Assembly: GCF_003634635.1 (NCBI RefSeq)
Contig: NZ_RBJB01000003.1
Span: 1,029,127-1,093,126, forward strand
Direction: 5' to 3'
Length of the DNA stretch: 64,000 nucleotides
From: Marinobacter nauticus
GTDB taxonomy: Bacteria; Pseudomonadota; Gammaproteobacteria; Pseudomonadales; Oleiphilaceae
A program made the translations under genes and the position numbers. Positions 1 through 64,000 of the stretch are shown one piece after another. Every line of letters starts with the position of its first letter. The first letter of the stretch is position 1. The notes beneath the pieces are model-generated. The model did not search any database. It was not told the origin of the DNA and saw only the letters and a list, made by a program, of their open reading frames with translations.

Positions 1-245
1 TCGATGGCTATGGTGTGAGAATCACCGGTCTCAGGATCTCTCAGGGTCACGGTAGCGGATACCTCGGAACCAAGCACACCACGACGATACTGCTCGGTCT
101 CAAGATTCAGAAAGGGCTGGGCCCGGTTTACTTCCAGTGTTGCTTCACGCCAGTGCTGCTCGGTGACATAGCCCACACCCCAGGGAGCACCGCCAGCCAC
201 CAGCAGTACGGCCAGACCGGCCAGCGTCCATTTTTTCAGTTTCAA
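1..245 (-). CDS. DUF945 (YdgA-like) family protein, N-terminal part only
   Basis: The gene runs off the left edge of the window, so only about 81 N-terminal residues are visible. It probably starts at a TTG codon (MKLKKWTLAG), with GGACGG a few bases upstream. A short basic stretch is followed by one hydrophobic segment (about residues 6-25) ending in GVGYVTEQHW, then LEVNRAQPFL and YRRGVLGSEVSATVTL. This pattern is typical of the N-terminus of DUF945 (YdgA) proteins, which are membrane-anchored periplasmic proteins of unclear function. It lies 41 bp downstream of ppk1 on the same strand and may be the last gene of the hemB-ppk1 transcript. The family call rests on the N-terminus alone. Confidence 0.6.
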   Translation of the reverse strand, partial: MKLKKWTLAGLAVLLVAGGAPWGVGYVTEQHWREATLEVNRAQPFLNLETEQYRRGVLGSEVSATVTLRDPETGDSHTIAI

Positions 246-271
246 GGTATCCGTCCTGTGATTATTTCGGT

Positions 272-285
272 GCCGGCCCACCGGC
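272..285 (-). other. Intercistronic GC-rich hairpin after ppk1
   Basis: GCCGG and CCGGC arms enclose a four-base loop directly after the ppk1 stop codon. No T-run follows on the minus strand, so it is more likely a partial terminator or mRNA-stability hairpin than a full Rho-independent terminator. Confidence 0.3.
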
Positions 286-286
286 C

Positions 287-2425
287 TCAGTTGGGTTTGC
301 CGGTCAGACGCTCCAGCAGGACCAGCTGTGATGCCAGTCGCTCTTCGCCTTCCCCGGGCTGATTCTGAATGTAACTGCCATCGGGCTGCAACACCCAGGC
401 CTGGCAATTGTCCGCCAGATAGGTATCCAGATCTTCCCGCAGGCGTGCAATCAGCGCGGGCTCCTCAACCGGGAACGCGGTTTCGACCCGGTGCAGCAGA
501 TTGCGCTCCATGCCATCAGCACTGGAACAATACACCTCCGGCCGGCCACTATTACCGAAATAGTACACCCGCGTGTGCTCCAGGAAGCGGCCGATCACCG
601 AACGCACCCGGATATTGTCCGAGAGTCCCGGCACTTCCGGACGCAGGCAGCAGATGCCACGGATGACCAGATCAATCTTGACCCCGGCCTGGGAGGCCCG
701 ATACAGGGCCTTGATCATCTGCGGCTCGGTCAGGGCATTGAACTTGAAGATAATCCGCCCCTGCTCACCATAGCTGGCCTCTCGTTCGATCAGACTGATC
801 AGACGGTTGTGTAAGGTAAACGGCGCATGAAACAGCTTTTTGATCTTCAACGCCTTGCCCATGCCGGTCAACTGCTGGAACAGCTTGTTGACGTCGTCGC
901 CAATGGACTCGTCGCAGGTCATGAAACTGTAGTCGGTGTACAGGCGTGCGTTCCCGGCGTGGTAGTTACCGGTGCCCAAATGCACGTAGCGCCGCAGGCG
1001 GCCTTCTTCCCGACGGACAATCAGGATCATCTTGGCGTGGGTTTTGTACCCGACCACACCGTAAACCACGATCACGCCAGCTTCCTGCAGCCGACTGGCC
1101 AGCTCCAGGTTCTCGGCCTCGCTGAAACGGGCTCTCAGTTCGATAACCGCCGTCACTTCCTTGCCTCGACGCGCGGCATCGGCCAGGGCCTCAACAATTT
1201 CCGAGTCGGCACCGGTGCGATAAAGCGTCTGGCGAATGGCCAGCACCTGTGGATCCTTGGCTGCCTGGCGCAGCAGATCCACCACCGGGCTGAAGTTTTC
1301 ATAGGGATGTAACAGCAGCAGGGGCCGTTTGCGAATGGCATCGAACATGGATTCCTTGCTGCGAATCTGGCGAGGAATCGACGGCGAGAAGCTGGAATAG
1401 GTCAGGTCTGGCCGGTCCACCAGGCCACCCACCGCCATCAATCGAGTCAGGTTTACCGGGCCGTGGACCTGGTAGAGATCCCGCTCTGTCAGACCGAATT
1501 CCCGAAGCAGGAACTGCACCAGCTCTTCTGGGCAGTTATCCGCCACCTCAAGGCGAACGCCATCGCCAAACCGACGGCTTAGCAGCTCGCCGCGCAGGGC
1601 CGAGGCCAGGTCTTCCAGATCGTCTTCAAGCTCAAGGTCCGCGTTCCGGGTCAGCCGGAACTGATAACAGCCCTTCACCTCCATACCCGGAAACAGCTCA
1701 TCAGCATGGGCGTGAATCATGGACGACAGAAACACCAGGTTGTCACCACCCTCGCACACCTCATCCGGCAAGCGCACCAGGCGCGGCAGGGAGCGGGGCG
1801 CGGGCACAATCGCCATCCCGGTCTCACGACCAAAGGCATCCTTGCCGTCCAGCTCAACGATGAAGTTCAGGCTCTTGTTCACCAGGCGGGGGAACGGGTG
1901 TGATGGGTCCAGCCCGATCGGGCTGACCACCGGCAGAATTTCCTCGTCAAAGTAATTGCGCACCCACTCGGCCTGGGCCGGTGTCCACTCGCGGCGCCGG
2001 ACAAAGTGGATGTTCTCCTGCTCCAGCTCCGGAATCAGGACATTATTGAGAATATCGTACTGTTCGTGGATATAGTCGTGGGCAACGCGGCTGATCTCCG
2101 CCAGCACCTGTTCCGGCAACATGCCGTCGACACCCACCGTTTCGCGGCCATACTTCATCTGCTGGCGCAGGCCCGCCACCCGGATTTCAAAGAACTCATC
2201 CATGTTGCTGCTGAAAATGCAGCAGAAGATCAGACGATTGATCAGAGGATGCGTGGTATCCAACGCCTGCTTCAACACCCGGTAATTGAACTGCAGCTGG
2301 CTCAGTTCGCGGTTGAAGTAGTTCTCGCTGGCATCCAGATTCACTTCCTCACCAACGGGAGGAAGATCCACCGGCGCCGGGACGCTCTGTTCACTGCCTG
2401 TCTCTGTCACGGTTTCGCTTGTCAT
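287..2425 (-). CDS. ppk1: Polyphosphate kinase 1
   Basis: Makes inorganic polyphosphate reversibly from the gamma phosphate of ATP. The 712-residue length is normal for PPK1. The N-terminal domain has FNRELSQLQFNYRVL (about 37-51) and SSNMDEFFEIRVAGLRQQ (about 72-89). The C-terminal catalytic half has KTHAK with His463 and VHLGTGNYH with His482; their 19-residue spacing matches the phosphorylated and partner histidines known in E. coli PPK1. RTLYRT- and RARFSE-type motifs are also present. The start is the ATG at 2425. The gene lies 52 bp downstream of hemB on the same strand, an order also found in Pseudomonas. A PhoB-type repeat upstream of hemB (3607-3624) suggests phosphate control of the whole unit. 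Confidence 0.97.
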   Translation of the reverse strand: MTSETVTETGSEQSVPAPVDLPPVGEEVNLDASENYFNRELSQLQFNYRVLKQALDTTHPLINRLIFCCIFSSNMDEFFEIRVAGLRQQMKYGRETVGVDGMLPEQVLAEISRVAHDYIHEQYDILNNVLIPELEQENIHFVRRREWTPAQAEWVRNYFDEEILPVVSPIGLDPSHPFPRLVNKSLNFIVELDGKDAFGRETGMAIVPAPRSLPRLVRLPDEVCEGGDNLVFLSSMIHAHADELFPGMEVKGCYQFRLTRNADLELEDDLEDLASALRGELLSRRFGDGVRLEVADNCPEELVQFLLREFGLTERDLYQVHGPVNLTRLMAVGGLVDRPDLTYSSFSPSIPRQIRSKESMFDAIRKRPLLLLHPYENFSPVVDLLRQAAKDPQVLAIRQTLYRTGADSEIVEALADAARRGKEVTAVIELRARFSEAENLELASRLQEAGVIVVYGVVGYKTHAKMILIVRREEGRLRRYVHLGTGNYHAGNARLYTDYSFMTCDESIGDDVNKLFQQLTGMGKALKIKKLFHAPFTLHNRLISLIEREASYGEQGRIIFKFNALTEPQMIKALYRASQAGVKIDLVIRGICCLRPEVPGLSDNIRVRSVIGRFLEHTRVYYFGNSGRPEVYCSSADGMERNLLHRVETAFPVEEPALIARLREDLDTYLADNCQAWVLQPDGSYIQNQPGEGEERLASQLVLLERLTGKPN

Positions 2426-2477
2426 TGCTCTTTATATCCATCGTTGAGGCGAGCTTCGGCCACCAGCCGCTGCCCGC

Positions 2478-3551
<1,074 letters not shown>

Positions 3552-3606
3552 TCATACACCCCAGAAGCCGCCCGTTGCAGGCCTGAGCCGAGTGTGCCGT
3601 TGACAG

Positions 3607-3624
3607 ATGACAAAGAGATGACAG
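3607..3624 (-). promoter_or_regulatory. Candidate PhoB box upstream of hemB-ppk1
   Basis: Read on the minus strand the site is CTGTCAT-CTCT-TTGTCAT, two 7-bp half-sites 11 bp apart. This matches the PhoB direct-repeat consensus (CTGTCAT, 4-bp linker, CTGTCAT) in 13 of 14 half-site positions. A third partial copy (CTGTCA) follows immediately. The site is about 100 bp upstream of the hemB GTG. A TATGAT hexamer at 3551-3556 could serve as -10, but it is about 50 bp away; the hexamer at the ideal 10-bp distance is poor. Confidence 0.55.
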
Positions 3625-3647
3625 AAAAACGGAGTTGCCGGGGCAAC
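3625..3647 (-). terminator. Possible terminator of the SutA-like gene
   Basis: On the minus strand a GTTGC/GCAAC stem with a CCCG loop is followed, after four bases, by TTTTT. It lies 30 bp after the stop of the small SutA-like gene and directly abuts the Pho-box-like site. The stem is short, so this is tentative. Confidence 0.35.
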
Positions 3648-3676
3648 GGAAGCCGCTGCCCGGCGAGGAAACGCCA

Positions 3677-3898
3677 TCAGAGGGAACGGTTGTTGAACCC
3701 GATCTCCACCTTGCGCGGGGTATCAGAACGGAAGGTGGTGTCCACCTCCTGTATCTTTCCGCCGCCTTGCAGGAAGGCCTCAATATCTGCCTGCAACTGG
3801 GCCCGAACCCGGGCACGGCCGGCAATGGAATGGTTATCGTCGCTGTCGCTGGTCCAGTTGCTGGACTGCTCCAGATTGCTTTCGTCGAATTCACTCAT
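3677..3898 (-). CDS. Small acidic protein resembling the RNA-polymerase-associated factor SutA
   Basis: A 73-residue protein with a good ribosome site (GGAGAT, 6 bases before the ATG). The N-terminal third is acidic and Ser/Asn-rich (SEFDESNLEQSSN, SDSDDN). The C-terminal half reads ADIEAFLQGGGKIQEV followed by a basic tail. The AFL-x-GGGK-[IV]-QE pattern resembles the C-terminal part of Pseudomonas SutA, which binds RNA polymerase in slow growth. SutA is longer (about 105 residues) with a bigger acidic tail, so this would be a shortened relative. It is a separate transcript upstream of hemB. The family call is from memory of the motif and is moderate only. Confidence 0.5.
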   Translation of the reverse strand: MSEFDESNLEQSSNWTSDSDDNHSIAGRARVRAQLQADIEAFLQGGGKIQEVDTTFRSDTPRKVEIGFNNRSL

Positions 3899-4134
3899 GG
3901 CTTATCTCCATCAACGAAAACAGCTTTACGGGTGGCCAGATGCTCTGGAAGACGCACCCCGTCTCGACTGCCGGCCATCTGACGGCCCGTCTTGGCGTCT
4001 TTATAATCTGCTTTCACGACCGACGCTATTTCCTGACAACCACTTTTTTGTAATTTTTTGTAATCGCAGATAACTCATTGTTTTAAAACACCATATAACA
4101 GCCCTTTAACGGCACACAGAATTGACACAAAGAA

Positions 4135-4148
4135 TGAATATTGATTCA
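4135..4148. promoter_or_regulatory. Candidate operator of the TetR-family regulator
   Basis: A perfect inverted repeat, TGAAT-ATTG-ATTCA, ends 20 bp before the regulator's ATG. A TTGACA hexamer at 4122-4127 could be the -35 element, with TTCAAT at 4145-4150 as a weak -10 at 17-bp spacing, so the repeat would overlap the promoter. Autoregulation at such a site is common for TetR proteins; here it is inference. Confidence 0.4.
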
Positions 4149-4167
4149 ATGCTTGCAAGGAGCCGGC

Positions 4168-4797
4168 ATGGCCTACCGCGAAACTGAAAAAATGCGCCAG
4201 CGCAAAGCCGAAGCGCGGAAAAAGATCATTGAATGCACCTGGGAGTGCGTATCCGAAGGCGGGTTCCGCAGCGCACGCATGACCCGCATCGCGGGGTTGG
4301 CCGGCGTTGCCACAGGCACCATCTACCGCCACTTCGAGTCACGGGAGGACCTGTTTGCGGAAATCTTTCGCCTGGCCACCCAACGTGAAGTCGACAAGGT
4401 CGCCGAAGCACTCGCGGTAGACGGTAGTGCGGTTGAACGCCTGGACAACGCTCTGCGTCAGTTCGCCCGCCGGGCCCTGAAAGGCCCGATGAAAGCCTGG
4501 GCACTGATTGCCGAGCCGGTAGACCCGAAAGTCGAAGAAGAGCGACTAGTGTACCGAAAAGCCTACGCCAACCTGTTTGAACAAGCGATCCGGAGCGGCA
4601 TAACCGAGGGCTGCATACCGGATCAGGATGCCCGCCTTACCAGCACCTGCCTGGTTGGCGCCATCTCGGAATCCCTGGTGGGGCCGCTGTCACCGACCCA
4701 GACAGAAACACCACCGGGACACGACAACAACGAAGATGAGCTGGTCGACACCATCGTTTGCTTCTGCCTACGGGGGTTAACCGGCACCAGGAGCTAA
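4168..4797 (+). CDS. TetR/AcrR-family transcriptional regulator
   Basis: A 209-residue regulator. The start at 4168 is chosen because AAGGAG lies 5-6 bases upstream; a TTG at 4141 is less likely. The N-terminal helix-turn-helix is clear: RKKIIECTWECVSEGGFRSARMTRIAGLAGVATGTIYRHF, including the TetR signature GTIYRHF-x-SREDLF. The C-terminal ligand domain is not specific enough to name a ligand. The stop is two bases before the ATG of an AidB-like acyl-CoA dehydrogenase, so the two are co-transcribed. This suggests the ligand is an acyl-CoA or related metabolite. Confidence 0.9.
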   Translation: MAYRETEKMRQRKAEARKKIIECTWECVSEGGFRSARMTRIAGLAGVATGTIYRHFESREDLFAEIFRLATQREVDKVAEALAVDGSAVERLDNALRQFARRALKGPMKAWALIAEPVDPKVEEERLVYRKAYANLFEQAIRSGITEGCIPDQDARLTSTCLVGAISESLVGPLSPTQTETPPGHDNNEDELVDTIVCFCLRGLTGTRS

Positions 4798-4799
4798 CC

Positions 4800-6491
4800 A
4801 TGAACAGCCCGCAGCGCAAGACCGAGCCCAACGCCGACAGCCGCTATCTGTCAGCCACACACGAGGTCATCAACCAGCCCCGACCGCTGGAAAACTATAA
4901 CCTCTATGAACAGGACAGCGCGCTCCGGGAAGCCGTATTTCGAGAAGGCGCCGGCCACGCCAGCGAAGACCTCAGCCGCTTCGGCGCCTGGGCCGGCAAG
5001 GCCGACACCATCGAGCTGGGCAACCTGGCGAACGCCAACAAACCCAGCTTTCGTACCCACGACCGCTACGGCCACCGGGTAGACGAAGTCACCTTCCACC
5101 CGGCCTACCACGAACTCATGCGCGTGGCCTTGGAAAACGGCCTGCACAGCTCCCCCTGGACCAACCCGGGCAAAGGCGCCCACGTGACCCGGGCCGCCAA
5201 GTACTACCTGCACTCCCAGGTGGAAGCCGCTCACTGTTGCCCGGTCACCATGACCTTCGCGGCCATCCCTTCAATCCAGAACCAGCCAGACCTGGCCAAA
5301 CTCTGGGCCCCGAAAATCCTGGCCAACGAATACGACAGCCGCAACGTGCCGGACGGCGACAAAACCTCCGTCACCATCGGCATGGCCATGACCGAAAAAC
5401 AGGGTGGCAGCGACGTGCGCGCCAACACCACCGTGGCCTACCCGACAGGCCAGGAAGGTCCCGGACAGGCCTACGAACTGGTCGGCCACAAATGGTTCGT
5501 TTCCGCCCCCATGTGCGACGCCTTCCTGGTACTGGCCCAGACCACCAATGGCCTGTCCTGCTTCCTGATGCCCAGATGGCGCCCGGATGGCAGCAAGAAC
5601 CCCTGGCAGGTACAGCAACTCAAGAACAAAATGGGTAACGTTGCCAACGCCTCCAGCGAAGTGGAAATCCGCGGTGCATTGGCATGGATGGTCGGCGAGG
5701 AGGGCCGCGGCGTCAGAACCATCATCGAAATGGTCGCCATGACCCGCTTCGACTGCATGATCGGCAGCGCCGCCGGCATGCGCCAGGCCGTGGCACAGGC
5801 GACGCACCACTGCCACAACCGCAGCGCCTTCGGCGCAACCCTCAGCGACCAGCCTCTGATGCAGAACGTCCTGGCCGACCTGATCATCGAAAACGAAGCC
5901 GCCCTCGCCTACACCATGCGCGTCGCACGGGCCATGGACAACCAGAACAACGAACACGAACGCCTGCTGGCCCGCCTGGCCACCCCCGTCGGCAAATACT
6001 GGATCTGCAAACGCACCCCCAACCACGCCTACGAAGCCATGGAATGCATCGGCGGCAGCGGCGTGATGGAAGACTGCATCATGCCCCGCCTGTTCCGGGA
6101 ATCGCCGGTCAACGCCATCTGGGAAGGCAGCGGCAACGTCCAGTGCCTGGACACCCTGCGCGCCCTGCAGAAAGAACCCGAAACCCTCGACGCCTTCTTC
6201 AAAGAAACGGCCGAAGCCCATGGCACCGACCGCCGCTTCGACCAGTACCTGGCACAACTGCAACACGACTTCGCCGACATCAGCGATTTCCAGTACCGGG
6301 CCCGCAACCTGGTCGATCGCATGGCCCTGGCCATGCAGGGCTCCCTGCTGCTGCGCTTTGGCGACAAAGACGTCGCCGACGCATTCTGCGCCTCACGCCT
6401 GCAAAGCGGCGGTGGCATGAACTACGGCAACCTGCCCTCCGGCACCAACCCGGCGGCGATTATCAAACGGGGGACGCCTGTAGTAGGCTGA
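4800..6491 (+). CDS. Acyl-CoA dehydrogenase family protein, AidB-like
   Basis: A 563-residue flavoprotein of the acyl-CoA dehydrogenase fold. It starts at ATG 4800 after an AGGAG site; a TTG in frame at 4758 lies inside the regulator gene and is rejected. The N-terminal extension (about residues 1-160) and motifs such as MTEKQGGSDVRANTT, AMECIGGSGVMEDCIMPRLFRESPVNAIWEGSGNVQCLD and SAFGATLSDQPLMQNVLADL are those of the AidB branch. E. coli AidB (541 residues) is an alkylation-response flavoprotein that binds DNA. Related marine enzymes are usually annotated only as acyl-CoA dehydrogenases. The substrate here is unknown. Coupling to a TetR regulator points to metabolic rather than Ada-type control. 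Confidence 0.85.
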   Translation: MNSPQRKTEPNADSRYLSATHEVINQPRPLENYNLYEQDSALREAVFREGAGHASEDLSRFGAWAGKADTIELGNLANANKPSFRTHDRYGHRVDEVTFHPAYHELMRVALENGLHSSPWTNPGKGAHVTRAAKYYLHSQVEAAHCCPVTMTFAAIPSIQNQPDLAKLWAPKILANEYDSRNVPDGDKTSVTIGMAMTEKQGGSDVRANTTVAYPTGQEGPGQAYELVGHKWFVSAPMCDAFLVLAQTTNGLSCFLMPRWRPDGSKNPWQVQQLKNKMGNVANASSEVEIRGALAWMVGEEGRGVRTIIEMVAMTRFDCMIGSAAGMRQAVAQATHHCHNRSAFGATLSDQPLMQNVLADLIIENEAALAYTMRVARAMDNQNNEHERLLARLATPVGKYWICKRTPNHAYEAMECIGGSGVMEDCIMPRLFRESPVNAIWEGSGNVQCLDTLRALQKEPETLDAFFKETAEAHGTDRRFDQYLAQLQHDFADISDFQYRARNLVDRMALAMQGSLLLRFGDKDVADAFCASRLQSGGGMNYGNLPSGTNPAAIIKRGTPVVG

Positions 6492-6547
6492 AGACATTCC
6501 CGGAGGCAAAACGGTTATGCAAACCGGACTCCCCCTATAAGGTTCAT

Positions 6548-6656
6548 GAACATGCGGGGGATGCCTTTCCAAAACCTTGTGGAGCCATGGATGGCGGAAC
6601 AGAGCGTACAGGGAAGTATTCACAGCGTGTTTTGGAAAGGCATCCCCCGCATGTTC
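6548..6656. repeat. Long perfect inverted repeat (28-bp arms) around a 53-bp core
   Basis: Arms at 6548-6575 and 6629-6656 are exact reverse complements over 28 bp; the inner ends read CTTTCCAAAAC and GTTTTGGAAAG. The core (6576-6628) holds a smaller hairpin, GCCAT-GG-ATGGC, and the segment TACAGGGAAGTATTCACAGC. It sits between the AidB-like gene and the DUF503 gene. No T-run follows either arm, so it is not a standard terminator. The design suggests a dispersed intergenic palindromic repeat or structured RNA. Reading through it creates spurious ORFs on both strands. There is no second copy in this window. Confidence 0.75.
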
Positions 6657-6678
6657 CAACTCCAAGGTTAAGGCCACG

Positions 6679-7026
6679 ATGTCAGACGCCCTTAGAAAAC
6701 TGCTGAAAGAAGGCAAAACCCCACAACAGCACCAGGATATTACCCCCCACGTAGGCGTCCTCACCCTGCACTTCCAGCTCTACGGCTGCGAAGACCTGAA
6801 AGCCAAACGCAAAGCCTTCACCGCCATGAAGGCCATCTGGGGCAGAGAACCCGACCTCGCCGTCGCCGAAACCGCCGACCAGGAAGCCCTCGACTGTGCC
6901 ACCTGGACCATCGCCGCCCTGGGCGCCAGCGCCCAGCAGATCACCCAGCGCCTTGACCAGGTGGAAAAAGACATCCAGGACCGCATCGACGCCGCCATCC
7001 TGGATGTACACCGGGAAATCCTCTAA
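6679..7026 (+). CDS. DUF503 (YlxP-like) family protein
   Basis: A 115-residue protein. I start it at ATG 6679, after AAGG; an in-frame upstream extension would begin inside the inverted repeat and is artificial. GVLTLHFQLYGCEDLKAKRKAF followed by a short LAVAETADQEALDCATWTIAALG segment fits the DUF503 fold, a small alpha/beta domain also found in Bacillus YlxP. The function is unknown in Gram-negatives. The C-terminus (QITQRLDQVEKDIQDRI) is probably a helical or coiled segment. Confidence 0.8.
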   Translation: MSDALRKLLKEGKTPQQHQDITPHVGVLTLHFQLYGCEDLKAKRKAFTAMKAIWGREPDLAVAETADQEALDCATWTIAALGASAQQITQRLDQVEKDIQDRIDAAILDVHREIL

Positions 7027-7153
7027 CCCGGACCAGTGGCCCGCCAGGCATGGCGTCATTGCCTGACAGGTCTTATACTACGCAGCCTCAGGGAACCAAT
7101 GCCCCGCTTGGCGGCTGGCAGACATTTTTCGCAACCGGGCCACGCCCGGCTCC

Positions 7154-7186
7154 ATCCGACGGGTTTCCGGAACCAACCCATCGGAT
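7154..7186 (+). promoter_or_regulatory. Leader hairpin upstream of panP
   Basis: ATCCGACGGGTT (7154-7165) and AACCCATCGGAT (7175-7186) pair with a single mismatch around a 9-base loop. A nested alternative pairs GGTT with AACC around the CCGG. It ends 22 bp before the panP start codon. It may be a leader structure or an operator; no known riboswitch is recognised. Confidence 0.35.
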
Positions 7187-7208
7187 ACCACTGAATGTGT
7201 GTGGTGCT

Positions 7209-8885
7209 ATGACCGGAAAGAAAAAATCCGCCCAGGCCTCATTAGAGGCAATGTATCGCGTGTTCACGGTGCCCGAAGCGCCGGAGTCGACCCTGAGCCG
7301 GATCGACCAGGACATCTCCCGTAACCTGGCCGGATTCCTCCAGGAGCACATCGTCGCCATCGAACGGGACCTGTCCGAAGTCGAGAAAGACTTCTCCGAC
7401 TACGTCATCCCGGAGAAACCTGTTTTTGTCTCCGAGCAGACCCAGTTCCTGCTCGACAAACTGGTGGCCAACTCCGTTCATACCGCGTCACCCGCGTTCA
7501 TCGGCCACATGACCTCGGCACTGCCCTACTTCATGCTGCCGCTGTCGAAGATCATGATCGCCCTGAACCAGAACCTGGTGAAAACCGAAACCTCCAAAGC
7601 GTTCACGCCCATGGAACGCCAGGTACTGGGCCAGATACACCGGCTGGTGTACCAGGAAGACGGTTCTTTCTATCGTAAATGGATGCACGATCCCCGGCAC
7701 GCCCTGGGCGCCATGTGTTCCGGCGGGACGGTCGCCAACCTCACCGCCCTGTGGGTGGCTCGTAACCGTGCCTTCCCCGCTGAAGGCAGCTTCCGCGGTC
7801 TGCACGAAGAAGGCCTGTTCCGCGCCCTGAAATACTACGGCCATGAAGGCGCCGCCATCGTCGTTTCCAAACGCGGCCACTACTCCCTGCGCAAAGCCGC
7901 CGACGTACTCGGTCTTGGCCGGGACGCCCTGGTGCCAGTGGAAACCGACGAGTTCAACCGCATCCAGACGGACGCCCTGCGCGACAAATGCCTGGAGCTG
8001 CAGAAGCAGAAGATCAAGATCATGGCCATCTGCGGCGTGGCCGGCACCACCGAAACCGGCAACGTCGACCCACTGGACGCCATGGCCGACATCGCCCGGG
8101 AATTCGGCGCCCACTTCCACGTCGACGCCGCCTGGGGCGGGCCAACCCTGTTCTCACGCACACACCGGCACCTGCTGCGCGGCATCGAAAAGGCCGACTC
8201 GGTCACCTTCGACGCCCACAAACAGCTTTACGTACCCATGGGTGCCGGCCTGGTGGTCTTCAAAGACCCCAGCCTCGCCAGCGCGGTAGAGCACCACGCC
8301 CAGTACATCATCCGGAAAGGTTCCCGGGACCTCGGCAGCACCACCCTGGAAGGCTCCCGCCCGGGCATGGCCATGCTGATCCACTCAGGCCTGAAAATCC
8401 TCGCCCGGGAAGGCTACGAAATCCTGATCGACCAGGGCATCGACAAAGCCAAAACCTTTGCCAACATGATCGATGAACAACCGGATTTCGAACTGGTCAC
8501 CCGCCCGGAACTGAACATCCTGACCTACCGCTATTGCCCGGAAGATGTACGCCAGGCACTGGCCATGGCCGATGAGCTGCAGGCAGAAAAGATGAATACC
8601 TGCCTGAACCGCATCACCAAATTCATCCAGAAAACCCAGCGGGAACGCGGCAAAGCCTTCGTCTCCCGAACCCGGCTGGAGCCGGCCCGTTACTATCACT
8701 TCCCGTGCATTGTGTTCCGGGTGGTTCTGGCCAACCCGTTAACAACGCCGGATATTCTGGAAGATATTCTCAGGGAGCAGAGGGAACTGTCGAAGGAAGA
8801 TGGGATTGCCGATGAAATGGCCATCCTGCACCAGATGGCTGCGGCGGTTTTGAAGCAGAACCAGAAAGAGGCCAGGCAGGCCTAG
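7209..8885 (+). CDS. panP: Pyridoxal-phosphate-dependent aspartate 1-decarboxylase
   Basis: Decarboxylates L-aspartate to beta-alanine for pantothenate and CoA synthesis, replacing pyruvoyl-type PanD. The 558-residue length and the sequence MYRVFTVPEAPESTLSRIDQ match PanP, the glutamate-decarboxylase-like group known from Vibrio. Visible are the PLP-binding region HVDAAWGGPTLFS and the Schiff-base lysine in SVTFDAHKQLYVPMGAG. The AMCSGGTVANLTALWVAR segment is the group-II decarboxylase phosphate loop. I use ATG 7209; the upstream reading frame is open but lies in leader sequence without family similarity. No strong Shine-Dalgarno is seen. It probably has its own promoter. Confidence 0.88.
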   Translation: MTGKKKSAQASLEAMYRVFTVPEAPESTLSRIDQDISRNLAGFLQEHIVAIERDLSEVEKDFSDYVIPEKPVFVSEQTQFLLDKLVANSVHTASPAFIGHMTSALPYFMLPLSKIMIALNQNLVKTETSKAFTPMERQVLGQIHRLVYQEDGSFYRKWMHDPRHALGAMCSGGTVANLTALWVARNRAFPAEGSFRGLHEEGLFRALKYYGHEGAAIVVSKRGHYSLRKAADVLGLGRDALVPVETDEFNRIQTDALRDKCLELQKQKIKIMAICGVAGTTETGNVDPLDAMADIAREFGAHFHVDAAWGGPTLFSRTHRHLLRGIEKADSVTFDAHKQLYVPMGAGLVVFKDPSLASAVEHHAQYIIRKGSRDLGSTTLEGSRPGMAMLIHSGLKILAREGYEILIDQGIDKAKTFANMIDEQPDFELVTRPELNILTYRYCPEDVRQALAMADELQAEKMNTCLNRITKFIQKTQRERGKAFVSRTRLEPARYYHFPCIVFRVVLANPLTTPDILEDILREQRELSKEDGIADEMAILHQMAAAVLKQNQKEARQA

Positions 8886-8955
8886 TGCTTCCGGAATACA
8901 GCTCCGCGGCGTGGGGCGGGGCTTGTGGGAGCCCCAACCTACTCCAAAGCCAGAA

Positions 8956-9222
8956 TCAGTAAAGCGCCTCTTCGTCATCCAGCACCTCGTGCAGGATTTC
9001 CAGAAACATCTTGTCGGCCTCACTCCAGCTCTCCGGAATCCGGATCGTGGTATTGGCACTGATCTCACGTGCCATCAGCTCATCGGCATTGGCCTCGCCC
9101 TTGTACTTGCGGGCAATCTCCATGGACTTCACGGCAATCGTCGGATCGCTCATCACTTTCTTGATGAACACCCGCAACTCTTCAATCATCCGCGCCTGAC
9201 GGCTCTCGACAGATGAACTCAT
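8956..9222 (-). CDS. Small conserved-looking hypothetical protein (88 aa)
   Basis: Start at ATG 9222 with a GGGGAG site 7 bases upstream; a longer reading to 9306 lacks one. The protein is soluble, helical and charged: SVESRQARMIEELRVFIKKVMSDPTIAVKSMEIARKYKG, ending in an acidic LEILHEVLDDEEALY tail. No domain is recognised. It converges with panP and is followed downstream on the same strand by the pit gene, but about 30 bp of AT-poor sequence and a probable promoter separate transcription. A real gene is likely from the ribosome site and codon use. Confidence 0.65.
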   Translation of the reverse strand: MSSSVESRQARMIEELRVFIKKVMSDPTIAVKSMEIARKYKGEANADELMAREISANTTIRIPESWSEADKMFLEILHEVLDDEEALY

Positions 9223-9322
9223 GTTGTACTCCCCGAATATGGATAGCGACAGGCCACGCCTGCCGGATGCATTGCCTATAGTATGGACAAAGCGCGGGGC
9301 CATCACCAGCCCCGCACAACAG

Positions 9323-10888
9323 TCAGACCATCAGGCCACGCAGGGTAAAGAACAGGAACGCCGCCATAATCGCTGACGCCGGCACGGTAATGATCCAGGC
9401 CGCGGCAATCTTTACCAGATGGGAGCGCTTGACCATCTCCTCGCGGTAAATCTTCTTCAGGCGCTTGCGCTCCGACTTGGACAAAGGCACCTGCTGCTTT
9501 TTCTTCTTCGCCTGCTTCAGCAGCTTCTCCATTTCCTCCACAGAGGCATTACGGAAATCATCCAGGAACGGCTTGAGGCGCTCCTGATCGGTCGGGTCAT
9601 GCTGTTCGATGATTTTGTGCAACTGGGTCGCGTAGTTGGATTTCAGGTACTCACGCAGGAAGCCGACACCGAAAACGCCGCCAATGGCAATGTGGGTGGA
9701 ACTGACCGGCAGGCCAAGCTGGGAAGCCAGAATCACCGTCAGTGCCGCAGACAGTGCAATACAGAAAGCCCGGGTCTTATCAAGCTCAGTAATCTCGGAA
9801 CCCACGGTTTTAATCAGGCGCGGGCCGAACAGCATCAGCCCGACCGCCAGCCCCAGAGCACCTACCAGCATCACCCAAAGCGGGATCTTCGCTGAGGTAA
9901 CCACACCACCACCGGCCTGAATGGCATCATTGATGGCCGCCAATGGGCCAATGGCGTTAGCCACGTCGTTGGCGCCGTGGGCAAAGCTCAGCAGGGCCGC
10001 GGCGAAGATCAACGGCCAGGTGAACAGGGCATTCACTCCCTGCGCACTGTTTTCCATGGTCGAGGCTTTGCGGCCCACGAGGGTGCGCATCACGAAAAAC
10101 ACCACACCCGCCACAATCAGGCCGATCACCGAGGCTTCCACCATATCCACTTTGACGATCTTCTTGACGCCCTTGATCATCAGATAGGTGGCAAAGGCCC
10201 AGGCCATAATCGCCACCAGCCAAGGCACAAAGGTACGGGCAGAAGACACCAGGTTCTGGCGGTACAGTACGGTTTTCTTGATTGCGAACAGGAACAACGC
10301 CGCCAGGGCACCGCCGAGCACCGGCGAGATCACCCAGCTTGCAGCAATTTTGCCCATCACCGCCCAATCGGCAATGGCCCAGCCCCCGGCCGCAATACCA
10401 GCCCCCAGGACACCGCCAACGATTGAGTGGGTGGTTGAAACCGGCGCACCCATCCAGGTGGCCAGGTTCAGCCACAGGGCGCCAGCCAGCAGGGCCGCCG
10501 TCATTAACCAGACAAAGGCGCGCGGATCTTCCAGGCTAGTCGGATCAATTATTCCACCCTTGATGGTCGACACTACATCGCCACCGGCGATCAGCGCGCC
10601 GGCCGCCTCGAATACCGCGGCAAGAAGAACGGCTGCCCCCAGTGACAAGGCGCCGGAGCCCACCGCCGGACCGACATTGTTGGCCACATCGTTGGCCCCG
10701 ATATTGATCGCCATGTAGCCCCCGATAACGGCGGCGGCCATCAATAACATGGCGTTAGGCAGGCCCTGGCTGAAGGAGCCAACCACAAGCCAGACACAAA
10801 GAAGGAAAAGTACGCTAAGTCCGACCCTGTACCGTTCCGTGGAGGGGCTGGTGAGAAGGTTATCCAGAAAGCTGCTGGAACGGGCCAT
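9323..10888 (-). CDS. Inorganic phosphate transporter, Pit family (PHO4)
   Basis: A 521-residue inner-membrane symporter for metal-phosphate and a cation. I start at ATG 10888 (MARSSSFLDNLLTSP); an in-frame ATG 20 codons upstream gives a polar leader without a ribosome site. The two PHO4 signature repeats are clear: NIGANDVANNVGPAVGSGAL near the N-terminus and FAHGANDVANAIGPLAAI in the middle. GAPVSTTHSIVGG and GLPVSSTHIAIGG accompany them. About ten membrane segments are seen, with a long charged cytoplasmic loop (KKKKQQVPLSKSERKRLKK) before the last one. Pit systems are usually low-affinity and constitutive. I see no PhoB box in the 195 bp upstream. Confidence 0.93.
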   Translation of the reverse strand: MARSSSFLDNLLTSPSTERYRVGLSVLFLLCVWLVVGSFSQGLPNAMLLMAAAVIGGYMAINIGANDVANNVGPAVGSGALSLGAAVLLAAVFEAAGALIAGGDVVSTIKGGIIDPTSLEDPRAFVWLMTAALLAGALWLNLATWMGAPVSTTHSIVGGVLGAGIAAGGWAIADWAVMGKIAASWVISPVLGGALAALFLFAIKKTVLYRQNLVSSARTFVPWLVAIMAWAFATYLMIKGVKKIVKVDMVEASVIGLIVAGVVFFVMRTLVGRKASTMENSAQGVNALFTWPLIFAAALLSFAHGANDVANAIGPLAAINDAIQAGGGVVTSAKIPLWVMLVGALGLAVGLMLFGPRLIKTVGSEITELDKTRAFCIALSAALTVILASQLGLPVSSTHIAIGGVFGVGFLREYLKSNYATQLHKIIEQHDPTDQERLKPFLDDFRNASVEEMEKLLKQAKKKKQQVPLSKSERKRLKKIYREEMVKRSHLVKIAAAWIITVPASAIMAAFLFFTLRGLMV

Positions 10889-11083
10889 ACCAATTGATTC
10901 TCTTGTCTTGTGGACAGAAGGGGTTGCGGCAGTATTCGCCGGGGGCAAACTATAAATTTTTTGCCATCAAATTGAAACAAATCCCGGTTGATGGCCCCCT
11001 TCACAATCCTGATAGTTAATGCTGCAATTCAGATGGTTTTTGACGCATAATTCCGGAAAATATGTCAAAAAGAACAACAGTTA

Positions 11084-12178
11084 ATGACGAATACCAGCCA
11101 AATCCAGTCCAGCGAGCATGAAGAGCTTCAGATCTCCCGGCTGCTCAATGGCCTGTCAGCCATGGCGGTCCTGTTCCTGGCCGGCATCGGGGCCAAGGCG
11201 TGGTATGCCGAGCATCATCTGCACGCATGGGTGCTCTGGGCATTTGTTGTTCCAATTGTCGCCAATATAGGTTGGTACGCCTGGCGCCGGGATCGAACGG
11301 TACAGAAAAGGGGCCTGCTGGTCATTGTCGGCCTGCTGTTTACCTACCTGATTGCCTCCGGCGGCGAGGGCAACACGGGCCCACTCTGGTTCTATGTGTT
11401 CCCACCGTTGCTGTTCTACCTGACCAGCCTCAAGGGTGGCACCGCCATCCTGCTGTTCTGCTATCTGCTTGCCGTCCTGGTTTTTCAGTTTCCCGATATG
11501 CCCGGCGTCAGTGCCGAATACAGTACCGACTTCAAGATCCGTTTCTTCGCCACGCTTACCTTTGAGTCAATCTTCTGTTTCGTGCTGGAAGCCGGACGTT
11601 TACGGGCCCGCAACAAACTGGTGGCACTGGCCCAGGCCCACGAACACGCCGCCCGCACTGACGAACTGACCGGGCTGGCCAACCGGCGGGACATGCAGAG
11701 CCGGCTGAACACCGAATTCTCGCGGTTCGAGCGCTCCGGCCATCATTTTTCTGTTGTGCTGATCGATCTGGATCTGTTCAAACGCATTAACGATGAATTC
11801 GGCCATGATGCCGGCGACGAGGTCTTGCGCCAGTTCGCCGATCTGGTCCGGCAAATGGTTCGCCAGTCGGATGTGGCTGCCCGCTGGGGCGGCGAAGAGT
11901 TTCTGCTGCTACTGCCCGACACCACCTTGTTGCAGGCCCTCACACTGGCTGAGCGCCTGCGCGCCGAAGTGGCGGCCACCCGTTTTCACCATCGGGAACA
12001 GGCCCTGCCGGTCACCATCAGTGCCGGGGTATGCTCGATTTCCAAATCCGGATCGATCAACGAACTACTCAAGCAAGCAGATGTGCAGCTATACAACGCC
12101 AAGGAGAGCGGCCGGAATCGAATTTCACCCCGGGTAAGGAGCCAGGACGCCGGCCCCAGCCCACAGACGCCGGCTTGA
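11084..12178 (+). CDS. Membrane-bound diguanylate cyclase (GGDEF)
   Basis: Makes cyclic di-GMP from two GTP. Five to six hydrophobic segments (about residues 20-170) form a membrane sensor without a recognised ligand domain. A short linker leads into a complete GGDEF domain (about 190-350). It has RTDELTGLANRRD, the metal site VVLIDLDLFKRIND, the active-site GGEEF at 269-273 and the product-inhibition site RQSD at 260-263, five residues before it. The enzyme should therefore be active and feedback-inhibited. The start is ATG 11084 with only a weak ribosome site. Confidence 0.93.
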   Translation: MTNTSQIQSSEHEELQISRLLNGLSAMAVLFLAGIGAKAWYAEHHLHAWVLWAFVVPIVANIGWYAWRRDRTVQKRGLLVIVGLLFTYLIASGGEGNTGPLWFYVFPPLLFYLTSLKGGTAILLFCYLLAVLVFQFPDMPGVSAEYSTDFKIRFFATLTFESIFCFVLEAGRLRARNKLVALAQAHEHAARTDELTGLANRRDMQSRLNTEFSRFERSGHHFSVVLIDLDLFKRINDEFGHDAGDEVLRQFADLVRQMVRQSDVAARWGGEEFLLLLPDTTLLQALTLAERLRAEVAATRFHHREQALPVTISAGVCSISKSGSINELLKQADVQLYNAKESGRNRISPRVRSQDAGPSPQTPA

Positions 12179-12245
12179 GCCGAACCCGCCACGCCATTAC
12201 TATCTGCTCCCGAATATTCCCACCCCACCAACACAGGCAGTGGTC

Positions 12246-12692
12246 ATGGCAGCAATCCGCATTCTAACCGGCAGCGTTTACGGGGGCGCCCTGCTGACAG
12301 CGCGCCGTATCAAGCAGGAACTGGAACCCGAAGGGCATACCGTCACGGTTCTGGAGAATCCAACTCTGGCCGATATCAGCGACAACCACGATGCCTTGCT
12401 GGTATGCACCTCCACCACCGGCCAGGGAGAAGTCCCTGCCAACCTGTTACCGTTTTATCTGGATTTGCGCGAACAACTCCCCCAACAACCCGGCCGCCCC
12501 TTTGGCGTGATCGTGCTGGGCGACAGCTCCTATGGCGATACCTTTTGCGGTGCCGGAGACCTGATGGAGGAAGCGCTTTACGAAACCGGCGCCCGCAAGG
12601 TCGGCGACACCCTGCGGATTGATGCGCTGGAAACTCTGGAGCCGGAAGCCGAGGCCCTGCCCTGGGTACGGAACTGGATTAACGGTATTTGA
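12246..12692 (+). CDS. Flavodoxin-domain protein (MioC-like)
   Basis: A 148-residue single-domain flavodoxin. The FMN phosphate loop reads TGSVYGGALLTA; the isoalloxazine loops are STTGQGEVPANL and LGDSSYGDTFCGAG. The length and the GSVYG start match E. coli MioC and short flavodoxins of marine gammaproteobacteria, which serve as one-electron carriers. The start may be ATG 12246 or GTG 12240. It lies 67 bp after the diguanylate cyclase on the same strand, with a separate role. Confidence 0.88.
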   Translation: MAAIRILTGSVYGGALLTARRIKQELEPEGHTVTVLENPTLADISDNHDALLVCTSTTGQGEVPANLLPFYLDLREQLPQQPGRPFGVIVLGDSSYGDTFCGAGDLMEEALYETGARKVGDTLRIDALETLEPEAEALPWVRNWINGI

Positions 12693-12790
12693 CCAATAAT
12701 TACACAAGTTACCAAAAGTCTGCCGGTTACAGCTTGAGCCGCCCCAGACGACAGGCCATACTCAGGCCATAACGACAAGAACGGTAACCT

Positions 12791-15361
12791 GTGATTCTGA
12801 TGCAACTGGCCCGACTCCTGGCAGCCCTGCTGATTCTTCTGGCGCTTTCGCTTCCGGCCATGGCTGCCAGTGATGGCTATATCCCAGTCATTGAGTACCT
12901 GAGACTGGCACCGGACGACCAACGCAGCCCGCAACAGGCCCTGGAATCCGGCGACTGGCAGATCCTGAACGAACAAACGCCTAATTTTGGTTACACCCGT
13001 GACCAGGTCTGGCTGAAATTCCCCATCACCCGGCCCCAAACCACCAATCTCCTGGAAATCACCTACCCGCACCTCGACCGGATCGATTTCTATCTGTTAC
13101 GGGACGGCGAAATCCAGCTGAACTACCAGACCGGTGACCGCATGCTGTTCTCGGAGCGCCCGGTGGAGCATCCGCATTTCCTGTTTCCGTTCCAGCTTGA
13201 AGCCGGTCACGACTACCGCATCTTGCTGAGAATCGACACCGACGGTGCCATGCAGGTGCCGCTACGGCTGTGGAACAATCGCAGCTTTTTCGAGAAGACC
13301 TCCGTAGAAAGCCAGGTTCACGCCCTGTACTACGGCATATTGATCACCGCCATCTGCTTCAACCTGTTTGTATTCCTGGCGCTCAGGGAGTCTATCTACC
13401 TCTATTATGTACTCTCGACTCTGGGCTACCTGATCCTGATCGGCACTCTGAACGGTATTACCTACCAGTTTATCTGGCCCGCGCTCCCTGGCCTGCAAAG
13501 CAACGCCATGGTCCTGTCCATACCACTGGCCTTGCTTTTCACACTCATGTTCGCCAGATCCTTTCTGAAACTGGAGCAATGCAGCCCCCAACTCGATCGA
13601 CTCATACTCGGCACTATCCTGCTAAACGGCGCCCTGGCTCTTGCTCTTGCCACAACTGTGATTGACTATGGCACGGGTATCCGTCTGGCGGTCGCTCTGG
13701 CCATGCCGAGTTGCCTGCTGTTAACGGTTGTCGGACCGATACAGTGGGCCAGAGGCAATCCACAGGCGGTTTACTACACGCTGGCCTGGGGGGCCGTCAC
13801 TCTGGGCAGTGCCATTACCGCCGCCAATAAGTACGGTCTGATTGCCACCAGCTTCTTCTCTGTGTATGGCATGCAGCTGGGCTCGGCCTTCCAGGCCATA
13901 CTCCTCAGCCTCGCCCTTGCTATCCGGATATATCACGAACGCCAGGAGAAAGTGCTGGCCCAGGAGGCCGAACTGAAGGCGCTTGAAGCCCGACGCGCGG
14001 CCGAACTACGGCTGATGGACCAGGCCCTGCATCATCCGCTCACCGGTCTGCCTAACCGCAGCAGCTATGAAATGCGCCTGAACGAATTGATCCGGAGCCA
14101 GCGCGGCAAACGCTTCGGCGTGGTCATCATCCATCTGGACAACCTGTATGCGGTCACCAAGACCCTGGGCCACCGCAACACCGACCGCATACTGGAGCTG
14201 GCCTCCAAACACTACAACGCGGTGATCAAGGATGTACCTGGGGCCATCTCTCTGGAGCAGACCGACAACCGAACCTTCTACCTGGCCAGCCTCGACCCGC
14301 AAACCTTTGCCTTTGTGGTGGATGCTGACCAGGCGCTGTCGGTACCCAGAATCGTGCTGCGCAGCATTGAAGAGATCCGCTACCCGGTAGATTTCCTTGG
14401 CATGCAGGTTCCTCTGAACCCGCAACTGGGCGTGGCTTTCTACCCGACTCATGGAAACGATGCCAACACCCTGATTCGCCGTGCGGTGATTGCCGAAGGT
14501 TCTGACCGCGCCCGAGACCGCGGAATTGCCTACTACAAATCCTCCCGGGATTCCTACAGCGCCGACCGACTGACCCTGGTCTCCGACCTGCGGCACGCCA
14601 TTGATCACGACGAACTGACGCTGTTCCTGCAACCCAAGCTGTGCCTGCGAACCCGAGCCATTACCGGATTTGAGGCACTGATTCGCTGGCCAGGGCGGGA
14701 ACAGCCGGTTCGGCCCGATGAAATCATCGCAGTGGCCGAACAGACCGGGCTGATCAAACCCCTGACCCGATGGGTACTGAAAGAGGCGCTGGAAATGCGC
14801 GGGCGGCTGCTGGAGATCGGCTGGGATGCCGGAATCGCCGTCAACATCTCGCCCAACAATTTACGGGAACCGGATTTTGCCGTGTTCGTGCAACGGTTGA
14901 TGCAAAGCTACCAGATCCACTCCGGGGCCATCACCTTCGAGGTCACGGAAACCTCCATGATGCAGGACCCCACCAATTCCCTGCGGGCGCTGAATGCGCT
15001 TGATGCCGCAGGCATTCCGCTCTCCATTGACGACTTCGGTTCCGGCTATTCGTCCCTGTCCTACATCAAGCAGTTGCCGGCTGGAGAAATCAAGATCGAC
15101 CGTTCGCTGATTACCGATATCGCGGAACGGGAGCAGGACAGAGTGATCGTGCGCACCACCATCGATATGTGCCACAGCCTCGGCTACACCGTGGTGGCCG
15201 AGGGGGTGGAGGATGAGGAAACCCTGTCACTGCTGCACGACATGGGGTGCGATCTGGTACAAGGCTACTTCCTAACCCGACCGCTACCCTTTAACGAAAT
15301 GGTTGACTGGCTCGGCAACTACAATCCTCAGGCCTTACGTTCCCGGATCAGTGCTTCCTGA
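12791..15361 (+). CDS. 7TM sensor with degenerate GGDEF and intact EAL domain (c-di-GMP phosphodiesterase)
   Basis: An 856-residue multidomain protein. A signal peptide (about 1-25) and a periplasmic 7TMR-DISMED2-like domain (about 30-170) precede seven membrane segments (about 180-370) and a short coiled coil. The GGDEF-like domain (about 405-580) lacks the GGDEF signature: LASLDPQTFAFVV stands in its place, so it should not make c-di-GMP. The EAL domain (about 600-850) keeps FEALIRW (Glu628), VNIS, FEVTETSMM, DDFGSGYSS, EIKIDRS, VAEGVEDEE and QGY, so hydrolysis of c-di-GMP is expected. The start is GTG 12791 or ATG 12800. Its 3' end overlaps tesB by 34 bp tail to tail. Confidence 0.92.
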   Translation: MILMQLARLLAALLILLALSLPAMAASDGYIPVIEYLRLAPDDQRSPQQALESGDWQILNEQTPNFGYTRDQVWLKFPITRPQTTNLLEITYPHLDRIDFYLLRDGEIQLNYQTGDRMLFSERPVEHPHFLFPFQLEAGHDYRILLRIDTDGAMQVPLRLWNNRSFFEKTSVESQVHALYYGILITAICFNLFVFLALRESIYLYYVLSTLGYLILIGTLNGITYQFIWPALPGLQSNAMVLSIPLALLFTLMFARSFLKLEQCSPQLDRLILGTILLNGALALALATTVIDYGTGIRLAVALAMPSCLLLTVVGPIQWARGNPQAVYYTLAWGAVTLGSAITAANKYGLIATSFFSVYGMQLGSAFQAILLSLALAIRIYHERQEKVLAQEAELKALEARRAAELRLMDQALHHPLTGLPNRSSYEMRLNELIRSQRGKRFGVVIIHLDNLYAVTKTLGHRNTDRILELASKHYNAVIKDVPGAISLEQTDNRTFYLASLDPQTFAFVVDADQALSVPRIVLRSIEEIRYPVDFLGMQVPLNPQLGVAFYPTHGNDANTLIRRAVIAEGSDRARDRGIAYYKSSRDSYSADRLTLVSDLRHAIDHDELTLFLQPKLCLRTRAITGFEALIRWPGREQPVRPDEIIAVAEQTGLIKPLTRWVLKEALEMRGRLLEIGWDAGIAVNISPNNLREPDFAVFVQRLMQSYQIHSGAITFEVTETSMMQDPTNSLRALNALDAAGIPLSIDDFGSGYSSLSYIKQLPAGEIKIDRSLITDIAEREQDRVIVRTTIDMCHSLGYTVVAEGVEDEETLSLLHDMGCDLVQGYFLTRPLPFNEMVDWLGNYNPQALRSRISAS

Positions 15362-16188
15362 GTGGTGGAGGCCACCAAAACACCATCCCGGGTAAAGAAA
15401 TTGCCCCGATTGAAGCCCCTGCCCGCCGATGCACTCGGACTGTCCTTGTCATAAAGCAGCCAGTCATCCATACGGAAATCCCGATGAAACCAGATGGCAT
15501 GGTCCAGGCTGGCAACCTGCATATTCTTGCTCATGAAGGTGCGCCCGTGAGGAGTCAGGGACGTTCCCAGAAAGGAGAAGTCAGAAGCATAAGTCAGCAG
15601 ACACCGATGCAGTACCGGGTCATCCGGTAAAGGTCCGAGGGCCCGAAACCAGTTCTGGCGATGGGGCGGGCGCTTTTCCGGCTTGAATGGATTCATCGGG
15701 TCTACCGGACGGATCTCTATGGGCCGGTCACGGATCAGCATGTCCCGCATTTTCTCCGGCACTTTATCTGCGATCAGCTTGCCCCAGTCCTGCTCCGACT
15801 TGAGCGTATCGGGGTCCGGCGCTGCCGGCATGGCAACCTGATGGTCCAATCCGTCTTCTGCGATCTGGAACGACATGGAACCGGTCAGGATTTCCTTGCC
15901 GTCCTGACGGGCAATCACCCGGCGCACCGAGAACGTGCCGCCATCCCGAACCCGCTGGACTTCATAATCGATCGGCATGCTGTGATTGCCAGGGCGCAGA
16001 AAATAGGCGTGCAGGGAATGGCACAGGCGATTTTCGACGGTCCGGCTGGCCGCCATCAGGGCCTGCCCCAGAACCTGCCCCCCGAATACATGCGGAAAGC
16101 CCAGATCCTCACTGTCGCCCTGAAAATGATCGTCTCCGATCGGGGAAAGATCCAGCAACTCCACCAGTTTTCGGGTTACATCCAGCAT
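15328..16188 (-). CDS. tesB: Acyl-CoA thioesterase II
   Basis: Hydrolyses medium and long acyl-CoA to fatty acid and CoA. The 286 residues contain two hotdog domains. The N-terminal one has FGGQVLGQALMAASRTV and HSLHAYFLRPGN; the C-terminal one has LTYASDFSFLGTSL, SLDHAIWFHRDF and DDWLLYDKDSPSASAGRGF. These are standard TesB motifs, including the Asp in SLDH. ATG 16188 is preceded by AGGAG. It converges with the EAL gene and shares 34 bp with it. Confidence 0.95.
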   Translation of the reverse strand: MLDVTRKLVELLDLSPIGDDHFQGDSEDLGFPHVFGGQVLGQALMAASRTVENRLCHSLHAYFLRPGNHSMPIDYEVQRVRDGGTFSVRRVIARQDGKEILTGSMSFQIAEDGLDHQVAMPAAPDPDTLKSEQDWGKLIADKVPEKMRDMLIRDRPIEIRPVDPMNPFKPEKRPPHRQNWFRALGPLPDDPVLHRCLLTYASDFSFLGTSLTPHGRTFMSKNMQVASLDHAIWFHRDFRMDDWLLYDKDSPSASAGRGFNRGNFFTRDGVLVASTTQEALIRERKA

Positions 16189-16313
16189 GCGCGCTCCTGT
16201 CTTTTGTTAGCTCACGAACGGGTTTTCTACCCCAGACAGGAAAATTTCGCAACGGCTGAAACTGCCAAAGACGGCAATCGGCTACCAGCCAACCTCACTG
16301 GTAGCCGCAGGCT

Positions 16314-17471
16314 TCAGTCCCGGTGAATAGGAGGGACTTCCTTCGCCAGTGTCTGCTTTTCCAGAGCAAACCGGCCGGTCACCGCGAAGCCAAGCGTGTC
16401 GCCGTCCGGGCTCCGGAACAGGGCTTTGACGTCAGCCCCGTCCTGTTCCACCTGCCATTCGCCCTCGGCATCCATCGGCGGTGGGCAGACTGCGGTCGGG
16501 CAACAGGGTGTTTTTACCATCACCGGCATGGTGCCATAGCTGACTTCCGTGCGCGCACCGGCCAGTGTTTTCGCCAGCGCCCGGGCACAGGCCATCAACG
16601 GCAGCACATAAAGCAGAACGCGCCCGTCCACTTCGGCGCAATCACCCAGGGCAAAGACATCCGGTGCGGAGGTTTCCAGAGCCCGGTTCACCTGAATACC
16701 CCGGCCGGAACGGATCCCGGCTTCGCGGGCCAGTTCAGTGCGGGGGCGCAGCCCCACTGCAGACACAACAAGGTCGGCCTGGAGTTGCTCACCATTACCG
16801 AGCATCAGCTCGACGCCACTACCCTGCGTCTCTACCCGCTCAACCACCGTCCCCAAATGAAACCGAACCCCAAGCCTCTCCAGCTCGGCCTGCACGGCAC
16901 CAGCGGCTGCCTCCGGCAGCAGACTGGGCATCAGAGATGAGTCCGGGGCGATAACATCCACTTCGTAGCCACCATTGCGCAGATCATTGGCAAACTCACA
17001 CCCGATCAGGCCTGCCCCCATAATCGCGACCCGCTTGCCCTCGGCGAGGGCCTTACGGAAGGCACGGTAATCCATCAGGTCGTTGATGGAATGAACCCGG
17101 TCCTGCGCGTTACCATCCAGACTCAGGCGGATGACGTCGGCGCCCCAGGCCAGAACCAGCTTGGCATAGCGTATGGACTGGTCGCCCAGCTTGAGCTCAT
17201 GGGCATCGGTATCAATGCCCGTAACCGTGGACCAGGGACGAATCTCCACCCCCAGTTGCTCGGCCATAGCCTCAGGGTTGGCCTGGGCCAGACCATCCGC
17301 GTCCTTGTCTTTGGTAAAGCCGGTCGACAACATAGGCTTGGAATAGCTGACGCCGTCGTCGGCAGTCACCATGATGACCGGGGTTTCCTTATCCAGTTTG
17401 CGAAATTCCCGTACCAGTGAGTAACCCGACAAACCGGTACCAACGATCACAATAGGTGTCTGCTCGGTCAT
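16314..17471 (-). CDS. Rubredoxin-NAD(+) reductase
   Basis: A 385-residue FAD/NAD oxidoreductase that passes electrons from NADH to rubredoxin. An N-terminal FAD motif (IVIVGTGLSGYSLVREF), a central NAD motif (VAIMGAGLIGCEFANDL) and a C-terminal FAD segment (VFALGDCAEVDGRVLLYVLPL) are in the usual order. The length and partner match Pseudomonas RubB/AlkT. It starts 15 bp after the rubredoxin stop, so the two are one operon. In hydrocarbon-degrading marine bacteria this pair serves alkane monooxygenase, but it is also general; no alkB is in the window. Confidence 0.93.
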   Translation of the reverse strand: MTEQTPIVIVGTGLSGYSLVREFRKLDKETPVIMVTADDGVSYSKPMLSTGFTKDKDADGLAQANPEAMAEQLGVEIRPWSTVTGIDTDAHELKLGDQSIRYAKLVLAWGADVIRLSLDGNAQDRVHSINDLMDYRAFRKALAEGKRVAIMGAGLIGCEFANDLRNGGYEVDVIAPDSSLMPSLLPEAAAGAVQAELERLGVRFHLGTVVERVETQGSGVELMLGNGEQLQADLVVSAVGLRPRTELAREAGIRSGRGIQVNRALETSAPDVFALGDCAEVDGRVLLYVLPLMACARALAKTLAGARTEVSYGTMPVMVKTPCCPTAVCPPPMDAEGEWQVEQDGADVKALFRSPDGDTLGFAVTGRFALEKQTLAKEVPPIHRD

Positions 17472-17486
17472 GACTCTGTCCTGCCT

Positions 17487-17654
17487 TTAGCCGATTTCGA
17501 TCATTTCAAAATCTTCCTTGCCCACACCGCAGTCCGGGCAAACCCAATCCTCGGGCACATCTTCCCATTTGGTGCCAGGCTCAATACCGTCCTCCGGCCA
17601 ACCCTCGGCTTCATCGTAAATCAGACCACACACCACACACTGCCACTTCTTCAT
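17487..17654 (-). CDS. Rubredoxin
   Basis: A 55-residue one-iron electron carrier. The two iron-binding knuckles are [19 protein letters not shown] and [13 protein letters not shown]. The start at ATG 17654 has GGGAG 7 bases upstream; a longer frame to 17708 has no such site. It is the first gene of the rubredoxin-reductase operon. The sequence is like the housekeeping rubredoxins of Pseudomonas (RubA types). Confidence 0.96.
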
Positions 17655-17935
17655 AACCAACTCCCACCGATTTGTCTGCGAGGATATTATTGTCGAACAA
17701 TAAAGCAATCAAGCACAAAGGTCACAAAATGCGACCGAGTTCCAGCCGACCACCACTCACCCGATCGGCTGCCATCATAACCGCGACACCGGCGTTGACC
17801 AATGCCACCACCGACAGCCCGGATCGGGGTTTTCTGCCAATAGCCACAATTACAGACCTGGCAATACCGCCGCGCCCCTCCCTTCGATCGCCCCACTTCG
17901 GTATAATCCGCCGTTTTGGACAGGACCCGATCGTT

Positions 17936-18493
17936 ATGACCGATACCGTCGCTGAAATGAACCAGGTCAAGGCAGACGCTGACTGCCTGGTTCCCGAAGA
18001 GCAGGTGCATGCCGCCATCGACACCATGGCCAGCGCCATCACCGATCGCCTCAAAGACAGCAACCCATTGTTGTTCTGCGTCATGAACGGCGGCCTGATC
18101 CTGACCGGTCAGCTCCTGCCACGACTGAAGTTTCCGGTTCAGGCTGAATATCTGCACGCCACCCGTTACCGCCAGGAGACCACCGGTGGCATTCTGGAGT
18201 GGAAACTGCAGCCGGAAGCCGACATGAAAGGCCGCACGGTTCTGATCGTCGACGACATTCTCGACGAAGGTACGACGCTGTGCGCCATCGCAGATTACTG
18301 CCTGGCCCATGGCGCCAGCGAGGTTCTGACTGCGGTGCTGGTAGACAAGGAGCACGATCGCAAGGCGCGTCCCGGCCTGAAGGCAGACTTTACCGGCCTT
18401 TACGTTGAGGATCGATTCCTGTTCGGCTATGGCATGGACTACAAAGGCTATTGGCGCAACGCTCCGGGAATCTATGCCGTTAAAGGACTGTGA
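17936..18493 (+). CDS. hpt: Hypoxanthine-guanine phosphoribosyltransferase
   Basis: Salvages hypoxanthine and guanine to IMP and GMP with PRPP. The protein has 185 residues from ATG 17936. The PRPP loop TVLIVDDILDEGTTL is typical, as are LFCVMNGGLILTGQLLPRL near the N-terminus and VDKEHDRKARPGLKADFTGLYVEDRFLFGYGMDYKGYWRN near the C-terminus. A TATAAT hexamer at 17902-17907 is a good -10, giving a short leader; the -35 is weak. The 3' end overlaps ubiC by 20 bp. Confidence 0.93.
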   Translation: MTDTVAEMNQVKADADCLVPEEQVHAAIDTMASAITDRLKDSNPLLFCVMNGGLILTGQLLPRLKFPVQAEYLHATRYRQETTGGILEWKLQPEADMKGRTVLIVDDILDEGTTLCAIADYCLAHGASEVLTAVLVDKEHDRKARPGLKADFTGLYVEDRFLFGYGMDYKGYWRNAPGIYAVKGL

Positions 18494-19040
18494 CCAGCCC
18501 TCCGAGCTGAGCATACCTCCCACGTTCTGGTACCGGTCGCTGGCGGCGGCCGGCCTGTACTGTCCTGAGGTTCATGGCCCGGCCCGCTACTGGCTGACGG
18601 TAGAAGGTTCCTTTACCCGGGCACTGCAGCAAAAATGCCAGGAACGCTTTCACGTTGAAATTCTCAGGGAAGGCTTCTCGGCGCCAACCCCTGAAGAAGC
18701 GAAGCGCCTGAACCTGGCACCGCGCCAGCTCGCCTGGGTACGGGAAGTTCGCCTGTGCGGTGACGGCCGCCCGTGGGTGCTGGCTCGAACGGTTATTCCA
18801 CAGAACTGCCTGCACGGCCACGGCCGCCGCCTGCGCAATCTTGGCAACAAGCCACTGGGCGCCTATCTGTTCAGCAGCCCCGAGTGGCAGCGGGGGCCAC
18901 TGGAAACAGGGCTCTGCAAAGTCCGCAGCAACGGCCACCCTCGCCTTGCCCGCAGATCCCTGTTCCACCGGGGTTCCTGCGCCCTGTTGGTGGGGGAATA
19001 CCTGTTACCCCGGCTATACCAGTCTCACAACCAGGTTTAA
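18474..19040 (+). CDS. ubiC: Chorismate lyase
   Basis: Converts chorismate to 4-hydroxybenzoate and pyruvate, the first committed step of ubiquinone synthesis. The 188 residues include WLTVEGSFTRALQ, REVRLCGDGRPWVLARTVIP and LGAYLFSSPEWQRG, all UbiC features; the Arg and Glu-type residues of the buried product site are present. The start at ATG 18474 overlaps the end of hpt, which suggests translational coupling. ubiA follows 66 bp downstream. The hpt-ubiC arrangement resembles other Marinobacter-type genomes. Confidence 0.92.
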   Translation: MPLKDCDQPSELSIPPTFWYRSLAAAGLYCPEVHGPARYWLTVEGSFTRALQQKCQERFHVEILREGFSAPTPEEAKRLNLAPRQLAWVREVRLCGDGRPWVLARTVIPQNCLHGHGRRLRNLGNKPLGAYLFSSPEWQRGPLETGLCKVRSNGHPRLARRSLFHRGSCALLVGEYLLPRLYQSHNQV

Positions 19041-19106
19041 CCCTACCGCTGCCGCTGGCTATAATCGGGTGCACTCTCACGCATCGACAAGCGGATACCA
19101 GCTCCT

Positions 19107-19991
19107 ATGTTGCAGAACGCCCTGCCCACCCATGTTCATGCCCGCCTGGCGGATTACGCACGACTGCTGCGCATCGACCGCCCGATCGGCACTTTGTTGC
19201 TGCTGTGGCCAACTTACTGGGCACTCTGGCTGGCGGCCGAGGGGACCCCGTCATTTGCCAACCTGCTGATCTTTACCCTGGGCGTATTTTTCATGCGGGC
19301 CGCGGGCTGCGCCATCAACGATTTTGCCGACCGGGACTGGGATCGCCACGTCAAACGCACCAAAGACCGCCCGCTCACCGCCGGCCGGGTCCGTGCCTCG
19401 GAAGCCGTCGCCCTGTTTGCCGGGCTATGCCTGGTGTCGTTTCTGATGGTGGTGCTGTTCACCAACACCCTGACCCTGTATCTGTCATTCGGTGGTGCAC
19501 TGCTGGCCTTTATCTACCCGTTTATGAAGCGTTACACCCATTTGCCCCAGCTGTTTCTGGGCGCCGCCTTTTCCTGGGCCATTCCCATGGCCTGGGCAGC
19601 TGAGGCAAATCAGCTTAGCCAGCTCACCTGGTTGCTGTTTACCGCCAACGTGCTCTGGACGGTCGCCTATGACACCCTCTATGCCATGGTCGACCGGGAT
19701 GACGACCTGAAGGTCGGTATCAAATCCACCGCCATCCTGTTTGGTGACGCAGATCGGGCGATCATTGCTCTGCTGCAGACCATGGTGGTGGTAATTCTGG
19801 TGATGGTGGGCCAGCGGGCGGAACTGGGCTCCTTCTATTATCTCGGCGTTGTGGCCATGGCCACGCTCTTCGTCTACCACCAGTACCTGGCCAGGGAGCG
19901 GAACCGGGAAGGATGCTTCAAGGCATTTCTCAATAACAACTGGGCCGGCTTTGCAGTGTTTCTGGGTCTGGCGCTCGATCTGGCGTTCTGA
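19107..19991 (+). CDS. ubiA: 4-hydroxybenzoate octaprenyltransferase
   Basis: Attaches the polyprenyl side chain to 4-hydroxybenzoate in the inner membrane. It has 294 residues and about eight membrane helices. The first aspartate-rich motif is NDFADRDWD (71-79), the second [13 protein letters not shown] (about 191-203); both bind the magnesium-diphosphate. [15 protein letters not shown] near the N-terminus is typical. It is the second step after ubiC, with which it forms an operon. Confidence 0.96.
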
Positions 19992-20001
19992 CTACCCGCC
20001 C

Positions 20002-20035
20002 ATGTCATATACTTGTAACAAAGACGCGTTGTAAT
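20002..20035 (+). promoter_or_regulatory. Pho box and -10 element of phoBR
   Basis: ATGTCAT-ATAC-TTGTAAC (20002-20019) is a PhoB-type direct repeat with 11-bp period. Exactly 10 bp downstream lies TGTAAT (20030-20035), a good -10. This is the arrangement known for PhoB-activated promoters, and autoregulation of phoBR is established in other proteobacteria. The site is only 11 bp after the ubiA stop. Confidence 0.72.
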
Positions 20036-20112
20036 GACTCGGCAACATTACAAGGGAGTGTGTTCGCACCTCTGATCAGAGAACTCCCGAGGTCTGACAC
20101 AGGTTGATGCAT

Positions 20113-20805
20113 ATGAGTGGAAAAACTGTCCTGATCGTCGATGACGAAGCGCCTATCCGTGAAATGATTGCGGTCGCGCTCGAAATGGCGGATTACGACT
20201 ACCTGGAGGCAGCGGATGCCCGTGAAGCCCATGCCCTGATTATCGACAAGCAACCAGACCTGATCCTGCTGGACTGGATGCTGCCGGGCACCAGCGGTGT
20301 CGAACTTGCGCGCCGGCTGAAGAAAGAAGAGGCCACCGCCGATATCCCTATCATCATGCTGACCGCCAAGGTGGAAGAGGATAACAAGATTCAGGGCCTG
20401 GAAGTCGGTGCCGACGATTACATCACCAAGCCGTTCAGCCCTCGTGAGCTGGTGGCCCGCCTGAAGGCGGTCCTGCGTCGTGCCACACCTCCGGGTGTCG
20501 ACAGCCCCATCGAAGTGGACGGTCTGACCCTGGACCCGGTTGGACATCGTGTAACCACGGCTGAAGGTGCCATCAATATGGGCCCGACCGAGTACCGGCT
20601 GCTGCAGTTCTTTATGACTCACCAGGAACGGGTCTATACTCGGTCTCAACTGCTGGATCAGGTCTGGGGCGGCAACGTGTATGTCGAGGAACGCACCGTC
20701 GATGTTCATATCCGTCGCCTGCGCAAGGCGCTGGGAGACAGGTACGATCATCTGATTCAGACCGTGCGGGGAACGGGCTACCGGTTTTCCACCAAAGTGG
20801 CCTGA
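20113..20805 (+). CDS. phoB: Phosphate regulon response regulator PhoB
   Basis: DNA-binding activator of the Pho regulon, phosphorylated by PhoR under phosphate limitation. It has 230 residues from ATG 20113 ([14 protein letters not shown]); TTG 20104 and ATG 20107 in frame are less likely. The receiver domain has the acidic pair DDE, phospho-acceptor Asp54 in LLDWMLPG, and [29 protein letters not shown]. The winged-helix domain ends [18 protein letters not shown] and VRGTGYRFS. It is very close to Pseudomonas PhoB. phoR follows 85 bp downstream. Confidence 0.98.
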
Positions 20806-20890
20806 TTTTCTCCCTGAAGACAGCCCGGGCCGCCCATCCTCGTCCGGCGATCACGGCATCAGCGCCGGCAATACGACAAGGCAGTAGTGG

Positions 20891-22213
20891 ATGCAACACA
20901 ACTGGTCCCGTTACCTGAGACTGATCATCACCGCACTCGCAGGCACCACCTTGGTGGGGTTCTATTTCGGCGAACCGCTCTACGGGCTGCTGGTGGGACT
21001 TGTTGCCTATCTTTGGTGGACCCTGATCCAGGCCCGGCGCCTGTACCAGTGGTTGGGCAATCCCAGCGCTTCCGATGAGGCTCCCCAGAGCATCGGCTTG
21101 TGGGGTGATATCTTCGACAACCTGCACAAGCTGAACCAGAACCATCTGTTGACCCAGGATCGACTCCGGGCCCGCATCAACCGGGTGCAGGAATCCACCA
21201 ACGCCATGCGCGACGGTGTGATCATGACCGATGCCCGGGGCGCCATGGAATGGTGGAACGGTTCGGCCGAATACCTGCTGGGCTTCCGTCGCAGCACCGA
21301 TCAGGGCCAGTACATTCATAACCTGATTCGCAACCCGGCGTTCAAGGCCTATTTCGACGCCCGGGATTACCGCGAGCCTCTGGAAATCAATTCTCCTGCC
21401 AAGCCTCACATCCATCTGCAGATCCAGATCAGCCTGTTCGGCGACGACGATCGCCTGATCGTGGCCAAGGATGTCACCCGGCTGTATCAGCTTGAACAAA
21501 TGCGGCGGGACTTTGTCGGCAACGTCTCCCATGAAATGCGCACACCGCTGACCGTGATCAGTGGCTACCTTGAAACCCTGGTGGATCATGGCGAAGAGCT
21601 GCCACCCAAGTGGCGCCGGGCCATCAATACCATGGCGGCTCAGGCTTCACGGATGGAAGCCCTGATTACAGACCTGATTCTGCTGTCCCGCATCGAGACC
21701 GGCGAACATACGGTGGACGACACCCTGACCGATGTCGATGCCCTGCTGAACCAGATCTGTCATGACGCAAGGGCTCTAAGCGGCGACAAGGGCCACCAGA
21801 TCAGTGTTCAGATCAGTGACCACCGCCTGCTGCAGGGCGATGAAAGCCAGCTACGCAGTGCGTTTTCCAATCTGGTGTTTAATGCGGTGAAATACACGCC
21901 GGCCGGCGGAGCCATCACAGTTGCCTGGAGCACCAATCGCGAAGGCGCCCATCTGTCCGTCAAGGATACCGGCATCGGCATTGATCCGATCCATATCCCC
22001 AGACTGACCGAACGGTTCTATCGCGCCGACCCCAGCCGCCACAAGGACACCGGCGGAACCGGCCTCGGCCTGGCTATCGTCAAGCATGTGCTGATCAATC
22101 ACGACGGCAACCTGGAAATTCGCAGCAAAGTCGGCGAAGGCAGCGAGTTTATCTGCCATTTTCCAAGGGAGCGCCTGGTCGAACGGATTCCCGAGCAAGT
22201 CCCGGAGGACTGA
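20891..22213 (+). CDS. phoR: Phosphate regulon sensor histidine kinase PhoR
   Basis: Membrane kinase that controls PhoB according to PstSCAB-PhoU state. Its 440 residues include two N-terminal hydrophobic segments (about 10-45) with no large periplasmic domain, as in known PhoR. A charged linker and PAS domain (about 100-200) follow. The DHp helix has His214 in NVSHEMRTPLTV. The ATPase domain has N-box NLVFNAVKYTP, VKDTGIGID and GGTGLGLAIVKH. The start is ATG 20891. Confidence 0.97.
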   Translation: MQHNWSRYLRLIITALAGTTLVGFYFGEPLYGLLVGLVAYLWWTLIQARRLYQWLGNPSASDEAPQSIGLWGDIFDNLHKLNQNHLLTQDRLRARINRVQESTNAMRDGVIMTDARGAMEWWNGSAEYLLGFRRSTDQGQYIHNLIRNPAFKAYFDARDYREPLEINSPAKPHIHLQIQISLFGDDDRLIVAKDVTRLYQLEQMRRDFVGNVSHEMRTPLTVISGYLETLVDHGEELPPKWRRAINTMAAQASRMEALITDLILLSRIETGEHTVDDTLTDVDALLNQICHDARALSGDKGHQISVQISDHRLLQGDESQLRSAFSNLVFNAVKYTPAGGAITVAWSTNREGAHLSVKDTGIGIDPIHIPRLTERFYRADPSRHKDTGGTGLGLAIVKHVLINHDGNLEIRSKVGEGSEFICHFPRERLVERIPEQVPED

Positions 22214-22224
22214 GACACCCTCGG

Positions 22225-23121
22225 TTAACGGTTTGAGGCCCGGAACCTAGCCACGAACCGTGACAGGTCCTCCAGCTTCTTCGGGTCTTCATCCACGAAA
22301 CGGATAGTGACACTGACAAAGTCGGTATCCTGGCGCTTATCCACCGCCTGCAGCTGATGCACGTAACCGTTCAGGCGAGCCATCTGGCCATCCCCCATGT
22401 CAATATCGACCACCGCCTGATCGAGAATCCCCGGGAATTCCTGATCCCGCTTGGCGATCACCCGTACTTCCGTCAGGTTAATGTCCTTGACCACCGACTT
22501 CAGGGTACTGTCGGAAAACCTTACAGATGCCATACTCATGGCACCACGGACCTGAGGCTTGCCTGCAGCCGCTTTTGCGCTACCAGCATTCAGCAGCGGG
22601 TTATCAGCCGCGGGTTCAGGCTTTGAGGCTTCCGGCCTTGGCGCCGGCGCCTCCCGCTTCTGGGTGAGCAGGGTGGCGGATTCCTTGAACGCATCCGCCG
22701 GCCCTTCCAGTGATTTGCCGCTGCGATCCATGGCGTCCTTCAGGCGGCGGCCCATCACCTTGATGATTTTCTTGCTCAACCCCTCCGGGCTAAAAGGCTT
22801 GCCCAGGTATTCAGACACCCCTTCCTTGACCGCCTCAATGACATGATCCTTGTCGCCGCGACTGGTGATCATGATGAATGGCACCTTCTGGTAATGCGGT
22901 TGCTGGCGCATCCACTGCAGCAGTTCCAGCCCGGACATCTCCGGCATTTCCCAATCGCACAGCACCAGGTCAAAACTGGTTCTCGACATCAGGGATTGGG
23001 CCCGCCGACCATTCTGGGCATCGGTAGTTTCAATGACGGGAAAGCGCTGGCGCACTGTCCGTTTCACCAGATCTCTCACAAAACTGGCGTCATCAACCAC
23101 CAGCGCCTTCAGTGTTGCCAT
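22225..23121 (-). CDS. Response regulator with C-terminal PilZ-like domain
   Basis: A 298-residue protein. The N-terminal CheY-type receiver (about 1-120) has acidic VVDDASFV, phospho-acceptor Asp56 in LVLCDWEMPEMSG, MITSRGDKD and the lysine in YLGKPFSP. A low-complexity Ala/Pro/Lys linker (about 150-195) follows. The C-terminal 100 residues (VRFSDSTLKSVVKDINLTEVRVIAKRD through VSVTIRFVDEDPKKLEDLSRFVARF) look like a beta-barrel of PilZ type, but the RxxxR and [DN]xSxxG motifs of c-di-GMP binders are not evident. It converges with phoR, 11 bp apart. No kinase partner is adjacent. Confidence 0.8.
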   Translation of the reverse strand: MATLKALVVDDASFVRDLVKRTVRQRFPVIETTDAQNGRRAQSLMSRTSFDLVLCDWEMPEMSGLELLQWMRQQPHYQKVPFIMITSRGDKDHVIEAVKEGVSEYLGKPFSPEGLSKKIIKVMGRRLKDAMDRSGKSLEGPADAFKESATLLTQKREAPAPRPEASKPEPAADNPLLNAGSAKAAAGKPQVRGAMSMASVRFSDSTLKSVVKDINLTEVRVIAKRDQEFPGILDQAVVDIDMGDGQMARLNGYVHQLQAVDKRQDTDFVSVTIRFVDEDPKKLEDLSRFVARFRASNR

Positions 23122-23339
23122 AACGACATCTGCTCCGGATTCCTCTCATGCTCCAACTATAGAACATCCCGGTCTTGACGTGACCGGAGTGCTACAAAAA
23201 GACGACAAAACCGGAGCGCGACAAGAAGATTCCCAACCGAAAAAACACGCGGCACTGTAGGCTAAGGCGGTATTTTCCAACGCGGAAAACGCGCTAACAT
23301 GGCAACCAATGCCTTAACGACCCTATTGCGAGGATTCCC

Positions 23340-24572
23340 GTGCCTGACCTGATCTCCCGGACTGCCATTCGCCGTACCCTGGTGGCGATTTCCCTGAGCA
23401 CGCTGGCGCTGGTTGCCAGGGCAGAAACCGAAACAACCACCGCACCGGAGTTTGAGCAGTGCAAACAGGCGCTCGGAGAGAAAGCCGTCGCTGCCGGTGT
23501 GCGCGAATCCACGGTGCAGTCAGTGATGGCCGGCGTGGTGCACCTCGACAGAGTGATTGAGCTGGACCGCAGACAGCCCGAATTTACCACCACTTTTGCC
23601 GATTACCTGAACCGACGGGTTAACGACACCCGGGTCGGCAAAGGCCGGGAATTGCTGGCCGAACACCGTGAACTCCTGAACCGCGTGACCGCGGAAACCG
23701 GCGTTCCGGCCCCCTACCTGGCGGCGTTCTGGGGCCTGGAAACCAACTATGGCAGTTACTTCGGCAAGATGCAGGTGCCCAGCGCCCTCGCCACCCTGGC
23801 TTGCGATGCCCGGCGCAGCAGCTTTTTCACCGAACAGTTGATTGCCGCCCTGCGCATTATCGACGAAGGCGCCATTCCGGCTGACCAGATGGAAGGCTCC
23901 TGGGCCGGTGCCATGGGCCATGTGCAGTTCATGCCGACGGTATTCCTGAAACACGCGGTCGACGCCGATGGTGATGGGCGCCGGGATCTCTGGAACAGCC
24001 TGCCCGATGCCATGATGTCTGCCGGTCGCTTTCTTGAGTCCATGGGTTGGGATGGCGACTATCGATGGGGGCGGGAGGTGCTGTTACCCGACAACTTTGA
24101 TTTCAGTCTGGCCGATGGTCGTCGTCTGCCTCTGGCAGACTGGCGCAAGATGGGGATCACCGATGCCTTCGGTAACCGCCTGGCCAACGAGCCCATTGAG
24201 GCGGCCCTGATCGTGCCCAGCGGCCATCAGGGCCCGGCCTTTCTGGTATACAGTAATTTCCGGGTGATCATGGGCTGGAACCGATCCGAGTTCTACGCCA
24301 TTGCCGTTGGCCACCTGGCCGACCGGATTGCCGGCGCCGGAAAGCTTCAGAACCCTCCCCCGGAAGACCAGCCCGCGCTGTCAAGAAATCAGGTGCTGGA
24401 GCTCCAACAGGCTCTGAATGACAAAGGCTACCCGAGCGGGGAACCCGACGGCATACTGGGCTCCAATACCCGCAAGGCCATTCGCGCGTACCAGAAGGCG
24501 GAGGGCCTGGTGGCTGACGGCTTTCCATCAGAACAGGTATTAGCGGCTCTCGGAGTTTACAGCGGCTCGTGA
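23340..24572 (+). CDS. Lytic murein transglycosylase, MltB type
   Basis: Cleaves peptidoglycan glycan strands with formation of 1,6-anhydro ends. It has 410 residues. GTG 23340 is the start, with GAGG 7 bases upstream. A signal peptide (about 1-28, ending LVARAET) shows export. The SLT_2 domain has the catalytic glutamate Glu134 in FWGLETNYGSYFGK, plus GSWAGAMGHVQFMPTVF and DADGDGRRDLWNSLPDA. A C-terminal peptidoglycan-binding domain spans about 345-405 (LQQALNDKGYPSGEPDGILGSNTRKAIRAYQ). There is no lipobox, so it differs from lipoprotein MltB. Confidence 0.94.
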   Translation: MPDLISRTAIRRTLVAISLSTLALVARAETETTTAPEFEQCKQALGEKAVAAGVRESTVQSVMAGVVHLDRVIELDRRQPEFTTTFADYLNRRVNDTRVGKGRELLAEHRELLNRVTAETGVPAPYLAAFWGLETNYGSYFGKMQVPSALATLACDARRSSFFTEQLIAALRIIDEGAIPADQMEGSWAGAMGHVQFMPTVFLKHAVDADGDGRRDLWNSLPDAMMSAGRFLESMGWDGDYRWGREVLLPDNFDFSLADGRRLPLADWRKMGITDAFGNRLANEPIEAALIVPSGHQGPAFLVYSNFRVIMGWNRSEFYAIAVGHLADRIAGAGKLQNPPPEDQPALSRNQVLELQQALNDKGYPSGEPDGILGSNTRKAIRAYQKAEGLVADGFPSEQVLAALGVYSGS

Positions 24573-24642
24573 AAGCGTCCAGTTTTTTTACAGTCACCAA
24601 AACCAATCACTCTAACTGATTGTATTTAAATAATTAAAATAT

Positions 24643-24657
24643 TGGCACGTATTTAGC
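24643..24657 (+). promoter_or_regulatory. Candidate sigma-54 (-24/-12) promoter of the PEP-CTERM gene
   Basis: TTGGCACGTATTTAGC carries the invariant GG (24644-24645) and GC (24656-24657) with exactly 10 bp between. It matches consensus TGGCACG-N4-TTGC with one mismatch. Transcription would start near 24669, 56 bp before the ATG, in an AT-rich intergenic region. CAATCA and TGATTG arms at about 24604-24622 might be the end of the upstream gene or an activator site. Confidence 0.6.
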
Positions 24658-24724
24658 TACACATCTTCACAGTGCCTGGAAAACTCCCGGCTATCCTAAA
24701 ACTGTGTGTAGTAAGGTGTGGACA

Positions 24725-25462
24725 ATGCTTAAAATGATGAAAGGAATCGTAGCCGCGGCAACGCTTGGGTTCGCCGCGACTTCTTGGGCCTTCCCGGTAA
24801 ACCTTGACTCTGTATCGGGCGCCTGGGGAACACCGACCAATGGCAGCAACATTCAAGGCGTTGGAACCGATACGCTGCGATGGGGCACTGGAGAGGAGAC
24901 CTGTTCTGGTGCCTGGTGGTGGAAGACGTGCTCCAACGGCCCTCAAAGCGGCTTCACTTTCCAGGGACCCGCCAGCCTGCCACAAACCATCACCTCTGAT
25001 GCTGAGTTTGTGCTGGGAAACTTTACACACTTTAATAACCGCATCACTGGTGACAGCATCACCGGCGTTGACCTGGATGTATTTGCGACATTTTCTACCA
25101 ATGCCAGCAACGGCACCGTGACAGGACCCTACACGTTCGAGTTTTCGCACGTTGAAACGCCGAACGTTCATTGCGGACCGCTTTCATTCATCTTTGGCTG
25201 TTCACAGAAAGATGTCGACGACGTAGTTCGCCTGGATAACGTCATTGAAAGTTCCGAGTTTCAATTTGGCTCGAGCATTTACTCTCTATCATTACTGGGT
25301 TTTGCAAATGGCGAGAATGTCATCAGAACCGCTGAAGGTAATGCCACGTCAGTGAACCTGCTGGCCAAGCTGAATGTTCGCTCCGTACCGGAACCCGGCA
25401 CTCTCGCGCTGCTGGGACTCGGTCTGGCTGGTCTGGGCCTGGCGCGCCGCCGCAAGCTCTGA
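24725..25462 (+). CDS. PEP-CTERM sorting domain protein of the THxN type
   Basis: A 245-residue secreted protein from ATG 24725 (AAGGTGTGG upstream). A signal peptide (about 1-22, ending SWAF) precedes a beta-rich Gly/Asn/Thr-rich body. Residues 101-104 are THFN, inside LGNFTHFNN, the hallmark of the THxN group. Cysteine pairs (ETCSGAWWWKTCS, HCGPLSFIFGC) may form disulfides. The C-terminus has the exosortase signal: VPEPGTLALLGLGLAGLGLARRR, that is, PEP motif, membrane helix and Arg cluster. It should be processed by an exosortase encoded elsewhere; none is in this window. The role is probably extracellular matrix or biofilm. Confidence 0.9.
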   Translation: MLKMMKGIVAAATLGFAATSWAFPVNLDSVSGAWGTPTNGSNIQGVGTDTLRWGTGEETCSGAWWWKTCSNGPQSGFTFQGPASLPQTITSDAEFVLGNFTHFNNRITGDSITGVDLDVFATFSTNASNGTVTGPYTFEFSHVETPNVHCGPLSFIFGCSQKDVDDVVRLDNVIESSEFQFGSSIYSLSLLGFANGENVIRTAEGNATSVNLLAKLNVRSVPEPGTLALLGLGLAGLGLARRRKL

Positions 25463-25476
25463 GCAATATCTGCTTC

Positions 25477-25501
25477 GCCGGCAGTACCTTGTGCTGCCGG
25501 C
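25477..25501 (+). terminator. Hairpin after the PEP-CTERM gene
   Basis: GCCGGCAG and CTGCCGGC pair perfectly over 8 bp around a 9-base loop, 15 bp after the stop codon. Only a short T-poor tail follows (GATTCTGC), so termination may be partial. Confidence 0.45.
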
Positions 25502-25582
25502 GATTCTGCTACCCTCCCGTGATCTGAATCCCGAATCCGCGCATAATACTGGTATCACCCAGTCATCACGAATCGGGACATT

Positions 25583-26611
25583 ATGGACTCCATCACACAG
25601 GCTGCCCTTGGCGCTTCCATTGCGGGCGCGGTTGCCGGCAAAACCCTGGGACGATCGGCCCTTCTGACCGGCGCCCTGCTCGGCACATTACCCGACCTGG
25701 ACGTGGTCATTGACTATGGCACAGCCGTTGCCAACTTTACCCAGCACCGGGGGTTCAGCCATTCCCTATTTATTCTGGCGCCACTGTCTCTGCTCATCGC
25801 CTGGGTCCTGTGGCGCTGGAAACCGCTCATCTCCTATCAGCGATGGCTGGCTCTGGTTGGCCTGATCCTGCTCACGCATCCGTTGCTGGATGCCTTTACC
25901 ACCTACGGTACCCAGCTGTTCTGGCCCATTGGCCGGCCCGTGGCGATCAACAGTATCTTTATCATTGATCCGCTCTATACGTTGCCACTGCTGGCGGGTT
26001 GCCTGGCTTTTCTGTATCGACCACCGGCTTCGAGAACCGTTGCAGCCGGACTGCTTCTATCCAGTCTCTATCTCGGCTGGACCCTGGTTGCACAGCAGAT
26101 CATCACCGAGCGCGTGCGACCGGCCCTGGCGAATGCCGGTATGGAGCAGGCAGCCCTGATGGTTCAGCCCATGCCATTCAACACTGTTCTGTGGCGTGCC
26201 ACGGCAGTCAATGCCGAGCAAAGAATCGAAGTTGTAACCGGTTTTCTTGATGCCAGCGATGAGCTGGTGCTTGAACGCTTCCCACGGCAGCCGGAGCTTG
26301 CCCGCCTTGTCGCCGAGCTTCCGGAAGCCCGGCGGCTGGAATGGTTTACCGGCGGTTTTCTGGACTACCAACAGAACGGCACTCAGATAACCGCAACGGA
26401 TATCCGGCTGGGCATACCCGGCGCTCACCCCTTCACCTTCATCCTGGCTGAAACCGCCGAAGGCGGACTACAACCACTCGCCAGTGATCGCCTGCCCCGC
26501 CCGGCGCTGAACCGGGCCACACTGCCCCTGTTGTGGAATCGAATGACCGGCCAGGTACCGGTATTGTGCCTGGCCACGCTGTCTGCTCCCAACCACGGGA
26601 GCTCCTGCTGA
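25583..26611 (+). CDS. Membrane metal-dependent hydrolase (YdjM/DUF457 family)
   Basis: A 342-residue inner-membrane protein. The N-terminal half carries the DUF457 pattern: MDSITQAALGASIAG, LLTGALLGTLPDLDVVIDY, HRGFSHSLF and LTHPLLDAFTTYGTQLFWP, in which His and Asp residues could bind metal. Four to five membrane helices follow one another up to about residue 170. The C-terminal part is soluble. The E. coli relative YdjM is LexA-controlled, but I see no LexA box here. The TGA overlaps the rsuA ATG by one base, so the two are coupled. Confidence 0.85.
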   Translation: MDSITQAALGASIAGAVAGKTLGRSALLTGALLGTLPDLDVVIDYGTAVANFTQHRGFSHSLFILAPLSLLIAWVLWRWKPLISYQRWLALVGLILLTHPLLDAFTTYGTQLFWPIGRPVAINSIFIIDPLYTLPLLAGCLAFLYRPPASRTVAAGLLLSSLYLGWTLVAQQIITERVRPALANAGMEQAALMVQPMPFNTVLWRATAVNAEQRIEVVTGFLDASDELVLERFPRQPELARLVAELPEARRLEWFTGGFLDYQQNGTQITATDIRLGIPGAHPFTFILAETAEGGLQPLASDRLPRPALNRATLPLLWNRMTGQVPVLCLATLSAPNHGSSC

Positions 26612-27306
26612 TGCGGCTGGATCAATATCTGAGCAACGGTACAGAGCTTTCCCGCAAAGAGGCAAAAAAGGTCGTGTCAGCGGGACGAGTGAAGGTGGAT
26701 GGCGAAACCTGCCGGCAGGCCAATCGCCAGGTGGAGGCCGAACAGTCCGTTCATCTTGATGGAAAACCGGTTAACCCACCCGGCGATATCTACCTGATGA
26801 TGCATAAACCCGCCGGAGTGCTCAGTGCCACCACCGACAGCAGCCAGCCAACGGCACTCGACCTGCTGCCCCGCGGCCTGGCCAGTCGGGTTCATATCGC
26901 CGGGCGGCTGGACAAGGACACCACTGGCTTGCTGTTGCTGACCAGTGATGGCCAATGGTCCCACGCGGTCACATCCCCCCGGCGGGAATGCCGCAAAAGC
27001 TATCGGGTCTGGCTGGCTGAGGCTATCCCGGAACAGGCCTGCCGGGCACTTGAGAAGGGAGTCATGCTGAACGGTGAAACCACAGAGACCAGACCCGCCG
27101 AAGTTCGTGTACACAACAACCAGCTGATCGACCTGACCATCGGCGAGGGCCGTTACCACCAGGTCAAACGGATGCTGGCGGCGGTTGGCAATCGTGTTGA
27201 GGCCCTGCACCGTTTCCGTATCGGCAGCATTGAACTGGATGATAAGCTGGCGCCCGGAGAATTCCGGGCACTGACCTCTCAGGAAATCCGCTCAGTAACA
27301 GAGTGA
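26611..27306 (+). CDS. rsuA: 16S rRNA pseudouridine(516) synthase
   Basis: Isomerises U516 of 16S rRNA. It has 231 residues from ATG 26611 (GGGAG upstream); longer readings lie inside the previous gene. The N-terminal S4 domain (MRLDQYLSNGTELSRKEAKKVVSAGRVKVDG) is followed by the catalytic domain with Asp101 in HIAGRLDKDTTGLLLLTSDG and KSYRVWLAE. The length and S4-plus-RsuA order match E. coli RsuA. Confidence 0.93.
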   Translation: MRLDQYLSNGTELSRKEAKKVVSAGRVKVDGETCRQANRQVEAEQSVHLDGKPVNPPGDIYLMMHKPAGVLSATTDSSQPTALDLLPRGLASRVHIAGRLDKDTTGLLLLTSDGQWSHAVTSPRRECRKSYRVWLAEAIPEQACRALEKGVMLNGETTETRPAEVRVHNNQLIDLTIGEGRYHQVKRMLAAVGNRVEALHRFRIGSIELDDKLAPGEFRALTSQEIRSVTE

Positions 27307-27316
27307 AGGCCTCGGC

Positions 27317-27796
27317 CTAGGCACGCTCGAACCGCTGGGCTGCCAGATTTTTCCGCACTGAACCTGCTTCAAACACCTCGCCGTTCATGGCGATGTAGAC
27401 CCCCGCCGGTAACAGCGACACCGCGGCCCAGGCAAAGCCGATGTTGAAGATAGCGTCGGTGCGCCGCATCCGCGCGGGCTGCATGGCACCGGTCAACACA
27501 ATCGTGCGATCGGCTACCGATTTCAGTGCCTCGGCGGTCTGCGCCATGGTATCGGTGCCATGGGTAATCAGGATACGCTGGCAGGCCGAAGCCTTGACCG
27601 CTTCCATAATGGCCTGACGGTCCTCATCGGTCAGTTCCAGGCTGTCCTTCCGCATCAGGGGACGAATCTCGTAGCCGTCGTGGATGTTGGATTCCGTCAA
27701 CAGTTCCGGTAACAGGCTGTCACCGATTTCAAACTTGCTGTTGGCATCAAAATAGACCTTATCGATGGTGCCACCGGTGGTCAGTATCTCAATCAT
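27317..27796 (-). CDS. Short asparaginase-domain protein
   Basis: A 159-residue protein that has only the N-terminal catalytic domain of type I/II L-asparaginase. The catalytic threonine motif LTTGGTIDKVYF and the second motif ILITHGTDTMAQTAEAL are both present, as is TIVLTGAMQPARM. The usual C-terminal domain (about 150 residues) is missing. Such short versions are a recurrent family in Pseudomonas and Marinobacter, so this is probably not a broken gene. The activity is unproven. It starts 16 bp after the pbpG stop, with AAAGGAAC as ribosome site. Confidence 0.87.
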   Translation of the reverse strand: MIEILTTGGTIDKVYFDANSKFEIGDSLLPELLTESNIHDGYEIRPLMRKDSLELTDEDRQAIMEAVKASACQRILITHGTDTMAQTAEALKSVADRTIVLTGAMQPARMRRTDAIFNIGFAWAAVSLLPAGVYIAMNGEVFEAGSVRKNLAAQRFERA

Positions 27797-27812
27797 GGTC
27801 TGAACTGTTCCT

Positions 27813-28739
27813 TTATTGTGAGGACGCTGTGGTGGCCCGAGACTGCTTCGCCTCTGCCGCCATCAGAACTGCATTCTTTTCCTGTGCATAACGCTTCGCG
27901 GCCGATGCCACCGAGCCTGGCTGGCCGGTGGCAAGCCAGCGTTTGATTCGGCCGGCATCGCCCATCGGAGACCGGGTACCCAGGGAGTCCAGCAAAACCG
28001 TGATTACCGGTGTTCCGTTCATCTCAGAGACCATCACCAGACAACGCCCCGCCTCTGTGAGGTATCCGGTTTTACTCAGGCTCACGCCCCAGCTGTCCCG
28101 GTGCACCAACGCATTGGTATTGCCAAACGACAGGCTGTACCGGGGTTTCCGGAATTCGGCCCGGTAGTATCCGGTGGTAGAGGCCTCACGAATCTCAGGA
28201 TGCTTGAGCGCAGCACGTGCCAGGATCACCAGATCGGCGGCTGTGGACACGTTGTCGGTAGAGAGACCGGTCGGGTCAACAAATCGGGTCTGGAGCATCC
28301 CCAGAGCTTTTGCCTTGGCATTCATCGCGGCAACAAAACCGTCGAAGCCACCCGGATAGACACGCGCCAGAGTGTAGGCAGCAAAGTTCTCGGATGACAT
28401 CAGGGCAATCCGCAGCACATCCCGGCGCCGAAGCTGAGAGCCCACCCGAATGCGGCTCCAGGCGTTCGCGGCAGCCTCGACATGACGCTCCTCGAACGTC
28501 AGCCACTCGTCCATATCCTGTCCCGATTCCACCACCACGAGTGCCGTCATCAGCTTGGTGATCGACGCCACCGGTACCGGGCGATCGGCGTGCTTACCGA
28601 ACAGCAGGCCCTCTTTGCCAACTTCGGCCGCCGCTGCCTGCACCGACGCCAGGTTCGGCGCCCGCTCCGGACTGGCGAGGCTCTGGCCGGACACCGCCAG
28701 GAAAAAGACGACAACAGTGACAAACACGGAATAACGCAT
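27813..28739 (-). CDS. pbpG: D-alanyl-D-alanine endopeptidase (penicillin-binding protein 7 type)
   Basis: A periplasmic serine peptidase that cuts peptidoglycan cross-links. It has 308 residues with a signal peptide (about 1-22, ending SLASPE). The three penicillin-binding motifs are SITK (59-62), SEN (116-118) and KTG (223-225). MTALVVVESG and YTLARVYPGG fit the S11 family; the lack of a C-terminal amphipathic anchor fits PBP7 rather than DacA/C. It is probably transcribed with the short asparaginase gene downstream. Confidence 0.92.
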   Translation of the reverse strand: MRYSVFVTVVVFFLAVSGQSLASPERAPNLASVQAAAAEVGKEGLLFGKHADRPVPVASITKLMTALVVVESGQDMDEWLTFEERHVEAAANAWSRIRVGSQLRRRDVLRIALMSSENFAAYTLARVYPGGFDGFVAAMNAKAKALGMLQTRFVDPTGLSTDNVSTAADLVILARAALKHPEIREASTTGYYRAEFRKPRYSLSFGNTNALVHRDSWGVSLSKTGYLTEAGRCLVMVSEMNGTPVITVLLDSLGTRSPMGDAGRIKRWLATGQPGSVASAAKRYAQEKNAVLMAAEAKQSRATTASSQ

Positions 28740-28899
28740 GGTGAACTACCTGCCTCTCAGGCCTTAACAAGGAATGGGTCAATAGCGCGAACTATATCAG
28801 CGCAGACGGGCCGAACGCAGGTCTCATTTTCAATCATGCGTTTTAAACAGCAAATGCAAAAAATCTTAAATTCCTGTAAAATATTAATCAAATCAATTC

Positions 28900-28935
28900 G
28901 TTACATCTTGTTAATCATTGTAACCAGAGTGTAAC
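28900..28935. promoter_or_regulatory. TGTAAC repeats upstream of the second EAL gene
   Basis: GTTACA (28900-28905) and TGTAAC (28919-28924) form an inverted repeat with 13-bp spacing, and a second TGTAAC (28930-28935) follows 11 bp later. The direct pair resembles a weak PhoB box, but no -10 lies at the expected place. The whole 28850-28935 stretch is AT-rich compared with its surroundings, as promoters often are. Confidence 0.35.
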
Positions 28936-28968
28936 GGTGCCGCTTTCCAGTTTCAGGATGCGTTCAGG

Positions 28969-31572
28969 ATGGACTCTCCGTCGCTCGGCCAGACTCTCTC
29001 CAGGGAAACCCGCTCGGACAGATTACCGGCGTGGCTGCACCAGTCGTTCCCGTTTGTCATCCTTCTCCTGGCCATTACCTACGGACTTGCGACGACCTTC
29101 TGGCAGGATCCGCCGACTCTTTCGGTCAGTCCTTCGGTGCAGACCGACAGCGCCACAAACGGCCCTCGCATCGCTGGCCAGATCGAATATCTGATCCACC
29201 CCCTGGGCAAGGTACTGCAAGACAGACTCTGGCAATCCGAAGTCTGGAGCCGGACGGATACCCGCTATTCCGGAATCGGCTATCCCTACAAACCCGCAAC
29301 TTTCCGGCTGACACTCGAAAACCCGACGTCAGAACCTGCGAACAGCCAGGTGACAGTACCTGCACCTTACCTGGACCACCTGCAACCTGCCCTGATTCAC
29401 CCGGACGGAAGCATCGAACACCTACCCGCCATGGGCGACCGATACCCCTTCGATCAACGATTCCTGGCGCTACCGCAGTGGGTCTGGCCGGTCACGCTGC
29501 AACCGGGCACCACCACCCTGCTGATGGAAGTGCAGAATCACGGCCCGGTACTGTTGCCGGTCATTCTGTCAGACAGCGCCGAGGCTCTCGGTGCCGGCAC
29601 CGCCATCACCGCCTGGAAGTCGTTTGTCACCGGTCTGCTGGTGTTTGCACTCTTACTCAACCTGAGTATTGTGGCCAAGCTCCGCCGACCAGGCCTGGCC
29701 TGGCTGAGCGTGCTGATGATCAGTGTTATCTACAGCCAGCTGGTGATGGACGGCCTGGGCCTGTGGCTGATCTGGCCGGCACTGCCAGAGCTCAATGCCC
29801 TGCTCAGCATCAGTCTGCCGCTGTGCCTGATCGCGCTATGCGAGTTCACCCCACACTTCCTCCAACTGGCCCGCACTGAAGCCCGGATACTCCGGGCCTT
29901 CAGTCTTCTTGCCGGAGCGCACCTGCTGGCTGCGCCTCTGGGGTTTCATTTCCTGGGGCAACATGCCTTCCTGATGAGCAGTGCCGTCGGCGGGCTGTTC
30001 ATCTTTGCCCTGAGTCTGCGCCAACTGAACAGCCACGTTTACGCCCGCTACTATGCCCTGTCGGTACTGGCAATCGTGATCGGGGCTGTCACGTCATCAC
30101 TTCGTACCGTTGGCTGGCTACCCGTGAATGCGGTGACCGACTCCGCCTTTTTCCTGGGCGCAGCCACCGGCTCCCTGATCCTGACCAGTGGTGTGGGTAA
30201 ACTGCTGCTGGAAGAGCGCAAGAAACGTCTGAGCTCGGACATACGTGTGCAGGAGGAACAGAAACTCCGGGCCAGCATCGAGCGTGATTATGACCGTTTG
30301 CTGAAAACCCACAGGGTAACCGGAAAGCCAAACAGGCCCATGCTGGAGGAAACCCTGGGCGCGCTGGACTGCCACAAAACGCCCTACACCCTGTGCATGA
30401 TTCGCCTGGCCCGGTTCAATGAACTGGAACAGGCCCTGGGCTACCGAGCGGCCGAAGAACTCCTGAAGCAGTATCTGCGGCAACTCAACCGGTATCTGAA
30501 GCAAACCGTGGGCGATCAACTGGTGATGATCAACGGTTACAGCGTGGCCACCCTGGACACCGTCAACCATGCTTTTGCCCTGTTGCGCCATCCCGACGAG
30601 GCGCTGGAGAGCCAACGCCTGCAGGCCATCAGCCGCTGGTTGTCCGAGAACTTCCGTGAGGGCCGTTTTTCCTTTTCCTGGGCCGCCTCGGTTGGCGTCG
30701 CCCACGCCCCGGAACATGCTGCAGAACCGGCCGGCGTACTCGCCTGTGCCGGCTTTGCCTCGCTGGACGAAAGCCTGCCGCTGGTGGTTTATGATCCTGC
30801 CATTGCCGAGTGGCAATACCGCCAGCAAATGCTGATGCTGGATGTGGAACAAGCGCTGCGTTCCGGCGAAATGTGGCTGGAGTACCAGCCCAAGATCAAC
30901 ATCCGCGATGGCCGGATTGGCTCACTGGAAGCCCTGATTCGCTGGCAGCACCCGGAATTCGGCAGGATTGCGCCCAGCCAGTGGATTCCCCTGGCCGAAG
31001 AAGTGGGGATCATTCACACGGTCACACTCTGGGTTCTGGACCGAGCCTGCAGGGACAGCCATCAGCTTCGTGAACAGTATGGGCGTGATATTACGGTCGC
31101 GGTGAACATTTCCGCCAAGGATCTGGCCCACAGTCTGTTCCACGAGGAAGCCGGCGCCATCGTCCGACGACACAAACTGGAGCCGGCCAACGTCAGCCTG
31201 GAAATTACCGAAACCGCCATGATGACCGATCCGGAAACGGCCCGCAGCACCATCCGGACCCTGAGCGCGATGGGCTTCCGGATTGCACTGGATGACTTCG
31301 GATCCGGCCACTCATCACTTGGCGCCCTGGCACAATTCGAGCTGGATGAGCTGAAAATCGACCGCAGTTTTCTGGAGGGGGTACTGGATTACCCCTCAAG
31401 ACAGAAAATACTTCGTGCCGCTCTTGAGCTGGGCACAGCCCTGGACCTGGATGTGGTGGTCGAAGGCGTGGAAGACGAAACCATCGCACTCTGGCTGCAT
31501 CAGTTTCCGGGCTTGCAGGGGCAGGGTTATTACTGGGGCCGCCCGTTCAGCCTGGAACACAAAACCCGTTAG
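28969..31572 (+). CDS. Membrane protein with degenerate GGDEF and intact EAL domain (c-di-GMP phosphodiesterase)
   Basis: An 867-residue protein with the architecture of the EAL protein at 12.8-15.4 kb. An N-terminal anchor (about 28-46), a periplasmic beta domain (about 60-210) and seven membrane helices (about 220-415) form the sensor. The GGDEF-like domain (about 430-610) lacks GGDEF and metal residues. The EAL domain has LEALIRWQHP (Glu654), VNISAKDL, LEITETAMM, DDFGSGHSS, ELKIDRSF, VVEGVEDE and GQGYYWGRPF, so it should be an active phosphodiesterase. The start is ATG 28969 without a clear ribosome site. Its stop overlaps the PAAR gene by 4 bp tail to tail. Confidence 0.9.
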   Translation: MDSPSLGQTLSRETRSDRLPAWLHQSFPFVILLLAITYGLATTFWQDPPTLSVSPSVQTDSATNGPRIAGQIEYLIHPLGKVLQDRLWQSEVWSRTDTRYSGIGYPYKPATFRLTLENPTSEPANSQVTVPAPYLDHLQPALIHPDGSIEHLPAMGDRYPFDQRFLALPQWVWPVTLQPGTTTLLMEVQNHGPVLLPVILSDSAEALGAGTAITAWKSFVTGLLVFALLLNLSIVAKLRRPGLAWLSVLMISVIYSQLVMDGLGLWLIWPALPELNALLSISLPLCLIALCEFTPHFLQLARTEARILRAFSLLAGAHLLAAPLGFHFLGQHAFLMSSAVGGLFIFALSLRQLNSHVYARYYALSVLAIVIGAVTSSLRTVGWLPVNAVTDSAFFLGAATGSLILTSGVGKLLLEERKKRLSSDIRVQEEQKLRASIERDYDRLLKTHRVTGKPNRPMLEETLGALDCHKTPYTLCMIRLARFNELEQALGYRAAEELLKQYLRQLNRYLKQTVGDQLVMINGYSVATLDTVNHAFALLRHPDEALESQRLQAISRWLSENFREGRFSFSWAASVGVAHAPEHAAEPAGVLACAGFASLDESLPLVVYDPAIAEWQYRQQMLMLDVEQALRSGEMWLEYQPKINIRDGRIGSLEALIRWQHPEFGRIAPSQWIPLAEEVGIIHTVTLWVLDRACRDSHQLREQYGRDITVAVNISAKDLAHSLFHEEAGAIVRRHKLEPANVSLEITETAMMTDPETARSTIRTLSAMGFRIALDDFGSGHSSLGALAQFELDELKIDRSFLEGVLDYPSRQKILRAALELGTALDLDVVVEGVEDETIALWLHQFPGLQGQGYYWGRPFSLEHKTR

Positions 31573-31859
31573 CTGCCGATAATCACCGTTCCACTGCCAA
31601 CGGTAACGCCCCCGCAGGATACAGCACCGCCGGTAACCGCAGCCGGTGTGCCATTGATCATCACGGTTCCGGAACCGGCCGCAATGGCCCGGGGATGGGG
31701 CGGATGCTTGGGCTTTGAATGGGGTTGCAGCGGATCGCCTACCCGGGCAACGGGTTTACCGTCCACGAGAACATCGGGGGAACCGGCAATCACCGGTGTG
31801 GGCGGGAATCCCTGATGGTCCATACCGAGATCGCCCAGCAATACTATTGCCTTACTCAT
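31569..31859 (-). CDS. PAAR-domain protein (type VI secretion spike tip type)
   Basis: A 96-residue protein made up only of the PAAR fold. It shows PDVLVDGKPVARVGDPLQPHS, HPPHPRAIAAGSGTVMINGTPAAVTGG and SCGGVTVGSGTVIIG, with His and Cys residues suited to the zinc site. PAAR proteins cap the VgrG spike of type VI secretion and can carry effectors; this one has no extension. No vgrG, hcp, tss or effector/immunity gene is in the window, so it is an orphan. The ribosome site is AAAGGAA before ATG 31859. Confidence 0.92.
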   Translation of the reverse strand: MSKAIVLLGDLGMDHQGFPPTPVIAGSPDVLVDGKPVARVGDPLQPHSKPKHPPHPRAIAAGSGTVMINGTPAAVTGGAVSCGGVTVGSGTVIIGS

Positions 31860-31953
31860 GGATTGATTCCTTTCATCATTGAGTCCTGAGCCACCATCCT
31901 ATACCGAAATCCGCACGGACCCAAGTCCCGCACCAGCTCAGTGCATGCTAAAA

Positions 31954-31978
31954 GATGCAGATACGACTGACCTGCATC
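31954..31978. promoter_or_regulatory. Inverted repeat upstream of the phosphoketolase-like gene
   Basis: GATGCAG and CTGCATC are perfect 7-bp arms around 11 bp, 62 bp before the start codon. It could be an operator or an RNA hairpin. The promoter itself is not obvious. Confidence 0.35.
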
Positions 31979-32039
31979 AAGGGGGCTGACGGCGGTCCGT
32001 TTTACACTTCCTTCACACTCATCAGCCATGGAGGCCGTC

Positions 32040-34460
32040 ATGTCATCGCCCACTGAACCCGTTCAGGCGCCCAACGAGGCAACACCAGGCTCAGCCTTCC
32101 ATTGCTGGCAGCAGGGCTATGGCGTTATCCGGCACTCCGAACAGACCTCCGCCAGAGTCCGGGAACTCGCTGGAAAACTGGTTAGTGCCGGGCACCAACC
32201 GGATGAAGATACGGTGTACCGGAAGCTGATCGCCCTGGACCGGCTCACCAGCGCCGGCCTGTGGCTGGTGGTGCACATGACCTATTGCAACCGGGTGGAC
32301 ATTGCCGGCGCCCCCCTGGTCGCCCAGGATTTCAAGGCTTCGCCGGAAGGCCATACCGGAGGCGCCCTGAACATGGTGCCTGCCTACGCGGCCTACCTGG
32401 CCCTCAACAACCTGACCGGAAAAACCCGCAGCTGGCTGATGGGACAAGGGCATTGTGTGGCCGCCGTGGATGCACTCAACGTTCTGACCGGCAATCTGCA
32501 TCCCGAGCAACGCGCCCGTTACCTGGCGCCTGAGGGACTATCTCGACTGGCCTCCGACTTCTACAGCTATCGCCAGAAACCGGATGGCACGATGGCCGCC
32601 CCCCTGGGCAGCCACGTAAACCCCCATACCGCCGGGGGCATTATCGAAGGCGGCTACCTTGGATTTGCAGAGCTGCAGTACGCACATATGCCTCTGCCCG
32701 GTGAGTCTCTGGTGGCCTTCCTTTCCGACGGCGCCGCCGAAGAACAGCGCGGAAGTGACTGGATACCCCGATGGTGGCGTGCGGAGGACTGCGGACTGGT
32801 CTTGCCGGTGATGATTGCCAATGGGCGGCGCATTGAACAACGAACCGAGCTTGGTACCCGTGAGGGTCTGGAACGGTTTGAGCAGCACCTGCAACACCGG
32901 GGCTTTGATCCGGTACGATTTGACGGCCGTGATCCCGCGGCCTTCGTCTGTGCCATGTACGACATGGAGCAGGCACTTGCAGCCCATGGCACCGCTGCGC
33001 AACAAGGTGAGACCGGCTACCCGGTTCGCATACCCTACGGTATCGCAGAGACCGTGAAAGGCTATGGTTTCTATGGCGCCGGAGAAAACGCAGCTCACAA
33101 TCTGCCTCTGCCCGGCAATCCTCGTATGGATGCCATATCCCGGGAGCTGTTCAATGAATACGCAACACCGCTCTGGGTAAAACCGCAGGAGCTGAACCTG
33201 GCGGTATCCGAGCTGAATGAACACAGCCAACAGGGCCGGCCACTGGAGCGGGATCACCCGCTGGCGCTTCGCCGTCCCTCGGAACCTGCCATTCCGGTTT
33301 TGCCCTGGGCTCAGAACAAATGCTCACCCATGACTGCCGTTGATGAATTCTTCAAGGCTCTGGTCGCGGACAACCCGGAGCTCCGGCCCAGGATCGGCAA
33401 CCCGGACGAGCTCGCCAGCAACCGACTCAAAGGCGTGCTCGACAGCCTCAAGCACCGCGTAAACGACCCGGAGAACGAGGCCGAGTCAGTACACGGCAAG
33501 ATCATTACGGCACTGAATGAAGAGGCGGTCGTCTCTGCCTGCCTGGCCAACAAAGCGGGATTGAATCTGGTGGCCAGCTACGAAGCCTTCTGCGTGAAAA
33601 TGCTCGGTGCCATCCGCCAGGAGTTGATCTTCGCCCGACATCAGAAAGAAGTGGGCCGGCCACCCCAATGGCTGGGACTGCCAGTGATTGCCACCTCGCA
33701 CACATGGGAAAACGGCAAGAACGAGCAATCCCACCAGGACACCAGCTTCTGTGAGGCTTTACTGGGAGAAATGAGTGATGTCTCCCGGGTGATTTTCCCG
33801 GCTGACTACAACAGCGCCCTGGCGATTCTGCCATCGGTTTACCGGGAGCGGGGCCGCATCAGTTGCCTCGTTATCCCGAAACGGGAGCGCCCGTGCGTCT
33901 TCAACGGCAGCGAAGCCGAAGCACTGGCAAGACACGGCGCACTGGTGGTGGACGAGGATACCTCGGCTGGCGAAGAACCACTGCTGCTGATTGCCAATGG
34001 CGCCTATCAGCTTTCCGAGGCCATACGGGCTTGCGAGCGTCTGCGCGAGACCGGCACACCGTTCCGGCTGGTCTATCTGCAGGAACCCGGGCGCTTCCGT
34101 CAACCCCGGGATCCGATGGAAGCCACCTCGTGCCTGACCGAGTTTGAGCGGGAGCGTCTGTTCCCCCATCGCATGCACCGACGGGTTGCCCTGACCCATA
34201 TGCGGCCGGAAGTGTTTCGCGGACACCTGCACACGCTGTTCCCGCAGCCCGGCCATTCCCGGGTACTGGGCTACATCAATCGGGGTGGTACCCTGAATGA
34301 AGCGGGCATGCTGTTCGCCAACCGCTGCTCATGGGGCCATGCCCTGGCGGCCTGCGCCGAGGTGATGGACAAACCTCCCGGAGAATGGCTCTCCAGCGCC
34401 GAACTGGCCGCGGTGGAGGGCCGAGGCGATCCGGGAGTGATTACCCGCGGACTGCCTTGA
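32040..34460 (+). CDS. Divergent phosphoketolase-family protein (thiamine diphosphate enzyme)
   Basis: An 806-residue relative of xylulose-5-phosphate/fructose-6-phosphate phosphoketolase, which splits sugar phosphates to acetyl phosphate. ATG 32040 is chosen because GGAGG lies 5 bases upstream. Family landmarks are GHTGG (104-108), GQGHC (135-139), SHVNPHTAGGIIEGGYLGFA (191-210), the ThDP site SDGAAEEQRG (229-238), MIANGRRI and His353 in ENAAHNLPLPG. In standard enzymes the ThDP site is GDGEAET and the last motif is FRAHQVP, so this one is clearly divergent. Some databases label such proteins xylulose 5-phosphate 3-epimerase; I cannot confirm either reaction. Its end overlaps the P-type ATPase by 20 bp. 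Confidence 0.78.
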   Translation: MSSPTEPVQAPNEATPGSAFHCWQQGYGVIRHSEQTSARVRELAGKLVSAGHQPDEDTVYRKLIALDRLTSAGLWLVVHMTYCNRVDIAGAPLVAQDFKASPEGHTGGALNMVPAYAAYLALNNLTGKTRSWLMGQGHCVAAVDALNVLTGNLHPEQRARYLAPEGLSRLASDFYSYRQKPDGTMAAPLGSHVNPHTAGGIIEGGYLGFAELQYAHMPLPGESLVAFLSDGAAEEQRGSDWIPRWWRAEDCGLVLPVMIANGRRIEQRTELGTREGLERFEQHLQHRGFDPVRFDGRDPAAFVCAMYDMEQALAAHGTAAQQGETGYPVRIPYGIAETVKGYGFYGAGENAAHNLPLPGNPRMDAISRELFNEYATPLWVKPQELNLAVSELNEHSQQGRPLERDHPLALRRPSEPAIPVLPWAQNKCSPMTAVDEFFKALVADNPELRPRIGNPDELASNRLKGVLDSLKHRVNDPENEAESVHGKIITALNEEAVVSACLANKAGLNLVASYEAFCVKMLGAIRQELIFARHQKEVGRPPQWLGLPVIATSHTWENGKNEQSHQDTSFCEALLGEMSDVSRVIFPADYNSALAILPSVYRERGRISCLVIPKRERPCVFNGSEAEALARHGALVVDEDTSAGEEPLLLIANGAYQLSEAIRACERLRETGTPFRLVYLQEPGRFRQPRDPMEATSCLTEFERERLFPHRMHRRVALTHMRPEVFRGHLHTLFPQPGHSRVLGYINRGGTLNEAGMLFANRCSWGHALAACAEVMDKPPGEWLSSAELAAVEGRGDPGVITRGLP

Positions 34461-37173
34461 CCCGGTTACGTATCGCAGTTTCCAGTTCCAACACCAGCAG
34501 AACCACAACACCAGCCACCACGGAAAACGCCAGTTGCTCCAAGCTCAGGGCCGCAGTGGTAAAGGTGTGCTGGAACCACGGCAGGTAGGTGAACAACAGC
34601 TGCAATACCACGACCGCTGCGATCGCTGCCAGCACAACGGGGGTGCCGAGCACCCCCCGCAGGGTAATCGAGGCACTGTCGAGATAACGCACCGCAAACA
34701 GGTAGAAGACCTCCATCGCCACCAGGGTGTTGACCGCCAGAGTGCTGGCCAGCACCGGGTCCTGATGACGATGCATGACCCAGAACCAGGCCGCGAAGAT
34801 ACCCACCAGAAACAGCAGGGATACAAACGCCACCCGCCAGACCACAAATCCCTGCAGCAAGGACTCGTCCCGTGGTCTGGGAGGTTGCCGCATGACTCCG
34901 GGCTCGGGCGGCTCAAATGCCAGGGTCATGGCCAGCAGCACCGAGCTGACCATATTCACCCAGAGAATCTGCAAGGCGGAAATGGGCAGCGTGAGCCCCA
35001 GCAACAAGGCGGTGATCAGGCTGACGGATTCCCCCCCGTTAATCGGAAGCATAAAGGCAATGCCCTTACGCAGGTTGGTGTAAACCGTGCGCCCTTCCCG
35101 GACAGCCGCAGCAATGCTGGCGAAGTTATCATCCAGCAGCACCACCGATGACGCCTGCCGGGCCGCTTCCGAGCCCTTTACACCCATGGCAATGCCAACA
35201 TCCGCCCGCTTCAGTGCCGGGGCATCGTTGACGCCATCACCGGTCATGGCCACCACACCATGCAGTGCCTGCAGGGCTTTCACTAACCTGAGTTTGTGCT
35301 CGGGGCTGGTGCGGGCAAACACATCCACCTCTCCGGCCAGACTCCGGAGCTGATCTTCATCCAGGTCATCAAGCTCTTTGCCGGTCAGTACCCGGTCGGC
35401 ATTACGCAGCCCGAGTTTTCGGGCAATGGCACCGGCCGTCAGGGCGTGGTCGCCGGTAATCATCTTCACCCGAATACCGGCATCGTGGCACTCTTTGATA
35501 GCGCGGATAGCCTCCTGCCGGGGCGGATCCAGCAAGCCCACCACCCCCAGCAATTCAGCGCCCTGTTCCAGCTCTTCCAGCACCAGTTCCCGGCTGCCTT
35601 TCGCCATTGGCCTGCGCGCCAGTGCCAGCACCCTCAGGCCTTCGGAAGCCATTTCCGTAATGATCCGTTCCCAGTGCTCCGTGCTCAGCGGCTCCGTTCC
35701 ACCGTCGGTGGATACCTGGTGCGCACACATGGCCAGAATCCGTTCCGGAGCGCCTTTGAGATAGGCAATACCGTGACCGTGGTGGTCGTGATGCAATGTG
35801 GCCATGAACCGTATGCGGGTATCGAAGGGAACCTCATCAACCCGTGGCCAGCCGGAGGCACTGTTCACATGATCAAATTCCGCCTTGCCGGCAAACACTT
35901 TCAGCGCGGCTTCCATGGGGTCACCATGAATAGAAGGCTGCCCGTTTTTGCCAATAATGCTGGCGTCGTTACACAGTGCCGCCGCCCGGGCAAGCTCAGC
36001 CAGCACCCCATCGCCGGTGACCGGCTTCCCCCCCCGGCAGACCATGCCATCGCTACCATAACCTTCGCCGGTAATCTCATAGCGCTCACCGGAGGTCACA
36101 GCTGTGGTCACCATCATTTCGTTACGGGTGAGCGTGCCGGTTTTGTCAGAGCAAATGACTGAAACCGCGCCCAGGGTTTCGATCACCGGCATCCGGCGTA
36201 CCACCGCCTTGCGACGCGCCATCTGGCGCACACCAATGGCAAGGGTAATGGTGAGAATGGCAGGCAAGCCTTCAGGAATGGCTGCCACCGTCAGGCCCAC
36301 CACCGCCATGAACAACTCCCGGAATTCCAGGCCACTGAACACCAGTCCGCCAAAGAAGATGAGAATGCCGGTCGCGATGACAATCAGAGAAAGCCCCCGC
36401 GCAAACCGGTCCATCTGTTCCAGCAGCGGAGTTTTAAGACTGGTGGTATCAGCCAGCAGGCCGGAAATGCGGCCGATTTCGGTATGTATACCGGTACGTA
36501 CGACAACGCCCCGGGCGGTGCCCGTGGCCACCATGGTGCCGGAGAACGCCATGCCAGTCTGGTCGCCGAGGGCCGACTGCTCGTCCACCGGATCGGGGAA
36601 CTTGTCCACCGCCTCGGATTCGCCCGTCAGGATAGCTTCCTCAATCTTGAGGTTGTTGGTTTTTTCCAGGCGAAGATCGGCGGGCACACGGTCACCAGCC
36701 TCCAACATCACGGTATCACCAGGTACCAGCTCGCCGGCATCCACCTGATGCTGGCCGCCGGCCCTGACAATGCGGGCGCGGGGAGCCAGCATATGACGGA
36801 TAGCGGACAATGCCTGCTCGGCCCGACCTTCCTGGATGAAGCCGACCAGGGTCTGGACAATCACCACCGCCAGAATCACCCCGGCGTCGACCCAGTGTCC
36901 GAGAGCACCGGTGATGGCCGCTGCGGTCAGCAGTACATAAATCAGGAAATTCCGTAACTGGCGACCGAGCCGGGCCAGGGGGCCGGACGTGCGCCCCTCT
37001 GGCAACTGGTTGGGGCCAAACGTCTCCAACCTGACCTGCGCGCTTTCATCGGTCAAAGGAGCCGATGCATCCAGAAGAACCCGCGCCTGTTCTGAGGCTA
37101 TGGCATGCCAGGCCAGAGAGTGCTCCCCCCTGGCCGACGAACCCTTTGAACCCGACGTACTGACTTCGGACAT
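34441..37173 (-). CDS. Cation-transporting P-type ATPase (P2, calcium-pump-like)
   Basis: A 910-residue ion pump. An N-terminal cation-ATPase domain leads into actuator motif TGESEAVDK (183-191), membrane motif AAIPEGLPAILT (PEGL at 300-303), the phosphorylated Asp343 in CSDKTGTLTR, and hinge MTGDGVNDAPALKRADVGIAMG. Ten membrane helices are expected. PEGL and NGGESVSLITALLLG near M5-M6 fit the calcium/sodium-type P2 group rather than heavy-metal pumps; the ion is not certain. It starts after AGGGAG-type sequence. The 3' end overlaps the phosphoketolase-like gene on the other strand. Confidence 0.92.
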   Translation of the reverse strand: MSEVSTSGSKGSSARGEHSLAWHAIASEQARVLLDASAPLTDESAQVRLETFGPNQLPEGRTSGPLARLGRQLRNFLIYVLLTAAAITGALGHWVDAGVILAVVIVQTLVGFIQEGRAEQALSAIRHMLAPRARIVRAGGQHQVDAGELVPGDTVMLEAGDRVPADLRLEKTNNLKIEEAILTGESEAVDKFPDPVDEQSALGDQTGMAFSGTMVATGTARGVVVRTGIHTEIGRISGLLADTTSLKTPLLEQMDRFARGLSLIVIATGILIFFGGLVFSGLEFRELFMAVVGLTVAAIPEGLPAILTITLAIGVRQMARRKAVVRRMPVIETLGAVSVICSDKTGTLTRNEMMVTTAVTSGERYEITGEGYGSDGMVCRGGKPVTGDGVLAELARAAALCNDASIIGKNGQPSIHGDPMEAALKVFAGKAEFDHVNSASGWPRVDEVPFDTRIRFMATLHHDHHGHGIAYLKGAPERILAMCAHQVSTDGGTEPLSTEHWERIITEMASEGLRVLALARRPMAKGSRELVLEELEQGAELLGVVGLLDPPRQEAIRAIKECHDAGIRVKMITGDHALTAGAIARKLGLRNADRVLTGKELDDLDEDQLRSLAGEVDVFARTSPEHKLRLVKALQALHGVVAMTGDGVNDAPALKRADVGIAMGVKGSEAARQASSVVLLDDNFASIAAAVREGRTVYTNLRKGIAFMLPINGGESVSLITALLLGLTLPISALQILWVNMVSSVLLAMTLAFEPPEPGVMRQPPRPRDESLLQGFVVWRVAFVSLLFLVGIFAAWFWVMHRHQDPVLASTLAVNTLVAMEVFYLFAVRYLDSASITLRGVLGTPVVLAAIAAVVVLQLLFTYLPWFQHTFTTAALSLEQLAFSVVAGVVVLLVLELETAIRNRVKAVRG

Positions 37174-37276
37174 ATCCCTGCTCCCTGCCTAAGGTCTGGG
37201 TCAACTACACAGGATTCTGCCGATACCGCCAATGCGCCAGGTCAAACCGAAGGCTGGTATAGCCGCGCCCGGTTGG

Positions 37277-39004
37277 CTATACCGGATCGACCGTTCGGTT
37301 CCCGGCACCCGGCAAGGTCTTCCGCGCCGCAGACCGACTGTTATCAACCGTGTATTCCCGGCTCTTGACGGTATCCACGAAATACCAGTTAGCCAGGGCT
37401 TCGTCCTGAGTGAAAGTAACCACCATATAACCACGTTGATTGATGTTCAGGTAGTCCAGGCCATCCACCAGCAGGCCAATGCCCTGCTCCGCATCGGCAA
37501 TTAGGGCATCAGGCAGTCCCAGATAGTCCTCCAGTCCGGGAGAAGACACCGAGGCGGTGGCAAATTCCACACCCACCTGGTTGCCATTCATATCCTTCAG
37601 ATTATTGGCCCAGGCGTTATGGGTATCTCCGGCCAGCACCACCAGGTTTTTGTCCAATTGCCGCGCCATGCCCAGAACGACTTCTCTTTCTGCCTGATAG
37701 CCGTCCCAGGCGTCGAGATTGTAGGGTGCGGCTGTGCTGATTCGGGCTTCCTGCTCTTCCGTCAGTGGCATACCCTGCAGCTGCATTCCTTTTAGTGTCG
37801 CGAGTTCTTGAAGTGTTACCGGCAAATCGTCAAACGTTTCAGTGGCAATCGCCAGCAGCAACTCAGCAGGCAGATCCATACGCCCCATCAACACCTGCTG
37901 CCCCAGCACCTGCCATCGCCCGGTCGACGTGGCCAGCTTGTTCTGCAACCACAGACGCTGCTCTGCTCCCAGCAATGTCCGGTTTGGATCCGTCACATCG
38001 GCCGTGAATTGATCCACGTTCAGTCCGGCTTCGCTAAGATAGTTCAGGTAATCCAGTTGCTGATCGCGCCCGATAACACGGGTGTCCAGCATGTGCAGAT
38101 CCACCAGATCACCAAAGCGGAAGCTGCGATAGATGGCCTCGTCATTACCTTCGATCACCGGCCGGATTGGCATCCATTCGAAGAAGGCTTGCAGCGCCGC
38201 CAGCTTGCGCTGTTCAAAATCGCCTTCAGAGTCATCGTGATTTTCAGCACCATTACGCCAGGTGTCGTTGGCCACTTCATGGTCGTCCCACACCACAATA
38301 AACGGTAGCCGCTGATGGGCCAGCTGCAGGTCCGGGTCCTCCCGGTAAATGGCATACCGGCGGCGGTAATCGACCAGTGTCAGCAACTCCCGGTTATTGT
38401 TCTCCGGGAAGGTACGGCCCAAAGCCTGAGCCTCTTCCGAGGCATAGCTGTCCGGGTCACTGCTGTACTCATAGATATAGTCACCAAGGTGCACCACAGC
38501 ATCCAGGTCCGCCTGTTTTGCCACTTCCCGGTATACGTGAAAGTAACCGGCCGGGTAGTTGGAGCAGGACACCACAGCCAGTCGCACCTGCTCTACCGAT
38601 CCTTCCGGCAAGGTAGTCGCGGCACCTACGGGAGAAGTGGCACCCGAGGAGCGGAAACGGTAATAGTAACGCTGGCCCGGCATCAGCCCCTGGGCATCCA
38701 CCTTGATGGTGAAATCATGGGCTTCGGTGGTTTCGGCGGTTCCTGAGCGCACCACCGAGGCAAACTCCGCATCGGTGGCGATTTCCCAACCGACTTTCAC
38801 CTTGCTGCCACGCTCGGGCACGGCCCGGGTCCAGAGGATAACGCTGTCCTGTAGCGGATCACCACTGGCCACACCATGGGTAAAATCAACCCGCCGTTTG
38901 TCGTCGCTATCCAGCACACACCCCGCCAGGCCGGTGGAAATCGCCACCGCCCCCATACCCAGTGCCGATGCTTTCAGAAAATCCCGTCTCGTCAGTCTAG
39001 CCAT
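37277..39004 (-). CDS. phoD: Alkaline phosphatase D, Tat-exported
   Basis: A phosphodiesterase/phosphatase that releases phosphate from organic esters. It has 575 residues. The N-terminus has a twin-arginine motif (LTRRDFLKAS), a hydrophobic core and a possible lipobox (STGLAGC, Cys29), so it may be a Tat-exported lipoprotein. The PhoD domain shows AVVSCSNYPAGYFHVYRE, HLGDYIYEYSS, VWDDHEVANDTW, DLHMLDTRVIGRDQQ and LAGDTHNAWANNL, the metal-site motifs of the family. AGGGGTGG precedes ATG 39004. A clear PhoB box was not found upstream, although the gene type is often in the Pho regulon. Confidence 0.95.
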   Translation of the reverse strand: MARLTRRDFLKASALGMGAVAISTGLAGCVLDSDDKRRVDFTHGVASGDPLQDSVILWTRAVPERGSKVKVGWEIATDAEFASVVRSGTAETTEAHDFTIKVDAQGLMPGQRYYYRFRSSGATSPVGAATTLPEGSVEQVRLAVVSCSNYPAGYFHVYREVAKQADLDAVVHLGDYIYEYSSDPDSYASEEAQALGRTFPENNNRELLTLVDYRRRYAIYREDPDLQLAHQRLPFIVVWDDHEVANDTWRNGAENHDDSEGDFEQRKLAALQAFFEWMPIRPVIEGNDEAIYRSFRFGDLVDLHMLDTRVIGRDQQLDYLNYLSEAGLNVDQFTADVTDPNRTLLGAEQRLWLQNKLATSTGRWQVLGQQVLMGRMDLPAELLLAIATETFDDLPVTLQELATLKGMQLQGMPLTEEQEARISTAAPYNLDAWDGYQAEREVVLGMARQLDKNLVVLAGDTHNAWANNLKDMNGNQVGVEFATASVSSPGLEDYLGLPDALIADAEQGIGLLVDGLDYLNINQRGYMVVTFTQDEALANWYFVDTVKSREYTVDNSRSAARKTLPGAGNRTVDPV

Positions 39005-39164
39005 TGTCCACCCCTGTCATGTTCGTCATATGCTTTTTATCGTGCCCGGAAACCAAAACCGGTTGGCCTGAAAAGCTAGACCAGAGATATGAAGAACGCG
39101 TTGCCGGATTGCGACAAGGCTGTGGCAAATTCCGACAGGTGCATCGCAAGCAGACGGCAGTCAC

Positions 39165-39192
39165 AAAAAACGGGAGCCGAAGCTCCCGTTTT
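39165..39192 (-). terminator. Rho-independent terminator of the Yip1-family gene
   Basis: An 11-bp stem with CGGGAGC and GCTCCCG at its top and AAAA/TTTT at its base encloses a 4-base loop. On the minus strand a six-T run follows. It lies 23 bp after the stop codon of the Yip1 gene. Confidence 0.85.
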
Positions 39193-39215
39193 GACCGAGT
39201 GAATAACGTGTCTGG

Positions 39216-39827
39216 CTAGCCGCTGACGAACACCGGCCCGAGCCCCAGATTCCAGAGAATGACCGAACCGACACGGGTGGATACCAGGATCACCAGTGCC
39301 ACCGTGAGCAGTGCCCCTCCGTACATGACTGCCCGCTCCTTTTCGATGCCCATGACGATCGGTAAGCCGTCGTACATCAGCCAGGCGCCGTAACAGGCCG
39401 CCGCCAGGAACACCACAGCATTGAACCAAGGCACCGGGTACAGCAGCGCGAAACCGGCCAGGAACAGTGGCGTGCAGGAATAGGCTGCCAGGGCAATACC
39501 GTTAGACGGCACGTGCTCTTCCTTGGCGCCATAGGTTTTCGCCATCCAGTTAATGGCGTACCCGAGGGCGAAGACCCCCACCAGCATGGCGAGGTAGGTC
39601 AGAACGCTCATCTGGAGCGCACTGATTTCGGTGAGCTTGATCAGCCTTTCGCTACCGATAGACCAACCAAAATGGGCCGTCGAGATGTAGGCGCAGATTG
39701 GCGCTATGGCCGCCAGAATGACGACGTACGCCACATAAAGACGAGTTGGATGTTCGTGTTCTTTCTTAATGGATACCCACTCGTCGTCCGGGTGGGTGAA
39801 GAGACCAAACGCATGGGACAGAAGCAT
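39216..39827 (-). CDS. Yip1-family membrane protein
   Basis: A 203-residue inner-membrane protein with five predicted helices (for example YVAYVVILAAIAPICAYI, VLTYLAMLVGVFALGYAI and ALLTVALVILVSTRVGSVI). The N-terminus SHAFGLFTHPDDEWVSI and the central YSCTPLFLAGF are typical of bacterial Yip1 domain proteins of about 200 residues, often found in Marinobacter and Pseudomonas. The function is unknown. A GGGGGT ribosome site precedes ATG 39827. It is a single-gene unit with its own terminator. Confidence 0.85.
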   Translation of the reverse strand: MLLSHAFGLFTHPDDEWVSIKKEHEHPTRLYVAYVVILAAIAPICAYISTAHFGWSIGSERLIKLTEISALQMSVLTYLAMLVGVFALGYAINWMAKTYGAKEEHVPSNGIALAAYSCTPLFLAGFALLYPVPWFNAVVFLAAACYGAWLMYDGLPIVMGIEKERAVMYGGALLTVALVILVSTRVGSVILWNLGLGPVFVSG

Positions 39828-39987
39828 AAACCACCCCCTTTATTGCTGTTGTTGGTATGGGTGGATACGGTGCCCGAACCATTTCGGACTTAAAACCGTT
39901 CCTGTTCTTAACTATAGTCAAGAATCAGATTCGGGAAAGCCGGCATTGATTCTCTTTACTTATCAGATCTGGCCTATAAGACCGTTT

Positions 39988-40000
39988 TGTTCTGAGAACA
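39988..40000. promoter_or_regulatory. Inverted repeat upstream of the dienelactone hydrolase gene
   Basis: TGTTCT-G-AGAACA is a perfect 13-bp palindrome with a TATAAG hexamer about 10 bp upstream. A second short palindrome, GAATC-A-GATTC, lies at 39922-39932. They may be operators; the regulator is not known. Confidence 0.3.
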
Positions 40001-40087
40001 GGGCGCGCCAGTGAGTCTGGATCGATTTTCTGGCTGCCAACGTAATCATGGAAGTGTCACCAACCCTGGCAAGGAGTAACAAACGCG

Positions 40088-40891
40088 ATGATCCGTATCA
40101 GAACCGCAGTACCCACAGCAATCCTCTCCCTTTTTATGACCAGCACACAGGCGCTTGCAGAAATGCAGACCGAAACCATTGAATACACCGTAGACGGCCA
40201 AACCTTCACCGGCTACCTGGCCTGGGACGACGAGTTCGACCAGAAACGCCCCGGCGTGCTGGTGGTACACGAATGGTGGGGCCACAATGAGTTTGCCCGG
40301 GAGCAGGCGGAAAAGTTGGCAGCCTCCGGCTATACCGCCTTCGCACTGGATATGTATGGCTCCGGCAAACAGGCCGACCATCCGGATACCGCCCAGAAGT
40401 TCATGCAAGAAGCCACAAGCAACATGGAGCAGGTTAAAGCCCGCTTCCTGAAAGCCAAGGAACTTCTGCAGAACCATGACAGCGTTGACCCAGACCGTAT
40501 TGCTGCCCAGGGCTATTGCTTCGGTGGTGCCGTGGTCCTGAACATGGCTCGTATGGGCGTGGATCTGGATGGCGTAGTCAGCTACCACGGTGCCTTGGGC
40601 AGCCCGCTGCAGGCCGAAGCTGGCGCTGTGAAAGCAAAAGTGCAGGTTTACACAGGCGGCGCAGATGACATGGTTCCCTCGGAACAGGTAGCCGGGCTGG
40701 TTCGGGAAATGCAGAATGCCGAAGTGGATCTGACGCTGGTCAGCTTCCCTGGCGTGAAGCATTCCTTTACCAATCCCAATGCCGATAAGGTGGCGGCAGA
40801 GTTCGGCATGCCAATCGCCTATGATGAAGCGGCTGCGCGGCGCTCATGGCAGGGCACCATGCGCTTTTATGAGGAAATCTTCGGGGAATAA
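40088..40891 (+). CDS. Exported dienelactone hydrolase family protein
   Basis: A 267-residue alpha/beta hydrolase with a signal peptide (about 1-24, ending QALAE). The triad is Cys144 in GYCFGG, Asp193 or Asp194 in TGGADDMVP and His225 in GVKHSFTNP. EWWGHNEFAREQAEKLAASGYTAFALDMYG near the N-terminus is characteristic. Cytoplasmic DLH enzymes act on dienelactone in chlorocatechol breakdown; periplasmic ones have unknown substrates. AAGGAG lies 11 bases before the ATG. The transcript ends at a strong terminator shared with the cold-shock gene. Confidence 0.9.
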   Translation: MIRIRTAVPTAILSLFMTSTQALAEMQTETIEYTVDGQTFTGYLAWDDEFDQKRPGVLVVHEWWGHNEFAREQAEKLAASGYTAFALDMYGSGKQADHPDTAQKFMQEATSNMEQVKARFLKAKELLQNHDSVDPDRIAAQGYCFGGAVVLNMARMGVDLDGVVSYHGALGSPLQAEAGAVKAKVQVYTGGADDMVPSEQVAGLVREMQNAEVDLTLVSFPGVKHSFTNPNADKVAAEFGMPIAYDEAAARRSWQGTMRFYEEIFGE

Positions 40892-40900
40892 ACAGGCAAC

Positions 40901-40928
40901 AAAAAAGGCAGCCTCGGCTGCCTTTTTT
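40901..40928. terminator. Bidirectional Rho-independent terminator between DLH and csp genes
   Basis: Six A, GGCAGC, a CTCG loop, GCTGCC and six T. The symmetric A and T runs allow termination on both strands: after the hydrolase gene going right and after the cold-shock gene going left. Confidence 0.9.
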
Positions 40929-40953
40929 GGGTTATTGCTGAATCCTCAGGGGA

Positions 40954-41160
40954 TTACAGAGCAACAACGTTCTCCGCCTGAGGACCTTTCTGGCCCTGAG
41001 TTACGGTGAACTCGACCTGCTGGCCTTCGGCCAGGGTCTTGAAACCAGAGCCCTGAATGGCGCTGTAGTGAACGAATACGTCCGGGCCGCCTTCACGAGT
41101 GATAAAGCCAAAGCCTTTTGCTTCGTTGAAGAACTTAACAGTACCGGTAGTAGTAGACAT
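40954..41160 (-). CDS. Cold-shock domain protein
   Basis: A 68-residue CspA-family RNA/ssDNA-binding protein. RNP1 is KGFGFITRE and RNP2 is [23 protein letters not shown] starts the domain. I start at ATG 41160, after AGGAAG; an in-frame upstream extension is unlikely. A leader of about 165 bases follows from the promoter proposed at 41332-41360, which fits cold-shock mRNAs that are controlled by their leader structure. The name cannot be narrowed to cspA, cspD or another member from sequence alone. Confidence 0.93.
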
Positions 41161-41331
41161 ACTTAAACTTCCTGAAATCAATCATATTATCTGCTGCCAC
41201 ACACTCATAGGGTGCTGGTCAGCGTGTTACGGAAAAACAGAACTCGCGGGATCAAAAACAGGACGGTCACTACTAACTGCGGAGGTACGTCTTATTCATG
41301 AACTGCTTTGCTGATTCTTTCCTACGAACCC

Positions 41332-41360
41332 ACTCTACTCTGGAATTTCGGGCTTGCCAA
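41332..41360 (-). promoter_or_regulatory. Candidate promoter of the cold-shock gene
   Basis: On the minus strand TTGGCA (-35, 41355-41360) and TAGAGT (-10, 41332-41337) are separated by exactly 17 bp. The start of transcription would be near 41325, giving a long leader. Confidence 0.5.
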
Positions 41361-41420
41361 GCGTAATTTCAATAATTTGTGTAGGTAGTGATACCCACAG
41401 ATTCTGACTGGCCCGCAGGC

Positions 41421-41801
41421 TTACCCACGCACCAGGGAAAAAGTCAGAAATCCGAGTGCTGTCATCAGGATAGAGCCAGCAACATGGGCCAGAATTCCGA
41501 CCAGGGCCATGCCCCACTTGCCTTCCTGAAGCGCGGCGAACATCTCCAGCGAGAAGGTCGAGAAAGTCGTCAGGGCGCCACACAAACCTGTCACCGCAAA
41601 CAGACGCCATTCCGGCGAAAGCACACTGCTCTGGCTGAAAAAAGCCATCAACAGGCCAATCAGCCAGCCACCACTAAGGTTGGCAACCAGTGTGCCCCAG
41701 GGAACGGCGTGATAACTGGCGTTAAGCCAGAGCCCAAGCCCCCAGCGCAGGTTGGCGCCTATAACGGCACCAACGCTGACTGCAAGAACCGACCACCACA
41801 T
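41421..41801 (-). CDS. crcB: Fluoride ion channel CrcB
   Basis: Exports fluoride as a dual-topology dimer. It has 126 residues and four helices. GTLVANLSGGWLIGLL, WRLFAVTGLCGALTTFSTFSLE and the N-terminal GAVIGANLRWGLG are Fluc motifs; the Asn and Phe residues that line the pore are present. It starts 14 bp after the fadE stop on the same strand, so it depends on fadE transcription. No fluoride riboswitch is seen. Confidence 0.93.
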   Translation of the reverse strand: MWWSVLAVSVGAVIGANLRWGLGLWLNASYHAVPWGTLVANLSGGWLIGLLMAFFSQSSVLSPEWRLFAVTGLCGALTTFSTFSLEMFAALQEGKWGMALVGILAHVAGSILMTALGFLTFSLVRG

Positions 41802-41815
41802 GCTACCCGGCCGCC

Positions 41816-44263
41816 TCAGGCCGGGTTGTGGTCGATCAGGGTTTCCCGGTTTCGGGCAAACTCGTCAAACGGGAAATCATCCACGGTGAGCATTTCCAGC
41901 ACCACCTCTTCATACTGGCGCATGAAGTCGGCTTCTTCCTTGCTGAATACACCGGCCTCCAGGGCGGCCTCAAAACGCTCCTCGGGATGCAGTGCGGTCA
42001 TCGGCAGTTCGCCCTTGGCGTAAGCCTTGGTGGCCTTCCGATACAGCTGCTCGGCCTTGTCGTAGTCTTTCAACAGACCGTTATAGCGGGCGACGGGATT
42101 TTCCACCGTGCCTTCCCCGTCTGTAGTCCAGGCACCAGCCATCAGCTTGTTGCGAACCGGCGTATCGGTGGTGATGGAACGGGCCAGCTTACGCGCCAGA
42201 TCATCATGGGGCGCATCCCAACGGCATCCCAACGGCAGGGTAATAGCTCGCAGAGCCAGTGCCACCGGTCGGTTCGGCAGGTTCTGGAGGAACTCGTCCA
42301 GTGCCAGCTCGGTACGGTGCAGCAGATAGGCCAGGCTGTACTGCATCAGTTCTTTCTCGCCATCCACCGGCTGGGTTTCGTGCCAGTTCTTCAGCACCAT
42401 GGAAGCCAGGTACAGATTCGCCAGCATGTCACCCAGGCGTGCCGAAATCAGCTCGCGCATTTTCAGCTCGCCGCCCAGGGTTGTCATGGCCGCATCGGCA
42501 CACAGGCCGAAGGCAGAGCTGAACCGCGCCAGGGCCTGGGCATACTTGCGGGAGGCACTGTCGAATGGCACATCAGCCTTGCCCAGGCCCAGCGCCTGCG
42601 TAAAGGCGCGGGCGGCATTGCCAAAGATTAGCCCGGCATGACCAAAGAACGCCTCATCAAACGCCTTGATATCGTCATTGTCCTTCGCGGCAAGCTCTTT
42701 CAGCACATACGGATGACAACGGATGGCACCCTGACCGAAGATCATCAGGCTGCGGGTCATGATATTGGCGCCTTCAACGGTGATCGACACCGCCGCACCG
42801 CTATAGCCAATGCCCAGGTAGTTGCGGGGTCCAAGGGTTACAGTTTTACCACCGTGCACATCCATGGCATCGGTGAGGATTTCACGCTGAAATTCGGTCA
42901 GGTGATACTTGAGGATAGCGGACGGCACCGCCGGCTTCTCGCCCCGGTCGATCATGTTAGCGGTGTGATTAACAGCCGCCTGGGCAATGTAGGTTTTAGC
43001 CGCAATGCGGGCCAGCGGGGCTTGTACCCCCTCCATCTCCGCCACCGGCGTATTGAACTGGCGGCGAATTCGGGTAAAGCCACCGGCCGTGCCCACAGCA
43101 TAGGCAGCGGCACCGGCAGCACCGGACGGCAGGGTGATACAGCGACCCACCGACAGACATTCAACCAGCATACGCCAGCCCTGGCCCGCCATTTCCTGGC
43201 CACCAATAATATAGTCCAGCGGAATGAACACATCCTTGCCCTTGATCGGGCCGTTCATGAACGGGGACCCGATGGGGCAATGGCGCCGGCCGATTTCCAT
43301 GCCCTCGGTATCCCGGGGGATCAGCGCACAGGTAATGCCGTAATCTTTGGTGTCCCCCAGCAGCCCGTCCGGGTCAAACATCCGGAAGGCCAGCCCGACC
43401 ACCGTGGCGACTGGCGCCAGCGTAATCCAGCGCTTTTCAAAGTTCAGGCGGATACCCACCACTTCTTTACCATCCACTTCCTGCTTGCAGACGATGCCGG
43501 TGTCTGGCAGCGAAGTGGCATCAGAGCCTGCGCGAGGCCCGGTCAGGCCAAAACAGGGGACTTCCCGGCCATCGGCCAGTCTCGGCAGATAATAGTCTTT
43601 CTGCTCTTCGGTACCGTACTTCACCAGCAGCTCGCCCGGGCCGAGGGAGTTGGGCACGCCGACCGTGACCATCAGCATTTCGTTGGCGGCAAGCTTCTGC
43701 AGCACTGCAGTCTGGGCCTTGGCGGAAAACCCGAGGCCACCGTATTCCTTCGGAATGATCATGCCGAAGAACTTCTCTTTCTTCAGGAAATCCCAGAGTT
43801 CCTTGGGCAGATCGGCACGCTCAACCGCCAGATCCCAGGCGTTACACATGGAAATGGCCTGGGTGCACTGGTCGTCGACGAAGGCCTGCTCTTCCTCACT
43901 CAGACCGGTGTGGCGGTTAATCAGCAGGTTGTGCCAATCCGGGCGACCGGTGAACAGTTCGCCATCCCAACCAACGGTACCCGCTTCCAGAGCCACTTTC
44001 TCAGTGTCTGACACCTTGGGCGCCACCTTCTTGAACATGGCAAACACCCGGGGGGTGAGCCAGCTCTGCCGGAACTGGGGCAAACCCGCAACAGCGGTAA
44101 CGGCCGCGCCCGCCAGAAGGACAAAAGCAAGCCAGCCAGAGGCCAGAAACAGGGACAGCACACCTACCACAACCATCACGCCAATGGCGGGTTTGGCACC
44201 GGATTCCCGGCGCATCACGTACAGCAGGCCGGCCAGAGCCACCAGAAAAAGAATCAAAGTCAT
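41816..44263 (-). CDS. fadE: Acyl-CoA dehydrogenase FadE
   Basis: First oxidation step of fatty-acid beta-oxidation, transferring electrons to the ETF or quinone pool. It has 815 residues, the usual FadE length. Two N-terminal membrane segments (about 1-60) anchor it. The dehydrogenase core shows FFGMIIPKEYGGLGFSAKAQTAVLQKLAA, FGLTGPRAGSDATSLPDTG, KRWITLAPVATVVGLAF, GIGYSGAAVSITVEGANIMTRSLMIFGQGAIRCHPYV and the C-terminal DUF1974 region. rapA lies upstream on the same strand, 138 bp away. The leader has a hairpin and a palindrome. Confidence 0.96.
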   Translation of the reverse strand: MTLILFLVALAGLLYVMRRESGAKPAIGVMVVVGVLSLFLASGWLAFVLLAGAAVTAVAGLPQFRQSWLTPRVFAMFKKVAPKVSDTEKVALEAGTVGWDGELFTGRPDWHNLLINRHTGLSEEEQAFVDDQCTQAISMCNAWDLAVERADLPKELWDFLKKEKFFGMIIPKEYGGLGFSAKAQTAVLQKLAANEMLMVTVGVPNSLGPGELLVKYGTEEQKDYYLPRLADGREVPCFGLTGPRAGSDATSLPDTGIVCKQEVDGKEVVGIRLNFEKRWITLAPVATVVGLAFRMFDPDGLLGDTKDYGITCALIPRDTEGMEIGRRHCPIGSPFMNGPIKGKDVFIPLDYIIGGQEMAGQGWRMLVECLSVGRCITLPSGAAGAAAYAVGTAGGFTRIRRQFNTPVAEMEGVQAPLARIAAKTYIAQAAVNHTANMIDRGEKPAVPSAILKYHLTEFQREILTDAMDVHGGKTVTLGPRNYLGIGYSGAAVSITVEGANIMTRSLMIFGQGAIRCHPYVLKELAAKDNDDIKAFDEAFFGHAGLIFGNAARAFTQALGLGKADVPFDSASRKYAQALARFSSAFGLCADAAMTTLGGELKMRELISARLGDMLANLYLASMVLKNWHETQPVDGEKELMQYSLAYLLHRTELALDEFLQNLPNRPVALALRAITLPLGCRWDAPHDDLARKLARSITTDTPVRNKLMAGAWTTDGEGTVENPVARYNGLLKDYDKAEQLYRKATKAYAKGELPMTALHPEERFEAALEAGVFSKEEADFMRQYEEVVLEMLTVDDFPFDEFARNRETLIDHNPA

Positions 44264-44296
44264 CTCAGGATCTCTCTGTCTTCCATGGATTGGAGT

Positions 44297-44314
44297 CTCC
44301 GGCCAGTGCCGGAG
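44297..44314 (-). promoter_or_regulatory. Leader hairpin upstream of fadE
   Basis: CTCCGGC and GCCGGAG form a perfect 7-bp stem with a 4-base loop, about 35 bp before the fadE start. No T-run follows, so it is probably a leader structure. Confidence 0.4.
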
Positions 44315-44350
44315 CCCTTTGACTACACTTCGTTACGTTCAACTTACCCT

Positions 44351-44364
44351 AACAGATGTCTGTT
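44351..44364. promoter_or_regulatory. Palindrome in the fadE promoter region
   Basis: AACAGA-TG-TCTGTT is a perfect 14-bp palindrome. It lies 88 bp before the fadE start, a place suitable for a fatty-acid-responsive repressor. It does not match the published PsrA core (AAAC, 2-4 bases, GTTT). Confidence 0.4.
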
Positions 44365-44401
44365 CGCCAGATAATGACCAGTGTTCAGTCGGTTAGCACC
44401 A

Positions 44402-47263
44402 TTACGATGTGACAATCACACGGATACCCTCCAGGGCCAGGGACGCATGCTCTACAGCACTGCGGGCGGCATCCAGCTGGCTACGCAGGAAGTCGATTTC
44501 TTCGTTGCGGATGGCCGGATTCACTTTCTTCAGTGCTTCCAGACGCCGAATCTCCGGCATGAAGCTGTCTTCTACCCTCGCCAGCGCCTGTTCGCGAAGC
44601 GGTGACAGATGCGGCTCCGCCAGCGTCTCGACGTGGTCGACCATGGTTTCCACCTCGGCCCGGATTTTCGGCACGATGGCCTGGGCCGTGCGCCGCCGGA
44701 TATTGGAGCAAAGCTCATTCAGCCGTTCATGGGGCAGAGCCTTGGACAGATCCCGGCCATTCACATCCACCACCAGGCGCAGGGGCGAAACCGGCAGATA
44801 CCGAGTCAACTGCAGCGATTCGGGCGCCGGACAATGCACCGCGAATACGGCTTCCAGCAGGAGCGTTCCCGGGGGCAGAGCCTTGACCGAGAGATTGGCC
44901 AGGGCAGCCTTGCCCAGCCCGGAACTATTCACCGAATCCATCACCCCGGTAACCATCGGGTGCTCCCAGCTCATGAACGCCATATCTTCGCGCTGCAACG
45001 CCTGCTGACGATCCCAGGTAACGGTCAGCCCGTCTTCCGGAAGCTCCGCCACCAGGCCGGCCTGGAACTGCTCGCCCGGCTTCAGGATATCCGCATGCTC
45101 ACTGTGGTCTTCCAGGTCAACGCCGAGGATATCGAAAGCCTGAATCATGTAGTCACGGACTTCAGCGGCATTCTCCTCTTCCTCGATCCCGGCGATCAAA
45201 GCCTCAGCCTCATCAACACGACAGGAGTTCAGTTCAATCAGCGCATCCCGGCCGTTGTGCAATATGTCTTTCAGACGCGCCGTCTCAGACGCACTGGCCG
45301 CCACCAGTGGCTCCAACTGGCTTTCGTCTCCGTCCAGGGCCTGCTGCCACTGGCCCTGAACATGTTCCTGAACAGCAACACCCACGGCGCAGCTCTCGGC
45401 AAACGCATTCAGCCCTTCCTGGAACCAGCGGTACTGTACCTCCTGACTGGTGCCCTGAAGATAGGGGATGTGAATACGGATCGCTTCGGTCTGGCCGATC
45501 CGATCCAGGCGACCAATGCGCTGTTCCAGCAGATCCGGATTGGCCGGCAGATCAAACAGCACCAGGTGGTGGGCAAACTGGAAGTTGCGCCCTTCGCTGC
45601 CGATTTCCGAACAGATCAGCGCCTGCGCCCCCTGCTCCGTATCAGCAAAATAGGCCGCGGCCCGGTCGCGCTCAATCAGACTAAGGTGTTCGTGGAAGGC
45701 TGCACTGCGAATACCGGCCCGTAACTGCAGATAATGCTCAAGCGCCATGGCCGTGCTGGCTTTGGCACAGATCACCACCACCTTGGCCGGGCGCAGGCTG
45801 GCCAGTTTCTTCTCCAGCCAGCTCACCCGGGGATCCTGGGCCAGCCAGTCTTCTTCATCCACTGCCTGCTCAGGCGCCAGCCCGGTGACACCGTATTGAT
45901 GGTGTTCATACAGGTCCGGGCACGGCAGGGGTTCCGGTAACGGCTGTCGCTCCGGGAAGCCCTGAATGGCGGCCCGGGTATTCCGGAACAACACTCGCCC
46001 GGTGCCGTGACGATCCAGCAACGCATCGATCACCGCCTGGTGGGCATCATCCCGGGCCAGCAATTCGTCCAGCTCATCTCCCAGCCAACCGGCGAGGGCC
46101 TGCCGATCGTCTTTTGAGATAGTATCCGGCGCCTGCTGCAGGCGCCGGACCACCTGATTGATCACTTCATAGTGCTGTTCTTCTTCCCGGAAGGTCTCCA
46201 GATTGTGGAACCGGGCCGGGTCGAGCAAGCGCAGGCGGGCAAAGTGGCTGGCCACGCCGATCTGTTCGGGTGTTGCGGTCAGCAGCAGCAAGCCCTGGCT
46301 GGCACCGGACAACTGCTCAACCACATCGTATTCCGGGCTGGACTGTTCCGGCGACCAGGCCAGGTGATGAGCTTCGTCCACCACCATCAAATCCCAGCCC
46401 GCCGCCACCGCGTCTTTGCGGGCCTTCTCGCTGCGCACCAGGAAGTCGAGGCTACACAGCACTAACTGGTCAGATTCAAACGGGTTAACCGCATCGTCAT
46501 CACCAAAAATATGGTTAACCAAAGCGTCGACATCATCTTCTTCGGCCTTGAGGTCGTCGTACCGGGCCTGATCAATAATGGAAAAGCGCAGATTGAAACG
46601 CCGCAGCATTTCCACCAGCCACTGGTGGATCAGTGAATCGGGCACCACAAACAGCGCCCGGCGGGCTCGACCGGTCTGCAGCTGATAATGAAGAATCAGA
46701 CCTGCCTCAATGGTTTTACCCAGACCGACCTCATCGGCCAGCAGAACCCTGGGAGCATGCCGGCGGGCCACTTCGTGGGCAATATAAAGCTGGTGCGGCA
46801 GGTGCTGGGTGCGTGCCCCAATCAGCCCCTGGGCCGGCGACGCCCGCAGACGGTCCATGTGCTGCAGGGTGGCGACTCGAAGCCGGAAGGCACCGTTGCG
46901 ATCAAACTGGCCGGCAAAGAGGCGCTGATGAGGCGCGGAAAAATTCACAGAGCCCGCCAGCTTAACCTCGGAAATCGGCTGAAGATTCTCACCGTCATCG
47001 GCGTGATACACCAGAACGCCATCGAGATCTTCCACTGCGCGCACGGTATAGCACTCACCGTCAAAGGTCTCTATTTCCTCGCCCTGTTGATACACGATCC
47101 GTGACAAGGGCGCATTATCGATGGCATAGGTGCGCTCTTCATCGGCAGCGGGGAACCCCAGGGTGACTCTGCGCCCCGAGATGTCCGTTACGATACCCAG
47201 ACCCAGGGCAGTATCGCTGTGGCTGACCCAACGCTGGCCGATGACAAATTCCGATGTTTCCAA
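44402..47263 (-). CDS. rapA: RNA polymerase-associated helicase RapA
   Basis: Swi2/Snf2-type ATPase that recycles RNA polymerase after termination. It has 953 residues. The start is a TTG at 47263 with GGAGG just upstream; there is no better ATG. Domains in order: N-terminal Tudor-like RapA domains (IGQRWVSHSDTALGLGIV), helicase motif I (LADEVGLGKTIEAGLIL), motif II (DEAHHLAW), then motifs V-VI (QALICSEIGSEGRNFQFAHHLVLFDLP and QRIGRLDRIGQ), and the RapA C-terminal domain. cysZ is 18 bp upstream on the same strand. Confidence 0.96.
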   Translation of the reverse strand: METSEFVIGQRWVSHSDTALGLGIVTDISGRRVTLGFPAADEERTYAIDNAPLSRIVYQQGEEIETFDGECYTVRAVEDLDGVLVYHADDGENLQPISEVKLAGSVNFSAPHQRLFAGQFDRNGAFRLRVATLQHMDRLRASPAQGLIGARTQHLPHQLYIAHEVARRHAPRVLLADEVGLGKTIEAGLILHYQLQTGRARRALFVVPDSLIHQWLVEMLRRFNLRFSIIDQARYDDLKAEEDDVDALVNHIFGDDDAVNPFESDQLVLCSLDFLVRSEKARKDAVAAGWDLMVVDEAHHLAWSPEQSSPEYDVVEQLSGASQGLLLLTATPEQIGVASHFARLRLLDPARFHNLETFREEEQHYEVINQVVRRLQQAPDTISKDDRQALAGWLGDELDELLARDDAHQAVIDALLDRHGTGRVLFRNTRAAIQGFPERQPLPEPLPCPDLYEHHQYGVTGLAPEQAVDEEDWLAQDPRVSWLEKKLASLRPAKVVVICAKASTAMALEHYLQLRAGIRSAAFHEHLSLIERDRAAAYFADTEQGAQALICSEIGSEGRNFQFAHHLVLFDLPANPDLLEQRIGRLDRIGQTEAIRIHIPYLQGTSQEVQYRWFQEGLNAFAESCAVGVAVQEHVQGQWQQALDGDESQLEPLVAASASETARLKDILHNGRDALIELNSCRVDEAEALIAGIEEEENAAEVRDYMIQAFDILGVDLEDHSEHADILKPGEQFQAGLVAELPEDGLTVTWDRQQALQREDMAFMSWEHPMVTGVMDSVNSSGLGKAALANLSVKALPPGTLLLEAVFAVHCPAPESLQLTRYLPVSPLRLVVDVNGRDLSKALPHERLNELCSNIRRRTAQAIVPKIRAEVETMVDHVETLAEPHLSPLREQALARVEDSFMPEIRRLEALKKVNPAIRNEEIDFLRSQLDAARSAVEHASLALEGIRVIVTS

Positions 47264-47281
47264 GAAACCTCCGATGACTGA

Positions 47282-48031
47282 TTACTGAGTGTTTGAACCG
47301 TTTTCCCGAACCCAATAGGCCGTTGCACCACACACCGCCGCTGGCACCACAAACAGGTTGAGCACCGGCACCATCGCCGCCAGGGCGACCGGCAGGCCGA
47401 ACCCGAGAGCCGACAGCCGGGTATCTCCCAACAGCTTGCGCAGAGCCGGAAAACTGACCTTGTGGTTGTCGGCCGGATAATCCACATATTGCAGCGCCAT
47501 CATCCAGCTGTTGAACAGAAACCAGAGTACAGCGGCCACCAGGTTGACCACGGGAATCAGGCCAATAATGAATAAGCCCAAAGCCCTGGGCAGGTAATAG
47601 GCAATCTTCTGAACCTCCCGCCAGAGCGCGCGGGGAATGTCCTTGATAATGGCGGACCAGCTATCGTCAGTAGATACCTCCTGGCCGGTCAGCTGTTTCT
47701 CGGTGAGTTCCGCCAGGTAACCATAGAAGGGAGAGCCGATCAGGTTGGCCACGATCACGAAGCCATAGGCCAGCATCAGCAGAATCACCACGCCGTACAG
47801 CAGCCAGAAAAGCCAATCGAGTGCCTGCAACCAGGCCCAGTCCGGCAACCAGGCCATGGCCGCAGCGATCATGGCGGTGAACAGTTCGGCCAGAAAATAG
47901 AACAGCAGACCGAAAAGCAGGATGTTGATGATCAGCGGGATGACAACAAACAACCGGAGGCCCGGCTGGCGAATCAGCCCGAAGCCTTCCCCCAGATAGC
48001 CCAGTCCACGAAAAAAGTTACCCTTGAGCAT
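47282..48031 (-). CDS. cysZ: CysZ-like sulfate transport membrane protein
   Basis: A 249-residue inner-membrane protein of the EI24/CysZ family, which allows sulfate uptake for cysteine synthesis. I start at ATG 48031 (MLKGNFFRGLGYLGEGF), after GGAGG. Four hydrophobic regions and the motifs LIGSPFYGYLAELTEKQLTG and IKDIPRALWREVQKIAYY are typical of the family. rapA follows 18 bp downstream, probably on the same transcript. In E. coli CysZ is not next to rapA. Confidence 0.88.
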   Translation of the reverse strand: MLKGNFFRGLGYLGEGFGLIRQPGLRLFVVIPLIINILLFGLLFYFLAELFTAMIAAAMAWLPDWAWLQALDWLFWLLYGVVILLMLAYGFVIVANLIGSPFYGYLAELTEKQLTGQEVSTDDSWSAIIKDIPRALWREVQKIAYYLPRALGLFIIGLIPVVNLVAAVLWFLFNSWMMALQYVDYPADNHKVSFPALRKLLGDTRLSALGFGLPVALAAMVPVLNLFVVPAAVCGATAYWVRENGSNTQ

Positions 48032-48126
48032 TACTGGTGTTCCTCCGCTGCCATGACAATAACGGGGCGCAAAGCATATCATGTCGGAACCATTCCCACA
48101 GCCCGCGAGGACTCTCGGATTCCACT

Positions 48127-48531
48127 ATGCCCCGCATCCGTTCCATTATCGTCTCCATTCTGGCCATGCGACGGCTATGGCAGGCAGCGCTGTTTGTTTC
48201 CATTGCAGCCATCCTTTACCTGGCAACCACCAGTAACAGTTACCCCATCCCTGCGGCGCCCAATGACAAGATCAATCATCTGATTGCCTTTCTGGAGCTC
48301 ACCCTGGTGACCCGCCTGGCATGGCCACGGCTTTCTGTGCTTTGGTATGCCCCCGCCTTGCTGGTTTTCGGCCTGATACTGGAGGTGGTGCAAGCCAACC
48401 TGCCGTACCGGGATTTCTCCCTCGCAGATCTGACAGCGGATGCCGTTGGCATCGGGCTTGGCCTGCTGCCTTGGCCGGGACTTCGACTGGCTCAAGAAAC
48501 GGATTTGCGAAAATCGCCCGAATCCTTGTGA
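48127..48531 (+). CDS. VanZ-like family membrane protein
   Basis: A 134-residue membrane protein. It begins at ATG 48127 (MPRIRSIIVSILAMRRLWQAALF), though the methionine at about codon 14 is possible. The VanZ-like core is NDKINHLIAFLELTLVTRLAWP, followed by a helix, then EVVQANLPYRDFSLADLTADAVGIGLG, with the conserved FxxxDxxANxxG-like tail. Function is unknown outside glycopeptide-resistance VanZ. The gene diverges from cysZ. The 460 bp after its stop are gene-free and hold the CsrB-like RNA. Confidence 0.75.
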   Translation: MPRIRSIIVSILAMRRLWQAALFVSIAAILYLATTSNSYPIPAAPNDKINHLIAFLELTLVTRLAWPRLSVLWYAPALLVFGLILEVVQANLPYRDFSLADLTADAVGIGLGLLPWPGLRLAQETDLRKSPESL

Positions 48532-48538
48532 GACATTT

Positions 48539-48554
48539 CCTACATACCTGTAGG
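48539..48554. promoter_or_regulatory. Palindrome upstream of the CsrB-like RNA
   Basis: CCTACA-TACC-TGTAGG is a perfect 16-bp inverted repeat with its centre about 168 bp upstream of the proposed RNA start. Its place resembles the distant GacA/UvrY activating sites of csr/rsm RNA genes, but its half-sites differ from TGTAAG. It could also act as a weak terminator of the VanZ-like gene. Confidence 0.35.
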
Positions 48555-48582
48555 AACTCCCTGTGACATCTCGTACGCAGTC

Positions 48583-48598
48583 TGTAATTCCAGTTACA
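48583..48598. promoter_or_regulatory. Candidate GacA/UvrY-type box
   Basis: TGTAA-TTCCAG-TTACA is an inverted repeat with the half-sites of the GacA/UvrY consensus (TGTAAG, 6 bases, CTTACA), but the spacing between TGTAA and TTACA is 6 instead of 8. It is centred about 124 bp upstream of the proposed RNA start, a typical distance for this activator. Confidence 0.45.
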
Positions 48599-48713
48599 AA
48601 CCAAAGTCTACATGAATGATTTGTAACAACTTTCCCATGTTTGACGAGTTCGGCAACGCGTTCTGCGTGCATAGTTCACACGTTTGTAAAGCTGGCATTG
48701 GTAATATGAACAC

Positions 48714-48980
48714 CGTCAAGGATGACAGGGAAAGGACGACGCACTGGATGCACCCCGGCACGGACTGCGGGGAGAAGCAGGGACACAGGGACGCTTCGCT
48801 TAAGGGATAACGAATCGGATCGCCGGCTCGGATGCTGGCACCAGGGAACGGCAGCAAGGAATGGCAACACGGCAGTTGCCCATCGCGCACGGAGGCGCCA
48901 ACCTGTTCCGAATCTGAACTGCCCCGGACGGCGGTTCAGTACCTGTTCAAGGGCAGCTTGATGGCTGCCCTTTGTTTTTT
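48714..48980 (+). ncRNA. CsrB/RsmZ-like regulatory RNA that would sequester CsrA/RsmA
   Basis: In about 267 bases I count 15 GGA triplets, many as CAGGGA or AAGGA, the motif bound by CsrA/RsmA. CAGGGA occurs at about 48727, 48779, 48787 and 48843. A -10 (TAATAT, 48702-48707) precedes it with a poor -35, as expected for an activator-dependent promoter. A strong terminator ends it at 48980. There is no convincing ORF. The length is between Pseudomonas RsmZ (about 120) and E. coli CsrB (about 370). Several GGA would lie in hairpin loops, for example near 48765-48785. The class is inferred from motif density and signals, not from alignment. Confidence 0.78.
48949..48980 (+). terminator. Rho-independent terminator of the CsrB-like RNA
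   Basis: AAGGGCAGC (48949-48957) and GCTGCCCTT (48964-48972) pair perfectly around TTGATG. TGTTTTTT follows. The nearest upstream gene on this strand ends more than 400 bp earlier, so the terminator belongs to a transcript of the intergenic region. Confidence 0.9.
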
Positions 48981-48994
48981 CTGGTCAGAGAAAT

Positions 48995-49651
48995 TCAGTC
49001 ACCGCCGGCCAGATAGATCCTCACCTTGTTGAATTCCTCAAACTCATTCAGATCCGGCCAGGTTCTGGCTTCGATCACAGCCTGCTGCACATAACCGGAA
49101 TGACCAAGATCCTTCACTCGCGAATCCGCCAGCAGCACTTGGGGCGCGGCTGCTTCGAAGGCCGCCAGTAACGGGCGATTTTCAGGGTCGTACAGAACAT
49201 CCGCAGCGGTAATCAGGTCGACGCTCCCGGGCCGGTTTGCCCAGTCGTCACACAGATCAATCTCCACATTGTTCAGGCGGGCATTGGCAGCCGCGGCATC
49301 CAGCGCTGCCGCGTCGATGTCGCAGGCTATGGACCGGGCAGCACCGGCCAGTGCGGAGGCGACAGCCACGACCCCTGAACCGGAGCCAAAATCCAGCACG
49401 GTCTTGCCAGCCACCACGTCCGGATGCTGCAGAATCCACCGGGCCAGCACCTGCCCGCTGGCCCAGCAGAACGACCAGTACGCCGGCTCGGCCACCACAG
49501 CCTGGGCTTCATCATGGCTCAACGGTCCATCCAGCACCCCCGGGTCAAACAGATACAGCTGGATATCCGGGCAGCCCGCAGGCGCCGAAACCGCCACCCG
49601 ACCTCGACTCAGTGTTTTCTGAAGATGCCGATTGAGAACATCCGGGCTCAT
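48995..49651 (-). CDS. Class I SAM-dependent methyltransferase (PrmA / ETFB-methyltransferase-like)
   Basis: A 218-residue methyltransferase. I start at ATG 49651, after GAGGG; an upstream extension lacks support. The SAM-binding motif I is VLDFGSGSGVVAVASALAGA, with the acidic residue in IACDIDAAALDAAAANARLNNV; the post-I motif DLITAADVLYDPEN gives the catalytic DVLY-type segment of lysine methyltransferases. It resembles METTL20/ETFB-KMT and is often annotated as ribosomal protein L11 methyltransferase-like. Real PrmA has an extra N-terminal domain, absent here. The target is unknown. Confidence 0.83.
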   Translation of the reverse strand: MSPDVLNRHLQKTLSRGRVAVSAPAGCPDIQLYLFDPGVLDGPLSHDEAQAVVAEPAYWSFCWASGQVLARWILQHPDVVAGKTVLDFGSGSGVVAVASALAGAARSIACDIDAAALDAAAANARLNNVEIDLCDDWANRPGSVDLITAADVLYDPENRPLLAAFEAAAPQVLLADSRVKDLGHSGYVQQAVIEARTWPDLNEFEEFNKVRIYLAGGD

Positions 49652-49765
49652 AATTTTCCCTCGCCAGTGCTGAAAGGACGTGGGATTGTACCCTTGTCCG
49701 GGATGCCGGGATATCGCCGGTTCGGTATACTGCCGCCTCACCCTGAATCACAGTGATCCGTTGAT

Positions 49766-50869
49766 ATGGCCAGCAGACCCGATACCGACGACTACCTCAA
49801 CCTGTTCCTGAACGATGTGCCGCTGATGGACGTCCGGGCGCCGGTGGAATTTGCCAAAGGTAGCTTCCCGTCTGCAGAAAACGCCCCGCTGATGAACGAC
49901 GAAGAACGGCACCGGGTGGGCATCTGTTATAAGGAAAAGGGCCAGGACAAGGCCATTGAACTGGGGCACCAGTTGGTCTCCGGCGACATCAAGGCCCAGC
50001 GAATTGAAGCCTGGAAGCGCTTTGTGGCACAACACCCGGAGGGGTATCTGTTCTGTTTCCGGGGCGGATTGCGCTCGCGCCTGACCCAGCAGTGGATCAG
50101 GGACTCCGGCATCGACTACCCGCTGGTGAAAGGCGGCTACAAGGCCCTGCGTCGCTTCCTCATTGACAGCCTGGAAGCACAGATCGAATCAGGTCAGTTC
50201 CGGATTCTCAGCGGCCGCACCGGTACTGGCAAGACCCGGGTACTGATGCAACTGCCCAATCCGGTCGATCTGGAGGGCCTGGCGAATCACCGGGGCTCCA
50301 GCTTTGGCCGGCAGGTAACTCCCCAACCCTCCCAGATCGACTTCGAGAACCGGCTGGCGGTGGCCATGCTCAAGGCCAGGCACCAGGTGGGAGGGCCAAT
50401 CTACCTTGAAGACGAAAGCCGCCTGATTGGCCGCTGCGCCCTGCCGGAAACCCTTCGGGCCCGGATGTCTGAATCACCCCTGCTGATTCTGGAACAGGCC
50501 ATGGAAGAGCGTATTGCCATCATCCGGGCCGACTACGTTGAAGGCATGCTGGCCAGTTACCGGGCCAGGGACGGTGAAGACGCCGGCTGGCTGAATTTCC
50601 GGGACTACCTGTTGAGCGCCATCGACCGCATTCGCAAACGCCTGGGCGGCGAGCGTTACCAGAAACTCCGTAACCTGATGCTGCAGGCTCTGGATCAACA
50701 GGAAGCCAATGGCTCCCTGGAAGGGCATCATGGCTGGATTGAGGCCCTGCTGACCGACTACTACGACCCCATGTACGACTACCAGCTTACCCAGAAACAT
50801 GGCGAAATACTGGTACGGAGCGGCCCCGAAGTCATCACCGAGTGGGCCAGATCCCGCACCAGCACGTAA
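49766..50869 (+). CDS. selU: tRNA 2-selenouridine synthase
   Basis: Replaces sulfur by selenium at 2-thiouridine in the wobble base of some tRNAs, through a geranylated intermediate (also named MnmH). It has 367 residues. The N-terminal rhodanese domain has Cys97 in LFCFRGGLRSR; the P-loop domain has GRTGTGKT (150-157). RISMEDVR-type rhodanese start appears as VPLMDVRAPVEFAKGSFPSAENAPLM. It needs selenophosphate; selD is not in this window. The methyltransferase gene diverges from it. Confidence 0.93.
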   Translation: MASRPDTDDYLNLFLNDVPLMDVRAPVEFAKGSFPSAENAPLMNDEERHRVGICYKEKGQDKAIELGHQLVSGDIKAQRIEAWKRFVAQHPEGYLFCFRGGLRSRLTQQWIRDSGIDYPLVKGGYKALRRFLIDSLEAQIESGQFRILSGRTGTGKTRVLMQLPNPVDLEGLANHRGSSFGRQVTPQPSQIDFENRLAVAMLKARHQVGGPIYLEDESRLIGRCALPETLRARMSESPLLILEQAMEERIAIIRADYVEGMLASYRARDGEDAGWLNFRDYLLSAIDRIRKRLGGERYQKLRNLMLQALDQQEANGSLEGHHGWIEALLTDYYDPMYDYQLTQKHGEILVRSGPEVITEWARSRTST

Positions 50870-51001
50870 TCCTGGGCGTTGGCAGTAATGCCGTGTACAG
50901 CTTTCTCTGCTATATAGTTGGTTCAGACAAATCCCGCTGAACCACGTCATTTGTCGATAAGAACTCACTCAGAAAATATTAACGATCAAGGAGTTTTCCC
51001 T

Positions 51002-51835
51002 ATGGAAGAGTTATTCGGTGCTAACGGGCAGGCCTCTGAATGGGCGGATCAGGCCATTGCCCTGATCATGGCTTATGCCCCAAAGGTTCTGCTGGCGATT
51101 GTTACGCTGATTATCGGCCTCTGGCTGATCAACCGGTTCGTCAGGGTGCTGGACAACCGCCTTGGCAAAAAAGATCCGACCCTGAACAAGTTTCTCTGTG
51201 GCCTGATCAGCGCCATTCTGAAGATTCTGCTGCTGATCTCCGTCGCCTCCATGGTGGGCATCGCTACCACTTCGTTTGTCGCCATCATCGGTGCCGCCGG
51301 CCTGGCGGTGGGCCTGGCCCTGCAGGGCAGCCTGGCCAACTTTGCCGGTGGCGTGCTGATCCTTATCTTTAAACCCTTCAAGGTCGGCGATGTTATTGAT
51401 GCCCAAGGCTTTCTGGGCTCGGTGCGGGAAATCACCATCCTCTACACCATCGTCGACACCTTCGACAATCGCCGGATCGTGATCCCCAACGGCCAGCTTT
51501 CCAACGCCAGCCTGACCAACCTGAGCGCCTACGAAACCCGCCGCTGCGACATGAGCTTCGGCATTGGCTATGGCGATGACATCGACAAGGCCAAGGCCAT
51601 CTGCAAACGCCTGATCGAAGAGGATGAGCGCGCCCTGAAAGACCCGGCGCCGCTGATCGTTGTTGGCGCCCTCGGCGAGAGCTCGGTAGATCTGACGGTG
51701 CGCGCCTGGACCAAGGGCGCCGATCTGTGGCCGTTCTACTGGGATATGCAGGAGCGGGTGAAAAAGGCCTTCGACGCCGAGGGTATTTCGATTCCTTTCC
51801 CGCAACGGGACGTGCACATGTACAAGGCTGATTAA
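51002..51835 (+). CDS. mscS: Small-conductance mechanosensitive channel, MscS family
   Basis: A 277-residue channel of the inner membrane that opens under hypo-osmotic stress. ATG 51002 is preceded by AAGGAG; a longer frame from 50918 lacks this. Three membrane helices are present. The pore-lining TM3 is ATTSFVAIIGAAGLAVGLALQGSLANFAGGVLILIFKPFKVGD, with the Ala/Gly pattern of MscS. A beta domain (REITILYTIVDTFDNRRIVIPNGQLSNASLTNLS) and a C-terminal cytoplasmic domain follow. The length is close to E. coli MscS (286). Confidence 0.95.
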   Translation: MEELFGANGQASEWADQAIALIMAYAPKVLLAIVTLIIGLWLINRFVRVLDNRLGKKDPTLNKFLCGLISAILKILLLISVASMVGIATTSFVAIIGAAGLAVGLALQGSLANFAGGVLILIFKPFKVGDVIDAQGFLGSVREITILYTIVDTFDNRRIVIPNGQLSNASLTNLSAYETRRCDMSFGIGYGDDIDKAKAICKRLIEEDERALKDPAPLIVVGALGESSVDLTVRAWTKGADLWPFYWDMQERVKKAFDAEGISIPFPQRDVHMYKAD

Positions 51836-51997
51836 ACGGAACCGTTTCACATGGAAACATCCGGTAACTCGCAAAGTGCGTATCCTGAACTAAGCTGACG
51901 ACAAGGCGGGGTTAAAAACCTCGCCTGCCATCGGGGCCCGGCCCGGGAAAGGCGGATGGCTCCACAACACTGTCGATGCTGTCAGGAGGTTGTGAAC

Positions 51998-52555
51998 ATG
52001 CCGGCAAAGCAGCTGAAAACATTTCTGGATGAGGCAGGTGTGGACTACATGTGCCTCTCTCACCCCCCAGCCTTTACCGCCCAAGAACTGGCCCATCACG
52101 TCAGGATTGCCGGAGACCGGGTAGTAAAAACCGTCATTATCGAACTCGATGGCAAAATGGCCATGCTGGTCATGCCGGCCACCTGGCGTATTCGCTGGGA
52201 CAGACTGAGCAAGATTCTGGACACCGATTTTGTCGACCTGGCCGACGAACAGGCCTTTCAGGATCGCTTCCCCGATTGCGAAGTGGGCGCCATGCCGCCG
52301 TTTGGCAACCTCTTTGGCATGAGCGTTTACTGTGCCGAGGCTCTGACCGAACAACCGGAACTGGCCTTTGCCGCCGGCAGCCACAGCGAATCCATTCACA
52401 TGAACACCCGGGACTTCCTGAGTCTGGTTCAACCCATGGTCATCAACCAGGGCTTCACCCGGCCGGGCGCCCGCAAACCGGCCTGGCTGGTCCGCAACCC
52501 CCGCCGCTCCGGCAACCGGGAGGAGACAGCGGCCACCTCCATGGCAGGCTACTGA
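51998..52555 (+). CDS. YbaK/aminoacyl-tRNA deacylase-like protein
   Basis: A 185-residue single-domain editing protein of the YbaK/ProX fold. AGGAGG lies 8 bases before ATG 51998. The conserved lysine is Lys44 in RVVKTVIIELDG; LSHPPAFTAQELAHHVRIAGD at the N-terminus and CEVGAMPPFGNLFGMSVYCAE in the middle are characteristic. Known relatives hydrolyse misacylated tRNA (Cys-tRNA-Pro, Ala-tRNA-Pro). The C-terminal tail (KPAWLVRNPRRSGNREE) is basic. The exact substrate cannot be read from sequence. Confidence 0.88.
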   Translation: MPAKQLKTFLDEAGVDYMCLSHPPAFTAQELAHHVRIAGDRVVKTVIIELDGKMAMLVMPATWRIRWDRLSKILDTDFVDLADEQAFQDRFPDCEVGAMPPFGNLFGMSVYCAEALTEQPELAFAAGSHSESIHMNTRDFLSLVQPMVINQGFTRPGARKPAWLVRNPRRSGNREETAATSMAGY

Positions 52556-52632
52556 TCCACCCGGGATTGACCCCGGTCGCTTGTCTGCAGCACGGCATCG
52601 CGTAAACTGAGGCCAGCAGACAGGAACCGGAT

Positions 52633-53928
52633 ATGACACAGACCTTTGACACCATCATCGTAGGCGCCGGCATGGTCGGCGCCGCACTTGCCACCGGGCT
52701 GGGCCAGCAGGGCATCCGCGTGGCCCTGATCGACCAGGCTTCCCCCGCCCCCTATCAGCCAGACAGCCACCCGGATATCCGGGTATCTGCCCTCAGCGCC
52801 GGCAGCGAACGCTATCTGGCCAGCCTGGGTGCCTGGCCGCGAATACTGGCCATGCGCGCTACCCCATATTGCCGCCTGGCGGTCTGGGACGAGACACCAA
52901 ATCCGCTCAAACGACTGGTGCCCCGAAGCCTGACCGAGGTGGCATTCGACGCCAACAGCCTGGGCGCGCCGCATCTTGGCCATATCGTTGAAAACAGCAT
53001 TACCCAACTGGCCCTGTGGCAAACTGCCGAAACGGAACCTGACGTCACCCTGATCACAGGCCACAGCGTTCGGGATCTGGTCCAGAGCGCAGAGTACGCC
53101 ACGGTGACCCTGGATGATGGCCGCCAGTTGCAGGCCCAGCTGGTGGTCGGCGCCGATGGCGCTATGTCCCGGGTGCGGGAATTGGCAGGTATCGGCGTTA
53201 CCCGGGATCAGTATGAGCAGCAGGCCATGGTGATTTCGGTGCGCTATCGGGGCGGCGTGGAAGACATTACCTGGCAGGGCTTTTACCCCAGCGGCCCCAG
53301 GGCCTTCCTGCCCCTGCACAGCGCCGGCGAGCAACACCCCGGAGAGAGCTGGGGCTCCCTCGTGTGGTACGACCACCCGGCCCGACTGGACGAACTCAAG
53401 GCCATGGACGAACAGCAACTGATGACCGAGATCCAGCAGCATTTCCCCGAACGACTACCGGAACTGACCCACATTGACGCCAGGGCCAGCTTTCCCATCG
53501 CCCGCCAGCATGCCAAGCACTATTACCAGAACCGGGTGGTGCTGGCAGGCGACGCCGCCCACACCATCAATCCGCTGGCGGGCCAGGGCGTCAATCTGGG
53601 CTTCCAGGACGCCCAGTGCCTGCAGGGCGTGCTGAAAGAAGCCCGGCGCGGGGGCGAAGACCTGGCCAGTGCGCACTGGCTCAAACTCTATGAACATCGC
53701 CGCCGGCCCGCCAACCAGCGGATGATGCTGACCATGGATCTGTTCTACCACCTGTTCAGCAATGCCATTCCGCCGGTGCACCTGGCCCGCAATCTCGGGC
53801 TTGGCGCGGCCCGGGTACTGCCGTTCGCACGCAATCGCGTCGCTCGCTACGCCATGGGCCTGGATGAACAGTTGCCCGCGCCGATTCAACAAATCGTTAA
53901 TCGCCTGCCCGGCCTGGGTGGCCTATAG
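52633..53928 (+). CDS. UbiH/UbiF/VisC-family FAD-dependent hydroxylase
   Basis: A 431-residue flavoprotein that probably adds a hydroxyl in ubiquinone synthesis. The FAD motif at the N-terminus is TIIVGAGMVGAALATGLGQQGIRVALID; the central DG motif is VVGADGAMSRVRELAGI; the C-terminal GD motif is VVLAGDAAHTINPLAGQGVNLGFQDAQCL. These are the Coq6/UbiH/UbiF signatures. Position specificity (C1, C5 or C6) cannot be assigned, so I give no symbol. AGGAA lies before the ATG. HIT follows 36 bp downstream. Confidence 0.92.
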   Translation: MTQTFDTIIVGAGMVGAALATGLGQQGIRVALIDQASPAPYQPDSHPDIRVSALSAGSERYLASLGAWPRILAMRATPYCRLAVWDETPNPLKRLVPRSLTEVAFDANSLGAPHLGHIVENSITQLALWQTAETEPDVTLITGHSVRDLVQSAEYATVTLDDGRQLQAQLVVGADGAMSRVRELAGIGVTRDQYEQQAMVISVRYRGGVEDITWQGFYPSGPRAFLPLHSAGEQHPGESWGSLVWYDHPARLDELKAMDEQQLMTEIQQHFPERLPELTHIDARASFPIARQHAKHYYQNRVVLAGDAAHTINPLAGQGVNLGFQDAQCLQGVLKEARRGGEDLASAHWLKLYEHRRRPANQRMMLTMDLFYHLFSNAIPPVHLARNLGLGAARVLPFARNRVARYAMGLDEQLPAPIQQIVNRLPGLGGL

Positions 53929-53964
53929 TGGCGTACGCGCATTTACTCGACACAAGGAGCCGTT

Positions 53965-54330
53965 ATGTCTGAAACCATCTTCACCAAGATCATCAACCGG
54001 GAAATTCCCGCCGACATCGTGTACGAAGACGACATCAGCCTGGCCTTCAAGGACATCAATCCACAGGCCCCGGTGCATCTGCTGATCATTCCGAAGAAAG
54101 CCATTGCCACCATCAATGACATTGAGGAAGACGACCGTGAGCTGGTCGGCCATCTTTACTGGGTGGCGGCAAAGCTGGCCAAAGACATGGGCTTTGCCGA
54201 CGATGGCTACCGGGTAGTGATGAACTGCGGTGAGAATTCCGGCCAGACCGTGTTCCACATTCACCTGCATCTGCTCGCCGGCAAGCCCCTGGGCTGGCCG
54301 CCATACACCGACAAGATGAAACAGGCCTGA
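53965..54330 (+). CDS. HIT-family nucleotide-binding protein (HinT-like)
   Basis: A 121-residue histidine-triad hydrolase. The triad is HIHLHL, with His98, His100 and His102. TIFTKIINREIPADIVYEDDISLAFKDINPQAPVHLLIIPKK is the standard N-terminus of HinT, which hydrolyses adenosine phosphoramidates. ACAAGGAG lies before ATG 53965. The unit ends at the terminator at 54365-54392. Confidence 0.93.
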   Translation: MSETIFTKIINREIPADIVYEDDISLAFKDINPQAPVHLLIIPKKAIATINDIEEDDRELVGHLYWVAAKLAKDMGFADDGYRVVMNCGENSGQTVFHIHLHLLAGKPLGWPPYTDKMKQA

Positions 54331-54364
54331 GCATCCTTCTCACAGACTTGTCTCACAGAATGAC

Positions 54365-54392
54365 AAAGGGCAGCACCGAGGCTGCCCTTTTT
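54365..54392. terminator. Bidirectional Rho-independent terminator between HIT and CNNM genes
   Basis: AAAGGGCAGC (54365-54374) and GCTGCCCTTT (54381-54390) pair perfectly around ACCGAG, followed by TT. It lies 35 bp after the HIT stop and directly at the CNNM gene stop on the other strand. The stem is the same as in the CsrB-like RNA terminator. Confidence 0.88.
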
Positions 54393-54394
54393 GG

Positions 54395-55417
54395 TTACTG
54401 TACGGCCGACCGCTTCAATCGTCGGCTCCAACGCTGTTTGGCATAGCGGCGCAGGTTGGAGACATTATCGGTCTCATCCATGATCTCCGTACCCAGCAGG
54501 GTTTCCAGAATATCCTCCAGAGTCACCACCCCAAGCCAGGTCCCCAGTTCGTCGTACACCACCGCAATGTGCTGGCGCTCCCGCAGCATTTCCGAAAACA
54601 GAAATTCGATGTTGGTGTTGGCTTTTACCTGCTTGATCTGGCGCAGCCGGCTTTGCAGGTCGTCATCGTCGCTCATGCTGATCAGGTCTGCCCGATGCAC
54701 GTACCCCAAAGTCTCCCCGTCTTCGTCAATCATCGGGTAGCGTGAAAACGGCGACTTCATCACTTTATCCCGGAATTCCGGCACGGTGGTGTCCGGATCA
54801 ATAAATTTGCACACCGTGCGGGGGGTCATGATGGAACTGACCTTGATCTCGTGGAAACGAAGTACGTTGTGGATAATCCGGCGCTCTTCCTCATCCAGAG
54901 CCTGCTGATCACGGCCGATCTCTACCAGCGCACTGATTTCGGCCCGGATGTCGGTATCGCCGTCACCCGGGGCAATCCTGCGCGTAACCTGCTTCGACAG
55001 CCAGACAAACGGCAGCAGGGCTTTCATCATGAATCCCAGCACCGCCGGCAGCGAAGGGGCGATCACACGCCAGTACTTGGCGCCGATGGTTTTCGGGATG
55101 ATTTCCGAAAAGATCAGGATCGCCAGGGTCATCGCCGCTGACGCCGCACCCAGCCAGACCTCACCGAAGACAACCGCCACCTGGGCTCCAACGCCGGTAG
55201 CGCCGGCCGTATGGGCAATGGTATTGAGGGTCAGGATCGCGGAAAGCGGATCGTCGATTTCATCCTTGAGCCGGCGCAAGCGTGCAAACAGTTGCGGCCG
55301 ATCATTTTTCAGGGACGCGATGTAACTGGGCGTGATAGACAGCAGGGCTGCTTCGAGAATAGAACAGAGAAATGAAAAGCCGATGGAGATAATCGCGAAT
55401 GCGACAAGGAGAATCAT
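54395..55417 (-). CDS. CNNM transmembrane-domain protein with CBS pair
   Basis: A 340-residue inner-membrane protein. The N-terminal CNNM/DUF21 domain (about 1-150) has three to four helices and the signature CSILEAALLSITPSYIASL, plus LIFSEIIPKTIGAKY. The CBS pair (about 190-310) has VSSIMTPRTVCKFID, SRYPMIDEDGETLGYVHRADL and IAVVYDELGTWLGVVTLEDILETLLG. The CorC_HlyC domain that many relatives carry at the C-terminus is missing. Relatives take part in magnesium or sodium export; older annotations call them hemolysin-like. phoU is upstream, 102 bp away. Confidence 0.88.
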   Translation of the reverse strand: MILLVAFAIISIGFSFLCSILEAALLSITPSYIASLKNDRPQLFARLRRLKDEIDDPLSAILTLNTIAHTAGATGVGAQVAVVFGEVWLGAASAAMTLAILIFSEIIPKTIGAKYWRVIAPSLPAVLGFMMKALLPFVWLSKQVTRRIAPGDGDTDIRAEISALVEIGRDQQALDEEERRIIHNVLRFHEIKVSSIMTPRTVCKFIDPDTTVPEFRDKVMKSPFSRYPMIDEDGETLGYVHRADLISMSDDDDLQSRLRQIKQVKANTNIEFLFSEMLRERQHIAVVYDELGTWLGVVTLEDILETLLGTEIMDETDNVSNLRRYAKQRWSRRLKRSAVQ

Positions 55418-55519
55418 AGGGCCTCAGAAATGGATTTGTCCCCGCCATGATAGCGCAACTGCGGGCAGGGACAAGAGCGGAAACGGCCACCAAAAGCAGC
55501 CGTTTCCAGCCACCTGGGA

Positions 55520-56242
55520 TTAGCGGCCAACCACCCGTTCTGCTTCCTCCATCGGGGTATGGCGAACGTCTTCGCCCTTGACCATGAAGATCACGTTCTC
55601 GGCAATGTTGCAGGCATGATCGCCCACCCTTTCCAGAGCACGAAGCACCCACATCACTGACATGCAGCGGGAAATATTGCGGGTATCTTCCATCATGAAG
55701 GTCAGCAGGGTGCGGGCAGCAGCCTGGTACTCTTCATCCACTCGCTTGTCCTCTTTCATGATCCGCAGTGCCTGCTCGGAATCCAGCCGGGCAAAGGCAT
55801 CCAGTGCATCATGCAGCATGGTCAGCACATGGTTGCCAATGTGACGGATTTCGACGTAACCGCGGGGCGCCTGACCTTCCTCCACCAGCTTGATGGCCAT
55901 TTTGGCAATCTTTTTGGCTTCGTCTCCAACCCGCTCCAGATCCGCCACCATCTTGATCACAGAAATCACCAGGCGCAGGTCCCGGGCAGTGGGCTGACGA
56001 CGGGCGATGATCAGAGTGGCCTCTTCGTCCAGGTCCACTTCCATTTTATCGACTTTCTTGTCGTTGGCGCGCACTTCCTCCGCCAGGTGGCTATCGCCAT
56101 CAACCAGGGCCTGCACTGCCCTTTCGACCTGGGTTTCCACCATTCCACCCATCTTGAGGAACTGGGTCTTCAGCTCCATCAGTTCATCATTGAACTTGTG
56201 GGAAATGTGATCCCCGTAAACGTCGTCCTTTTTATTAGGCAT
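55520..56242 (-). CDS. phoU: Phosphate signalling complex protein PhoU
   Basis: Links PstSCAB to PhoR so that the Pho regulon is off when phosphate is ample. It has 240 residues, two three-helix PhoU repeats, and the metal-binding motif versions DKKVDKMEVDLDEEA and DKRVDEEYQAAARTLLTFMMEDTRNISRCMSVMWVLRALERVGDHACNIAENVIF. VISVIKMVADLERVGDEAKKIAK is the matching motif in the first half. It starts 31 bp after the pstB stop, within the pst operon. Confidence 0.97.
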   Translation of the reverse strand: MPNKKDDVYGDHISHKFNDELMELKTQFLKMGGMVETQVERAVQALVDGDSHLAEEVRANDKKVDKMEVDLDEEATLIIARRQPTARDLRLVISVIKMVADLERVGDEAKKIAKMAIKLVEEGQAPRGYVEIRHIGNHVLTMLHDALDAFARLDSEQALRIMKEDKRVDEEYQAAARTLLTFMMEDTRNISRCMSVMWVLRALERVGDHACNIAENVIFMVKGEDVRHTPMEEAERVVGR

Positions 56243-56273
56243 AGTGTCTGTCTCCGTTATCCCCGAACATGCA

Positions 56274-57161
56274 TCAGCCGAAACGGCCGGTAATGTATGA
56301 CTCCGTCAGCTCATGTTCCGGAGAGGTGAATACTTTGTCGGTTTCGTTCACTTCCACCAGGTGGCCAAGGTGGAAGTAGGCGGTGCGATGGGACACCCGG
56401 GCCGCCTGCTGCATGGAGTGGGTCACAATGACAATGGTATAGCTCTCGGACAGCTCCGCAATCAGCTCCTCAACCTTGGCCGTGGCAATCGGGTCGAGTG
56501 CGGAACAGGGTTCGTCCATCAACACCACCTCCGGGCTCACGGCAATCGCGCGGGCAATACACAGCCGCTGCTGCTGGCCACCGGACATCCCGGTGGCGGT
56601 GGCATCCAGACGGTCTTTTACTTCGTTCCAGAGCCCCGCCTTGCGCAGGCTGTTCTCCACAATGTCATCCAGATCGGACTTGCGATTGGCCAGGCCGTGG
56701 ATGCGTGGGCCATACGCCACGTTATCGTAGATCGACTTGGGAAACGGGTTCGGCTTCTGGAACACCATGCCCACTCGAGCACGCAACTCCACCACATCCC
56801 GCTTGGAATCGTAGATGTCCTGCTCGTCCAGCTGCAGCGAGCCCTTGACCCGACAGATGTCGATGCTGTCGTTCATGCGGTTCAGGCAACGCAGGAAGGT
56901 GGACTTGCCACAGCCCGACGGCCCGATAAACGCAATCACCTCGTTACGGGCAATATCCAGGCTGATGTTCTTGATGGCCCGGTCTTCACCGTAGAAGACC
57001 TCGACGTTGCGCAACTTGAACTTGGGATCGTCGGCAAACGGCGTTCCGACCGTTTTACCCTCTTCAATCACTGTCTCTGCCGGTCGTTCATCCTGCACCG
57101 GAATGGCCTTCTCTTCAGGCACATCAGCCTCACTGGTTACCGTTGTATTCAGGGTATTCAT
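56274..57161 (-). CDS. pstB: Phosphate ABC transporter ATP-binding protein
   Basis: ATPase of the high-affinity phosphate importer. It has 295 residues from ATG 57161, after GAGGAG. The N-terminal extension of about 45 residues is acidic and unusual, as PstB is normally about 257. Walker A is GPSGCGKST, the signature is [16 protein letters not shown], and Walker B is [37 protein letters not shown] is specific to PstB. The start is 11 bp after the pstA stop. Confidence 0.97.
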
Positions 57162-57172
57162 AAAACTCCTCC

Positions 57173-58447
57173 TCACCACCGGCGCTCAAGACGCTTACGA
57201 AGCCAGATGGCCAATGCATTCATTCCAATCAGGAAAGTCAGCAGCACCATGATGGCTGCTGACGCTCGTTCGATAAAGGCAAGCTCCGGGCTGCCGGCCC
57301 ACAGGAACACCTGTACAGGCAATACCGTGGCGGAATCGAAGAAACCATCGGGCACATCCACGATAAAGGCCACCATGCCAATCAACAGCAAGGGTGCAGT
57401 TTCTCCCAGCGCCTGGGCCATGCCGATGATGGAACCGGTCAGCATACCCGGCATGGCCAGCGGCAGCACATGGTGCAACACCACCTGCATTTTGGAGGCA
57501 CCGATGCCCTCGGCCGCCTCACGGATGGAAGGCGGCACACTCTTGATCGCCGCACGGCTGGAAATAATGATAGTGGGCAGGGTCATCAGGGTCAGTACCA
57601 GACCACCCACCACCGGCACCGAACGCGGCATGCCGAACAGGTTGATGAACACGGCCAGACCCAGCAGACCGAAGATGATTGAGGGTACCGCCGCCAGGTT
57701 GTTGATGTTGACCTCAATGAAGTCGGTCAGTTTGTTCTGGGGCGCAAACTCCTCCAGATAGATGGCCGCAGCCACCCCGATCGGGAACGACAGCGCCAGA
57801 GTCACAACCATGGTCAGCAAAGAGCCAACAATCGCCCCGAGAATGCCGGCACGGGACGGATCCCGGGAGTCGCCACGGCTGAAAAACACATCGTTGAAAC
57901 CGGTATCCACCACGCCGCGCTCATACAGAGCATCCACCCAGCCGCGCTGCTTTTCATTGAGCTTGATGGAGTAACTCGCATCCCCGGCATGTTTGACGTA
58001 CACATCCACATCGGTATGGGACAGGAAGGTCATGGTCTGGGTGGTGTTGAGCAACTCGGGGTTTTCCCGAAGCGCATCCCGTAACTGATTGGAGGCATAG
58101 GGGTTGATCAGATCACGGACATCGTCCCTGTCCGACTCCCCGGCCTCAGGGATTTCTTTCATCAAGGCGCGGATCAAGGGCTCGACAAAGTCGGCCATTT
58201 TCATCTGGCGTTCGTCGGACGCGTCGTCCAGATACATGGCCTCACCGTCGATATCCACCTCCAGGGTAACGGTGGTTTTGATAAAGGCGGTATGGCCCTT
58301 GCCAATAATATCGGCAAACAGGATCACCAGAGCCGACAGGGCAATGGCGATGGCAGCGATACCATAGGCACGGAAGCGGCGTTCCTTGCGGTAACGGCGC
58401 TTGAGCGACTGGCGGACAAGTTCCGCCTGTGAACGTTGATCAGTCAT
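57173..58447 (-). CDS. pstA: Phosphate ABC transporter permease PstA, with large periplasmic domain
   Basis: Membrane component of the phosphate importer. I start at ATG 58447 ([10 protein letters not shown]), 8 bp inside the end of pstC. It has 424 residues, far longer than E. coli PstA (296). After the first helix there is a periplasmic insert of about 140 residues ([16 protein letters not shown] through [13 protein letters not shown]). Then comes the standard permease core: [29 protein letters not shown], the EAA loop [29 protein letters not shown] and [16 protein letters not shown]. Such large PstA forms occur in Pseudomonas-type bacteria. Confidence 0.95.
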
Positions 58448-59828
58448 ACTGTTCCCGATATTTGCGGACAATTTTCAGAGCAATAACGTTAAGCAGGAGC
58501 GTGGCCAGGAACAGCATCGCACCCAGGGCGAAGGCGGCCAGAGTTTTGGCGCTGTCGAACTCCTGGTCACCGGTCAGCAGGGTGACAATCTGCACGGTTA
58601 CGGTGGTCACCGATTCCAGCGGGTTAGCGGTCAGATTCGCCGCCAGGCCTGCAGCCATCACCACGATCATCGTTTCACCAATGGCCCGGGATACCGCCAG
58701 CAGTATCCCGCCCATGATCCCGGGCAACGCCGCAGGAAAGATAACCTTTTTCATGGTCTCGGACTGGGTGGCGCCGAGCGCCAGCGAACCATCCCGGAGC
58801 GTTTGCGGCACGGCGTTGATAACGTCGTCGGAAAGAGAAGAAACGAAAGGAATAATCATGATGCCCATCACCCCACCGGCTGCCAGGGCACTTTGGGAAG
58901 ACGCATTGATACCCAGGGAAGCGGCAAAATCACTGATAAACGGCGCCACCGTCAGGGCGGCAAAAAAGCCGTAAACCACAGTCGGGATACCCGCCAGCAT
59001 TTCCAGCAGCGGCTTGAAAATACCCCGTACCCGCTTGTTGGCATACTCAGACAGATAGATGGCCGATAACAGCCCTACCGGGACCGCAACCACCATGGCA
59101 ATGGCAGAGATCAGCAGCGTGCCTGTAAACAGGGGCACCATCCCGAAGGCGCCCTCGGCTGCCACCTGATCGGCGCGCAACGCCGTCTGGGGGCTCCACT
59201 GGGTGCCGAAGAAAAACTCAAAGAAGGAAATCTTCTGGAAGAAACGGAAGGTCTCAAAGGCAACCGAAAAGACAATGCCAACCGTGGTGAGGATCGCCAG
59301 CGCAGCACAGGCGAAAAAGATCCACTTCAGGGTGGTTTCAACCTGGCTCCGGGCATTCAGCTTCGGGCTGATCCGGATCCAGCCCAGAAAGCCGGCCAGC
59401 ACTGCAACGGCCACAACCAGAACCGACATGTAGAGCCGACTTTGAGCACGCAACGCCTGCAACCGCTCGGCTGCCTCGGCAATCGGAGCCTCGACAAAGC
59501 CCGGAGGCAGGGCGCCACTGGCCACATTGCTGATTTTGCTGAGCAGCAGACTGGCCTGCCCTGCCCCTTCCGGCACCAGGTCTGGTGGCAGGGAGCCGAT
59601 CACCAGCAACTGAATGACTTTACCCTGAAATGCCGCCCACAGTGCCAGCACAATCAATGCCGGAATGCCGCACCAGAGCGCAGCACGGGCACCGTAATAG
59701 AACGGCAGGGATTTGAGATGCCGGATACCACCCATAGGCATGGCCAATGAGCGGGAGCGGGCATATCCAAGACCATAAGCCACCACCACGAAGGCAATGA
59801 CCAATAGCATGAGGTTAGCCGGTTGCAT
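58440..59828 (-). CDS. pstC: Phosphate ABC transporter permease PstC
   Basis: The second membrane component. It has 462 residues, with extra helices and a periplasmic stretch at the N-terminus compared with E. coli PstC (319). The permease core is GTLLISAIAMVVAVPVGLLSAIYLSEYA, LEMLAGIPTVVYGFFA, the EAA loop TLRDGSLALGATQSETMKKVIFPAALPGIMGG and LAVSRAIGETMIVVMAAG. AGGAA lies before ATG 59828. pstS is 141 bp upstream, with a strong hairpin between them. Confidence 0.96.
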   Translation of the reverse strand: MQPANLMLLVIAFVVVAYGLGYARSRSLAMPMGGIRHLKSLPFYYGARAALWCGIPALIVLALWAAFQGKVIQLLVIGSLPPDLVPEGAGQASLLLSKISNVASGALPPGFVEAPIAEAAERLQALRAQSRLYMSVLVVAVAVLAGFLGWIRISPKLNARSQVETTLKWIFFACAALAILTTVGIVFSVAFETFRFFQKISFFEFFFGTQWSPQTALRADQVAAEGAFGMVPLFTGTLLISAIAMVVAVPVGLLSAIYLSEYANKRVRGIFKPLLEMLAGIPTVVYGFFAALTVAPFISDFAASLGINASSQSALAAGGVMGIMIIPFVSSLSDDVINAVPQTLRDGSLALGATQSETMKKVIFPAALPGIMGGILLAVSRAIGETMIVVMAAGLAANLTANPLESVTTVTVQIVTLLTGDQEFDSAKTLAAFALGAMLFLATLLLNVIALKIVRKYREQYD

Positions 59829-59908
59829 GAAAATTCCTGTTTGACACGTTTAGCAGGTCACAAGTGTAAAGCGTAAAAAACCAATTCGCACTTTCAACTA
59901 TCTTACGT

Positions 59909-59946
59909 GCGAAAGGGTGCGGCCCTTCAGAGACGCACCCTTTCGC
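59909..59946 (-). other. Strong hairpin between pstS and pstC
   Basis: The arms at 59909-59921 and 59934-59946 (GCGAAAGGGTGCG and CGCACCCTTTCGC) pair perfectly over 13 bp with a 12-base loop. It lies 23 bp after the pstS stop. A T-run is missing on the minus strand, so it probably stabilises the pstS mRNA or ends part of the transcripts. This would give more PstS than permease, as in other ABC operons. Confidence 0.75.
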
Positions 59947-59969
59947 TCACTACTCGCGGTAGTCCGCGC

Positions 59970-61019
59970 TTACATCAGCTCGTCTTTGGTCAGGTTAGGC
60001 ATCTTTTCAGCCTTCTCCTGCAGATCCATCAGCGCATCGCGCGGCGGAACGATCAGACCAACGCTTTTCAGGTAGCCATTCGGGCCCATGGCGCCCATGC
60101 CGGTGAACTCCTGAGCGTATTCCTGGATACCGGGAACCACGCCCACGTGGGCTTTCTTCACGTAGAAGAACAGTGAACGGGCAACCGGGTAGTCATCGGC
60201 AGCGATACCTTCGGCAGTCGGAACCTTGCCGTTCAGAGTAGCGGCCTGCAGACGATCAGCATTCTCTTCCAGGAAGCTGTAACCGAAGACGCCGTACATG
60301 CCGGTATCACCAATCAGTTTCTGGACGATCAGGTTGTCATTCTCACCCGCTTCGATGAAAGCGCCGTCTTCGCGAATGCTCTGACACACACCTTCCATGT
60401 CATCTTCACTCATGTTGGCAACCGCAGGCAGGTCTTCACAGCCGCCCTGCAGAGCCAGCTCGTTGAAGGAGTCACGGGTACCGGAAGTCGGAGGCGGCCC
60501 CATCACACGGATCGGCTTGTTCGGCAGACTGGAATCGATGTCGCTCCAGTTCTTGTACGGGTTGGCGATCAGCTCATTCTCGTTTTTCGGGTTGGGTACT
60601 TCTTTACCCAGCGCCAGGAACAGCTGCTCCAGGGTTACTTCAAGATTTTCGGCTTCTTTGGAGCTGGCGATCACGATGCCGTCAGAACCAATGCGGAACT
60701 CGGTGATGTCCTTCACGCCGTTGCTCTGGCACAGATCAAACTCGGACGGCTTCATACGACGGGAAGCGTTGGTGATGTCCGGGTGCTGGGTGCCTACGCC
60801 CTGACAGAACAGCTTCAGGCCGCCACCGGAGCCGGTGGATTCCAGCTTGGGTGTCGGGAAATCGGTGTTGGCACCAAAACGCTCGGCTACCACAGTAGCG
60901 AACGGATACACGGTGGAAGAGCCCACGATGCTGATGGTGTCGCGGGCCATGGCCGGTGCAGACAGGGCGGCAACAGAGCCGGCCAGCGCAACGGTTGCAA
61001 GTGCTTTGTTCAGTTTCAT
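59970..61019 (-). CDS. pstS: Phosphate ABC transporter substrate-binding protein
   Basis: Periplasmic high-affinity phosphate-binding protein. It has 349 residues from ATG 61019; a GTG at 61022, one codon earlier, has slightly better spacing to GGAG. A signal peptide (about 1-26, ending SAPAMARD) is clear. The ligand loops are IVGSSTVYPFATVV, ESTGSGGGLKLFCQG, NASRRMKPSE, and GPPPTSGTRDSFNEL. This is the longer Pseudomonas-type PstS. Its promoter has a Pho box with correct -10 spacing. It heads pstSCAB-phoU. Confidence 0.95.
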   Translation of the reverse strand: MKLNKALATVALAGSVAALSAPAMARDTISIVGSSTVYPFATVVAERFGANTDFPTPKLESTGSGGGLKLFCQGVGTQHPDITNASRRMKPSEFDLCQSNGVKDITEFRIGSDGIVIASSKEAENLEVTLEQLFLALGKEVPNPKNENELIANPYKNWSDIDSSLPNKPIRVMGPPPTSGTRDSFNELALQGGCEDLPAVANMSEDDMEGVCQSIREDGAFIEAGENDNLIVQKLIGDTGMYGVFGYSFLEENADRLQAATLNGKVPTAEGIAADDYPVARSLFFYVKKAHVGVVPGIQEYAQEFTGMGAMGPNGYLKSVGLIVPPRDALMDLQEKAEKMPNLTKDELM

Positions 61020-61080
61020 CACGTCGAGTCTCCATTATTTACTTTGGACGTTGTGTCGGATGTGCTTTACCGATGACTGC

Positions 61081-61114
61081 ATCCTAGGGGCACTCTGTGA
61101 CAACTTTGTTACAG
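61081..61114 (-). promoter_or_regulatory. Pho box and -10 element of the pst operon
   Basis: Read on the minus strand, CTGTAAC-AAAG-TTGTCAC (61114 to 61097) is a PhoB direct repeat with 11-bp period, matching the consensus in 12 of 14 half-site positions. Exactly 10 bp downstream is TAGGAT (61086 to 61081) as -10. Transcription would start about 55 bp before pstS. Confidence 0.8.
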
Positions 61115-61214
61115 CTTTTGAAATATAGCTGTCATTGTTCAAATTTTCTTGCAGCCCCGCGCCAGCCCGTTACCATGCACAGAAAACAACTCACAAGCTG
61201 TACAGGCGATCCTG

Positions 61215-61619
61215 ATGACTGCGTACGATGATGACAAACCGGCCCCCCGGGGCGAGATGATGCTGCAGGTGGTGCCACTGCCGTCAGACACCAATGCCAA
61301 CGGCGACGTCTTCGCCGGCTGGCTGGTCAAACAGATGGATATTGCGGCAGCGACCATGGCCGGTCGCATTTCCCAGGGCCGTAATGCCACCGTCGCGATG
61401 GACAGAATGGAGTTTCTGTCACCCTTGCGTGTGGGCTCCCAGGTGGGCTGCTACTGTGAATTGGTGGACATCGGCCGCAGCTCCATGAAAATCAACGTGG
61501 AAGTCTGGACACTGGACCGCGCCTCCAAGACACCCCGCAAGGTGACTGAAGGTCTGTTCGTGTACGTGGCGATTGATGAGCATGGGCGCATCCGGGAAGT
61601 CCCGGAGCAGAATCACTAA
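61215..61619 (+). CDS. Acyl-CoA thioesterase, hotdog fold (YciA-like)
   Basis: A 134-residue single hotdog domain. I start at ATG 61215 with AGG 9 bases upstream. PLPSDTNANGDVFAGWLVKQMDIAAATMAGRISQGRNATVAMDRMEFLSPLRVGS has the catalytic Asn/Asp pattern of YciA-type thioesterases; VFVYVA-type ending is present as GLFVYVAIDEHGR. It acts on acyl-CoA, but its chain-length preference is unknown. The start is divergent from pstS. The last 4 bp overlap the glycosyltransferase gene. Confidence 0.9.
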   Translation: MTAYDDDKPAPRGEMMLQVVPLPSDTNANGDVFAGWLVKQMDIAAATMAGRISQGRNATVAMDRMEFLSPLRVGSQVGCYCELVDIGRSSMKINVEVWTLDRASKTPRKVTEGLFVYVAIDEHGRIREVPEQNH

Positions 61620-62707
61620 GCCCGCGCCATCAGCTGCTGAATCAGCGCCTGGTACTTCGGGGCCAGTTCTGAAGCCCGCCAGGCTTGTGGCGGGTTAAGC
61701 TCGGGAGGTTGCTTTAACAGCAGCACCAGCCGTTCAGCGGCCGCCAGGGCTTCCCCGCCGGGATCGGATTCCAGGCTCCGGTATCGGCAGTCTGCCGGCA
61801 CATATTCCCGGTAGGCCAGCCGGTCCGGTGCCAGCGGCAAGCATCCCGATGCCATCGCCTCCAGCATCGCCAGACCCTGGAAATCGTGCAGGGCGGTCGA
61901 CACCACGATATCGGCACTGCGCAACAGCTGATCGTAATCTTGCCGGTGTTCCAGAAAGCCCCAGTGTTCAATGCGGCGGGCAAATTGCTGGTAAATCCGG
62001 TCAAAGGCTTGCGGGCGGCTGCGAAAGCCTTCACCCACCACACTGATGCGATAGCCCAGCTTGCGCTGCTCCAGCTGTTCCAGCAGGCCGAACAACCGGT
62101 CGGGCCCCTTGTCGTATTCCCAGCGATGATTCCATAACAGATGCGGCCGTTCCCGGTTCACGGACCGTGGCTGCTCGATAAACAACCTGTCTTCAATCGG
62201 CACCGGCAGCACCGAAGACCTTTCCCTGAGCGTTTCCATCACACCGTCGGGCACCGCATCCGGCATTTTGTTGAGAAAGTCTTCGACACCCTGCAGAAAG
62301 CTGTCCCGGTTCCAGGCACTGTTAAAGACCACTGCATCGGCGGCCAGAGCGCTGTAGAGATTGACCATCTGCGGCTCTACCCGGCCTCGCTGCTGATCGC
62401 TGACCGGAAAGGCAAACTGGTTCTCATGCATATAAAGCAGGCAGGGGGTGTTCGCGATTCGAGGGTGCAGCCCGCGCAAGGTGGCCAGATCAACCATGGA
62501 AGTGGCAATGACCAGATCCCAGGATTCGTCCAGGCCGGGCTGATGCAGCCAGCTCACCGGATTACCTCGAATCCGCCACTGAAAGAATCTGGGCGGAAGC
62601 GCCAGCGTCTGCCAATGATAATCGGGCAGCATGGTGACCAATTGCTCGCGCCAGCGCTGATGACTGGCAGCATCATAAGCGGACAATAACAGAATGCGTT
62701 GGGTCAT
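61616..62707 (-). CDS. Glycosyltransferase with DUF3524, related to tRNA-queuosine alpha-mannosyltransferase
   Basis: A 363-residue GT-B enzyme. The N-terminal half is the DUF3524 domain: ILLLSAYDAASHQRWREQL, LALPPRFFQWRIRGNPVSW, SMVDLATLRGL, LLYMHENQFAFPVSDQQ and VFNSAWNRDSF. The C-terminal half is a GT4 domain with LLWNHRWEYDKGPDRLFGLL, ISVVGEGFR and STALHDFQGLAMLEAMASGCLPLAPDRLAYREYVP. This is the architecture of animal GTDC1/QTMAN, which adds mannose to queuosine in tRNA-Asp. The bacterial role is inferred only. It lies 40 bp downstream of the MFS gene. Confidence 0.85.
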   Translation of the reverse strand: MTQRILLLSAYDAASHQRWREQLVTMLPDYHWQTLALPPRFFQWRIRGNPVSWLHQPGLDESWDLVIATSMVDLATLRGLHPRIANTPCLLYMHENQFAFPVSDQQRGRVEPQMVNLYSALAADAVVFNSAWNRDSFLQGVEDFLNKMPDAVPDGVMETLRERSSVLPVPIEDRLFIEQPRSVNRERPHLLWNHRWEYDKGPDRLFGLLEQLEQRKLGYRISVVGEGFRSRPQAFDRIYQQFARRIEHWGFLEHRQDYDQLLRSADIVVSTALHDFQGLAMLEAMASGCLPLAPDRLAYREYVPADCRYRSLESDPGGEALAAAERLVLLLKQPPELNPPQAWRASELAPKYQALIQQLMARA

Positions 62708-62747
62708 GACGGTCCAAAGCAGGAGGTCGACGTAATCGGCAAGTATA

Positions 62748-63923
62748 TCAGGCCTCGGGCTTTCCCCGGCTCAGTGACCACAGGCCGAACACCGGTCCCG
62801 GCAAAAGCAGCAACGCTACCCAGCCCCCCCAGGCATTCCAGAGCCCACTGGTGAGCCAGATGGCGGGCAGGGTCAGGCCAAAGCCGACCGCGTTCATGAC
62901 CGCCAGAGATGAGCCAACGGTTTCTTTCGGGGCCGTGACTGCAGCCAGCGCGGAGAATTGCGGGGAATCGGCCACCACAGCGACGCCCCAAACCAGTAAC
63001 GCCGCCATCAACAACTCCGGGGGCAGCCCGTTCATCCAGGGATAGAGCAGGCACAATACCCCGGACACCATCAACGCCCGCCGGGCAACCCACTCACTAC
63101 CCCGAGTCCGACTGATCCGGCCGCCGCCAATACATCCAGCCGCACCCATACCGATCACCGCAAACGACAACCAGGGGATCAAGGCATCACCCTGTCCCAG
63201 CCGCTGCAGTTCTCGCCCGATCAACAGCGGCACCAGCGTCCAGAAGGCGTATAGCTCCCACATGTGGCCAAAATAACCACCGGCCACGGCCCGGAACCGG
63301 GGCAGGCGCAAAGCAGACAGTCCCTGTCTCAGGGGAAGCCGCCCACTGGCTTTGGGCAGGTGCGGCCCGTCACCCAACAGAAACACCAACAGCCCGCCCA
63401 GTAGCGCCAGACAGGACGATGCAAACAGTGGCCACTCCCAGGGCATACCTGATGTTGCCCCTCGCATCAGATGTGGCAGAGCGGTACCCAGAGTCAGCAT
63501 ACCCACCAGCCAGGCCAGGGCGGCGCCGGCGTATTTGGGTGTCCAGGCAATCACCAGTTTCATACCCAGGGGATAAATTCCGGCCAGACACAGGCCGGTA
63601 GCGAACCGGAACAGGCTGTCCAACGGAAACACCCCGGCCACCACTACAAAGCCGGCGTTCGCCAGTGCGCCCATCAGGCTCGAAATAAGGAAGATGCGGC
63701 TGGCGCCGAAGCGATCCGCCAGGCCGGTCACCGCCAGAGCAAGCGTACCGGCAATAAAACCCGCCTGAACAGACAGCGTAAGCCGGCCCAGATCCGATTC
63801 CGCTAACCCGAGTTCGGCTGACAGGGATAGCCAGACCCCGTTGATACTGAACCAGAGGGAGGTGCCGAACAATTGTGCGAGCACAATGACTGGCAAAGGA
63901 TAACGTTGCAGTAGGCTGGTCAT
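62748..63923 (-). CDS. Major facilitator superfamily transporter
   Basis: A 391-residue, 12-helix MFS protein. The first half has SINGVWLSLSAELGLAESDLGRLTLSVQAGFIAGTLALAVTGLADRFGASRIFLISSLMGAL, with the loop 2-3 motif (GLADRFGASR). CLAGIYPLGMKLVIAWTPKYAGAALAWLVG fits a drug- or organic-anion-type subfamily of marine bacteria. The substrate is unknown. The ribosome site is weak. It is followed 40 bp on by the glycosyltransferase gene, so they may be co-transcribed. Confidence 0.9.
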   Translation of the reverse strand: MTSLLQRYPLPVIVLAQLFGTSLWFSINGVWLSLSAELGLAESDLGRLTLSVQAGFIAGTLALAVTGLADRFGASRIFLISSLMGALANAGFVVVAGVFPLDSLFRFATGLCLAGIYPLGMKLVIAWTPKYAGAALAWLVGMLTLGTALPHLMRGATSGMPWEWPLFASSCLALLGGLLVFLLGDGPHLPKASGRLPLRQGLSALRLPRFRAVAGGYFGHMWELYAFWTLVPLLIGRELQRLGQGDALIPWLSFAVIGMGAAGCIGGGRISRTRGSEWVARRALMVSGVLCLLYPWMNGLPPELLMAALLVWGVAVVADSPQFSALAAVTAPKETVGSSLAVMNAVGFGLTLPAIWLTSGLWNAWGGWVALLLLPGPVFGLWSLSRGKPEA

Positions 63924-64000
63924 ATTATTGTCTTTGTGGTTACCGGAAAGCCAAGCCTAGCTCGAAACCCGACTGAGACCCCATGCGACTTTGGTGCCCG

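Follow-up and report, generated by a model that had tools for sequence, protein, structure and literature searches.

A stretch of about 267 nt in Marinobacter nauticus, positioned directly 3' of a VanZ-like gene and facing a convergent methyltransferase gene, raises the question of whether it encodes a regulatory RNA of the CsrB/RsmZ type, as an initial annotation of this DNA had proposed. We analyzed the locus within the window, the whole stretch of 64,000 nt that contains it, and in related genomes; the features found are collected in Table 1. The VanZ-like gene itself scores 27.8 bits, slightly below the Pfam cut-off of 30.1. As argued below, positions 48714-48980 in all likelihood specify a CsrB/RsmZ-type sponge RNA, a small regulator that very probably titrates the global regulatory protein CsrA.

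Table 1. Predicted features of the candidate RNA and its upstream region (window coordinates; loop bases in square brackets).
Feature	Position	Strand	Remarks
GacA/UvrY-type palindrome TGTGAGACATTTCCTACA	48527..48544	+	11/12 to TGTRAG-N6-CTYACA
Weak IHF-like site, 7/9	48609..48621	-	Between palindrome and promoter
Conserved element GTTCACACGTTTGTAAA adjoining -35 region	48674..48690	+	From 57 closest members
Extended -10 promoter TTGGTAATAT	48698..48707	+	Close relatives mostly TTGSTATAGT
Candidate RNA, ~267 nt, 15 GGA	48714..48980	+	Ends inferred from -10 and terminator
Hairpin 1, GUCA[AGGA]UGAC	48715..48726	+	85.8% of cells paired; no pair changed on both sides (30-sequence alignment)
Hairpin 2, GCA[CUGGA]UGC	48741..48751	+	Alignment and covariation check
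Hairpin 3, CCCC-GCA[CGGAC]UGC-GGGG	48753..48772	+	Alignment and covariation check
Hairpin 4, large loop, two GGA	48774..48797	+	Alignment and covariation check
Conserved linker AGGGA of GCUUAAGGGA	48803..48807	+	29/30 sequences
Hairpin 5, GCCGGC[UCGGAU]GCUGGC	48822..48839	+	Best supported helix; cells paired 99.4% (30 sequences), 99.1% (family)
Short hairpin 6, CC[AGGGAAC]GG	48841..48851	+	90% of cells paired, no covariation
Hairpin 7, GGCAAC[ACGGCA]GUUGCC	48863..48880	+	Covarying; loop without GGA in most rows
Hairpin 8, GCGC[ACGGAG]GCGC	48885..48898	+	GGA in 30/30
Conserved ACCUGUUCCGA near terminator, no GGA	48901..48911	+	Can pair with GGAUGACAGG near 5' end
Hairpin 9 with GGA (48926)	48914..48939	+	Subgroup only, 7/30
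Intrinsic terminator	48949..48980	+	10-pair stem 48949-48972, then TGTTTTTTCT

GGA content and conservation of the locus

The annotation had counted about 15 GGA in 267 bases, and we find the same number: 15 GGA and 10 ANGGA motifs on the plus strand of 48710-48980. The GGA count was matched by 1 of 2000 dinucleotide shuffles and 3 of 2000 mononucleotide shuffles; no dinucleotide shuffle of the 2000 reached the ANGGA count. Across the window, both strands included, 267-base stretches with 15 GGA start here only, the best count elsewhere being 13.

A blastn search matched 34 of 58 genomes, including the window's own: 33 of the 36 other genomes of the genus and none of the 21 genomes of other genera. 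We aligned 30 same-genus sequences, the window among them; four additional matches that had no locus ids and three short secondary ones were excluded. Twelve of the window's 15 GGA stay in their column in 28 or more of the 30 sequences, while those at 48762 and 48858 shift within three columns (29/30 sequences), and identity to the window is 94.7% in GGA columns versus 81.2% in other G/A columns. The locus thus has the many GGA, above chance and kept in place, that mark the CsrB/RsmZ class; unconserved GGA placement among relatives, which the annotation had named as an observation that would count against its reading, is not what the alignment contains. Six same-genus genomes, one of them only 62% complete, lack the RNA, and their best methyltransferase matches reach 34-37 bits versus 368 in an RNA-bearing genome.

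A covariance model built on the first 135 positions (the 5' half) matches 148 of 163 genomes of the family, in 14 of 16 genera; five genomes (G075, G077, G117, G144, and G145) are matched more than once. Rebuilding a broader model from 82 matches added two genomes (G065 and G068), in which the box described below and the GGA are also visible by eye; a clear copy was missing in 13 of the 163 family genomes, broader model included. Because the members are related, these and the following counts are not independent. Among 390 genomes from the order, 18 of the family match, with a best hit of at least 28 bits, and matches outside the family (11 with the first model and 15 with the broader one) reach at most 21.3 bits. 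The out-of-family loci inspected (11 of 11 and 2 of 15, respectively) hold 2-10 GGA per 250-260 nt, L095 being the richest, and their best GacA score is 9/12; we attribute them to chance and reject a spread beyond the family. Plasmids and phages gave no blastn match. The exact conserved-core pattern occurs in 12 named records. Eleven of them have Marinobacter in the title, and the remaining one is a MAG titled Halomonas (L152), which may be mislabeled.

Predicted structure of the RNA

Loop placement of the GGA had been named as evidence that would support the annotation. To describe it, we drew by hand a structure of ten local hairpins on the 30-sequence alignment. In this structure, nine of the 15 GGA fall in hairpin loops, five in linkers, and one in a stem; the GGA at 48771 is partly within a stem. 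Over the 30 sequences, 91.5% of cells are paired, and 13 of 57 pairs have changed on both sides against a shuffled mean of 5.6, whereas versions of the structure slid along the alignment reach at most 48.7% paired cells and seven such pairs. In hairpins 1-4, 10-15% of cells are unpaired. Family-wide, 21 of 25 pairs in the 5' half have changed on both sides among 78 distinct sequences, in an alignment that was fitted to the structure. The stems covary, and the loops carry most of the GGA.

In thermodynamic folding, the mean unpaired probability is 0.54 for G in GGA versus 0.24 for other G, and is higher in all 30 sequences; GGA are mostly unpaired in 288 of 442 cases in the full-length fold and in 323 of 442 in a short-range fold. 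In the full-length fold, 154 of 442 are not mostly unpaired, and the GGA at 48734 is just 4% unpaired. RNAalifold favors a long-range 5'-3' stem (GGAUGACAGG with CCUGUUCC) in place of hairpin 1, and the whole-RNA folding energy is only mildly low (z -1.77; 9 of 200 shuffles equally low). Overall, the GGA are predicted to be exposed in hairpin loops and single strands, as in other RNAs of the class.

Predicted promoter, terminator and upstream control sites

Both the -10 element and the terminator with T-run noted by the annotation are present: the -10 hexamer TAATAT (48702-48707) lies within the extended -10, and its position predicts the start at 48714. A generic promoter scan found no TTGACA/TATAAT pairs at the locus. 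In 81 family members, the -10 was picked by best match, with a bonus for preceding TG and GG and without using the upstream (-35-region) element; since it was picked in this way, part of the -10 conservation is built in. The T, T, and G preceding the -10 are each conserved in at least 96% of the 57 closest members and fall to 46, 71, and 92% in the 24 distant ones.

Farther upstream, the putative GacA/UvrY palindrome overlaps the VanZ-like stop codon, its center about 178 bases 5' of the predicted start. We scanned 83 members from 80 genomes (the 81 plus two read by eye) and found a GacA-type box of at least 11/12 in 72, all 165-200 bases before the -10 and 22 of them perfect, compared with 0.36% of shuffles. 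The 11 members without a box at 11/12 are L044, L002, L023, L029, L081, L107, L084, L108 (two), L096, and L110. The R/Y form of the consensus was fixed after a first scan with TGTAAG-N6-CTTACA, which had given at least 10/12 in 59 of 81 members versus 1.3% of shuffles. An upstream GacA/UvrY-type palindrome is a further mark of the class. Between palindrome and promoter, 58 of 83 members have an IHF-type match of at least 8/9, usually 93-97 bases before the -10, compared with 16% of shuffles. The window's own box scores 11/12 and its IHF-like site just 7/9.

The element next to the -35 region has the consensus TTCACACGTTTGTMA in the 57 closest of the 81 members, and mainly its TCACA part remains in the 24 distant ones. 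It perhaps consists of two outward-facing GacA half-sites, or it could be an OmpR-family site. Against a Pho-box consensus, it scores at least 11/18 in 60% of the 81 members versus 24% of shuffles; PhoB is encoded, and a pstS search returned one match, below its cut-off. Because the GacA box is far more specific, we set the Pho box aside and keep control by PhoB only as a weak idea.

The partner proteins expected of such a system are encoded in the same genome. CsrA (65 residues, 94 bits) is specified by a gene adjoining one read by eye as aspartokinase, and a UvrY/GacA-type regulator scores 301 bits against a curated cut-off of 280, its frame intact with the sole stop at the end. The genome also encodes a second CsrA-domain protein (L040 1474-1788, minus strand, 52.5 bits). 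Elsewhere in the window, 40898-41333 on the minus strand matches the cspA thermoregulator family over its full length (85.8 bits, gathering score 78).

Size series and a second candidate RNA

When a simple terminator rule is used to set the lengths, 75 of 83 members span 196-270 nt and hold 12-18 GGA. Longer or repeated-module forms come from other genera of the family: L103 (620 nt, 38 GGA), L107 (631 nt, 35 GGA in repeated modules), L106 (529 nt, 24 GGA), L084 (361 nt, 20 GGA), L128 (344 nt, 21 GGA), and L105, which is long and whose end the terminator rule did not find. L108 carries two tandem short GGA genes of 150 and 169 nt (1501-1909, minus strand), each with a hairpin and T-run, and its genome also has a standard copy, L109. 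Predicted size ranges from about 200 to more than 600 nt on a constant promoter plan, so the members offer a natural series for relating the number of CsrA sites to switch strength.

A bolder proposal, conceivable though on balance doubtful, is that the Marinobacteraceae possess an unnamed modular Csr-RNA family. Its constant 5' module (GUC-GGA-GAC, a GC-GGA hairpin, and AAGC...GCUU-AAGGGA) would be followed by a remainder that has grown or undergone tandem copying. The resulting RNAs, at 600 nt or more and with 35-38 GGA, would exceed E. coli CsrB in size, and the promoter of the family would hold a second, proximal GacA contact made of outward-facing half-sites (TTCACA-N4-TGTMAA). If this were true, promoter-proximal half-sites would account for the crosslinking of UvrY close to the -35 of E. 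coli csrB.

The broader model also scores a second candidate Csr RNA in the genome of the window, outside the window itself (G000:C2:436865-436980, or L168 1501-1616; 19.2 bits), with 13 GGA and 9 ANGGA in 260 nt and a GacA-type box, TGTGGGATATCTCGCACA, of 10/12, 70 bases upstream. Five of the RNA-less genomes (G004, G026, G096, G126, and G148) have a weak broader-model match of 12.5-14.3 bits at another stretch, whose 260 nt hold 11 GGA; the GacA box, again 70 bases upstream, is perfect in four of them and 11/12 in G126. From this pattern, the group would seem to have a pair of Csr RNAs, distinguished by a box that is far in one (the csrB/rsmZ arrangement) and near in the other (the rsmY arrangement); the boxes and the GGA carry this reading, as the scores alone would not. 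Two neighboring GGA-rich stretches of G180 (L157 and L169) have GacA-type boxes of 10/12 and 11/12; in the genus of that genome, no copy of the main RNA was seen next to the methyltransferase gene.

Alternative readings of the locus

Three other readings of the stretch have to be weighed. That it encodes a small protein would accord with the five ORFs of 64-98 codons that overlap it, and a 27- or 29-codon remnant of the 79-codon frame, from the ATG at 48722, is present in 16 of 30 sequences. However, the 79-codon frame stops after 1-73 codons in 29 relatives (at most 35 codons in 26), of two minus-strand frames, one is uninterrupted across the RNA in 10 of 30 sequences and the other in 8, and changes over the short frame are even across codon positions (90, 81, and 98). 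With the longer frames broken in most of the 30 sequences and no codon-position bias in the short one, we agree with the annotation that there is no usable ORF and regard a protein product as scarcely credible. It is also very unlikely that the stretch makes no RNA of its own and is just the 3' portion of the VanZ-like mRNA, or a terminator region that also serves the convergent methyltransferase gene. Its position directly behind the one gene and facing the other would fit, but it is preceded by a conserved extended -10 and upstream element, and it persists in members in which no VanZ-like gene (11 of 83) or no methyltransferase gene (17 of 83) turned up in the examined flanks. Judged by sequence, the locus has its own promoter and intrinsic terminator and no conserved reading frame, as RNAs of the class do.

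A structured trans-acting RNA that works mainly by base-pairing with mRNAs, for example through ACCUGUUCCGA, and for which the GGA are secondary, is somewhat less remote, yet still improbable. Such an RNA would account for ACCTGTTCCG, which lacks GGA, usually sits 33-41 bases ahead of the point where the terminator stem ends, and is matched at 8/10 or better within the RNA in 74 of 83 members versus 5.1% of same-stretch shuffles. Against this reading, the ACCUGUUCCGA element can pair with the 5' end as a closing stem, GGA columns are better conserved than the others, and GGA are multiplied in the long forms from other genera. We therefore retain the CsrA-titrating sponge RNA as our reading. 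The conserved GGA, the upstream GacA/UvrY-type box, the partner genes, and the covarying GGA hairpins all support the CsrB/RsmZ-like RNA that the annotation had claimed.

Proposed mechanism and comparison with known systems

We propose that phosphorylated GacA/UvrY, a response regulator, would bind the far-upstream palindrome, and that IHF probably bends the DNA between palindrome and promoter so that RNA polymerase could start at the extended -10. The resulting RNA of about 267 nt would display many GGA in hairpin loops and linkers, bind several CsrA dimers, and draw CsrA off mRNAs; in this it very probably works like CsrB, and it may thereby affect lifestyle. The RNA is a likely CsrA antagonist for a widespread marine bacterial family, in most of whose examined genomes the model finds it, and the conserved promoter-proximal box makes a second GacA/UvrY contact testable. 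Among the open-licence papers listed on Marinobacter small RNAs, CsrA, and GacA, no earlier description of the RNA was found.

The annotation had proposed a comparison with the Rfam models for CsrB, RsmZ, and other Csr/Rsm RNAs. When this was run, none of the Rfam 15 Csr/Rsm families (CsrB RF00018, PrrB_RsmZ RF00166, and others) matched at gathering score at the locus or at 16 family loci, a relaxed E-value search at the locus gave chance-level matches only, and CsrB (RF00018) had no match in the whole genome. The best RsmZ match in the genome, L031 (25.7 bits), is under the cut-off and is the sole one with E below 0.01, with seven weaker; it reads as a gene end plus terminator away from the locus, and we rejected it as RsmZ. 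These results bear out the suggestion of a lineage-specific form. On its sequence features, the RNA is a new, lineage-specific member of the known CsrB/RsmZ functional class, a branch spread through the Marinobacter family.

Among known systems, the locus resembles E. coli csrB (RF00018) in its many GGA, its terminator, a UvrY palindrome about 180 bases upstream, and an IHF-like site between. In E. coli, TGTGAGAGATCTCTTACA runs from -191, giving the same promoter plan, and PMC4682653 describes a UvrY palindrome centered at -183/-182, a putative IHF site between palindrome and promoter, optimal UvrY binding and activation that depend on IHF, and another UvrY crosslink close to the -35. The two RNAs differ in length (267 versus 369 nt) and in motif content (15 versus 22 GGA, 10 versus 7 ANGGA). 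GGA hairpins and a GacA box are shared with Pseudomonas PrrB/RsmZ (RF00166) and RsmY, the P. aeruginosa boxes being placed at -75 (rsmY) and -196 (rsmZ) in PMC4950607. The locus gives no match to the Rfam models of these RNAs and, as the annotation stated, the RNA is about twice as long as RsmZ, at about 267 nt against the 133 positions of the RsmZ model. RsmW of P. aeruginosa (RF02809), described in that same paper as having 7 GGA and a suggested 3'UTR origin, weakly matches the 3' end of the RNA (17 bits, E 1.4; gathering score 52). By description, the RNA is also like Aln1a-c of Alteromonas (PMC5864184) and Pf1-3 of Pseudoalteromonas, which are likewise lineage-specific marine CsrB-like RNAs.
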